From contig PMIJ01000120.1 of NCBI GenBank assembly GCA_003157015.1, positions 1 through 34,855 of the forward strand: 34,855 bases of DNA, in the 5' to 3' direction. A program made the position numbers and the translations under genes. Below, piece after piece: positions 1 through 34,855 of this stretch (positions are counted from its first letter, which is position 1; each line of letters starts with the position of its first letter). This stretch comes from Bacteroidales bacterium (GTDB lineage: Bacteria > Bacteroidota > Bacteroidia > Bacteroidales > VadinHA17). The notes under the pieces are model-generated. The model was not told the DNA's origin. It did not search any database and saw only the letters and a program-made list of their open reading frames with translations.

Positions 1-41
1 TATTTACACTTCTTTTGAAATATTATAAAAATAAATTTCTT

Positions 42-950
42 ATGGCACTTTTTGAAGCAAAGAATGTTACTAAACAATACGGTAACCAGCTGGCGCTCGA
101 TAACGTGAGTCTTTCTGTCCCGGAACAGAGTATTTACGGCCTCCTGGGTCCGAATGGCGCCGGTAAAACTACTCTCATCCGGATCATAAATCAGATTACA
201 GGACCCGATAGCGGGGAGTTATTCCTCAACGGGAAAAAACTTATGCCTTCTGATGTACAATTTATCGGCTATCTCCCGGAAGAAAGAGGCCTTTATAAAA
301 AAATGAAGGTCGGCGAACAGGCTTTGTATTTTGCACAACTCAAAGGACTTTCTAAGGCAGAAGCGATGAAAAGGCTGAAATACTGGTTTAAGAAACTTGA
401 CATTATAGACTGGTGGGGCAAAAAAGTCGAAGAGCTTTCAAAAGGAATGCAGCAGAAAGTTCAGTTTGTAACAACAGTGCTTCACGAACCTAAACTTCTG
501 ATCTTTGATGAACCGTTTACAGGATTTGATCCTCTGAATACAAAAATAGTAAAGAATGAAATCCTGTTTCTCAGGGAAAGAGGAGCTACTATCATCTTTT
601 CGACACACAACATGGAATCTGTTGAGGAACTCTGTGATAACATTACTTTAATTGATAAAGCTAAAACCATTCTCGAAGGAAGCGTACATGAGATCCGAAG
701 TAAGTGGGCTGCCAATGAATATGATCTTGTTTTCAAAGGTGATGTAAACATTGAGGGAAATGGTCAATATAATATTCTAAAACAGCAGAAGGAAAATAAT
801 AATACAGTTTTCAGGTTAAAGACTACCTCTGAAATCAAAACGAATGACATCCTGCAAACTGCTATAAAATTTGGCAATATTATATCTTTCAACCCGGCTC
901 TTCCCTCTATGAATGAGATTTTTATCAGGGCAGTTGAAGCCCGTAATTAA
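42..950 (+). CDS. ABC transporter ATP-binding protein, NatA-like
   Basis: This is the ATPase subunit of an ABC-2 type exporter and should drive the permease encoded 30 bp downstream. In the 302-residue product I see Walker A GPNGAGKT (36-43), the signature LSKGMQQK (132-139), Walker B LLIFDEP (152-158) and the switch histidine in STHN (about 189). The segment GYLPEERGLY (77-86) is typical of NatA/drug-exporter ATPases. The last 90 or so residues form the accessory domain usual in this group (DUF4162-like). I chose ATG at 42 because the protein there begins MALFEAKNVTKQYG, a normal family start; the reading frame also stays open upstream through a TTG at 15. The substrate cannot be read from sequence: Na+ export is known for Bacillus NatAB, but many relatives are uncharacterised. 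Confidence 0.93.
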   Translation: MALFEAKNVTKQYGNQLALDNVSLSVPEQSIYGLLGPNGAGKTTLIRIINQITGPDSGELFLNGKKLMPSDVQFIGYLPEERGLYKKMKVGEQALYFAQLKGLSKAEAMKRLKYWFKKLDIIDWWGKKVEELSKGMQQKVQFVTTVLHEPKLLIFDEPFTGFDPLNTKIVKNEILFLRERGATIIFSTHNMESVEELCDNITLIDKAKTILEGSVHEIRSKWAANEYDLVFKGDVNIEGNGQYNILKQQKENNNTVFRLKTTSEIKTNDILQTAIKFGNIISFNPALPSMNEIFIRAVEARN

Positions 951-980
951 AACCTGCTATTAACATCGAAACCTATTAAT

Positions 981-2339
981 ATGAACAAGATATCCGTAAT
1001 TATCAAAAGAGAATATGTAACAAGGGTAAGGAAAAAATCATTTATAATAATGACTATTCTTGCACCGGTTCTCATGGCCGCTATCTTCATTGTGCCTACT
1101 CTGGTAATGATGAATCAGAGTGGTGAACTTAAAAAGATTGCAGTTATCGAAGACAACTCAAATCTTTTTAAAGGAGTCATTAAAAACACAAAAGATGCTG
1201 AATTTGTATACCTTGAAAATGTTAAAGTTGAAGATCTTAAAAAAACCTTCGAAAAATCAGGATATTATGGCATCCTGTATATTTCTCCCGAGCTTGTAAA
1301 TACCCCAAATGCTGTTTATCTTATATCAAGCAAACAACCACCTATTGGCCTGCTTTCATATATAGAGGCAGCTCTTAAGAAGGAAATTGAACGCCAGAAG
1401 CTATTGGCGTACAAGGTTGAAAACCTTGATGAAATAATGAAAAACGTTGAGACTAATGTTTCAGTTCAGACAAAAAAACTGGATGAATTCGGGGTAGAAA
1501 AAGGTACCAGCACAGGAATAGCAATGGTACTTGCATACATACTTGGTTTCCTGATGTATATGCTGGTCTTCATTTTTGGGGCACAGGTTATGAGAGGTGT
1601 TATCGAAGAAAAAACCAGCAGAGTTGTTGAGGTTATTATTTCTTCAGTGAAACCGATACAGCTGATGATGGGTAAAATAATTGGTATTGCGCTTGTCGGT
1701 CTTACTCAGTTCCTCATCTGGATTATTCTAACTGCCAGCCTGGCAATGGTTATTAAAACCACTATCCTTCAGAAAACAAATATTACAGAAATATCGCAAT
1801 CTGTACCTCAGAATTTAATGTCAGGTAATCAACAGGCTGTAGGAACAGCTCAGGCTTCAGCAATATCACCGCAGCTTGCCGAATTATCTAAAATGTTCGA
1901 CAACGCAATAAATCAGCGATGGGGTCTGATAATTATATGCTTTATCTTTTACTTTATTACAGGTTATTTACTTTATGCATCTATATTCGCAGCCATCGGT
2001 TCTGCTGTCGATAATGAAACCGAGACGCAACAATTTATGCTACCTGTTACCATACCTATTTTACTCGGACTGATGGTGGCAATGGGAACAATGCAAAACC
2101 CTGAAAGCTCTCTCTCTTTCTGGTGCTCTATGATTCCACTCACCTCTCCGATTGTTATGATGGCGCGTATTCCTTTCGATGTTCCAGGCTGGCAGATAGC
2201 TGTTTCAATGGTAATAATGATGATTACTTTTGGTGCATTTGTATGGATGGCAGCAAAGGTCTACAGGACAGGTATACTTATGTATGGAAAGAAAACTTCC
2301 TGGAAAGAGATGTGGAAATGGCTGAGGTACAGCGGCTAG
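981..2339 (+). CDS. ABC-2 type permease, NatB-like
   Basis: This is the membrane partner of the upstream ATPase and the two are probably cotranscribed. The 452-residue protein has the ABC-2 permease layout: a basic N-terminus, a first membrane helix at about 20-43, a large extracytoplasmic domain (about 44-175), then a C-terminal block of five or six helices. The sequence GVIEEKTSRVVEVIISSV (about 206-223) is the conserved cytoplasmic loop of NatB/CcmB-like permeases that contacts the ATPase. A low-complexity Gln/Ser/Ala-rich loop (about 265-300) separates two helices. The stop codon TAG lies directly against a GGCCACAGGC-type intergenic repeat. The family call is firm; the exported substrate is unknown. 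Confidence 0.9.
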   Translation: MNKISVIIKREYVTRVRKKSFIIMTILAPVLMAAIFIVPTLVMMNQSGELKKIAVIEDNSNLFKGVIKNTKDAEFVYLENVKVEDLKKTFEKSGYYGILYISPELVNTPNAVYLISSKQPPIGLLSYIEAALKKEIERQKLLAYKVENLDEIMKNVETNVSVQTKKLDEFGVEKGTSTGIAMVLAYILGFLMYMLVFIFGAQVMRGVIEEKTSRVVEVIISSVKPIQLMMGKIIGIALVGLTQFLIWIILTASLAMVIKTTILQKTNITEISQSVPQNLMSGNQQAVGTAQASAISPQLAELSKMFDNAINQRWGLIIICFIFYFITGYLLYASIFAAIGSAVDNETETQQFMLPVTIPILLGLMVAMGTMQNPESSLSFWCSMIPLTSPIVMMARIPFDVPGWQIAVSMVIMMITFGAFVWMAAKVYRTGILMYGKKTSWKEMWKWLRYSG

Positions 2340-2420
2340 AGGCCACAGGCGGCAGACAGCAGGCTTCAGGTGAATTCATTTTACCTTGACCGGTTGCCAG
2401 ACGCCCGATGCCATACGCCT
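2340..2420. repeat. GGCCACAGGC-rich dispersed intergenic repeat, copy 1
   Basis: This GC-rich patch in an otherwise AT-rich gap starts at the stop codon of the ABC permease with AGGCCACAGGC, continues with CAGGCTTCAGGT and ends in GATGCCATACGCC. The region at 17515-17590 carries related words (GGCCACAGGCTTCAGGC on the minus strand, directly after the cydB stop). In both places the repeat follows a TAG stop in the same orientation relative to the gene. No coding potential is apparent. Confidence 0.6.
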
Positions 2421-2454
2421 TTACTAAATATGATAAGGTAATAATAAGAATCAG

Positions 2455-3630
2455 ATGTCAAAAATACTGGTCATCGACGATGAGAGGGCAATCCGGAATA
2501 CTCTGAAAGAGGTTCTGGAGTATGAGAAACATGAGGTTGATCTCGCGGAAGACGGACCAAAGGGACTTGAAATGTTTTCCGCCAATATGTACGACATTGT
2601 GCTCTGCGACATAAAGATGGCCAAGATGGATGGCATAGAAGTTCTGGGTAAAATATCAGAAAATTCGTCTGATACTCCGGTCATAATGATATCAGGACAT
2701 GGCAATATCGATACTGCTGTTGAATCTATAAAAAAGGGGGCATACGATTTTCTTGAAAAACCCCTTGATCTCAACAGGCTTCTCATTACGATCCGAAATG
2801 CAATGGATAAGTCGACGCTTATCACTCAGACTCAGGTGCTTAAAAATAAGGTAAGCAGGATGTATGAGATTGTCGGTGAGTCGGAGGCAATTGAAAGGGT
2901 TAAAAGTATGATCGAAAGGGTTGCTCCTACCGAAGCAAGAGTGCTGATCACAGGAGCGAATGGAACCGGTAAAGAACTTGTTGCCCACCAGATACACGAA
3001 AAAAGCAACAGGTCAAAAGGACCGTTTATTGAGGTCAATTGTGCAGCAATACCTTCAGAACTTATTGAAAGTGAACTTTTTGGCCATGAAAAAGGGTCAT
3101 TTACATCAGCTATAAAGCAGAGAATTGGGAAATTTGAACAGGCAAACGGTGGAACCCTTTTTCTGGACGAGATCGGAGATATGAGCCTGTCAGCGCAGGC
3201 AAAAGTTCTGAGAGCTCTCCAGGAGAACAAGATTACCAGGGTCGGTTCCGATAAAGATATTCATGTTAATGTCAGAGTAATTACGGCAACAAATAAAAAC
3301 ATAAAAAAAGAGATTGAGAATAATGGATTCCGTGAAGACTTATACCACAGGCTAAGCGTCATTCTTATCCATGTCCCCACTCTTAACGAAAGAGAGGCTG
3401 ATATCCCGCTTCTAGCAGAATACTTTAATGCATTAATCTGCAATGAGTACGGGATGGGCAAAAGAATAATTAATGCGGATGCTATCAACGAACTACAAAG
3501 AATTCAATGGTCCGGAAATATAAGAGAATTCAGGAATGTTCTTGAGAGATTAATCATCCTTTGCCCTTCTGAAATTACCGGAAATGATGTGGTGGCTTAT
3601 GCAAAACCCGTTTCCGGAAGTAATATGTAA
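2455..3630 (+). CDS. Sigma-54-type response regulator lacking a DNA-binding domain
   Basis: The 391-residue protein has an NtrC-family receiver domain (about 1-118) with acidic residues D8/D9, the phosphoacceptor D52 in LCDIKM and K102 in EKPLD. It is followed by an AAA+ sigma-54 interaction domain (about 138-372). Walker A is GANGTGKE (167-174), Walker B GGTLFLDEIGD (232-242), and an arginine-rich WSGNIREFRNVLER segment (352-365) is present. The sigma-54-contacting GAFTGA loop reads GSFTSA (214-219). The protein ends about 25 residues after the AAA+ domain, so the usual C-terminal Fis-type helix-turn-helix (NtrC relatives are about 440-480 residues) is absent. It may therefore act without specific enhancer binding or need a partner. 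No histidine kinase is adjacent. Confidence 0.9.
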   Translation: MSKILVIDDERAIRNTLKEVLEYEKHEVDLAEDGPKGLEMFSANMYDIVLCDIKMAKMDGIEVLGKISENSSDTPVIMISGHGNIDTAVESIKKGAYDFLEKPLDLNRLLITIRNAMDKSTLITQTQVLKNKVSRMYEIVGESEAIERVKSMIERVAPTEARVLITGANGTGKELVAHQIHEKSNRSKGPFIEVNCAAIPSELIESELFGHEKGSFTSAIKQRIGKFEQANGGTLFLDEIGDMSLSAQAKVLRALQENKITRVGSDKDIHVNVRVITATNKNIKKEIENNGFREDLYHRLSVILIHVPTLNEREADIPLLAEYFNALICNEYGMGKRIINADAINELQRIQWSGNIREFRNVLERLIILCPSEITGNDVVAYAKPVSGSNM

Positions 3631-3639
3631 TTCTGTTGC

Positions 3640-3690
3640 TTTTTACCCCCCAACCCCCCAATTGGGGGGCTAATTCTCACACTGAGAATA
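3640..3690. repeat. C-run/G-run palindrome and small inverted repeat
   Basis: A perfect 16-bp palindrome, CCCCCCAATTGGGGGG, lies at 3654-3669. It is preceded by another C run. Just after it comes a perfect 7-bp inverted repeat, ATTCTCA (3673-3679) and TGAGAAT (3683-3689), around a CAC loop. The stretch follows the response regulator stop and could form RNA hairpins, but there is no T tract to make it a standard terminator. It resembles the C-run/G-run elements at 6640-6700, 21898-21953 and 29378-29475. Confidence 0.6.
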
Positions 3691-3691
3691 A

Positions 3692-3724
3692 TTTGGTTGT
3701 AGAAAAGTCCTTTGTGTACCTTTG
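3692..3724 (+). promoter_or_regulatory. Predicted Bacteroidota-type promoter for the ammonia-lyase gene
   Basis: TACCTTTG at 3717-3724 matches the Bacteroidota -7 consensus TAnnTTTG exactly. An upstream TTTG at 3692-3695 (21-bp spacer) or TTG at 3697-3699 (17-bp spacer) could serve as the -33 element. Transcription would start about 30 nt before the ATG at 3764. The -7 box is part of the CTTTGTG repeat, so the match may be fortuitous. Confidence 0.4.
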
Positions 3725-3750
3725 TGATGGCTTTGTGTTCCTTTGTGGTT
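3707..3750 (+). repeat. CTTTGTG dispersed repeat
   Basis: Four copies of CTTTGTG stand at spacings of 9-12 nt, starting at about 3710, 3720, 3731 and 3741. The element ends just before the ATG of the ammonia-lyase gene. Similar CTCTGTG words occur at 5204-5300 and 6595-6622. Translating either strand gives a hypothetical-protein-like reading frame that I regard as spurious. Confidence 0.6.
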
Positions 3751-3763
3751 AAAAAAAATACTG

Positions 3764-5203
3764 ATGCACAGGATTGAAAAAGATAGTTTAGGAGAAAAAA
3801 AGATACCATCTGAAGCATTATATGGTATTCATTCTGTAAGAGCTACTGAAAACTTTCCGGTGAATTCACCATTTCCCATTGAATGGTACAAATCAGTAGG
3901 AATAACCAAGCTGGCCTGTTACAACACTTATAGAAAATTCAGGACAGCCTCTGAAAGTAAACTCGGGAATAACCTGCCTTTTAAAATAATCATCGACGAT
4001 ATTCTTGATGCTCTGTGTGCCGCAGCGAATGAAGTCTCGGAAGGTTCCCATTTTGACCAATTTATAGTCCCTTCCGTCCAGGGAGGGGCAGGAACGAGTA
4101 TTAATATGAATATCAATGAGATAATAACTAATTCAGCACTTTTGAAAAACGGACATAAGTGCGGTGAGTATAAATTTATAGATCCCCTTGAACATACTAA
4201 TATTTATCAGTCGACCAATGATGTAATTCCAACAGCTCTTACCATTGCTGTCATGAAACTTTTACAATCGCTCGAAGATAAAATAAACTCTCTTCGGCAA
4301 AAGGTGGAAGAGTTTGAGAAAAAAAACAGAGAGAAGCTTCGTCAGGCTTATACACAGATGCAGGAAGCCGTACCATCTTCATTTGCGATTCTCTTCAGCA
4401 CCTATAATGAAGCTCTTTCCCGCGACTGGTGGAGAGTATCAAAATGTTCTGAGAGGATTAAACAGGTAAATCTTGGTGGCGGGGCGATAGGTACGGGATT
4501 ATCCCTGCCACGGTTTTTCATCATGGAAGTTGTGCCGGAGCTGAGAAGACTTACCGGACTTCCTGTTGCTCATAGTGAAAATCTTTCTGATGCTACTTCA
4601 AATATGGACAAATGGGTTGAGATTCACGCCACCTTAAAGGCTCATGCCGTAAATCTAGAAAAATTATCATCGGACCTCCGTATTCTCGCTTCTGATCTCG
4701 TCGGTAAAAAAACTATTTCAATCCCCGATCGTCAGGTCGGCAGCTCAATTATGCCGGGAAAGATTAATCCGGTTATTCCTGAATTTGTTATTTCCGCGAT
4801 TCATAAAATATATTCAAATGATGTTCTCATATCCTCGCTAAGCGGGCAGGGCACTCTCGAACTGAATCCTTATTTGCCTGTTATAGGATCAACCATCATT
4901 GAAAGTATTAATCTGCTTATCTCATGCAATGTTACTTTATTAGACAATCTGTTTACAGGACTATTGGTTAACGAAACAGCCGGTTTTGAAGCTGTTATTA
5001 ATAGTCCGTCGGTTACTACAGCATTAAACCCTCATATCGGTTATCACAAGGCTGCTGAACTCGCACGACTTATGAAGGAAAAGAAGATTAATATATTTGA
5101 AGCAAACAATATCCTGAAAATCATTGGTGAGGCAAAGCTTAAGACAATTCTTGAACCGGCTAATCTTTTAAAACTTGGTTTTTCCCTTGATGATCTAAAA
5201 TAA
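3764..5203 (+). CDS. aspA: Aspartate ammonia-lyase-like protein beside hydF
   Basis: This 479-residue member of the aspartase/fumarase superfamily is predicted to convert L-aspartate to fumarate and ammonia. Seen in the sequence: N-terminal RIEKDSLGEKKIPSEALYGI (3-22), GGAGTSINMNINE (108-120), STNDVIPTA (150-158) and the superfamily signature GSSIMPGKINPVIPE (326-340), with S328 on the mobile loop. The segment YTQMQEAVP (196-204) has Gln where fumarases have His in GRTHLQ, which favours aspartase; however, the usual GRT is degraded to AYT, so this is a divergent branch. I chose ATG 3764 because upstream in-frame codons fall in a repeat. From memory, aspA-like genes often sit in hydrogenase-maturation clusters; hydF starts 140 bp downstream. 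Confidence 0.82.
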   Translation: MHRIEKDSLGEKKIPSEALYGIHSVRATENFPVNSPFPIEWYKSVGITKLACYNTYRKFRTASESKLGNNLPFKIIIDDILDALCAAANEVSEGSHFDQFIVPSVQGGAGTSINMNINEIITNSALLKNGHKCGEYKFIDPLEHTNIYQSTNDVIPTALTIAVMKLLQSLEDKINSLRQKVEEFEKKNREKLRQAYTQMQEAVPSSFAILFSTYNEALSRDWWRVSKCSERIKQVNLGGGAIGTGLSLPRFFIMEVVPELRRLTGLPVAHSENLSDATSNMDKWVEIHATLKAHAVNLEKLSSDLRILASDLVGKKTISIPDRQVGSSIMPGKINPVIPEFVISAIHKIYSNDVLISSLSGQGTLELNPYLPVIGSTIIESINLLISCNVTLLDNLFTGLLVNETAGFEAVINSPSVTTALNPHIGYHKAAELARLMKEKKINIFEANNILKIIGEAKLKTILEPANLLKLGFSLDDLK

Positions 5204-5300
5204 GACTCTGTGTCTCCTCTGTGCAGCTCTGTGACAGTTCTTTTATTTATTTAGTTACACAGAGAGCCACGGAGGGTCCACAGAGAGACACAGAGGAAAA
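5204..5300. repeat. CTCTGTG inverted dispersed repeat
   Basis: The element begins immediately after the TAA stop of the ammonia-lyase gene. The left arm (about 5205-5233) is made of CTCTGTG words, and the right arm (about 5257-5298) carries the complementary CACAGAG words. The two could fold into a long imperfect hairpin around an AT-rich centre. No start codon or ribosome site of a gene is apparent here. Confidence 0.7.
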
Positions 5301-5318
5301 TTCTCTAATAAAAATTGC

Positions 5319-5326
5319 TAATTTTG
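5319..5326 (+). promoter_or_regulatory. Predicted -7 box of hydF
   Basis: TAATTTTG matches TAnnTTTG and is followed by CAGC, a common continuation in Bacteroidota promoters. It lies 17 bp before the hydF ATG, so the leader would be very short. I see no convincing TTTG at -33. If real, hydF can be transcribed independently of the upstream lyase gene. Confidence 0.4.
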
Positions 5327-5343
5327 CAGCAAAAATTCACTGA

Positions 5344-6576
5344 ATGGTTATTAAAGGACGAGAGTCAAAACCTCATATTGGCATTTATGGACGCCGGAAT
5401 AACGGGAAAAGCAGCCTGATAAACTGCCTTGCCGGGCAGGAAATAGCTATCGTTTCCGACCATGCAGGAACCACGACCGACCCTGTAAAAAAATCCTTCG
5501 AAATCACTGGCTTTGGCCCGGTAATACTTGTTGATACTGCTGGCATAGATGATTCAGGAGATCTTGGCCAGAAAAGAGTTGACCGGACTTTAGAAACTCT
5601 GGAAATCATAGATCTGGCGCTACTTGTAGTTGCAGATAATTCATGGGGAAAAAATGAAGATGATCTCTTAAAGAAATTTAATGATCACGACCTCCCATAT
5701 ATTGTAATTCACAGTAAATCTGACATACAGGAGCCAAAAGCTGAATTTCAACAGAAGATACTTAAATTAACTGGCACTCCGCTATTTGAATTTTCATCTG
5801 CCGATAAGCGAAATTATGAAGAGCTTATAACCCTGATAAGGAACACAATACCTGAACACTCATATAAAACCCCGACATTACTTGGTGATCTTATAAGCTA
5901 TGGAGATATTGTAATTCTGATTACACCAATCGATATAGAAGCCCCTGCCGGCCGGCTTATCCTTCCCCAGATGCAAGCCATAAGAGACATACTTGACAAT
6001 GAAGCTGTTGCAATTGTATTAAAAGAAAGGGAAGTTGACGCATTCCTTAAAAAAACCGGTATCATACCGGCCCTCGCAATTACAGATTCACAAGTGTTCA
6101 TCAAAGCTGATGCATCAATTCCCAGTGATATCCCTCTTACCAGTTTCAGCATAATGCTTGCCAGGTTTAAAGGCGATTTTGATAATTATCTTAAAGGCAC
6201 ACCGAAAATTTCTGGATTAAAAAACGGAGACAGGGTGCTTCTTCTGGAATCCTGTACACATCATGTCTCCTGTGATGATATTGGCAGAACAAAAATTCCC
6301 AGATGGATAACCGGGTTTACAGGAAAGAAAATTGATTATGATGTTGTTGCCGGACTTGATGCCATAACGAGACCAATAACTGATTATTCACTTGTAATAC
6401 AGTGTGGCGGGTGCATGATAACAAGAAAACAACTGCATAACAGGCTTCAGCCGGCAATTAAAGCGGGAGTTCCGGTAACAAATTACGGCATGGCAATAGC
6501 TTATGTTCAAGGTATTTACAATCGGGCAATCGCTCCGTTCATTAAGGATGAAAAATATCTGGATACGTACCTGTAG
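5344..6576 (+). CDS. hydF: [FeFe]-hydrogenase maturation GTPase HydF
   Basis: HydF is the scaffold on which the diiron subcluster made by HydE and HydG is assembled before transfer to the hydrogenase. The 410-residue protein starts with a TrmE-like GTPase domain: P-loop GRRNNGKS (16-23), switch region GTTTDP (42-47), DTAG (64-67) and a diverged G4 motif SKSD (124-127). A dimerisation domain follows, then the C-terminal cluster domain with C304, H306, C354 and C357. The family pattern is C-x-H, a spacer of about 44-53, then H-C-x-x-C; here the second histidine position is Gln353 (QCGGC). The start codon overlaps an upstream TGA and no Shine-Dalgarno is visible, which is normal here. Its presence implies an [FeFe] hydrogenase elsewhere in the genome. 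Confidence 0.95.
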   Translation: MVIKGRESKPHIGIYGRRNNGKSSLINCLAGQEIAIVSDHAGTTTDPVKKSFEITGFGPVILVDTAGIDDSGDLGQKRVDRTLETLEIIDLALLVVADNSWGKNEDDLLKKFNDHDLPYIVIHSKSDIQEPKAEFQQKILKLTGTPLFEFSSADKRNYEELITLIRNTIPEHSYKTPTLLGDLISYGDIVILITPIDIEAPAGRLILPQMQAIRDILDNEAVAIVLKEREVDAFLKKTGIIPALAITDSQVFIKADASIPSDIPLTSFSIMLARFKGDFDNYLKGTPKISGLKNGDRVLLLESCTHHVSCDDIGRTKIPRWITGFTGKKIDYDVVAGLDAITRPITDYSLVIQCGGCMITRKQLHNRLQPAIKAGVPVTNYGMAIAYVQGIYNRAIAPFIKDEKYLDTYL

Positions 6577-6582
6577 TACTTT

Positions 6583-6625
6583 GTAATTCAACTCTGTGGT
6601 TTTCTGTGAAATCTCAGTGGCTTTA
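6583..6625. repeat. CTCTGTG-type repeat remnant
   Basis: Seven bases after the hydF stop there is a short patch with ACTTTGT, CTCTGTGG, TCTGTGA and CTCAGTGG words. These are degenerate versions of the repeats at 3707-3750 and 5204-5300. No inverted arm is seen. Confidence 0.45.
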
Positions 6626-6639
6626 ATTTTGACTTTTTG

Positions 6640-6700
6640 CCTCATCCCCCTCCCTCCTGGGGGAGAGCCTGCCCCGCCTCGGCGGGAGGTTGAGGTGAGG
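6640..6700. repeat. C-run/G-run hairpin repeat between convergent genes
   Basis: The element begins CCTCATCCCCCTCCC and ends GGGAGGTTGAGGTGAGG, giving imperfect terminal inverted repeats around a GC-rich core with a second small stem (CCCCGCC/GGCGGG). It ends 5 bp from the stop codon of the SGNH-MBOAT gene and separates it from hydF, so it could act as a two-way transcription barrier. It is clearly related to 29378-29475. Confidence 0.7.
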
Positions 6701-6705
6701 TACAA

Positions 6706-9690
6706 TTAAAATCTGAAATAAATAAATGGCATTACCTCCGTTGTCCTCATCTGAAACAGAAGAATTGCCACAGCAAAAATAACTGCAAGCTGGGCAATCA
6801 GGGGTATTTCTATAAACAGTCCCCTGTATGACTCTTTGGTCTTTTCCGGCAGAAAATGAATTATATAGCCAACTGCCATTAACAGCAAGGCACTGCTGTA
6901 TGCCGGAAGAACAGTCATATATGATCCCGGCGAAAAATTCTCAAATATCTGTTTTAACATAATCTTCACGCTTTCCAAATCGGGAGCTCTGAAAAATATC
7001 CAGCAGAAGCTTACAAACTGAAAAGTTATAAAGACACCTAATAGCCTTCCGATCCATCTTCTTTTCAGATGTCTTTTAAAAATTGAATCCCATATCTTAT
7101 TAATTACCAGTCCTATGCCATGCAGTCCCCCCCAGATAATATACTTTAATGAGGCACCATGCCATAATCCACCAAGAAGCATAGTTATCATCAGATTGAA
7201 ATATGTACGGATCTTTCCCTTCCTGTTTCCACCCAAAGAGATATATAAATAGTCACGGAGCCATTGAGACAGGGATATATGCCACCTTTTCCAGAAATCA
7301 GTTATGCTTGCTGCCTTGTAGGGCGAGTTAAAATTTACAGGTAATCTGAATCCAAGAATTAATGCAACACCTATGGCAATATCTGTGTAACCCGAAAAAT
7401 CGCAATATATCTGCAATCCATATCCATAAATACCTAGCAGGTTTTCAAATCCTGAATAAATTGAGGGAGCATCAAAAACGCGGTCAACCAGGTTGATGGC
7501 AATAAAATTGGAAATGATTATCTTTTTTATTAACCCTTTGGAAATCATATAAAGAGCATGGCTGAACTCATGCTTTGAAAGCCTGAATTCCTGATAAATC
7601 TGCGGAATAAATACTGATGCTCTTACAATTGGTCCGGCAACCAGGTGCGGAAAGAATGAAACATAAAAGCCGAAATCAATTATGTTCCTGACCGGCTCCA
7701 TTCTTTTCCTGTAAACATCAATTGTATAACTGAGTGACTGAAATGTAAAGAAAGATATACCAACTGGGAGTATTATTGAGCTAACATCAAAATGTGTTCC
7801 CAGGATTGAATTTGAAAAATTTGAAAGCAGATCATAAGCTTTGAATTGAGTGCCTAATAATCCGTTTATTGTGCTGATTATAAATCCTGCATATTTAAAA
7901 TACACTAATAGTCCAAGATTCGAGATTATGCTTAAGAACACAAAAAATCTCTTGACTGTTCCTCTCTTTGATTTAAAAATCAACAAACCACATAGGAAAT
8001 CAACTATTGTTACGAATATCAGGATGAAAAGAAAGAAACCTCCTGCTTTATAATAAAAGAAGAGACTTACCAAAAACAAGTATATATTCCTGAGAACTAA
8101 TTTCTTATATACAAGACTATATCCTGCAAGGACAAAAAGAAAGAAAATCCAGAATGCGGCTGAAGTAAAGATAAAAGGTTTATCAGGACTAAAACTCAAT
8201 AACGAGAACAGAAGAGATTTAACAGGGTCCGTATTCCGGTTTCCTGTCTGGGTTTCGTCTATAACCACCAACGGAGCAAGCGGAACTTTGGCAGGCAGAA
8301 TGCAGGAAATTGACTTTTCCGAAGTATCAAGCCCATGAATCGTAAACATTGAAGATTCAAGCATCTGTGAAAGAGTATCGGCACCGGTATAGGTAAAATG
8401 GATGAAGTCCTTTTGGGCCAAAGGAGGTTTCTTTGCTGCCCATTTAATAATTGAGGATTTTCCTCCCATTGCAAAATATGAATTCCAGAAAGTAACTTCA
8501 GTTTTCAAAGTAGCTTGTTTCTGAGCTTCAATAATGGCAGGAATATTGCTGTACGATTTAATACTATCACCCTCATTTACTGCCATATCTGTCACTCCAA
8601 CTATTAATATTGAAGTGGCTGGCGATATCTCCCTAAGCAGTGAAATCTGCCTTATTAACCCTTTTTGATAATACGAGTAATTGTCTTGTACATTCTTTAC
8701 AATATTCAGACCATATTGCAGAATAAACAGGTCGGGTGCGAGTCTCTTATATGACTCTCTGAGATTATCCCTGTCTACCATGGTAAACTCCAGGCCGGCG
8801 CTTCCCCGCTGGGGTATGTTATCAATAACGATTCCGGTTTCACTCTCTATACTGATACCATATATATCGGGGCTTACTCTTCCTTCAAATTCTATTACAA
8901 TATCTCTCTTCCTGTATAAAGGACATTTTATCTCATTAATACCTGTTCCGGTCTTTAATGAATCTGTAAAAAGTTCAATACCGTTTGATTTAACCGCAAT
9001 TTTTACTGTGCTTAAGGTGTTACCGTAAAATATCCGAAGAAAATCGTAATCAGCTGATGCGCTGTCTGCAACATTTGACGGGCAGATCCTTAAAAAAGCT
9101 TTTTCAGGAGATGCTTTTGTTTCTCCTTCGGGTAAATACCTGCAAATTGCCATGAACGGGCCAAGTATCCGATGGGAAATTTCACCGTTTTTATAAGACA
9201 GGTAATTGTATCTTTTCCAGTTTGATGATGACCGTAACCAAATGGATTTTGTATACATCACCGGCATCAAGGGCAAAAATAATCCCGGCCCTGTACCGCC
9301 CCTGCCTTTTCTTAAAGTATGCCTCAAATAGGAAGTAATCCGGTCTCCTTCGATCTGTGAATCACCATAATAAATTATCCTTACCTGTCGTCTGGAATAT
9401 GTGAGAGAATCAAGAAAGCTTTGCAAAGGATTACCTTCCGGTTTTTCAGGAACAATGCGATTCGGTTTAAATGATTCAAGAGTATCTGCAGATGCAATTT
9501 TAATGCTGTCGGTTAACTTGATTTGCTTCCCGGCATCATTCCATTTTTCTGATTTAAAATTGCTTATAACATCAGGAGGAATAAATTCACCAATTGAAGG
9601 GAAAAACTGATTTGAACGAATTAGATAATGAAGACCGGTAAAACAGGCCAGAAAGATCAGTAATAACAGGAATGACCTTAAAGGGCGCAT
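6706..9690 (-). CDS. SGNH-MBOAT fusion, predicted cell-envelope O-acyltransferase
   Basis: This 994-residue protein joins two activities usually on separate chains. After an N-terminal membrane helix (about 5-24) comes a predicted periplasmic SGNH/GDSL domain (about 85-450) with GDS (109-111, nucleophile S111), GLN (327-329) and D428-F-I-H431, so Ser, Asp and His are all present. Residues 505-990 are a multi-helix MBOAT domain resembling AlgI/PatA, with DFWKRWHISLSQWLRDY (798-814) and the catalytic-type histidine H844 in GGLWHGAS. In two-part systems the MBOAT moves acetyl groups across the membrane and the SGNH partner attaches them to a glycan. The gene starts 14 bp after the lytic transglycosylase stop codon, so peptidoglycan is an attractive acceptor; an exopolysaccharide or lipid is equally possible from sequence. 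Confidence 0.88.
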   Translation of the reverse strand: MRPLRSFLLLLIFLACFTGLHYLIRSNQFFPSIGEFIPPDVISNFKSEKWNDAGKQIKLTDSIKIASADTLESFKPNRIVPEKPEGNPLQSFLDSLTYSRRQVRIIYYGDSQIEGDRITSYLRHTLRKGRGGTGPGLFLPLMPVMYTKSIWLRSSSNWKRYNYLSYKNGEISHRILGPFMAICRYLPEGETKASPEKAFLRICPSNVADSASADYDFLRIFYGNTLSTVKIAVKSNGIELFTDSLKTGTGINEIKCPLYRKRDIVIEFEGRVSPDIYGISIESETGIVIDNIPQRGSAGLEFTMVDRDNLRESYKRLAPDLFILQYGLNIVKNVQDNYSYYQKGLIRQISLLREISPATSILIVGVTDMAVNEGDSIKSYSNIPAIIEAQKQATLKTEVTFWNSYFAMGGKSSIIKWAAKKPPLAQKDFIHFTYTGADTLSQMLESSMFTIHGLDTSEKSISCILPAKVPLAPLVVIDETQTGNRNTDPVKSLLFSLLSFSPDKPFIFTSAAFWIFFLFVLAGYSLVYKKLVLRNIYLFLVSLFFYYKAGGFFLFILIFVTIVDFLCGLLIFKSKRGTVKRFFVFLSIISNLGLLVYFKYAGFIISTINGLLGTQFKAYDLLSNFSNSILGTHFDVSSIILPVGISFFTFQSLSYTIDVYRKRMEPVRNIIDFGFYVSFFPHLVAGPIVRASVFIPQIYQEFRLSKHEFSHALYMISKGLIKKIIISNFIAINLVDRVFDAPSIYSGFENLLGIYGYGLQIYCDFSGYTDIAIGVALILGFRLPVNFNSPYKAASITDFWKRWHISLSQWLRDYLYISLGGNRKGKIRTYFNLMITMLLGGLWHGASLKYIIWGGLHGIGLVINKIWDSIFKRHLKRRWIGRLLGVFITFQFVSFCWIFFRAPDLESVKIMLKQIFENFSPGSYMTVLPAYSSALLLMAVGYIIHFLPEKTKESYRGLFIEIPLIAQLAVIFAVAILLFQMRTTEVMPFIYFRF

Positions 9691-9704
9691 ATTTTAAAAA
9701 AGAA

Positions 9705-11255
9705 TCAACTCTTTTTCTTGATCTTCAACCTCTGCCCAACCTTAATTTTACTTGGATCAGAAATATTATTTAATGAAAGTACCTGCGTTGTTGTAACATT
9801 GTCAAACATTTTAACAATATCCCAGATAGAATCACCTTTGCGAACTGTATAAGTAATATAATCTCCATCAATTTCTCCAGGCCCGATTGTTGTGGCCTGA
9901 GGCTGGGAATTTGTTGGAGCTGTCTTTCCAATTAATGAATGTTTATCAGATAAATCCATAGTATTGATTTTCGAATAATATTCAGATTTGGAAGGATCCA
10001 CGTATACAACCAGCTTTTGACCAACCCGGATATTGTTTCTGTAAATATTATTCCAGTTTCTAAGGTCTGACAATCCGACCTTGTACCACTCGGCTATGAA
10101 TCCAATATTGTCTCCATCCTTTACGGTATAAATTAATTTGGTTTTACCCTTAATATCTGTATTAATATATGTTGATCTGGTAGGATCGGCAATACGCGTT
10201 ACCTTGTTCAAATAAACATCTGGTTTATAATGCCTGATAGTGTCGGTAAGGTCAATGAAATCTCCCAGATGATTCATTGGCAAAGTCAGAGACTGAGGTT
10301 TTGAAGATCCGGGAACTAAACCAGTACGATATTGAGGATTAAGGGCCTGAAGCTCTCCTAAAGGAATATTCATCACTTCAGATATCTGGGCAAGGTGGAT
10401 ATCTTTATTTACCATTATAGTGTCAGTTGCAACAGGTATGTTGAGAGGCAATGGTTGTAGGTTATGTTCCTGATAATAGGTAACAGCATAAGCAGCAGCT
10501 ATATATTGAGGAATGTATCCCCTGGTTTCCCTTGGCAGATTGTAATAGATTTTCCAGTAATCCTTATTATTGCCTGACCGCTTGATTGCTTTATTCACAT
10601 TTCCCGGACCGCAATCATATGCAGCAATGACGAGCACCCAGTCTTTATAAATGTCATAAAGGTCCTTAATGTATCTTGCAGCTGCGTGGGTTGCTTTTAC
10701 CGGATCTTTGCGTTCGTCAACCACAGAATTTATCGTTAGTCCGTACAAACGACCGGTACTATACATGAACTGCCACATCCCGGCCGCACCCGATCGGCCG
10801 TTAACAGCGTTTGGATTTAATGCTGATTCAATGACTGCCATATATTTAAACTCTGCAGGAAGGCCATAGGAATCAAAAACATCTTCAATCATCGGAAAAT
10901 AATAATCTTTCAAACCGAGTACCGCACAGAATTTTTCTCTCTGTCGTATGGTATAAACTTCAATGTGATTACGGATAATATTATTGAAAGGAAGGTTTAT
11001 TACTGAATTAATCTTGCTCAATCTGTGTTCATATACTGTATCAGGAATTTGAAACCCTATTGTATCACCGGGGTTATCGCTTGGTTTGTTTTTAATCGCT
11101 ATTTTAACATACCAGGTATTAACCAGACTATCAAGATCAGCTGCTATTCTTTCGCTGCTATTGTCGGATTTAATGATTATAGTATCGACATCAGATGCAG
11201 CATTTGCTTTTAAACCTACTATGAAGAAAATTATCAGTAATACTCTAAATCTCAT
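9705..11255 (-). CDS. LysM-containing lytic transglycosylase, MltD-like
   Basis: This enzyme is predicted to cleave peptidoglycan between MurNAc and GlcNAc with formation of 1,6-anhydroMurNAc. The 516-residue product has a signal peptide (1-20, ending ANA-AS), an SLT domain at about 120-265 with catalytic E143 in VIESALNPNA, SGAAGMWQFM (155-164) and AAYDCGPGNV (211-220; the usual form is AYNAGPG). LysM-type modules follow at about 285-327 (weak), 374-419 and 467-514. It is 15 bp downstream of the DUF5683 gene and 14 bp upstream of the SGNH-MBOAT gene, so probably in one transcript. Placement outside the cytoplasm, in the periplasm or outer membrane, is inferred from the signal peptide. Confidence 0.93.
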   Translation of the reverse strand: MRFRVLLIIFFIVGLKANAASDVDTIIIKSDNSSERIAADLDSLVNTWYVKIAIKNKPSDNPGDTIGFQIPDTVYEHRLSKINSVINLPFNNIIRNHIEVYTIRQREKFCAVLGLKDYYFPMIEDVFDSYGLPAEFKYMAVIESALNPNAVNGRSGAAGMWQFMYSTGRLYGLTINSVVDERKDPVKATHAAARYIKDLYDIYKDWVLVIAAYDCGPGNVNKAIKRSGNNKDYWKIYYNLPRETRGYIPQYIAAAYAVTYYQEHNLQPLPLNIPVATDTIMVNKDIHLAQISEVMNIPLGELQALNPQYRTGLVPGSSKPQSLTLPMNHLGDFIDLTDTIRHYKPDVYLNKVTRIADPTRSTYINTDIKGKTKLIYTVKDGDNIGFIAEWYKVGLSDLRNWNNIYRNNIRVGQKLVVYVDPSKSEYYSKINTMDLSDKHSLIGKTAPTNSQPQATTIGPGEIDGDYITYTVRKGDSIWDIVKMFDNVTTTQVLSLNNISDPSKIKVGQRLKIKKKS

Positions 11256-11270
11256 ATTTATATAATTAGT

Positions 11271-11912
11271 TTAAAAGTTTATTTTTAAACCCACACTTAC
11301 TCCTGCTCCGGTGAATCCTCCTGGTAATGCCATCTGCACAGGAGCCAGAGTAAGATTAAGATTAGGACTTATATCATAATTAAAAAGGCTGGCATCAACA
11401 TTTGCATCGAGTATCGAAAACAAATACCACCCTGCGATGCCAATATACGAAAGATCTCTATATCTCTTGTAATAATCAACCATTTGTAGCATCTCATTTT
11501 TATATTGAAGATAAATTGAAAGATTATAACCCGTAGGATTAAAAACAGGATCATAGGTATTGCGATCAACACTGGGAGGTATTACTTTAAGGTAGCTGTC
11601 AGTTGTTAAGATATTATCCGTAAAATCCTGATAAGCTTTCATATACATGTTATAACTTTTCCCGTTGAACCCGGCACTATAAATAAGAGCACCAAAACCT
11701 ATATATACAACCGGGATTTTCCAGTATTTTCTGTTGTATATCTGTCCCAGTCCCGGGAATGAAACAGCCATCATTGTTGCTCTGAGGGTCTCGGGTTTAA
11801 ACTTGTGTTTAACCTGACTGGCAACAGCGAGAGTATCCTGCGCTAGCATGCTCTGCTCAATGCAAAACAAAAGCACAATAATTATAATCGGTATTTTATG
11901 AAAAGTCCTCAA
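11271..11912 (-). CDS. DUF5683 family membrane protein
   Basis: This 213-residue protein has a signal-like N-terminus (about 1-24, cleavage near MLAQ-D) and the sequence SFPGLGQIYNRKYWKIPVVY (51-70), which I recognise as the hallmark of DUF5683. The C-terminus is rich in alternating hydrophobic residues and ends in LKINF, reminiscent of envelope beta-strand proteins. In Bacteroidota this family commonly lies between parB and a LysM lytic transglycosylase, exactly as here. No enzymatic motif is visible and the function is unknown; the context points to a cell-envelope role. Confidence 0.85.
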   Translation of the reverse strand: MRTFHKIPIIIIVLLFCIEQSMLAQDTLAVASQVKHKFKPETLRATMMAVSFPGLGQIYNRKYWKIPVVYIGFGALIYSAGFNGKSYNMYMKAYQDFTDNILTTDSYLKVIPPSVDRNTYDPVFNPTGYNLSIYLQYKNEMLQMVDYYKRYRDLSYIGIAGWYLFSILDANVDASLFNYDISPNLNLTLAPVQMALPGGFTGAGVSVGLKINF

Positions 11913-11975
11913 AATAAAAAATTACCGGTCTTTTAATCTAAAACCAGTATAACGGCGCGATAAAGATAATTATTT

Positions 11976-12863
11976 TCAGGAGTTAAGCCGGTCAAATACT
12001 CCTAAAATGCGTTCCATCTCATCGGGGTTTTCAAACGGGATAACTATTTTACCCTTCCCGTTTTCATTTATTCTGAAGTTCACTTTGGCTGAAAATATCT
12101 TATTAAGATGATCAGAAAGCCGGGTAAAATCGTCATTTAGTTTTCGCTTTTTCTCAATCCTCCCGGGATCTTTGCTTTTTTCAGACTGCAATAGTCTTAC
12201 CAGTTCTTCTGCCTGGCGGACAGACAATTCACCATCAATAATTTTATAATAAACACTGATCTGCTTTTTCGGATCCTCAATATTTACAAGTGTTCGTGCA
12301 TGACCCATCATCAGATGCTTATTCTTAATGCCCAGCTGTATTTCGGCAGGCAGTTTCAGCAATCGAAGATAATTTGCCACAGTTGATCTTTGTTTGCCGA
12401 CCCTGTCGCTCAGCTGCTCCTGTGTGAGGTTACATTCCTCTATCAACCGCTGGAAGCTGATTGCAACCTCCACAGCATCGAGATCTTCACGCTGAATGTT
12501 TTCAACCAGCGCGAGTTCAAGCATAGCCTGATCATCGGCTGTTCTGATATAAGCCGGAACATGAGTAATACCGGCCAGACGAGCTGCCCTGAGTCTTCTT
12601 TCTCCGGCAATAAGCTGGTACCGGCCCACACCAACCTCACGAACTGTAAGCGGTTGCACGATGCCGAGTTTCCTGATTGAAACTGATAGTTCTTCAAGAG
12701 CTTGTTCATCGAAGCTTGTCCTGGGCTGAAAAGGGTTGGCTTCTATAGAATCAACAGAGATATCCTGGTTTGCTTCAACTTTTCTCTCAAGGACCTCTTT
12801 CTCCACACCATCTATCAATGCACCAAGACCTCTTCCCAACGCATTTTTCTTTGTCATATTCAT
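11976..12863 (-). CDS. parB: Chromosome partitioning protein ParB
   Basis: ParB loads at parS sites, spreads as a CTP-dependent clamp and works with ParA to separate chromosome origins. The 295-residue product begins with the usual KKNALGRGLGALI peptide, has the N-terminal ParB/Srx-like domain with NPFQPR (43-48) and GERRLRAA (87-94, nucleotide-binding motif), a helix-turn-helix at about 147-171 (LTQEQLSDRVGKQRSTVANY), and a C-terminal dimerisation segment. ATG at 12857 is a possible alternative start (third residue). It lies 30 bp downstream of parA. I looked for a parS-like palindrome (TGTTTCACGTGAAACA type) and did not recognise one in the window. Confidence 0.95.
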   Translation of the reverse strand: MNMTKKNALGRGLGALIDGVEKEVLERKVEANQDISVDSIEANPFQPRTSFDEQALEELSVSIRKLGIVQPLTVREVGVGRYQLIAGERRLRAARLAGITHVPAYIRTADDQAMLELALVENIQREDLDAVEVAISFQRLIEECNLTQEQLSDRVGKQRSTVANYLRLLKLPAEIQLGIKNKHLMMGHARTLVNIEDPKKQISVYYKIIDGELSVRQAEELVRLLQSEKSKDPGRIEKKRKLNDDFTRLSDHLNKIFSAKVNFRINENGKGKIVIPFENPDEMERILGVFDRLNS

Positions 12864-12893
12864 CTTGTTTCCGCTAATTGAAATGCCTTGTAA

Positions 12894-13673
12894 TTAATGT
12901 TTTACTCTTGCTTCCTGTTTCTCAATCAACTCTTTGGCCAGATTGAGATAGTTGACCGTACCTCTTGAATCGGCATCATAAAGAATTGCCGGCTGACCAA
13001 AACTAGGCGCTTCAGAGAGTTTAACATTTCTCTGTATTATAGTTTTGAATACCATTTGCTGGAAATGCTTATTCACTTCATCAGATACCTGGTTTGATAA
13101 CCTGAGACGTGAATCATACATTGTAAGAAGAAAACCCTCAATCTCAAGTTCGGGATTAAGATTGTTCTGTATAATTTTAATGGTATTAAGAAGTTTCCCA
13201 AGTCCTTCAAGGGCAAAATATTCACACTGAACAGGTATTATTACCGAATGCGATGCTGTAAGTGCATTAACTGTAAGAAGACCAAGTGAAGGAGAACAGT
13301 CTATTAGAATATAATCATAATCCGGTTCTATTTTTTTAAGCACCTCTTTAAGCGTCTTTTCTCTTTCATACCTGTCAAGCATTTCTATTTCTGCACCTAC
13401 GAGGTCAATATTCGATGGAATAATGAAAAGGTTTTCAACCTCACATTTAAGCAGAGCTTCCCTGGGATCTTTACCATCAATCAGGCAATCATATATTGTA
13501 CATCGTATCTGCCGAGTGTCTATTCCAATGCCTGAAGTAGCATTTGCCTGAGGGTCCCCATCAACAATCAGCACCTTCTTTTCCAGAGCAGCAAGACTGG
13601 CTGCCAGATTTATTGCTGTTGTTGTCTTCCCCACGCCACCCTTCTGATTTGCTATTGCTATAATCCTTCCCAT
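12894..13673 (-). CDS. parA: Chromosome partitioning ATPase ParA (Soj)
   Basis: This Walker-type ATPase of 259 residues binds DNA as an ATP dimer and positions ParB-parS complexes. Seen: the deviant Walker A KGGVGKTT (11-18) with both signature lysines K11 and K16, DGDPQANAT (38-46) and Walker B YILIDCSPSLG (about 120-130). Its length and lack of an N-terminal DNA-binding extension fit chromosomal Soj rather than plasmid ParA. It is the first gene of a minus-strand run parA-parB-DUF5683-lytic transglycosylase-SGNH/MBOAT. Confidence 0.96.
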   Translation of the reverse strand: MGRIIAIANQKGGVGKTTTAINLAASLAALEKKVLIVDGDPQANATSGIGIDTRQIRCTIYDCLIDGKDPREALLKCEVENLFIIPSNIDLVGAEIEMLDRYEREKTLKEVLKKIEPDYDYILIDCSPSLGLLTVNALTASHSVIIPVQCEYFALEGLGKLLNTIKIIQNNLNPELEIEGFLLTMYDSRLRLSNQVSDEVNKHFQQMVFKTIIQRNVKLSEAPSFGQPAILYDADSRGTVNYLNLAKELIEKQEARVKH

Positions 13674-13993
13674 CTTTTTCAGTTATCGAGTTATATTTTG
13701 AGTTTCAAATTTACTATTTATGCGCATCAGCTTCCGGCAGTAAAAGATGTAATTGTAAACATTTTTTTGGGGGTTTTCAACATTTTATTAACAATATTCC
13801 TTTTTGTTTAAAAACACAACTAACTGATTTTGTGATGAATTACTAATCTCATATTATTAGAACCTTCCTTTAGAAACTCAATAATATAAGAACAGTAATT
13901 CTGATTAACAGACCATTAAAGTGATATTACAGAGGATTATAAAAAGTTTGTCTATTTATTTCCATCTTTGTCTGCCAATTAAATAATTGACTG
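13674..13993. other. Divergent intergenic region between parA and lipid kinase
   Basis: These 320 bp must hold the promoters for both divergent genes. On the minus strand TAAATTTG (13713-13706) matches the TAnnTTTG -7 box and lies 32 bp before the parA ATG, without a clear -33 TTTG. On the plus strand CATCTTTG (13963-13970) is a one-mismatch -7 box 23 bp before the lipid kinase ATG. A weak inverted repeat, CTAAT (13843-13847) and ATTAG (13856-13860), lies in the middle. No small ORF, tRNA or parS is recognised. Confidence 0.4.
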
Positions 13994-14947
13994 ATGAACC
14001 AAAACTCCGACCAGAAAGAATGTCTGGTAATCGTAAACCCTAATGCCGGCAATGGAAAAGGAAAAAAAGACTGGGAAAAGATATCCAATCTTCTTAAAAG
14101 CAAAGCTTTGCCTTTTACAGTTAAATTCACAGAAAAAAAAGGCCATGCTATCCATTTTACAATTGAAGGCATTGCGTCGGGTTACAGGAAAATAATAACT
14201 GTGGGTGGTGATGGCACTCTGAATGAAGTTGTCAACGGGGTCTTTTTAAGCAGGGTTTGTCCAACAACTGATATCTCATTGGCTTTGATACCCGTAGGAA
14301 CAGGTAATGATTGGGGCCGGATGTTTGGGATCCCTCTTGATTATGAAAAGGCGATAAATATTATTTGTGAGAATAAACAGATGTTACACGATGCAGGTCT
14401 TGTGAGTTTCTTTGAGGGATCAGAAAAGAGAGAGAGATATTTCATAAATATAGCAGGATTGGGTTTCGAATCAGTTGTGGTAAAAAGGACCAATGATCAG
14501 AAAGATAAGGGTCATGGAGGCAAACTCATTTATTTCTATAATCTTCTTATGAGTCTTATTTCATATAAAAACACAAAAGCAGAAATTATTATTGATGGTG
14601 AAATTATCAATGCTGATGTTTTCTCTTTGAATGTTGGCAATGGACGGTATTGCGGCGGAGGTATGCGACAAACCCCCAGAGCAATACCGGATGACGGACT
14701 GCTTGACGTAACTATAATAAACGGAATGGGTAAGTTTGAGATAATACGGAATCTGAAGATACTTTATGATGGCACTATACTTCAGCATCCGAAGATTGAC
14801 GGGTATAAATGTAAAAATGTGAAGGTCAGTTCAAAATCTGTAATGTTCACTGAAGCAGATGGAGAATCTCTTGGTCAGACTCCAGCTGAATTCAATATTA
14901 TCCCGGATGGAATTAAGATTGTTTATGGGACCAGGATCATTCCGTAA
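13994..14947 (+). CDS. Diacylglycerol kinase-family lipid kinase (YegS/BmrU/DgkB-like)
   Basis: This 317-residue soluble lipid kinase contains the DAGK catalytic motifs: NPNAGNGKG (15-23), the nucleotide-binding GGDGT at 71-75 followed by LNEVVNG, and VGTGNDWGR (about 104-112). The C-terminal half is the beta-sandwich with VGNGRYCGGGMRQTP and DDGLLDV. Family members phosphorylate diacylglycerol or related lipids with ATP; the substrate here is not determined. A role in recycling diacylglycerol to phosphatidate for CdsA, encoded later in this window, is inference. The 3' end overlaps the convergent glutaminyl-cyclase gene by 11 nt. Confidence 0.9.
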   Translation: MNQNSDQKECLVIVNPNAGNGKGKKDWEKISNLLKSKALPFTVKFTEKKGHAIHFTIEGIASGYRKIITVGGDGTLNEVVNGVFLSRVCPTTDISLALIPVGTGNDWGRMFGIPLDYEKAINIICENKQMLHDAGLVSFFEGSEKRERYFINIAGLGFESVVVKRTNDQKDKGHGGKLIYFYNLLMSLISYKNTKAEIIIDGEIINADVFSLNVGNGRYCGGGMRQTPRAIPDDGLLDVTIINGMGKFEIIRNLKILYDGTILQHPKIDGYKCKNVKVSSKSVMFTEADGESLGQTPAEFNIIPDGIKIVYGTRIIP

Positions 14948-16055
14948 CCTTTATCTCAAAAAGTTTTGGCCATTTTTTTCCGGTTACAAAAATCCTGTTG
15001 CCTTTGTTGTCATAAGCAATACCGTTTAATACATCGGTATCAGCATGCCGGTCAGCGGCTGGCAGAATTCCTTTCAGATCGATGTAACCAAGAACTTTAC
15101 CCGTCTTGGGATCGATACGTGCAATATGATTGTTAAGCCAGATGTTTGCCCATATTTCACCATTAATGTATTCCAGCTCATTCAGTGAATCTCTTTTTTT
15201 CTCATTATCGTATACCTCGACTTTAGATATAACCGTAAACATCTCAGGCTCAAAGAAATATAATATATTCGATCCGTCACTCATAACTATTTTGTCATCT
15301 ATTGTTGTTAATCCCCAACCCTCGGTGGGATAATAGATTTTATTTATAAGCTTAAAATCCGATTTATTATATACAAACCCGACTTTGCTCTGCCATGTTA
15401 CCTGGTAGATACGATCGCGGTAAAGGGTTATGCCTTCGCCGAATAATGAATTATCAAGATTAAGTTGTCTGACAACTTTGCCGCTTTCCAGATTCACCTC
15501 TCTCAGTGATGATGTATTCTCGCCTGTGCCTTCAAATAAAACTCCGTTATCATAAAAAAGTCCTTGTGTGAATGCCTCCCTGTCGTGAGGATATGTATGG
15601 ATAACCTTGTACCCAAATTTTTTTGGAACAATGTCAGAATAGATGACAATAAAACGGGTAATGGTATTTTGTGAATTGCCTCCTTTGTAGGCTGTGACCT
15701 TTAATGATTTTCTGCCTGTTGCAACAGTGAACGAAGGTGGAATTAAACACTCCAGATGGTCAGGTTTAATAGTCGTCACAAATTTCCCATTAAAGTAAAT
15801 TGTAACAGAATCAGGCACTGATTTTTTGTTTTCAAGAGCCAGTGTTAATTTTACAGCCTGGTTAAGCTTAAAACCTGCATCTTCTTCAGGCGAAACAATC
15901 CTGATAAGTTTTGATGTTACTTCAGAGTTGACAGTATTGGAAGGGTTGACTCTGTTTTCTTTTATTTTCCCCGAGCGGCCGGAACATGAGAGTATCCAAA
16001 TTATGAGAAGAAATACAGAGAGTGCCTTCAGATATTTTTGATAATCATTTTTCAT
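14937..16055 (-). CDS. Glutaminyl-peptide cyclotransferase-like lipoprotein
   Basis: The 372-residue protein has an N-terminal signal with a lipobox (IILSC-type, ILSC with C24), so it should be a lipoprotein. Residues about 46-140 look like an Ig-like beta domain (IRIVSPEEDAGF, SVTIYFNGKFV). Residues about 147-370 are the five-bladed beta-propeller of the plant/bacterial glutamine cyclotransferase family (PF05096): YPHDREAFTQGL (155-166), FEGTGENTSSL, NELEYINGEIWANIW and the C-terminal LNGIAYD...FVTGKKWPKLFEI. The family converts N-terminal Gln of peptides to pyroglutamate; the substrates are unknown. It follows the HAD gene with a 4-nt ATGA overlap and is translationally coupled to it. Confidence 0.9.
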   Translation of the reverse strand: MKNDYQKYLKALSVFLLIIWILSCSGRSGKIKENRVNPSNTVNSEVTSKLIRIVSPEEDAGFKLNQAVKLTLALENKKSVPDSVTIYFNGKFVTTIKPDHLECLIPPSFTVATGRKSLKVTAYKGGNSQNTITRFIVIYSDIVPKKFGYKVIHTYPHDREAFTQGLFYDNGVLFEGTGENTSSLREVNLESGKVVRQLNLDNSLFGEGITLYRDRIYQVTWQSKVGFVYNKSDFKLINKIYYPTEGWGLTTIDDKIVMSDGSNILYFFEPEMFTVISKVEVYDNEKKRDSLNELEYINGEIWANIWLNNHIARIDPKTGKVLGYIDLKGILPAADRHADTDVLNGIAYDNKGNRIFVTGKKWPKLFEIKVTE

Positions 16056-16498
16056 TCTTCTTCGGTTTTCGGGGTAAATAATCGTTTAAAAATATTTTTC
16101 CTGGCTGCAGATATTCTTTTCATGGCTTCCTGTTCCTGAAGCTCATAGGGAGTCAGCATCTGCCATACGCCACTCCATCCGGGAAATCCACCGATATTTT
16201 TATCATCAATATAAATATCTGCATTGATCTTCCGGCTCACTGTTTCATCAAAAATCTCTTCAGGATAGTTTTTATTAACCGCATAAAATTCCAAGCCGTT
16301 TTTTCTGCAATAATCCACGGCATCATCTAATTCTTTCCCTGTCCGGAATGTCCAGAGAATTAACATGGCCCCGAGTTTTTCCAGTTCCTTAAGTGTCTGA
16401 AATGCAAAAAGCTTCTCTTTGCCGATTTCGGGGTATTCATGTTCAACGATAGTCCCGTCAAAATCAACCGCAATTTTTAATCCGCTGAAATCAACCAT
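16052..16498 (-). CDS. Small HAD-superfamily hydrolase
   Basis: This 148-residue protein is a minimal HAD-fold phosphatase without a large cap domain. Motif I is VDFDGTIV (11-18) with nucleophile D12 and acid D14; motif II is the Thr in WTFRTG (49-54); the motif III region has RK (89-90); motif IV is YIDDKNIG (96-103) with D98/D99. Similar small HAD proteins are widespread in Bacteroidota, but I cannot name the substrate. A TAGATTTG -7 box lies about 20 bp upstream. Its stop overlaps the start of the glutaminyl-cyclase gene (ATGA). Confidence 0.85.
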   Translation of the reverse strand: MVDFSGLKIAVDFDGTIVEHEYPEIGKEKLFAFQTLKELEKLGAMLILWTFRTGKELDDAVDYCRKNGLEFYAVNKNYPEEIFDETVSRKINADIYIDDKNIGGFPGWSGVWQMLTPYELQEQEAMKRISAARKNIFKRLFTPKTEEE

Positions 16499-16518
16499 TC
16501 AATTTTCAAGATTTACTG

Positions 16519-16526
16519 CAAATCTA
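16519..16526 (-). promoter_or_regulatory. Predicted -7 box of the HAD/glutaminyl-cyclase operon
   Basis: On the minus strand this reads TAGATTTG followed by CAG, an exact match to TAnnTTTG, with 20 bp between it and the ATG of the HAD gene. The best -33 candidate is a TTG (16553-16551) with an overlong 24-bp spacer, so the evidence rests on the -7 box alone. Confidence 0.35.
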
Positions 16527-16635
16527 ATAATAAATGAGACAAGAAAAACCCAATTAAGGTATCCGGAAAGGTCAGCTTACTAAAATTTATCTTAATTTTA
16601 CTTCTCTTCAGATCTATACAATATCTCAGCTTAAA

Positions 16636-17358
16636 ATGAAACATGTTCCAAATTTTATAACATCCCTTAACCTTGCCTCGGGATTCATTGCTATTATTTT
16701 TGCAGCCAACGGGAACCTTGTAACCGCATCGTGGCTTATATTCCTTGCAATGATTTTTGATTTTCTTGATGGTTTATCTGCAAGGTTGCTTAAAGCATAT
16801 TCTGAAATAGGTAAAGAACTCGACAGTCTGGCCGATGTTGTAAGCTTTGGAGTTGCACCCGCATTTATCATTTATCAGCTGCTTAATAACTCACTTTCAA
16901 TATATTCACCTGTGATAGTTAATTCTGCAGGAGTGAAAGCCTCGATTATACTTATATTTCCTGTTATTATGCCGATATGCGGGGCTTTACGACTGGCAAA
17001 ATTCAACATCGATACGACACAGGTAAAAACTTTTAAAGGGTTACCAATTCCTGCCAATGCGCTAGCTGTGATATCAATTGTAATTGCAGGGCAATACTCT
17101 CATTCGGCTATTCTCAGATCATTAATCGGGTCGCCTGTTATCCTGATGGTTTTTACAACTATTCTTTCACTGCTAATGGTTACCCGTATCCCCTTACTAT
17201 CCCTTAAAATTTCCAATTTTATGTTTAAGGGAAATGAAGGGAGATATATTCTTGTGGGACTGGTTCTTATCTCTTTCACCATTTTTAAGGTAATGGCATT
17301 CCCTTTAATAATACCACTCTATATTATCTCTTCTGCAATTTCGCTCCTCTTCTTATAA
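16636..17358 (+). CDS. pssA: CDP-diacylglycerol--serine O-phosphatidyltransferase
   Basis: This integral membrane enzyme makes phosphatidylserine from CDP-diacylglycerol and serine. The 240-residue protein carries the complete CDP-alcohol phosphatidyltransferase motif D-G-x2-A-R-x8-G-x3-D-x3-D at residues 45-67 (D45, G46, A49, R50, G59, D63, D67), starting in FDFLDGLSAR. There are six to eight hydrophobic segments over its length. Assignment to serine rather than glycerol or inositol transfer rests on the N-terminus (KHVPNFITSLNLASGF), the length, and the presence of psd and cdsA about 7 kb away. Those three genes complete the phosphatidylethanolamine pathway. Confidence 0.92.
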   Translation: MKHVPNFITSLNLASGFIAIIFAANGNLVTASWLIFLAMIFDFLDGLSARLLKAYSEIGKELDSLADVVSFGVAPAFIIYQLLNNSLSIYSPVIVNSAGVKASIILIFPVIMPICGALRLAKFNIDTTQVKTFKGLPIPANALAVISIVIAGQYSHSAILRSLIGSPVILMVFTTILSLLMVTRIPLLSLKISNFMFKGNEGRYILVGLVLISFTIFKVMAFPLIIPLYIISSAISLLFL

Positions 17359-17366
17359 CATCGTTA

Positions 17367-17480
17367 TTATTTCCCGGAGAATTTCTTTTCGTAAGCTGAT
17401 AATGCATATCTAATTACGAGCCAGCATATCAGAATAAATGCAGGCCAGATGAGGTATTGAAGAATTTGACTTATATACAT
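17367..17480 (-). CDS. 37-residue single-helix membrane protein, possible CydX-like subunit
   Basis: A small ORF downstream of cydB encodes 37 residues: a short MYISQ N-terminus, one hydrophobic helix (about 6-29, with LIWPAFILICWLVI) and a basic tail ending KKFSGK. It begins with ATG at 17480 and ends with tandem stops TAA TAA (17369-17364). It fills most of the gap between cydB and the convergent pssA, on the cydB strand, 109 bp after the cydB stop. Cytochrome bd oxidases in other phyla need 30-50-residue one-helix subunits (CydX, CydS) encoded next to cydB, so this is a natural candidate. I see no clear ribosome-binding site, and sequence similarity to E. coli CydX is not obvious. Confidence 0.55.
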   Translation of the reverse strand: MYISQILQYLIWPAFILICWLVIRYALSAYEKKFSGK

Positions 17481-17514
17481 GTCTAATTGTCTTATTGTTT
17501 AAATATCTAAAGTC

Positions 17515-17590
17515 TGTTTGACGGCGTCGGGAACAGGCGACAGGCTACTGGAAAAAATTCCTGACGCCAGGTGCCTGAAGCCTGTGGCCC
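17515..17590. repeat. GGCCACAGGC-rich dispersed intergenic repeat, copy 2
   Basis: On the minus strand the cydB stop TAG is followed at once by GGCCACAGGCTTCAGGC, then by CAGGAATTTTTTCC (a small inverted repeat) and CGCCTGTTCCC words. It shares words and position relative to the stop with 2340-2420. It separates cydB from the small ORF at 17367-17480. Confidence 0.6.
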
Positions 17591-18720
17591 TAATATTTAT
17601 GTTCCTCCGAATTCATCTCTGATTCTGTGATTTTCTTATTATTTATAGCTTTCCATGAATACCATACATAGGCTAAAACAAGAGGGATAATAAATGAGAC
17701 ATACATCATAGTCTTCAGTGTAAACAGGCTCGATGAAGCATTGCTGATTGTCAGAGAGCTTTGCAGGTTAAACAGAGACGGATAAAAAGATGTTCCATTA
17801 AACCCGGCTATAAGAAACATTGAGAAAACCGATAGAATAGTACCAGCCCCTGAAAACCATATTCCCGATGAACTTCTTCTGAGCACGGTAATCCCTATGC
17901 CATATAAAACACCTATCACTCCTGCCAGAAAAAGTATAAGGACAAACGGCATCTGAACCAGGTTGTGCAGGTATTTTAGTTTTTCTACCGATATTACACC
18001 TGTAAGTGGATCCGCTGCAAATCCTTTTGATACAAGCAGGGAAATGACGAAAAAAAGGAAGAAGATCAGAAATGGTATAGTATTTACAATTAATGCTTTA
18101 CCTGATCTTTTGATCAATACTTCATCATCGATAGTATTGATAATATATAATAATCCGTTAATTCTAGCAAGAAACAACACGGCGAATCCCAGAGTAAGGT
18201 TCCGTATATTCAGCAGAGCTTCAAGACCGTACCAATGAGTTGCCCAGCGGACCTGATTCATCGGATTGAGAGTAAACATCGCCCCGGTAAAAAAAGTAGC
18301 AACCGCCACTCCAATCAGGAAGGGACCGAGAGATCCATTAAGAAACAGAAACAGGTCGAAGGTTTTTTTCCCAAGAAAATTATTGGGTTTGGATCTGAAT
18401 TCATAAGCTATTGCCTGTATGGTAAAACTGAACAAGATGGCAATCCATACCCAGTATGCACCCCCGAAACTGGTTGAATAAAAAAGTGGGAAGGAGGCAA
18501 AAAAAGCTCCGCCAAATGTTACCAGTGTTGTAAAAGTGAATTCCCATTTTCGACCCATTGTATTTATTATCATTGTCTTATGAATATCATTCGCAGGAAG
18601 CGAATAGAGCATTGATTGTCCTCCCTGTACAAACATCAGGAATACAAGAAGACTGGCCAGGACAGATACAATAATCCACCAGTAGTGTTGCAGAAAAGCT
18701 TGAGAAATAATTGCTGTCAT
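17590..18720 (-). CDS. cydB: Cytochrome bd ubiquinol oxidase subunit II
   Basis: CydB is the second large membrane subunit of the bd-type terminal oxidase, which reduces oxygen to water with quinol electrons. The 376-residue protein has about eight or nine helices; AFFASFPLFYSTSFGGAYW (72-90) and QAIAYEFRSK (102-111) match the CydB family. Where E. coli CydB has a DGFDxG motif near the first helix, this protein reads VQGGQSML (31-38), so it belongs to a divergent branch. Translation starts 12 bp after cydA behind an AGGAGG Shine-Dalgarno that overlaps the cydA stop. This is unusual in an otherwise SD-poor window. Confidence 0.94.
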   Translation of the reverse strand: MTAIISQAFLQHYWWIIVSVLASLLVFLMFVQGGQSMLYSLPANDIHKTMIINTMGRKWEFTFTTLVTFGGAFFASFPLFYSTSFGGAYWVWIAILFSFTIQAIAYEFRSKPNNFLGKKTFDLFLFLNGSLGPFLIGVAVATFFTGAMFTLNPMNQVRWATHWYGLEALLNIRNLTLGFAVLFLARINGLLYIINTIDDEVLIKRSGKALIVNTIPFLIFFLFFVISLLVSKGFAADPLTGVISVEKLKYLHNLVQMPFVLILFLAGVIGVLYGIGITVLRRSSSGIWFSGAGTILSVFSMFLIAGFNGTSFYPSLFNLQSSLTISNASSSLFTLKTMMYVSFIIPLVLAYVWYSWKAINNKKITESEMNSEEHKY

Positions 18721-18728
18721 ATATTTGT

Positions 18729-18734
18729 CCTCCT
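18729..18734 (-). promoter_or_regulatory. Strong Shine-Dalgarno of cydB
   Basis: The minus strand reads AGGAGG, 8 nt before the cydB ATG, and its first two bases (AG) are also part of the cydA stop codon TAG. The 12-nt word TAGGAGGACAAA is shared exactly with the hsp20 leader. Most other genes here have no recognisable SD, so cydB may be translated more efficiently or coupled to cydA. Confidence 0.75.
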
Positions 18735-20289
18735 AATGTTTGGGGCCTGTTTTAATCTGTTTTACCATAATTGAAACCTCTGAAATAAACAATCCTGTAA
18801 ACAGAACAGCAAATAGAATGAAAGTAGTGATCACTGATCCTGTACTGATCTGGGAAACAGCTCTTGTTACTGTCATCAAGTCCTGAATTATCCATGGCTG
18901 CCGGCCTAATTCAGTAAGTAACCAACCAAGCTCGCTTGCAATGTATGGCAGAGGAATTGAGAATAGTGCTATCCACAAAAACCATTTATTATCTGAAATG
19001 GTTCCTTTAAAGAGGAGGTATAGCGCCACTGAAAAAATCAAAATGAAGAGGAATCCGAGAATAACCATCAGGTGAAAAGAATAGAATGAGGCAGTCACAT
19101 TCGGGATAACATCATCAGGTTTCTCAACGGAAGCATAACCGAAATATCTGAAATATCTGTTTTGAAATTCATTATCGTTAAAAACCGTTTTTATAGAACT
19201 AATCAAAGCTGTATCATTATTATACCTGGCCTTTTTATAAGATGTCAAAACGGTCATTGCATATTTACCTCTCAGTATTTTTTCTGAGGCTGAGGTAATC
19301 TGAAGCTTTTCATTCCCTAAAATATGATCTCTGAGTCCCTGAACATATGCATTCCTATCACCTCCTGTAAGAACTGAAAGCAAACCGGGTATCTGGATCT
19401 TAAAGGCAAATTCCTTTTCAGTTTTATCTCCTATTTTTTTATCAGTATCTTTCAGAACACCAAAAGCTATTAATCCGGCATTATTTTTACCTTCATAAAG
19501 AGCTTCCATAGACGCAAATTTAACAGGCTGAACCTTTGATACGGTTCTGGTAGATTGATCTCCGGTATAGGCGACCATTAAGGAAGATAAAAGGCCGAAT
19601 ACCCCTGCAACCAAAATGCTCTTTTTTGCTATTTGCTCTTCCCTGTTTCTTATCAGATACCATGCGCTGATTCCAAGTACGAACATAGATGCAAGCAAAA
19701 AACCTGATGAAATAGTGTGCAAGAATTTATCGACTGCTACCTGATTAAAGAGAACTGCCCAAAAATTAACCATTTCATTTCGTGCTGTCTCAGGATTGAA
19801 CACCATACCAACAGGATGTTGCATCCAGGCATTTGCAACCAGGATCCAGAGCGCCGAGAGATTGGCTCCGACAGCTACCATCCATGTTGAAACCAGGTGA
19901 AATTTTTTACTCACTTTATTCCACCCGAAAAACATAACTGCAACGAATGTCGATTCGAGGAAGAATGCCAGTATCCCTTCTACTGCAAGGGGAGCACCAA
20001 AAATATCACCAACAAACCATGAATAATTCGACCAGTTTGTGCCAAACTCAAACTCAAGAATAATACCTGTTGCAATACCTATTGCGAAGTTTATTCCGAA
20101 AAGAGTCATCCAGAACCGGGTTATACGTCGCCATTCTTCATTACCCGTTTTAACGTATATAGTCTCCATTATGGCGAGGATGAAAGACAATCCCAATGTG
20201 AGTGGCACAAATAGCCAGTGGTAAGCTGCTGTCAGGGCAAACTGAGCTCTTGACCAGTCTACAAGACTCAAATCAATTTTGTCAATCAT
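18733..20289 (-). CDS. cydA: Cytochrome bd ubiquinol oxidase subunit I
   Basis: CydA carries the hemes and quinol site of the bd oxidase. In the 518-residue protein the conserved positions are offset by 5 from E. coli: H24 (equivalent of heme ligand H19), E104 and E112 (E99/E107, in PLAVEGILAFFLEST), H191 (H186, in LHTISSGF), and K257 and E262 in the quinol-binding Q loop (KVQPVKFASMEALYE). GRQPW is present near residue 460. An extended hydrophilic segment of about 100 residues follows the Q-loop start (about 263-370, with KNNAGLIAFG and many Lys/Asp). The gene lies between DUF4492 (8-nt overlap) and cydB. Confidence 0.97.
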   Translation of the reverse strand: MIDKIDLSLVDWSRAQFALTAAYHWLFVPLTLGLSFILAIMETIYVKTGNEEWRRITRFWMTLFGINFAIGIATGIILEFEFGTNWSNYSWFVGDIFGAPLAVEGILAFFLESTFVAVMFFGWNKVSKKFHLVSTWMVAVGANLSALWILVANAWMQHPVGMVFNPETARNEMVNFWAVLFNQVAVDKFLHTISSGFLLASMFVLGISAWYLIRNREEQIAKKSILVAGVFGLLSSLMVAYTGDQSTRTVSKVQPVKFASMEALYEGKNNAGLIAFGVLKDTDKKIGDKTEKEFAFKIQIPGLLSVLTGGDRNAYVQGLRDHILGNEKLQITSASEKILRGKYAMTVLTSYKKARYNNDTALISSIKTVFNDNEFQNRYFRYFGYASVEKPDDVIPNVTASFYSFHLMVILGFLFILIFSVALYLLFKGTISDNKWFLWIALFSIPLPYIASELGWLLTELGRQPWIIQDLMTVTRAVSQISTGSVITTFILFAVLFTGLFISEVSIMVKQIKTGPKH

Positions 20290-20521
20290 GGTTATCGGCG
20301 GAATTAGTTAGCTGATCGAGTACATGTTCACTTTTCTCTTTGTCACTATTGAAATTCTTATTAAGAAAATCCTGAAAAAAGAAAATTTTCAATATCACAA
20401 TAATAATAAAAAGTTTAATGATGATTATAATCCATACTTTTCTTCCCCAGCCGGACATATTTTTGAATCCGTCATAATAAAAACAAAAAAGTCGGTTCAA
20501 AAAAGAAATTACCGGTTTCAT
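20282..20521 (-). CDS. DUF4492 protein preceding cydA
   Basis: This 79-residue protein has an amphipathic N-terminus with FYYDGFKNMSGWGRKVWIII (14-33) and one long hydrophobic helix (about 28-49), followed by an acidic, hydrophilic tail. That layout and the position immediately before cydA identify DUF4492, which in Bacteroidota is found next to cytochrome bd genes. Its reading frame overlaps the cydA start by 8 nt, so the two are translationally coupled. It may be an accessory or assembly subunit of the oxidase; that role is inferred from context only. Confidence 0.85.
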   Translation of the reverse strand: MKPVISFLNRLFCFYYDGFKNMSGWGRKVWIIIIIKLFIIIVILKIFFFQDFLNKNFNSDKEKSEHVLDQLTNSADNHD

Positions 20522-20585
20522 TTATTCTCAGGTTAAGATAGGAAAATAATTTTTATAATTTTAAATTAATCAGCCTTTCAGACAG

Positions 20586-21755
20586 CTACTCTGAGGAATG
20601 TCCGTCATTTGACCTGAATGGCATCTGGGTTTTATTTCCAATGTTTTCCGGGGAGAGGCTCGATGTGATCTTCTGCACTGCTTTAAAATTATAAAAGAAC
20701 TCCCGGGCAAATACTCTCAGTACAGTATATGCGGGAATCCCGAATATCATTCCGGGTATCCCTGCTGCAAAACCTGCCGCAAGTACTACAATGAAAATCT
20801 CAAGGGGATGAGCCCTTACGCTATTTGAAAATATAACCGGTTGAAATACAATATTATCAATTAAATGTGTTATAACTTCAACAATAATCATATAGGTAAC
20901 CAGTGGAATTACCACAGTGTTAATATCCTGATTAATATGTGAAGCAACTCCCATTGTAATTGCTATTGCTAACCCAATCCATGGACCCGCATAAGGAATA
21001 ACATTTAAAATTCCGATGATAAGTCCCATGACAAGCGCTTGTTGAAAATCTATGCCAGCAATAGTCATTCCGATAGTCACGAGAATCATAATGCAGGTAC
21101 TTTGAATAACAATGCCAATGAAGTAGCGGGTAAGAAGGTTCTTTATGGAATAAAGTGCTCTGGTCACATTATCCAGATACTTATCAGGCACCCACATGAG
21201 GATCGATTCAAAAAACAATCTCTGGTCCTTCAGGAAGAAAAATGTTATAAATGTAATAGAGAATATGGCAATCAGGACATTACCAAGAATACTGATAAGC
21301 GAACCGATAAAAGTCTGTATCATATTGATATTGAGTACGGCAGCAACCTTCCCGACAATATAATCCTGAATGGTAATGTTTTTGGGAATATCCTTATTTA
21401 TTGCTCTGACAAGATTCTCTACTTTATTTATCGGACCCGATATAATCTGAACAATTTTTTCACTGTCAATTGTAGAAAAATAATTTATCTGCCTTGTTAC
21501 GAGGGGAACAAAAATTACAAAAAACAATATAATGAATCCCCAGATTACTGCCAGCGTCAGAAGTGCACTGAGGGATCGCGGAAAGGACCAAGATTTAATT
21601 CTGATTTTACAAAAGAGATCAACGAGAGGACGGCCCATTATGGAAAAAACACCTGAAACTAAAATATAAACCACAATATTCCTGAAAAACCAGGCACAGC
21701 CTAAAAGGAGTAATATTCCACAAAAGATAAGAATATTTCGTAATGTTCCTTTCAT
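20586..21755 (-). CDS. AI-2E family transporter (PF01594-like permease)
   Basis: This is a multi-helix membrane protein of the TqsA/YhhT family. From the chosen start (MKGTLRNILIFCG) it has 389 residues with paired N-terminal helices, a central hydrophilic segment (about 95-150) and a C-terminal helix bundle containing GLIIGILNVIPYAGPWIG, the most conserved part of the family, and FGIPAYTVLRVFAREFF. The frame stays open to an ATG at 21848, which would add 31 residues without membrane character, so I prefer 21755. Members have been linked to autoinducer-2 export or Na+/H+ exchange; the substrate here is unknown. Confidence 0.87.
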   Translation of the reverse strand: MKGTLRNILIFCGILLLLGCAWFFRNIVVYILVSGVFSIMGRPLVDLFCKIRIKSWSFPRSLSALLTLAVIWGFIILFFVIFVPLVTRQINYFSTIDSEKIVQIISGPINKVENLVRAINKDIPKNITIQDYIVGKVAAVLNINMIQTFIGSLISILGNVLIAIFSITFITFFFLKDQRLFFESILMWVPDKYLDNVTRALYSIKNLLTRYFIGIVIQSTCIMILVTIGMTIAGIDFQQALVMGLIIGILNVIPYAGPWIGLAIAITMGVASHINQDINTVVIPLVTYMIIVEVITHLIDNIVFQPVIFSNSVRAHPLEIFIVVLAAGFAAGIPGMIFGIPAYTVLRVFAREFFYNFKAVQKITSSLSPENIGNKTQMPFRSNDGHSSE

Positions 21756-21848
21756 TATAAAAACCATTTCTTCATGCAAACCTACTTCAATTTTTTTGAA
21801 TTCACTATAAAAGTGGCTTGTAGAATGCTGACAAAAAATAATTGCCAT

Positions 21849-22195
21849 TTATTAGCACTTATAAATAATATTTAGTAATCCTTACTCTGATTTCTTAACC
21901 CTCCCAACCCTTTCCTTATTCTTAAGACAAGTGATTTGGGGGGAAGGGTTTACAAAATAAAGAAATGAGATGAACTCCTGGTCATTTATGGTCAGAAATA
22001 AGAAATCCAAATTATCTTAAACACTTTCCATATTTGTTGTTTGCTGAATATCAATTCTTTAATCCCATCAAAAAATATTTATATGCCACTTTGTCTGCTT
22101 GTAATATAACATACATGTCATTATGTCATTTTTATCAATTTGGAACGATGTTTGAAAATATGCTGATACAAGAATAAATGTTAAACTTAAATTAT
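21849..22195. other. Gene-free stretch upstream of hsp20
   Basis: About 350 bp without a convincing gene. It holds a C-run/G-run repeat at 21898-21953 and then AT-rich DNA likely to contain the hsp20 promoter. GATGTTTG at 22147-22154 is a one-mismatch TAnnTTTG box, with no good -33 partner. I saw no CIRCE palindrome (TTAGCACTC-N9-GAGTGCTAA); only a single half-like TTAGCACT occurs near 21852. Confidence 0.5.
21898..21953. repeat. C-run/G-run imperfect inverted repeat
   Basis: The left side CCAACCCTTTCC and the right side GGGGGGAAGGGTTT pair imperfectly around an AT-rich centre of roughly 25 nt. It resembles the other C-run/G-run elements of the window but is more degenerate. It lies upstream of the minus-strand permease gene and of the plus-strand hsp20 gene, outside both coding regions. 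Confidence 0.5.
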
Positions 22196-22201
22196 AGGAG
22201 G
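22196..22201 (+). promoter_or_regulatory. Strong Shine-Dalgarno of hsp20
   Basis: AGGAGG stands 8 nt before the ATG. The surrounding word TAGGAGGACAAA is identical to the leader of cydB. This decides the start at 22210 over an out-of-frame ATG at 22178. Confidence 0.8.
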
Positions 22202-22209
22202 ACAAAATC

Positions 22210-22635
22210 ATGTTACCAACAATTACAAGAAGAAGTTTCAGGCCATTTTATATGCCCGACATTTTCGATGATGCTTTTTTCCAGGTTTTTTCAAGCAAAT
22301 CCAGTTCAATACCTGCTGTCAATATCAGGGAAGATGAAAAGAATTTCACATTGGACCTGGCAATACCGGGAATGGACAAGAAAGATCTGAAAATTGATAT
22401 GAACGAGAATGTTCTGACTATCTCAGCTGAAACAAGCAAAGATTCAGAAGACAAACACAATGGATACCAAAGAAAAGAATTCAGTTATTCAGCATTCTCC
22501 AGAAGCTTTGATGTTCCCGAAAAAGTAACCGGTGAAAAGATAGAAGCAAATTATAAAGACGGAGTGCTTACTGTAACCCTTCCCAAGAAAGACGAGGAAA
22601 AAAATCAAATCACAAGAAAGATAGAAATATCATAA
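22210..22635 (+). CDS. Small heat shock protein Hsp20
   Basis: This 141-residue alpha-crystallin-type holdase binds unfolding proteins to stop aggregation. The N-terminal arm (1-35) is followed by the crystallin domain (about 36-128): PAVNIREDEKNFTLDLAIPG (35-54), then the hallmark GVLTVTLPKK (about 117-126). A C-terminal I-x-I motif, IEI in RKIEIS, should mediate oligomer contacts. A hairpin terminator follows 7 bp after the stop. The strong SD suggests a highly translated stress gene; the heat-control element itself is not recognisable. Confidence 0.95.
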   Translation: MLPTITRRSFRPFYMPDIFDDAFFQVFSSKSSSIPAVNIREDEKNFTLDLAIPGMDKKDLKIDMNENVLTISAETSKDSEDKHNGYQRKEFSYSAFSRSFDVPEKVTGEKIEANYKDGVLTVTLPKKDEEKNQITRKIEIS

Positions 22636-22642
22636 TGGCAAA

Positions 22643-22671
22643 AAAAATCCCGGTTAATTACCGGGATTTTT
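22643..22671. terminator. Bidirectional intrinsic terminator between hsp20 and the flavoprotein gene
   Basis: A perfect stem, AAAAATCCCGG (22643-22653) and CCGGGATTTTT (22661-22671), encloses a 7-nt TTAATTA loop. A-tract and T-tract flank it on both sides, so it should terminate both converging transcripts. The flavoprotein stop codon (22656-22654) lies in the loop and its last codons lie in one arm. Confidence 0.9.
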
Positions 22672-23898
22672 CACATGTCCGCATTCCTGAATATATCTCT
22701 GACTAAAGTTTCTTCCGAATTCTCTTAAATATTCTTTCTTGTTATTATCGGGAGAAAACTTAAAAGCAGCAGTTTCTTCAAATATTTTAAGCTTCAGAAG
22801 CCGCAGGTTTTCCAGTATAAGATTTGGCGACTCCCCGCTCCAGCCATATGAACCGAAAGCGCCTCCTAACTTACCCTTGTCACGTATCGGATTTATCAGG
22901 GCGAATAACCTGTACACGGGAAGCAATGTATTCTGATTGATTGTAGGTGAACCTATTATCAACCCGTCTGACTTTATCAGCTTTGATTCGAGTTCTTCAA
23001 GAGCAATATTTTCAATATCTGTAATATCGACTGTAATACCTTCGGTCTCCTGAATCCCTTCGGCAATAATATGGGCTGCTTCTTTTGTATAGCCATAGGC
23101 CGAAACATATGCTATCAGAATATTCATCTGATTTTTTTCAGATATGACCTTCATATATTCCTCAGCAAACTTTTCCGAGAGCTCTATGGCTTTCCTTAAA
23201 TTATTTTTATGTATTGGACCATGACCAGGGCAGATATATTCAAGTTCAAGAGGTTTTACCTTTTCAATGGCTTTCAGAATGAACCTGCTGAACGGTCTCA
23301 TTATGACATCGAAGTAGTATTTAAAAGATTTTGTATACTGTTCGTCGAAATTGCTGAACATCTCAGAAGAACAATAATGAGCTCCAAAAACATCGCATGT
23401 GAATAAAACCTTATCCTCCACAAGCAGTGTTAACATCGAATCGGGCCAATGCAGGTTTGGGGCAGAAAAAAACCTGAGTGTTTTATTCCCCAGATCTAGT
23501 GTATCACCATCCTTTACCACACGGGATTTAAATGGAATATTCACAATATCCTCAAGGTATCTGATAGCATTACCACTGCCGACAACAGTTGCTGAAGGTG
23601 CCAGGTCCAAAAGGAGCCTGAGACTTCCTGAATGATCAGGCTCAGTATGATTGAGAACAATGTACTCGATCTCCCGGGGATCAGTAACTGATCTTAATTT
23701 TTGAAGGTACGGTTCACTGAATTTTTCTTTGGCAACTTCAATTATTGCTTTTTTCCCTGCATTAATAAAATACGAGTTATAAGTCGTTCCAAAATCAGTG
23801 CTCATCACTATATCAAAGGTCCTGATTTCATAATCAAGTATCCCTATCCACTTTACATCGTCCGTAACATCAATTATTTTATCATCAGCCCTTGTCAT
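22654..23898 (-). CDS. FprA family A-type flavoprotein (diiron oxygen/NO reductase)
   Basis: The 414-residue protein joins a metallo-beta-lactamase-fold diiron domain (about 1-250) to a flavodoxin domain (about 258-400). Iron ligands are visible: H84-x-E86-x-D88 in NHTEPDHSG, H150 in APNLHWPDS, D169 in CDVFGAH and H226 in CPGHGPIH. The FMN domain has YVSAYGYTKEAA (264-275) and GSPTINQNTLLPVY (316-329). Such flavodiiron proteins reduce oxygen to water or NO to N2O, with electrons from rubredoxin or F420; no rubredoxin domain is fused here. The choice between oxygen and NO cannot be made from sequence alone. It lies 13 bp after psd and is probably the last gene of that operon. Confidence 0.93.
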   Translation of the reverse strand: MTRADDKIIDVTDDVKWIGILDYEIRTFDIVMSTDFGTTYNSYFINAGKKAIIEVAKEKFSEPYLQKLRSVTDPREIEYIVLNHTEPDHSGSLRLLLDLAPSATVVGSGNAIRYLEDIVNIPFKSRVVKDGDTLDLGNKTLRFFSAPNLHWPDSMLTLLVEDKVLFTCDVFGAHYCSSEMFSNFDEQYTKSFKYYFDVIMRPFSRFILKAIEKVKPLELEYICPGHGPIHKNNLRKAIELSEKFAEEYMKVISEKNQMNILIAYVSAYGYTKEAAHIIAEGIQETEGITVDITDIENIALEELESKLIKSDGLIIGSPTINQNTLLPVYRLFALINPIRDKGKLGGAFGSYGWSGESPNLILENLRLLKLKIFEETAAFKFSPDNNKKEYLREFGRNFSQRYIQECGHVKNPGN

Positions 23899-23911
23899 TT
23901 CTCAAACTTTT

Positions 23912-24574
23912 TCAGATTTTAGCTATAATACTTTTATTTGCCTTCACCTGCTGCAGAATAGGTATCTCAACTTCGGTACCTAAAGGCAAAAATATATCAA
24001 CCCTCGATCCAAACTTTATAAAGCCAAGCTCATCTCCCTGATGCACATCTGTATTTTCCTTTGCATAGGTCACGATCCTTCTTGCCACAGCTCCGGCTAT
24101 CTGCCTTACCATAACATCTGTACCGTCATTTGTCTTTATTACGATAGTACTCCTCTCATTAAGTTCCGAGGATTTAGGATGCCATGCAACCATATTCTGT
24201 CCGGGATGATAGCAAACATATTTAACTTTCCCCGATACCGGATACCTGTTGCTATGCATATTGAAAGCCGACATAAATATTGAAACCTGCAAACGCATAT
24301 CTTTAAAATATTCATTTTCCATCGTTTCTTCTATTACCACAACTTTACCGTCGGCAGGAGCATAAATAAGACCGGGATCAGTTTCTAAGGAACGTGTTGG
24401 AAGTCTGAAAAAAAACAGCAGAAAAATATAAAGCAGAAATGAACAGAAGAAACATGTCCATCTGACAATTCCTGAATCGGCCCATATAATATTAACAATG
24501 ATATTAAGAATCAGCAGTATGATCAAACCGAAGCCTAATATCTTATATCCCTCTTTATGAATATGAATCCTCAT
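23912..24574 (-). CDS. psd: Phosphatidylserine decarboxylase, small archaetidylserine decarboxylase-like type
   Basis: Psd removes CO2 from phosphatidylserine to give phosphatidylethanolamine. The 220-residue proenzyme has two N-terminal membrane helices (about 12-31 and 38-57). Visible motifs are APADGKV (72-78), FNMHSNRYPVSG (104-115, H107) and the self-cleavage site KFGSR, where G189-S190 is cut and S190 becomes the pyruvoyl group (LGST in classical enzymes). The short length fits the type B enzymes of Bacteroidota. With CdsA immediately upstream and PssA at 16636, the phosphatidylethanolamine pathway is complete within the window. A possible TAGATTTG -7 box lies 17 bp before the start. 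Confidence 0.94.
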   Translation of the reverse strand: MRIHIHKEGYKILGFGLIILLILNIIVNIIWADSGIVRWTCFFCSFLLYIFLLFFFRLPTRSLETDPGLIYAPADGKVVVIEETMENEYFKDMRLQVSIFMSAFNMHSNRYPVSGKVKYVCYHPGQNMVAWHPKSSELNERSTIVIKTNDGTDVMVRQIAGAVARRIVTYAKENTDVHQGDELGFIKFGSRVDIFLPLGTEVEIPILQQVKANKSIIAKI

Positions 24575-24590
24575 CTGTCTAAAATTTGCA

Positions 24591-24598
24591 CAAATCTA
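24591..24598 (-). promoter_or_regulatory. Possible internal -7 box before psd
   Basis: The minus strand reads TAGATTTG followed by TGC, an exact TAnnTTTG match in the 39-bp cdsA-psd gap, the only sizeable gap in this operon. No TTTG at the right -33 distance is seen. It would give psd and the flavoprotein an extra promoter. Confidence 0.3.
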
Positions 24599-24613
24599 AT
24601 CAAGTCCGGACAA

Positions 24614-25456
24614 TCATCCAACAAGTGATATAAAAAGATATACAACCGGGAAAGATATTAATGCACTGTCGAACCTGTCGAGAAATCCCCCGTGACCCGG
24701 CATTATTGTTCCGGAGTCCTTCACTCCTGTACTTCTCTTCAGCATAGATTCGACCAGGTCTCCATATGTGCCTGCCACTGAAATTATAATTGCGATAATA
24801 ATCCAGTGGATTTTATCAACCACCCCCAGCCAGTCAGAGAGAAACCAGGCTGCAATGGAGGCGATTAAAATTCCGCCAATAAACCCTTCCCAGGTTTTTT
24901 TCGGAGATATCCGCTCCATCAGTTTATGACGTCCAAACGACATCCCGGTAAGATATGCTCCTGTATCGTTTGCCCATATAAGAATAAAAAAACCTATAAT
25001 AATTCCGGGGGAAAAAACAATATCTGGGTGAGGAATTATTGATTTCAGGCCTGTTCTTGAAAATGCTGCAAAGGGAAACATTGAAAACGGAACCACTGAA
25101 TAAATTATCGAAAAAAAAGTATGCGACAATGAATCAAATGGTTTTTCCTGTTTCCTGTATAATTCAAGAATCATTATCAGCAGGATCATTGGGATTAAAA
25201 CAAGGAAAGATCTTTTCGGAATCACGCCCCATGCGACCAATGTTGAAAGTGTATATGCAGTAATGCCGGTTATAATCCCCGCAACCATCTGCGGTTTTAC
25301 ACCCGTGTTTCTGATCATCAGGTAATACTCATACTGAGTGCCGGTAAGTAGCACCAGTGCAGTCAGAAAAAATGAGACAGGATGAAGCCAAAATCCACCC
25401 ATTATGAATATTACGATCCATGCTCCGGTTAAGGTCCTTCTGAAAAAAGTATTCAA
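24614..25456 (-). CDS. cdsA: Phosphatidate cytidylyltransferase (CDP-diglyceride synthase)
   Basis: CdsA activates phosphatidate with CTP to CDP-diacylglycerol, the precursor of all phospholipids. The 280-residue membrane protein has around eight helices. The signature at 237-263 is complete: S-M-L-K-R, K246-D247, PGHGG (253-257) and DRFDS (260-264). Also conserved are WANDTGAYLTG (161-171) and SPKKTWEGFIGG (184-195). It starts 11 bp downstream of ftsH, an arrangement common in Bacteroidota. Confidence 0.95.
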   Translation of the reverse strand: MNTFFRRTLTGAWIVIFIMGGFWLHPVSFFLTALVLLTGTQYEYYLMIRNTGVKPQMVAGIITGITAYTLSTLVAWGVIPKRSFLVLIPMILLIMILELYRKQEKPFDSLSHTFFSIIYSVVPFSMFPFAAFSRTGLKSIIPHPDIVFSPGIIIGFFILIWANDTGAYLTGMSFGRHKLMERISPKKTWEGFIGGILIASIAAWFLSDWLGVVDKIHWIIIAIIISVAGTYGDLVESMLKRSTGVKDSGTIMPGHGGFLDRFDSALISFPVVYLFISLVG

Positions 25457-25467
25457 AACTTAAGATA

Positions 25468-27615
25468 TTACGCTTTTGACTGGGGCTTTTTCACAGTTTC
25501 CCCTGAAGGTGCATCTTCTGAGACAGATTCATTTTTCACTGATTTGACTTTTGTTTTTTCAGATGAAGATTTGTCTGATTTTTTACCTTTTTTAACTTCG
25601 TTACCGGTCTCCCGGTTATTTATTAGAAGAGCAGATTTTGCTTTTTCTTCTGCTTCTTTCTCATCCTTGAGAAGATCAGCTTTTCTCTTGCCAAAAATTC
25701 TTTCCAGGTCCTCGCTGAAAATCACCTCTTTTTCAAGCAGAAGCTCAGCAAGCTCTGTAAGTCCTTTCATATTATTTTTAAGAACTTCTTTTGCTCTTAT
25801 GTATGATTCGGATATAATCAGGTTAACCTCCTGGTCGATAAGCTCTGCTGTTTTCTCGCTGTATGGTTTTGTGAATCCAAAATCAGACTGGCCCGACGAA
25901 TCGTAAAAACTTATATTGCCAACTTTGTCACTCATTCCAAAAAAGGAGACCATAGCATATGCCTGTTTTGTGATTTTCTCGAGATCATTAAGTGCACCAG
26001 TTGAAATTCTACCGAAAATAAGTTCCTCTGCTGCTCTTCCTCCAAGGGCATATGCCATTTCATCAAGGATCTGCTCACGTGTGGTAAGCTGACGTTCTTC
26101 AGGAAGATACCATGCTGCTCCAAGAGCTCTGCCCCTGGGAATTATAGTCACTTTAAGAAGTGGACTGGCGTGTTCAAGTAACCAGCTTACAGTAGCATGT
26201 CCGGCTTCATGATATGCTATAGTTTTCTTCTCTCCGGGGGAGATGATTTTGGTTTTTCTTTCAAGTCCTCCTACTATACGGTCGATAGCATCCAGAAAGT
26301 CCTGCTTCTCAACAACATTCTTATTTTTCCTCGCTGCAATAAGGGCCGATTCATTGCATACATTTGCAATATCCGCTCCGGAAAAGCCCGGAGTTTGTTT
26401 TGCCATGAAACCAATGTCAAAGCTTTTTTCAAGCTTAATCGGACGAAGATGAACTTTAAATATTGCTTCTCTTTCATTCAGGTCGGGAAGCTCAACATGT
26501 ATCTGACGGTCAAAACGGCCGGCGCGCATTAACGCCCGGTCAAGTATATCTGCCCTGTTGGTGGCCGCAAGTATTATAACTCCCATATTAGTACCGAAAC
26601 CATCCATTTCTGTAAGAAGCTGGTTAAGAGTATTTTCTCTTTCGTCATTCGACCCAAAATTTGCATTTCTTCCCCTGGCTCTTCCTACAGCGTCTATTTC
26701 ATCTATAAATACGATACATGGAGCCTTTTCTTTAGCCTGTTTGAACAGATCTCTCACCCTCGACGCACCTACTCCTACAAACATCTCAACGAAATCCGAG
26801 CCTGAGATTGAAAAGAAAGGAACATTCGCTTCACCGGCAACTGCCTTTGCAAGCATTGTTTTTCCTGTTCCTGGAGGACCTATTAAAAGTGCCCCTTTTG
26901 GAATTTTGCCTCCAAGGTTTGTATATTTTTTTGGATTCTTAAGAAAATCAACAATTTCCATAACTTCTGTCTTGGCCTCTTCAAGACCGGCGACATCACT
27001 GAAGTTTAACTTGACGTTTGTATCCTTATCGAAGATTTGAGCCCGCGATTTACCGACATTGAATATGCCACCAGCGCCACCGGCGCCTCCGCCTGACATT
27101 CGCTTCATCATAAACAACCAGAAACCAATTAATAAAGCGGGAAGCAGCAACCATGAGAGTGCATCGCCAACCCAGTTTTTACGTGTCTGATAATCGGGGT
27201 AAATAAGGTCCTTATCTGCATATTCAGCATCCTTTTGGGCCTTAAGTATAAAAGGTTCAAAAGTACTGATGTCTCCAATGTTATAAGTGAAGTTTGGCTT
27301 TGGCAATGCAAAACCAAAACCTGTACCTGGTTTGGACAGTTTTGGATATCTTCCTGATTCCAGAGCTTCTTTTTTAAGGTAAATTTCAGCCTGCTCCTTG
27401 TTAACCACTACAATCTTTTCAATGTCATGATTGGCGATCATTCCCTTTATTTCACTGGTGGTTGTCTGCTGTACAGCTTTCCCGTTGTTGAATACTGAAA
27501 AAAGAATCAGTGAAACAGCAAGGATTGCAAAAATCCAATTAGTGTTAAAACGCGGTTTGCCATTTTTGTCCGGCTTCTTTTCCGGTGCCTGGCTATTATT
27601 ATTGTTCTCTGCCAT
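25468..27615 (-). CDS. ftsH: ATP-dependent zinc metalloprotease FtsH
   Basis: FtsH is a hexameric membrane protease that pulls damaged or regulatory membrane proteins into a zinc protease chamber. In the 715-residue protein: a hydrophilic start, TM1 (about 27-43), a periplasmic domain (about 44-150), TM2 (about 152-170), Walker A GPPGTGKT (246-253), pore loop MFVGVG (278-283), Walker B VFIDEID (302-308), zinc motif HEAGH (469-473) and the third ligand D544. The C-terminus (about 650-715) is a long, charged Lys/Ser/Glu-rich tail, a frequent Bacteroidota extension. It lies 11 bp downstream of rsfS. Confidence 0.97.
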
Positions 27616-27626
27616 AAATAATTAAC

Positions 27627-28004
27627 TTACTTTATTTTATCTTCTACAACATCTATAGTTGCATCAGCCCAGAGCGACTCCAGGCTGTAAAAACTTCTGT
27701 ACTCCTCAAGAAAAACATGAACAATTAAGTTTCCATAGTCAAGCAGTACCCAGAAACAGTTGTCAAGTCCTTCAATGTGCAACGGTTTTTCAAACGCTTC
27801 CTTTCTAACCGTATCATCAACAGAATCACATATGGCACCGACCTGGGTTCCTGAAGAAGCATGACATATTATAAAATAATCAGCAATTCTGTTCTCTAGT
27901 TTTCTTAAATCAATTTTCAGAACATTTTGCCCTTTCTTCTCAAAAATACCTTTTAACACGCTTCCCAAAAGGACCTCAGTTCCGTCAGATTTTTTCTTCA
28001 TCAA
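27627..28004 (-). CDS. rsfS: Ribosomal silencing factor RsfS
   Basis: RsfS binds ribosomal protein uL14 and keeps the large subunit from joining the small one during starvation or biogenesis. The 125-residue protein shows the family core: DYFIICHASSGTQVGAICDSV (about 42-62), WVLLDYGNLIVHVFLEEYRSFYSLESLW (about 85-112) and an acidic end. It is the first gene of the minus-strand run rsfS-ftsH-cdsA-psd-flavoprotein. ATG codons at residues 1 and 2 both work; the first is used here. Confidence 0.94.
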   Translation of the reverse strand: MMKKKSDGTEVLLGSVLKGIFEKKGQNVLKIDLRKLENRIADYFIICHASSGTQVGAICDSVDDTVRKEAFEKPLHIEGLDNCFWVLLDYGNLIVHVFLEEYRSFYSLESLWADATIDVVEDKIK

Positions 28005-28029
28005 TATTTATAGGTTTTATATTAAGTCG

Positions 28030-28037
28030 CAAAAGTA
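28030..28037 (-). promoter_or_regulatory. Predicted -7 box of the rsfS operon
   Basis: The minus strand reads TACTTTTG, an exact TAnnTTTG match 25 bp before the rsfS ATG. No TTTG is found at the expected -33 distance. It probably drives rsfS-ftsH-cdsA. Confidence 0.4.
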
Positions 28038-28050
28038 CCACTTTAATCTG

Positions 28051-28058
28051 TATTTTTG
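28051..28058 (+). promoter_or_regulatory. Possible -7 box of birA
   Basis: The plus strand reads TATTTTTG followed by C, an exact TAnnTTTG match 98 bp before the biotin ligase ATG. It is only 13 bp from the oppositely oriented box at 28030-28037, so the two divergent promoters would overlap. Confidence 0.3.
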
Positions 28059-28156
28059 CTACCGAAATGCTCATTTGCAATTTCAATGCCAATATTAACC
28101 TTATATAAAAAACCAAGGATTTAAATATCCGGTCTTTAATTATATCACTGCTAATC

Positions 28157-28897
28157 ATGATAATAGGCTCAAATATTTTATTTTTTAGAAATCTGCCATC
28201 TACAAACACTCACGCTGCCCTGCTATTAAAAAATAATGATCTGCCTGAGGGTACAATTATATATACTAATTATCAATCGGAAGGAAGAGGTTATTCGGGG
28301 AACCAATGGGAAAGCGAAGATGGTAAAAATCTGCTAATCAGCATTGTACTATTCCCTTCATTTATAAACCCTGAAGTTCTGTTCCATATTTCTATGGCAG
28401 TTTCTCTTGGTATTTGCGATTATTTATTGAAATTTATTCCTGATTGTTCTATCAAATGGCCAAATGATATTTATGTAAAGAATGACAAAATAGCAGGTAT
28501 TTTAATAGAGAGTTCCATTATTGACAATCAGATTGAATCCACTATTGCCGGACTGGGTCTGAATATTAACCAGAAAGAATTCATAAGTTCAGCTCCTAAT
28601 CCAATTTCACTGGGTCTGCTGACCGGTCAGAGCTATGATCTTCGTTTTTGCCTGGATAAGCTGGTTGCGGATCTCGATGACAGGTATAAACAATTAATTA
28701 AAGGAGAATTGAGACAGATTAAAGAGGAGTATATCTCTAAACTATTCCGTTATAATAATTGGTTTAAATTTAAAGATTGTGATGGTATATACACAGGACG
28801 AATTCTGACCGTCAACGATAATGGCAGAATAAAAATTAACAGGAAAAGCGGGAAAACAAACGAATATGATTTTAAAGAGGTGGAATTTATTCTTTAG
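28157..28897 (+). CDS. birA: Biotin--[acetyl-CoA-carboxylase] ligase
   Basis: BirA adenylates biotin and attaches it to carboxyl carrier proteins. The 246-residue protein has only the catalytic domain; there is no N-terminal repressor helix-turn-helix, so it should not regulate biotin genes. The biotin/AMP loop is SEGRGYSGNQW (41-51; E. coli has GRGRRGRKW), and KWPNDIYV (100-107), followed by K111 and GILIES, is the catalytic core. A small C-terminal beta domain (about 190-246) is present. Its 3' end overlaps the convergent SRPBCC gene by 11 nt. Confidence 0.93.
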   Translation: MIIGSNILFFRNLPSTNTHAALLLKNNDLPEGTIIYTNYQSEGRGYSGNQWESEDGKNLLISIVLFPSFINPEVLFHISMAVSLGICDYLLKFIPDCSIKWPNDIYVKNDKIAGILIESSIIDNQIESTIAGLGLNINQKEFISSAPNPISLGLLTGQSYDLRFCLDKLVADLDDRYKQLIKGELRQIKEEYISKLFRYNNWFKFKDCDGIYTGRILTVNDNGRIKINRKSGKTNEYDFKEVEFIL

Positions 28898-29318
28898 TAT
28901 TTTTCCAGTCCCTGAATCTTTCCATTTCATTTATAAGCATTTCCAGAAACTGGCTTATCGGTTTAGCTGCTATCATTTTCATCACCGGATTCAGGTCTGC
29001 ATTAAGAACGGCTCTGACATTCGCCAGGTTTCCTGAGCCATCCGAAAAATTGAGAGTGAGTGAAAAATCATTTTTGTTCAGAGCATCTCCGTTAAAAACA
29101 ATCTTAGTGAATTTTTCTTTCTGAGCCAGACTTAGAGTGACTTTACCAAGCATCGACACGCTGAAGCTACAGATTTCTTTTTCAGCGTACCAGTTAGTAA
29201 TGCTATTGTTTGGAATGAATCTCTCAAAATTCCGGATATCGGTCATAAAAACAAAAAACTCCTCAGAATTGCAGGATAACTCTCCTGACCTGCTTTCAAA
29301 ATTTGATAAATCGGACAT
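28887..29318 (-). CDS. SRPBCC/START-like domain protein
   Basis: The 143-residue protein begins NFESRSGELSCNSEEFFVFMTDIRNFERFIP, typical of the START/Bet v 1-like fold, and ends in a long amphipathic helix (about 110-138, ISQFLEMLINEMERF). Proteins of this type are regularly found beside pyrE in Bacteroidota. The fold binds hydrophobic ligands in its cavity, but the ligand and role are unknown. There is no signal peptide, so it should be cytoplasmic. Confidence 0.75.
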   Translation of the reverse strand: MSDLSNFESRSGELSCNSEEFFVFMTDIRNFERFIPNNSITNWYAEKEICSFSVSMLGKVTLSLAQKEKFTKIVFNGDALNKNDFSLTLNFSDGSGNLANVRAVLNADLNPVMKMIAAKPISQFLEMLINEMERFRDWKNTKE

Positions 29319-29377
29319 AAATTAGAATTTCTATCCCATTATTATTTAGTTATTTTCAATGCTTTTCAGGCTTATGG

Positions 29378-29475
29378 CCTCATCCCCTCTTCCCCCTTCT
29401 CCCAGGAGAGAAGGGGGAGGATAAAACTTTCAACTAGCATTTAGCCCCTCTCCCCTGGGAGAGGGGTTGGGGTGA
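29378..29475. repeat. Double C-run/G-run hairpin repeat overlapping the pyrE 3' end
   Basis: Two perfect hairpins lie in tandem. TCCCCCTTCTC (29391-29401) pairs with GAGAAGGGGGA (29408-29418), and CCCCTCTCCC (29445-29454) pairs with GGGAGAGGGG (29457-29466). The outer words CCTCATCCCC and GGGGTGAGG make a composite inverted element related to 6640-6700. The second hairpin is inside the pyrE reading frame and encodes its last residues and stop codon. Confidence 0.75.
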
Positions 29476-30106
29476 GGCCTCCCCATCCTGCCGGATCAAG
29501 TCTCCACTTTGTTAAAGTCTCGACCTCTTCCTGACCTATATAACCAATTTTTAAAGCTGTATCAACCAGAACTGAATAATTACTTAGTGTATCGAGTTTA
29601 CAATTGCCTGAAACAAAAGCATCTGAGGCTTTTTTAAATTCGTAAGTAAATATTGCAACCATGCCCATAACCTCGCACCCTGATTCCCTGAGTGCCTGCA
29701 CAGCGTTCAGGCTGCTTCCCCCGGTTGATATAAGATCTTCAATAACAACAACTTTCTGCCCATTTTCAAAATACCCTTCAATCTGGTTTCCAAGTCCGTG
29801 TTCCTTTGCTCCCGATCTTACATAAATAAATGGCAATCCAAGCTTGTCTGCTACCAGTACTCCATGTGCAATTGCGCCGGTTGCCACACCGGCAACGAGT
29901 TCTGCATGCGGATAGAGGTCTTTGATCATGGCAGCAAAGGAATCGCAGATATAAGACCGCACTTCCGGGAAAGAAAGTGTTTTACGATTGTCGCAATATA
30001 TAGGTGATTTCCATCCTGAAGCCCATGTAAAAGGATTTGATGGTTGTAATTTAATTGCTTTAATTTGTAAAAGATATTCAGCTGTCTTTTTTTCAAATTT
30101 CCCCAT
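29441..30106 (-). CDS. pyrE: Orotate phosphoribosyltransferase with a repeat-encoded tail
   Basis: PyrE joins orotate to PRPP to make orotidine monophosphate in pyrimidine synthesis. From ATG 30106 the protein has 221 residues: FTWASGWKSPIYCDNR (27-41), AGVATGAIAHG (72-82), the mobile-loop region VRSGAKEHGLGNQIEG (96-111) and the PRPP-binding VVVIEDLISTGGSS (119-132). A normal end would be near WRLDPAGW (201-208). The last 12 or 13 residues (GGLTPTPLPGERG) are translated from the C-run/G-run repeat, which also supplies the stop. An upstream ATG at 30127 would overlap the Nudix gene and adds nothing conserved. The only visible -7-like box, TATTTTTG (30180-30173), is inside the Nudix gene. Confidence 0.94.
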   Translation of the reverse strand: MGKFEKKTAEYLLQIKAIKLQPSNPFTWASGWKSPIYCDNRKTLSFPEVRSYICDSFAAMIKDLYPHAELVAGVATGAIAHGVLVADKLGLPFIYVRSGAKEHGLGNQIEGYFENGQKVVVIEDLISTGGSSLNAVQALRESGCEVMGMVAIFTYEFKKASDAFVSGNCKLDTLSNYSVLVDTALKIGYIGQEEVETLTKWRLDPAGWGGLTPTPLPGERG

Positions 30107-30112
30107 TGGAAT

Positions 30113-30721
30113 ATGTATAAAGTTCATTTCGAGAACAGATTTATAATGATAAGCCCTGAACCTGACAGGTTACAAAAATACGGCTTATTCCATAAATTCC
30201 ATGATACAAATGTACTTTATGATATAATTGCTCAATTTCAGTCGGATAAGAGTATAACTGCTATAAATGTATTTGGTCCCGACATAAAGCATATCTGGAG
30301 AATCTTCAGAATTTATTTTACGGAAGTGGGAGCTGCAGGCGGTTTGGTAAAGCACACTTCAGGCCGGTATCTCTTCATTGAAAAGAAAGGGAAACTCGAT
30401 CTGCCCAAAGGTCATATTGAGAAGGGAGAAGAACCTGATGCATGTGCTTTAAGGGAAGTCTCTGAAGAATGCGGAATAACGGGTCATACGATAATAAAAC
30501 CAATTTGTCCAAGTTACCATACATACAGCTGGGAAGGTATTTCATACCTGAAAAAAACAAACTGGTTTCTTATGAAATATGATGGGAAGATGATAACTGA
30601 ACCGCAGATTTCAGAAGGTATAACAAAAGTCGAATGGCTTTTCCCTGATGAACTGAACTCGATTAAAAGCAGCGCCTGGTTGTCTCTGATGGATCTGATC
30701 AATTGTTCAATTCTCAGATAA
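30113..30721 (+). CDS. Nudix hydrolase
   Basis: This 202-residue protein has a complete Nudix box at 100-122 (G100, E106, R114-E115, E118-E119, G121; core LREVSEECGI), so it should hydrolyse a nucleoside diphosphate linked to another group. An N-terminal segment of about 70 residues precedes the Nudix fold. Family and length are typical of the Nudix gene found beside pyrE in Bacteroidota; the substrate is unknown. The start MYKVHFENR is 6 bp from the divergent pyrE start, so its promoter must lie inside pyrE coding DNA. Confidence 0.9.
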   Translation: MYKVHFENRFIMISPEPDRLQKYGLFHKFHDTNVLYDIIAQFQSDKSITAINVFGPDIKHIWRIFRIYFTEVGAAGGLVKHTSGRYLFIEKKGKLDLPKGHIEKGEEPDACALREVSEECGITGHTIIKPICPSYHTYSWEGISYLKKTNWFLMKYDGKMITEPQISEGITKVEWLFPDELNSIKSSAWLSLMDLINCSILR

Positions 30722-30728
30722 TGCTGTT

Positions 30729-31211
30729 TTAATCTTCTATCCCTTTATAATCTTTAAGATTAATTAACGCCGGAACAAATTTTGAAGCATCTCCTCCGCT
30801 CCTGATTATATCACGTACTATTGTGGAATTAATAAATGAATGTTCGGGAACCGTAAGTAGAAAAACTGATTCTATACCCGGCGCCAGTGATTTATTTACT
30901 TGTCCGATTGCCCTTTCAAACTCAAAATCTGCAGCCGTTCTCAACCCGCGAAGAAGATAGCCAGCACCGTTTTTTTTACAATAATCTACTGTAAGACCCT
31001 CATAATGAGCTACTCTCACTCTGGGTTCATCTTTAAATACCTTCTTGATCATTTCCTTCCTTGTTTCAAGCGAATAAAAGTTTTTTTTCAGCGCATTTGT
31101 ACCCACGGCTATAATTATTTCATCAAAAAGATTTATTGCACGCCTTATGATTCCTTCATGCCCGATTGTGAAAGGATCGAATGATCCGGGGAAAACAGCT
31201 ATTTTCTTCAT
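30729..31211 (-). CDS. coaD: Phosphopantetheine adenylyltransferase
   Basis: CoaD transfers AMP from ATP to 4'-phosphopantetheine, the penultimate step of coenzyme A synthesis. The 160-residue protein has PGSFDPFTIGHEGII (8-22) with the nucleotidyltransferase T/H motif (TIGH, 15-18), YLLRGLRTAADFEFE (85-99) and the C-terminal INSTIVRDIIRSGGD motif (about 127-141), all hallmarks of bacterial PPAT. It is translationally coupled to lon by a 4-nt ATGA overlap. Confidence 0.96.
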   Translation of the reverse strand: MKKIAVFPGSFDPFTIGHEGIIRRAINLFDEIIIAVGTNALKKNFYSLETRKEMIKKVFKDEPRVRVAHYEGLTVDYCKKNGAGYLLRGLRTAADFEFERAIGQVNKSLAPGIESVFLLTVPEHSFINSTIVRDIIRSGGDASKFVPALINLKDYKGIED

Positions 31212-33670
31212 TCAAATGTTATTTTTTTGGGATTTTTTACCTTTTGCTGCAATAATGCAAGTTCGAGTACGCCCATGATTGTCTGGACATAATGAAAATT
31301 TAATCCCTTTATATAGATCTCCTTTATGTTTTCAACATCCTTTCTGTTCTCCTCTGAAAGTATTAATTCCTTTATACTGGCTCGTTTAGCTGCGAGAATT
31401 TTTTCCTTGATGCCTCCGACAGGCAGCACTTTGCCTCTCAAAGTAATCTCACCGGTCATTGCGAGGTATTTTTTGACTTTTCTCTGTGTGAATGCAGAAG
31501 CTATTGAGGTTGCCATTGTAATTCCTGCAGAGGGTCCGTCTTTAGGAATCGCTCCTTCAGGAACATGAATATGTATATTCCATTTTTCAGAAAAATTATC
31601 AGGAAGATCAAGCAATTCAGCATTTGATTTAAGGTACTCCAGAGCAATTATTGCCGATTCCTTCATAACCTCCCCAAGATTACCTGTAAGAGTAAGTTTA
31701 CCTGTTCCTCTGCTCAGGCTGGTTTCCACAAATAATATCTCACCTCCGGCTGCAGTCCAAGCAAGACCAGTAACAACGCCTGCCTGTTCATTCCCCGAAT
31801 AAAGATCCCGGGTATATTTTGGAGGGCCGAGCATTTCTATCAGGGAAGATTGCGAAAGTTCAGTTTCATACTTTATATCAGATGCAATATTTTTGGCTGT
31901 GACCCTCACTATTTTGGCCAGTCTTTTATCAAGTTCGCGTACCCCTGATTCTCTTGTGTATTTTTCAATAAGAGTCTCCATCACCTTATTATCGATGGTA
32001 ATTTGATCTGGTTTTACACCATGGTTTTCAAGCTGTTTCGGGAAGAGATGCCGTTTTGCAATCTCAAGTTTCTCCTCAACCAGATAACCGGTTATTTCAA
32101 TTAGTTCCATTCTGTCTACCAGGGCAGGACTGATAGTAGCAAGATTATTAGCAGTAGCTATGAATAAAACCTTTGAAAGGTCATATTCCATTTCCAGGAA
32201 GTTATCAAAGAAAGTGCTGTTCTGTTCAGGATCAAGGACTTCAAGAAGTGCAGAAGAAGGATCACCTCTGAAATCCTGTCCGACCTTGTCAATTTCGTCC
32301 AGTATAAAAACCGGATTTGATGAGCCGGCTCTTTTCAAATTCTGGACTATCCTGCCAGGCATTGCTCCTATGTAAGTTTTTCTATGACCTCTAATCTCTG
32401 CTTCATCATGCAGTCCGCCAAGTGACATTCTGACATATTTTCTGTCAAGTGCTTTGGCAACGGACCTTCCAAGAGATGTCTTTCCTACACCTGGAGGACC
32501 ATAAAGGCACAGAATAGGCGATTTAAGATCGCCCTTAAGTTTAAGGACTGCCAGATGTTCGAGAATTCTTTCTTTAACCTCTTCGAGACCAAAATGATCT
32601 GAATCAAGAACACGACGTGCATTCTTAAGATCGAGGTTATCGACCGTATAAAAATCCCATGGCAGGTCAAGAAGAGTCTGAATATAATTTACCTGAACTG
32701 AATATTCAGCTGCTGCAGGATTAAGGCGATGCAGTTTTTCCAGTTCCTTGTCGAAAACCTTTTTAACTTCAACACTCCATTTTTTAGTCTCAGCTTTCCT
32801 GATATACTCCTCGATCTCCTTTTCAACCGGGTTCCCTCCCAGTTCATTCTGGATTGTCTTCATCTGTTGATGAAGCAGAAATTCCCTCTGCTGCTGATCA
32901 AGGTCGCTCTTTACCTTTGACTGTAATTCATTTTTAAGTTCCAGAACCTGTATTTCCTGAACAAGAAACTCGAGCAACATAAAACCCCTGTCGCGCAAAG
33001 TATTTATTTCCAATAGTTTTTGTTTATCCTGGACTTTTATATCAGTATTGGAACAAATAAAATTTATGAGGTAAGTGTTATTCTCAATGTTCTTGATTGC
33101 AAAGGAGGCCTCAGGGCTTATATTGGGATTTATTTTGATTATCTTGAGGGATAAATCTTTAAGTGACCCGACTATTGCATCAAAATCCTTGCTAAGTATT
33201 TCCGGTTTCGTTTCAGGGATTGTCCTGACCTTTGCAATAAAGTAGGGATCATCAGAAACAAGTTCCTGCAACACCATTCTTTTCCTGCCCTGGATAATCG
33301 CAGTAGTCGACCCGTCAGGCATTTCAAGCAGCTTAACTATCTGGCCGATAGTACCGATGGAATGAAGGTCGAGGAATTCCGGGTTTTCAATATCAGGATC
33401 TTTTTGAGCAACAGTTCCCACTATCTTATTGTTACGATATGCATCCTTGATCAACTGTATTGATTTTGGACGGCCGATTGAGATAGGCAGAACAACCCCG
33501 GGGAAAAGAACCGTATTCCTGAGCGATAGAATAGGAATAGCCTCCGGAACCTCAACATCCTCGAGCTCCCCATCATCACCGTCGGCTATTATAGGTATTA
33601 TATCTCCATCTCCATCAAGTATATCCGGAAGCATTATCTCGTTGACAGGTTTCCTGAATTTTTTCTCCAT
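31208..33670 (-). CDS. lon: ATP-dependent protease Lon
   Basis: Lon is a soluble AAA+ serine-lysine protease that degrades misfolded and regulatory proteins. The 820-residue protein has the N-terminal substrate-binding domain (about 45-245), a coiled-coil region (about 245-340, [18 protein letters not shown]), Walker A GPPGVGKT (391-398), Walker B VFILDEID (454-461), and the protease domain with S714 (DGPSAG) and K757 ([13 protein letters not shown]). The Ser-Lys spacing of 43 equals that of E. coli Lon (679/722). An acidic, Gly/Asp-rich stretch (about 18-40) precedes the N-domain. An AAGGAG Shine-Dalgarno lies 10 nt before the ATG, one of only three clear ones in the window. Confidence 0.97.
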
Positions 33671-33712
33671 TTATATGTTACTCCTTACTTTTTGCTGCTT
33701 TACATCTTCTAA

Positions 33713-33742
33713 CCCACATCTTGCCCTTCCCAGGAGGGGGAT
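33713..33742. repeat. C-run/G-run repeat remnant upstream of lon
   Basis: CCCTTCCCAGGAGGGGGATT contains a CCTTCCC-AGGAGGGGG near-inverted pair like those at 29378-29475 but lacks the rest. It lies in the 242-bp gap between lon and rpmE; apart from the rpmE terminator I see no other element in that gap. Confidence 0.4.
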
Positions 33743-33858
33743 TTTGTAACCATTCTTCTCTTTAGTTTTCAGTAGGTGTGCCAAAATTACATAATATTTT
33801 TACAATTGGTGTGAAAGTGAGCATTGCAATGATTATGCCACATATAATACAATAACAA

Positions 33859-33896
33859 AAAAAATAGGGATATGCCCTGACATGTCCCTATTTTTT
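33859..33896 (-). terminator. Intrinsic terminator of the L31 gene
   Basis: AAAAAATAGGGA (33859-33870) pairs with TCCCTATTTTTT (33885-33896). The stem can extend inward by ATG/CAT pairs, leaving a CCCTGA loop. It lies 16 bp after the rpmE stop on the minus strand and ends in a T run in that direction. The symmetric A/T tracts would allow two-way function, but no gene reads in from the other side. Confidence 0.88.
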
Positions 33897-33912
33897 ATAA
33901 TTAAACTTAAAG

Positions 33913-34176
33913 TTATTTCTTTTTCCCCATATGATCCTTATACCGGGTGTTAAATTTATCAACTCTACCTGCAGTATCAACGAGTTTCATTTTACCAGTA
34001 TAGAATGGATGAGATGTATTTGAAATCTCAAGCTTGATCAGAGGATATTCAGTTCCATCTTCCCATTTAATGCTCTCCCTCGATGGTGCAGTTGATTTGC
34101 TAAGAAAAGAAGTTCCGTTTGACATATCCTGAAAAACTACAAACCTGTAGTTGCTTGGATGAATATCATTTTTCAT
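33913..34176 (-). CDS. rpmE2: 50S ribosomal protein L31, type B
   Basis: The 87-residue protein begins [21 protein letters not shown] and contains [25 protein letters not shown] (55-79), the L31 signature. It has no cysteines, so it lacks the zinc-binding CxxC of type A L31 and belongs to the zinc-independent type B. Its short monocistronic unit has a well-formed promoter (34232-34262) and terminator (33859-33896). Whether a type A paralogue exists cannot be seen here. Confidence 0.95.
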
Positions 34177-34203
34177 TGCTCAATATTTTTTATCCTAATT
34201 AAT

Positions 34204-34226
34204 CCTAATAAATTTCCCCGATTAGG
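34204..34226. promoter_or_regulatory. Inverted repeat in the L31 leader
   Basis: CCTAAT (34204-34209) and ATTAGG (34221-34226) form a perfect 6-bp inverted repeat. It lies at and just after the transcription start expected from the promoter at 34232-34262. A second CCTAAT occurs 9 bp away at 34195-34200. It could be an operator or a leader hairpin for self-regulation, but this rests on position alone. Confidence 0.35.
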
Positions 34227-34231
34227 GTTTG

Positions 34232-34262
34232 CAAAATTAATTAACATTCTTTAAAATGCAAA
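34232..34262 (-). promoter_or_regulatory. Bacteroidota-type promoter of the L31 gene
   Basis: On the minus strand TTTG (34262-34259), a 19-bp spacer and TAATTTTG (34239-34232) match the TTTG/TAnnTTTG consensus with standard spacing. This is the best promoter match in the window. It predicts a leader of about 50 nt before the L31 ATG. Confidence 0.65.
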
Positions 34263-34287
34263 AGGAATTGCAAATTTATTGTATATA

Positions 34288-34855
34288 TCATAAATGTCTT
34301 TCCCTATACTCTTGTCTTTCAGACATTTCATCCTTAAATCTGACGTAACGAAGTTCATGATTTATCATATATCGGTAAGTAATGTGAGTTTTTGCAATCC
34401 TGGCGCCAAGAGCTTCATAGATTGCTATCATCCTGGGATTATAATCACCAACCCAGGAGAGTTCGAGCTCTTTAAACCAGGGTTTCTTTTTAAAGACTTT
34501 ATATAGCTGAAAAAAGATAGCAGATTCCACCCCGCTGTTCTGATGTGATGGATGAACGCCTCCGACAACTGCCCTCATCCTTGTTATTTCATGAGTAATC
34601 TTAAAATATACAAAACGGATAATGTTCCAGGGATTCATCTTACCATCCATGTGTTTAAGGATCTGGTTCAGATCAGGAAAGAGAACAAAAAAAGCAATAG
34701 GCTTATGATTGAAATAAGCAAACCAGATGAGTTGCTCATCGATGATTAACTTTGCATTTTCAAAAGATTCTTCCAGAATTGCAGGATCAAGAGGAGTAAA
34801 ATCTTCTTTAAAAACCGACCACGTTGAATTGTAGATTTCCACTATGTCTTTTACA
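34288..34855 (-). CDS. GNAT-type N-acetyltransferase-like protein, 5' end outside the window
   Basis: The frame is open to the window edge (the codons before 34842 read on as VKDIVEIYNSTW), so the N-terminus is missing and at least 189 residues are visible. RMRAVVGGVHPSHQNSGVESAIF (about 92-114 of the visible part) resembles the acetyl-CoA-binding motif of GNAT enzymes, and ELSWVGDYNPRMIAIYEALGA fits the following strand-helix motif. Large proteins of this type (about 370-390 residues) with WSVFKEDFTPL are common in Bacteroidota. The substrate is unknown. Confidence 0.75.
   Translation of the reverse strand, partial: VKDIVEIYNSTWSVFKEDFTPLDPAILEESFENAKLIIDEQLIWFAYFNHKPIAFFVLFPDLNQILKHMDGKMNPWNIIRFVYFKITHEITRMRAVVGGVHPSHQNSGVESAIFFQLYKVFKKKPWFKELELSWVGDYNPRMIAIYEALGARIAKTHITYRYMINHELRYVRFKDEMSERQEYRERHL

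Follow-up and report, generated by a model that had tools for sequence, protein, structure and literature searches.

An SGNH-MBOAT fusion protein encoded beside a lytic transglycosylase in Bacteroidales: a candidate single-chain peptidoglycan O-acetyltransferase

The window, i.e. the whole analysed stretch of 34,855 nucleotides (contig PMIJ01000120.1 of a Bacteroidales bacterium, assembly GCA_003157015.1), encodes on its reverse strand a single chain of 994 amino acids in which an N-terminal membrane anchor is followed by an SGNH domain and an MBOAT domain (Table 1). The gene lies 14 nucleotides after that of an MltD-like lytic transglycosylase (LT); this spacing and the fused chain with an intact Ser/Asp/His set had both been predicted originally, and were recovered as such. 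In the structure model of the fused protein (pTM 0.58), residues 48–85, which follow the anchor helix, form a linker of low confidence (low pLDDT). Across an alignment of 18 fused proteins, Ser111, Asn329, Asp428, His431, the MBOAT residue His844 and the C-terminal FIYFRF do not vary. The wider gene order, ParA-ParB-DUF5683-LT-fusion, is conserved, and the gaps of 15 nt (DUF5683 to LT) and 14 nt (LT to fusion) suggest that the last three genes are co-transcribed.

Table 1. Features of the locus, with positions in the window.
Feature	Position	Strand	Basis or remark
SGNH(Ape1-like)-MBOAT(PatA/DltB-like) fused protein	6706..9690	-	ORF and translation, domain searches, alignment, structure model
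N-terminal membrane-anchor helix, residues 3-23	9622..9684	-	predicted helix; membrane span read from hydrophobic sequence
Ape1-like SGNH domain, residues 86-453, beta-rich insert between blocks I and II	8332..9435	-	structure comparison; profile E 8.4e-32
Ser111, predicted nucleophile, block I GDSQ	9358..9360	-	invariant in 18/18 fused and 132/132 SGNH1
Arg295-Gly296, block II	8803..8808	-	SGNH1/SGNH2 alignment
Asn329, block III oxyanion residue	8704..8706	-	invariant in alignments
Asp428-x-x-His431, block V	8398..8409	-	both invariant in 132/132 SGNH1
Inter-domain linker, residues 454-488	8227..8331	-	pLDDT <50 at residues 453-486 in model
MBOAT domain, residues 489-994	6709..8226	-	PF03062; DltB 8jem Z 24.9
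His844, predicted MBOAT catalytic histidine (GLWHG)	7159..7161	-	WHG conserved; role by analogy with PatA His315 (PMC12148441)
C-terminal FIYFRF, acyl-shuttle hexapeptide FXYXXF, with Tyr991	6709..6726	-	motif and role from PMC12148441
Gap, LT stop to fusion start, 14 nt	9691..9704	-	read from DNA
MltD-like lytic transglycosylase, SLT and 2 LysM, 516 aa	9705..11255	-	ORF and domain searches
DUF5683 protein, conserved neighbour	11271..11912	-	domain search and locus comparison
ParB, conserved neighbour	11976..12863	-	domain search and locus comparison
ParA, conserved neighbour	12894..13673	-	domain search and locus comparison

The SGNH domain is missed by Pfam, given that model PF13472 matches residues 76–481 under its cut-off (E = 0.001, 20 bits vs. 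32.9). By fold, residues 86–453 of the model superpose on solved Ape1 (4k3u, 350 residues) with a VIA-align Z of 36.4 (333 aligned, rmsd 2.7) and on a second solved Ape1 (8gkd) with a Z of 32.7; for PatB the value is 15.9 (184 aligned). The match extends to the inserted module, which in the model consists of strands at residues 150–293, as in the Ape1 insert between blocks I and II. As modelled, the SGNH half has the fold of Ape1, a peptidoglycan O-acetylesterase, unlike PatB, and its nearest solved structures are esterases. PatB belongs to DUF459 (PMC9487903); no DUF459 match was found in the SGNH domain of the window at E = 0.1, and SGNH profiles did not match PatB sequences at E = 1. Ser or Asn instead of the block II Gly is regarded in PMC12148441 as distinguishing transferases, PatB among them. 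Identity with PatB is ruled out by the fold, the DUF459 family model and the presence of Gly296 instead of Ser/Asn. The retention of Gly296, as in hydrolases, counts against assigning transferase activity to this domain; SaOatA is described as a transferase that retains this Gly (PMC9487903).

The C-terminal half matches PF03062 (E = 2.6e-30) and, in the model, the DltB structure 8jem (Z 24.9). The DltB model TIGR04091 also matches (E = 1.3e-49), but its score of 169.5 bits falls short of the equivalog cut-off of 375; no carrier-protein gene was detected among the ten window proteins scanned. Residues 799–804, FWKRWH, have Lys in the third position of the central motif that reads F-W-R/N-R-W-H in PatA-type MBOATs (PMC1199599). 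All 173 distinct MBOATs have the WHG motif, and 161 of them end in FXYXXF (every one of the 43 fused proteins, and 118 of the 130 split ones); the remaining 12 split proteins end in PIYLQF, with the Tyr retained. In PatA, the Tyr of FXYXXF is auto-acetylated and feeds PatB (PMC12148441). An OatA-type AT3-SGNH protein was rejected: the membrane half is an MBOAT, and no AT3 in the genome exceeds the cut-off (two fall below it).

A single open reading frame spans both halves in 56 of the 98 genomes of the window's family. All of these were read from the DNA sequence; first-pass open-frame lengths were not used, having given about 1000 for the split genes of G180, G263 and G280, which are separate frames in the sequence, and G577, for which two readings of the frame disagree, is not among the 56. 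In a tree of 109 MBOAT rows (9 of 118, near-copies, were dropped beforehand, as were MBOAT domains shorter than 380 residues), the fused rows form one clade (SH-aLRT 99) with one fused/split change. Secondary gene fission in L171, the lone apparent split within this clade, was rejected, the break being an assembly gap of N. The original prediction presented the arrangement as a candidate for an undescribed one; for the single chain this stands, in that we found no description of an MBOAT-SGNH protein of this form in the literature searched, but the gene set itself was already known.

That gene set is seen in the unfused relatives, which form SGNH1-(SGNH2)-MBOAT clusters, in this order at most split loci and as SGNH1-MBOAT-SGNH2 in one family (f19). 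We equate them, by gene order and family, with the ape1b-ape1c-patA (OAP) clusters of Bacteroides and Porphyromonas described in 2005, where both SGNH proteins were named esterases and no ape2 (= PatB) was listed (PMC1199599). The layout of these clusters, ape1b upstream of pat with SGNH and MBOAT adjacent, is found here, in the window as a fusion. Because the split relatives match the published clusters, we regard the fused protein as a new, one-chain version of a type of system that is already known. Peptidoglycan O-acetylation relative to muramic acid amounts to 69.4% in B. fragilis and 27.0% in B. thetaiotaomicron (PMC1199599, Table 1).

The pairing of SGNH1 with MBOAT is near-obligate. 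Among 74 genomes of the phylum with MBOAT, SGNH1 is present in 73 and SGNH2 in 42, at an MBOAT threshold of 1e-95 that was picked after viewing the lists (73 of 82 at 1e-85); in G239, a strong MBOAT match is not accompanied by one to SGNH1. None of the 45 genomes with SGNH2 (counted as a match away from SGNH1 with E below about 1e-30, judged by eye) lacks SGNH1. The interchangeability of SGNH2 and SGNH1, considered for loci with SGNH2 and MBOAT only, was dropped, since in 16 of 16 genomes without SGNH1 at the MBOAT locus one was found at another site or past the end of the stretch initially covered. As at most 2, 4 or 18 candidates per genome were scored, depending on the search, absences weigh less than presences. 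The window's genome has one MBOAT, no DUF459/PatB match and no second Ape1-like match among 18 of 39 first-look candidates scored. A DUF459 match is present in the control genome Bacteroides ihuae, so that Bacteroides may have a PatB-like protein encoded away from the cluster.

SGNH1 and SGNH2 differ around the active site. In an alignment of 210 sequences (244 before the removal of identical copies; frames shorter than 300 residues and the duplicate or truncated loci L002, L212, L213, L214, L217 and L219 were also excluded), the block II Gly is kept throughout, including 132 of 132 SGNH1; the residue before it is Arg in 131 of 132 SGNH1 (Arg295 here) and Asn in 78 of 78 SGNH2. After the nucleophile, His occurs in 0 and Phe in 3 of 132 SGNH1, and neither GDSQ nor DFIH of the fused protein fits Ape1 motif I, GDS(H/F), or motif VII, Dx(V/T)H (PMC1199599). 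The neighbours Ser-His, Asn-Gly and Asn-Asp/Glu are common to SGNH2 and the two solved Ape1 structures, and absent from SGNH1. At the level of sequence, SGNH1 has conserved active-site neighbours of its own and SGNH2 keeps those of Ape1. The SGNH2 of locus L068 matches the DUF459 model weakly (E = 3.2e-5, 23.8 bits, cut-off 27.2); judged by this model, SGNH2 is nearer to PatB than SGNH1 is.

A same-strand LT frame lies upstream of all 50 distinct fused proteins, that of the window included, at a gap of 7–142 nt (14 nt in 30 of the 50), so that the adjacency is beyond chance. The LT gene is also retained in 7 of 7 informative genomes of the same genus without the fusion (G602, where the locus ends at a contig edge, was left out), and 44 of the 64 split loci that could be judged have no adjacent LT of the window's LT family, i.e. 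no similar frame (phmmer, E 1e-3) close upstream. Among the rows of the MBOAT tree, L177 and L178 were scored by hand as having an LT, which lies upstream at a wider gap. Thus, the link is conserved but not obligatory, and the coupling to the LT is not supported in the form in which it was first proposed. Terminator-like sites (9, compared to a shuffled mean of 6.1, sd 2.3) and promoter-like sites (37 vs. 24.9, sd 4.7) were somewhat more frequent than in shuffled sequence and play no part in the argument.

We favour, as rather probable though far from assured, the interpretation that the two halves make up a single-chain peptidoglycan O-acetyltransferase and represent the Bacteroidota OAP system in fused form, in which SGNH1 takes the place of PatB and the esterase-like SGNH2 has been lost. 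The MBOAT half would transfer acetyl from cytoplasmic acetyl-CoA to Tyr991, aided by His844. The acetyl-Tyr would then face the periplasm, where the tethered SGNH1 domain would accept the acetyl on Ser111 and pass it to O-6 of MurNAc. SGNH1 would then be an Ape1-family fold turned transferase, doing the job of PatB, and the separate SGNH2, with its Ape1 signature, would be the component lost in the fused lineage. The proposed assignment of transfer to SGNH1 and of hydrolysis to SGNH2 is based on the distinct active site of SGNH1, the Ape1-like one of SGNH2 and their unequal association with MBOAT (73 vs. 42 of 74 genomes). O-acetylation would protect MurNAc from the LT encoded alongside, such that the two enzymes together could set wall turnover.

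In an alternative reading, which we consider unlikely, the fused SGNH domain is an Ape1 esterase that trims acetyl near the membrane, joined to a PatA-like acetyl exporter, and the transferase is a different SGNH protein, encoded at some other locus. The Ape1 fold is by far the best structural match, the block II Gly is kept, SGNH2 is nearer than SGNH1 to the DUF459 model, and the genome holds other GDSL-type candidates (39 at first look, 18 scored). However, no PatB/DUF459 protein was matched in this genome, SGNH1 lacks the three neighbour pairs shared by SGNH2 and the solved esterases, and SGNH1 is the near-obligate partner of MBOAT whereas SGNH2 is dispensable; moreover, coupling the export of acetyl to its hydrolysis within one chain, without a conserved transferase, would presumably be futile.

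Still less probable, in our view, is that another envelope glycan (lipopolysaccharide, capsule or a periplasmic glycan) is acylated and that the position next to the LT gene reflects descent rather than function. Alginate, cellulose and secondary wall polymers are further targets of MBOAT-SGNH pairs (PMC12148441), and the frequent absence of an adjacent LT at split loci, like its persistence without the fusion, would agree with such a role. Neighbours at LT-unlinked loci (20 of 105 listed proteins, from 17 loci, a limited scan of one or two genes per locus) are mixed: housekeeping, surface and TPR proteins, one YfhO membrane protein and three of glycoside-hydrolase families, the last two kinds being compatible with another glycan. 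No polysaccharide-synthesis cluster was found among these 20, and exopolysaccharide loci, which the original prediction named as the setting that would speak against it, were not seen there. The Ape1-like character of the SGNH half, insert included, points to peptidoglycan, and its O-acetylation is published in Bacteroides together with a matching cluster. That the fusion is an artefact of annotation or assembly, with two genes merged through read-through or a sequencing error, is hardly credible: adjacent split genes do exist in the same family, but the frame is uninterrupted in 56 of its genomes, in one clade, and the apparent split in L171 is a gap.

Returning to the single-chain acetyltransferase, the peptidoglycan O-acetylation system originally proposed is supported as to its MBOAT-SGNH type and its likely substrate, by the Ape1-like SGNH domain, the shuttle motif and the matching OAP cluster (PMC1199599), but its SGNH half is not PatB. 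The broader proposal, that Ape1-fold SGNH1 proteins in the role of PatB make up a third class of peptidoglycan O-acetyltransferases, the fusion being a complete relay from CoA through Tyr991 and Ser111 to MurNAc and the MBOAT counterpart of OatA, has in our estimate about an even chance, if slightly better, of being correct. For the acylation of bacterial polymers, two layouts have been distinguished (2025 mechanism paper, PMC12148441): in one, the MBOAT and its SGNH partner are different proteins, and in the other, AT3 and SGNH are fused. A natural MBOAT-SGNH fusion adds a third and offers a ready model of the acyl relay within a single protein. It further indicates which Ape1-like OAP protein, of the two, cooperates with PatA, a point that the 2005 description did not settle, having listed no PatB (ape2) for these clusters. 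If SGNH1 is a transferase, the name Ape1b denotes the reverse of the actual reaction, and this in gut species whose O-acetylation reaches 69% relative to muramic acid (PMC1199599).

Compared to the OAP clusters, the same families occur and are mostly arranged alike, with SGNH1 leading, MBOAT last and SGNH2, if present, between them; however, the genes are separate there, whereas in the window a single polypeptide contains both SGNH1 and MBOAT, SGNH2 has been lost and an LT gene lies directly upstream. The first SGNH protein is an esterase according to the 2005 paper and is argued here to be a transferase; Ape1c was reported to have no insert after motif I (PMC1199599), whereas SGNH2 has a stretch of similar length at that place. 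With PatA/PatB (PMC12148441), the protein shares an MBOAT that has the conserved His and ends in FXYXXF, as well as an anchored periplasmic SGNH partner; it differs from PatB, a DUF459 protein with Ser in block II, in its fused SGNH domain of Ape1 fold, with insert and block II Gly. With Ape1 (4k3u, 8gkd) it shares the SGNH fold in full, down to the inserted module, and SGNH1 differs after the Ser, before the block II Gly and after the block III Asn, as well as in its fusion to MBOAT. DltB/DltX/DltD has the MBOAT fold, the Tyr hexapeptide and an SGNH acceptor in common with it, but employs a D-alanyl carrier protein and the separate microprotein DltX and acts on Gram-positive teichoic acids. 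OatA likewise combines a membrane acyltransferase and an SGNH domain in one chain for peptidoglycan O-acetylation, but its AT3 is an unrelated membrane fold and its domain order is reversed.

The 994-residue SGNH-MBOAT chain that the original prediction had placed directly behind a lytic transglycosylase (LT) gene was borne out as an open reading frame in a 5.2 Mb metagenome-assembled Bacteroidales genome of 238 contigs, one of which is the window. Upstream of the LT gene, on the same strand, lie genes for DUF5683, then ParB and then ParA; because a terminator-like hairpin (window 11923-11949, minus strand, 10 pairs, T tail) separates ParB from DUF5683, DUF5683, LT and the fusion may form a separate transcript. 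Elsewhere in the window, a flavodiiron-type protein (ODP beta-lactamase plus flavodoxin; 22654-23898), a cytochrome bd oxidase pair (17590-20289) and HydF (5344-6576) suggest that the host is an anaerobe with oxygen defence.

Coordinates of the two genes (window nucleotides) and of the parts of the fused protein (residues)
Feature	Position	Strand	Description
Fused protein	6706-9690	-	994 residues; start 14 nt past LT stop
Lytic transglycosylase, MltD type	9705-11255	-	SLT and two LysM
N-terminal helix	3-23		predicted structure
Disordered linker			between N-terminal helix and globular domain; predicted structure
Globular (SGNH) domain	86-453		predicted structure
Second linker			between globular domain and MBOAT bundle; predicted structure
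MBOAT bundle	489-994		predicted structure

Among the 80 relatives of the locus kept from 571, 25 were fused, and in the family sample, a single frame, read from the DNA in each case, spans both halves in 56 of 98 genomes; among the matches read in the phylum sample (395 genomes), no fusion was confirmed beside the window's own. The 27 fused rows in a tree of 109 MBOAT domains group as a single clade, which requires one change and includes one contig-edge fragment. The fusion is genuine and lineage-wide, inside a known kind of system.

The proposed pairing of the transglycosylase and acyltransferase genes held for the fused form, with an LT gene upstream of all 50 distinct fused proteins, but not for the 44 of 64 judged split rows that lack LT (20 have it; 6 further rows could not be judged). 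Unfused relatives are mostly SGNH1-SGNH2-MBOAT or SGNH1-MBOAT gene sets, where SGNH1 is the type fused in the window and SGNH2 an optional second Ape1-like protein. Many such sets in Bacteroidales likewise end a ParA-ParB-DUF5683-LT run; thus, the LT link is independent of the fusion. On the tree, the LT label requires nine changes. In seven fusion-less genomes of the same genus, the next convergent gene directly follows the LT gene and no Ape1-like match was left among the candidates scored, i.e. the two halves are absent jointly, with LT retained. Exopolysaccharide loci were considered as an alternative setting; however, the 20 neighbour proteins scanned at 17 LT-unlinked loci (serine dehydratase, panB, glutamyl-tRNA synthetase, TPR and surface proteins, three glycoside-hydrolase-family proteins, namely GH115, GH63-like and GHL10, and one YfhO membrane protein) included no polysaccharide-synthesis cluster.

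Several loci depart from these layouts. L209 (genome G031), after a single SGNH1, and L019 (G124) carry tandem MBOAT paralogues of this type. At L020, L022-L027, L029-L031 (family f19, gene order SGNH1-MBOAT-SGNH2), L063 and L101, the MBOAT ends in PIYLQF, with the shuttle Tyr kept and the first Phe replaced by Pro. Several adjacent Ape1-like SGNH copies, one within a 734-codon open frame, occur at G373:C3:138497-144973, where they adjoin an MBOAT, and G184:C1:370942-375114. In Capnocytophaga (L071, L103, L107), the gene set seems broken up, with no SGNH beside the MBOAT in the stretch examined and SGNH1 elsewhere in the genome.

Pfam recognizes only the MBOAT half of the fused protein; since the 20-bit score of the SGNH half falls short of the 32.9 cut-off, automatic annotation would label gene 6706-9690 a plain MBOAT. 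In the predicted structure (mean pLDDT 83.6, pTM 0.58), compared using VIA-align, the globular domain matches 4k3u ("Peptidoglycan O-acetylesterase in action"; Z 36.4, 333 residues, 2.7 A), Campylobacter Ape1 (Z 32.7) and PatB 8tlb (Z 15.9, 184 residues), and the MBOAT half matches DltB (Z 24.9). Profiles from SGNH1 and SGNH2 find 4k3u at E 8.4e-32 and 2.3e-40, respectively, in accord with an Ape1-like fold. Ser111, Asp428 and His431, the predicted intact catalytic set, are invariant across 18 aligned fused proteins, as are Asn329, His844 and the terminal FIYFRF. PatA has been shown to acetylate the tyrosine in a C-terminal FXYXXF of this kind, and PatB to accept acetyl from an acetyl-Tyr peptide (PMC12148441).

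No PatB (there ape2) is listed in the description of the Bacteroides ape1b-ape1c-pat clusters (PMC1199599), and therefore one of the SGNH proteins would be expected to act as the transferase. SGNH1 is favoured by three lines of evidence. First, in 210 distinct sequences, all 78 SGNH2 share three residues with both solved Ape1 structures (profile alignments): the Ser is followed by His, the block II Gly is preceded by Asn, and the block III Asn is followed by Asp/Glu. Of the 132 SGNH1, none has this His or this Asp/Glu, and 131 have Arg in front of the Gly. Second, of the 74 genomes in the phylum sample where the MBOAT match was strong (E threshold 1e-95), 73 have SGNH1 and 42 SGNH2; SGNH1 is present in every one of the 45 SGNH2 genomes, and each of the 78 genomes with SGNH1 also has an MBOAT match. 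Third, all 16 genomes with an MBOAT locus showing no SGNH1 have one elsewhere or past the stretch first read. Against SGNH1, all 210 sequences keep the block II Gly, reported as associated with hydrolases (PMC12148441), although the transferase SaOatA is reported to retain it likewise (PMC9487903). Furthermore, one SGNH2, but not the window's SGNH1, weakly matches DUF459, the family of PatB, and a control Bacteroides genome has a DUF459 match, so that a PatB-like protein outside the cluster is possible there; a DUF459 search of the window's own genome gave no match.

Peptidoglycan O-acetylation is the best-supported function predicted for the fused system. The literature search found no enzyme or mutant study of this type of protein; the new, testable part is the predicted acetyltransferase role of the Ape1-like half, as suggested by sequences and co-occurrence. 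The O-acetyl-peptidoglycan clusters of Bacteroides and Porphyromonas are reported to open with ape1b, after which come ape1c and pat; the O-acetylation given for B. fragilis is 69.4%, and that for B. thetaiotaomicron 27.0% (PMC1199599). We interpret these clusters, equated by gene order and family, as the unfused version of the system described here, although Ape1c is said to lack a segment after motif I (PMC1199599), which SGNH2 here does not fit. Thus, of the undescribed arrangement originally proposed, the lineage-wide fusion is real, whereas the system itself is, by that account, of a known kind (PMC1199599).
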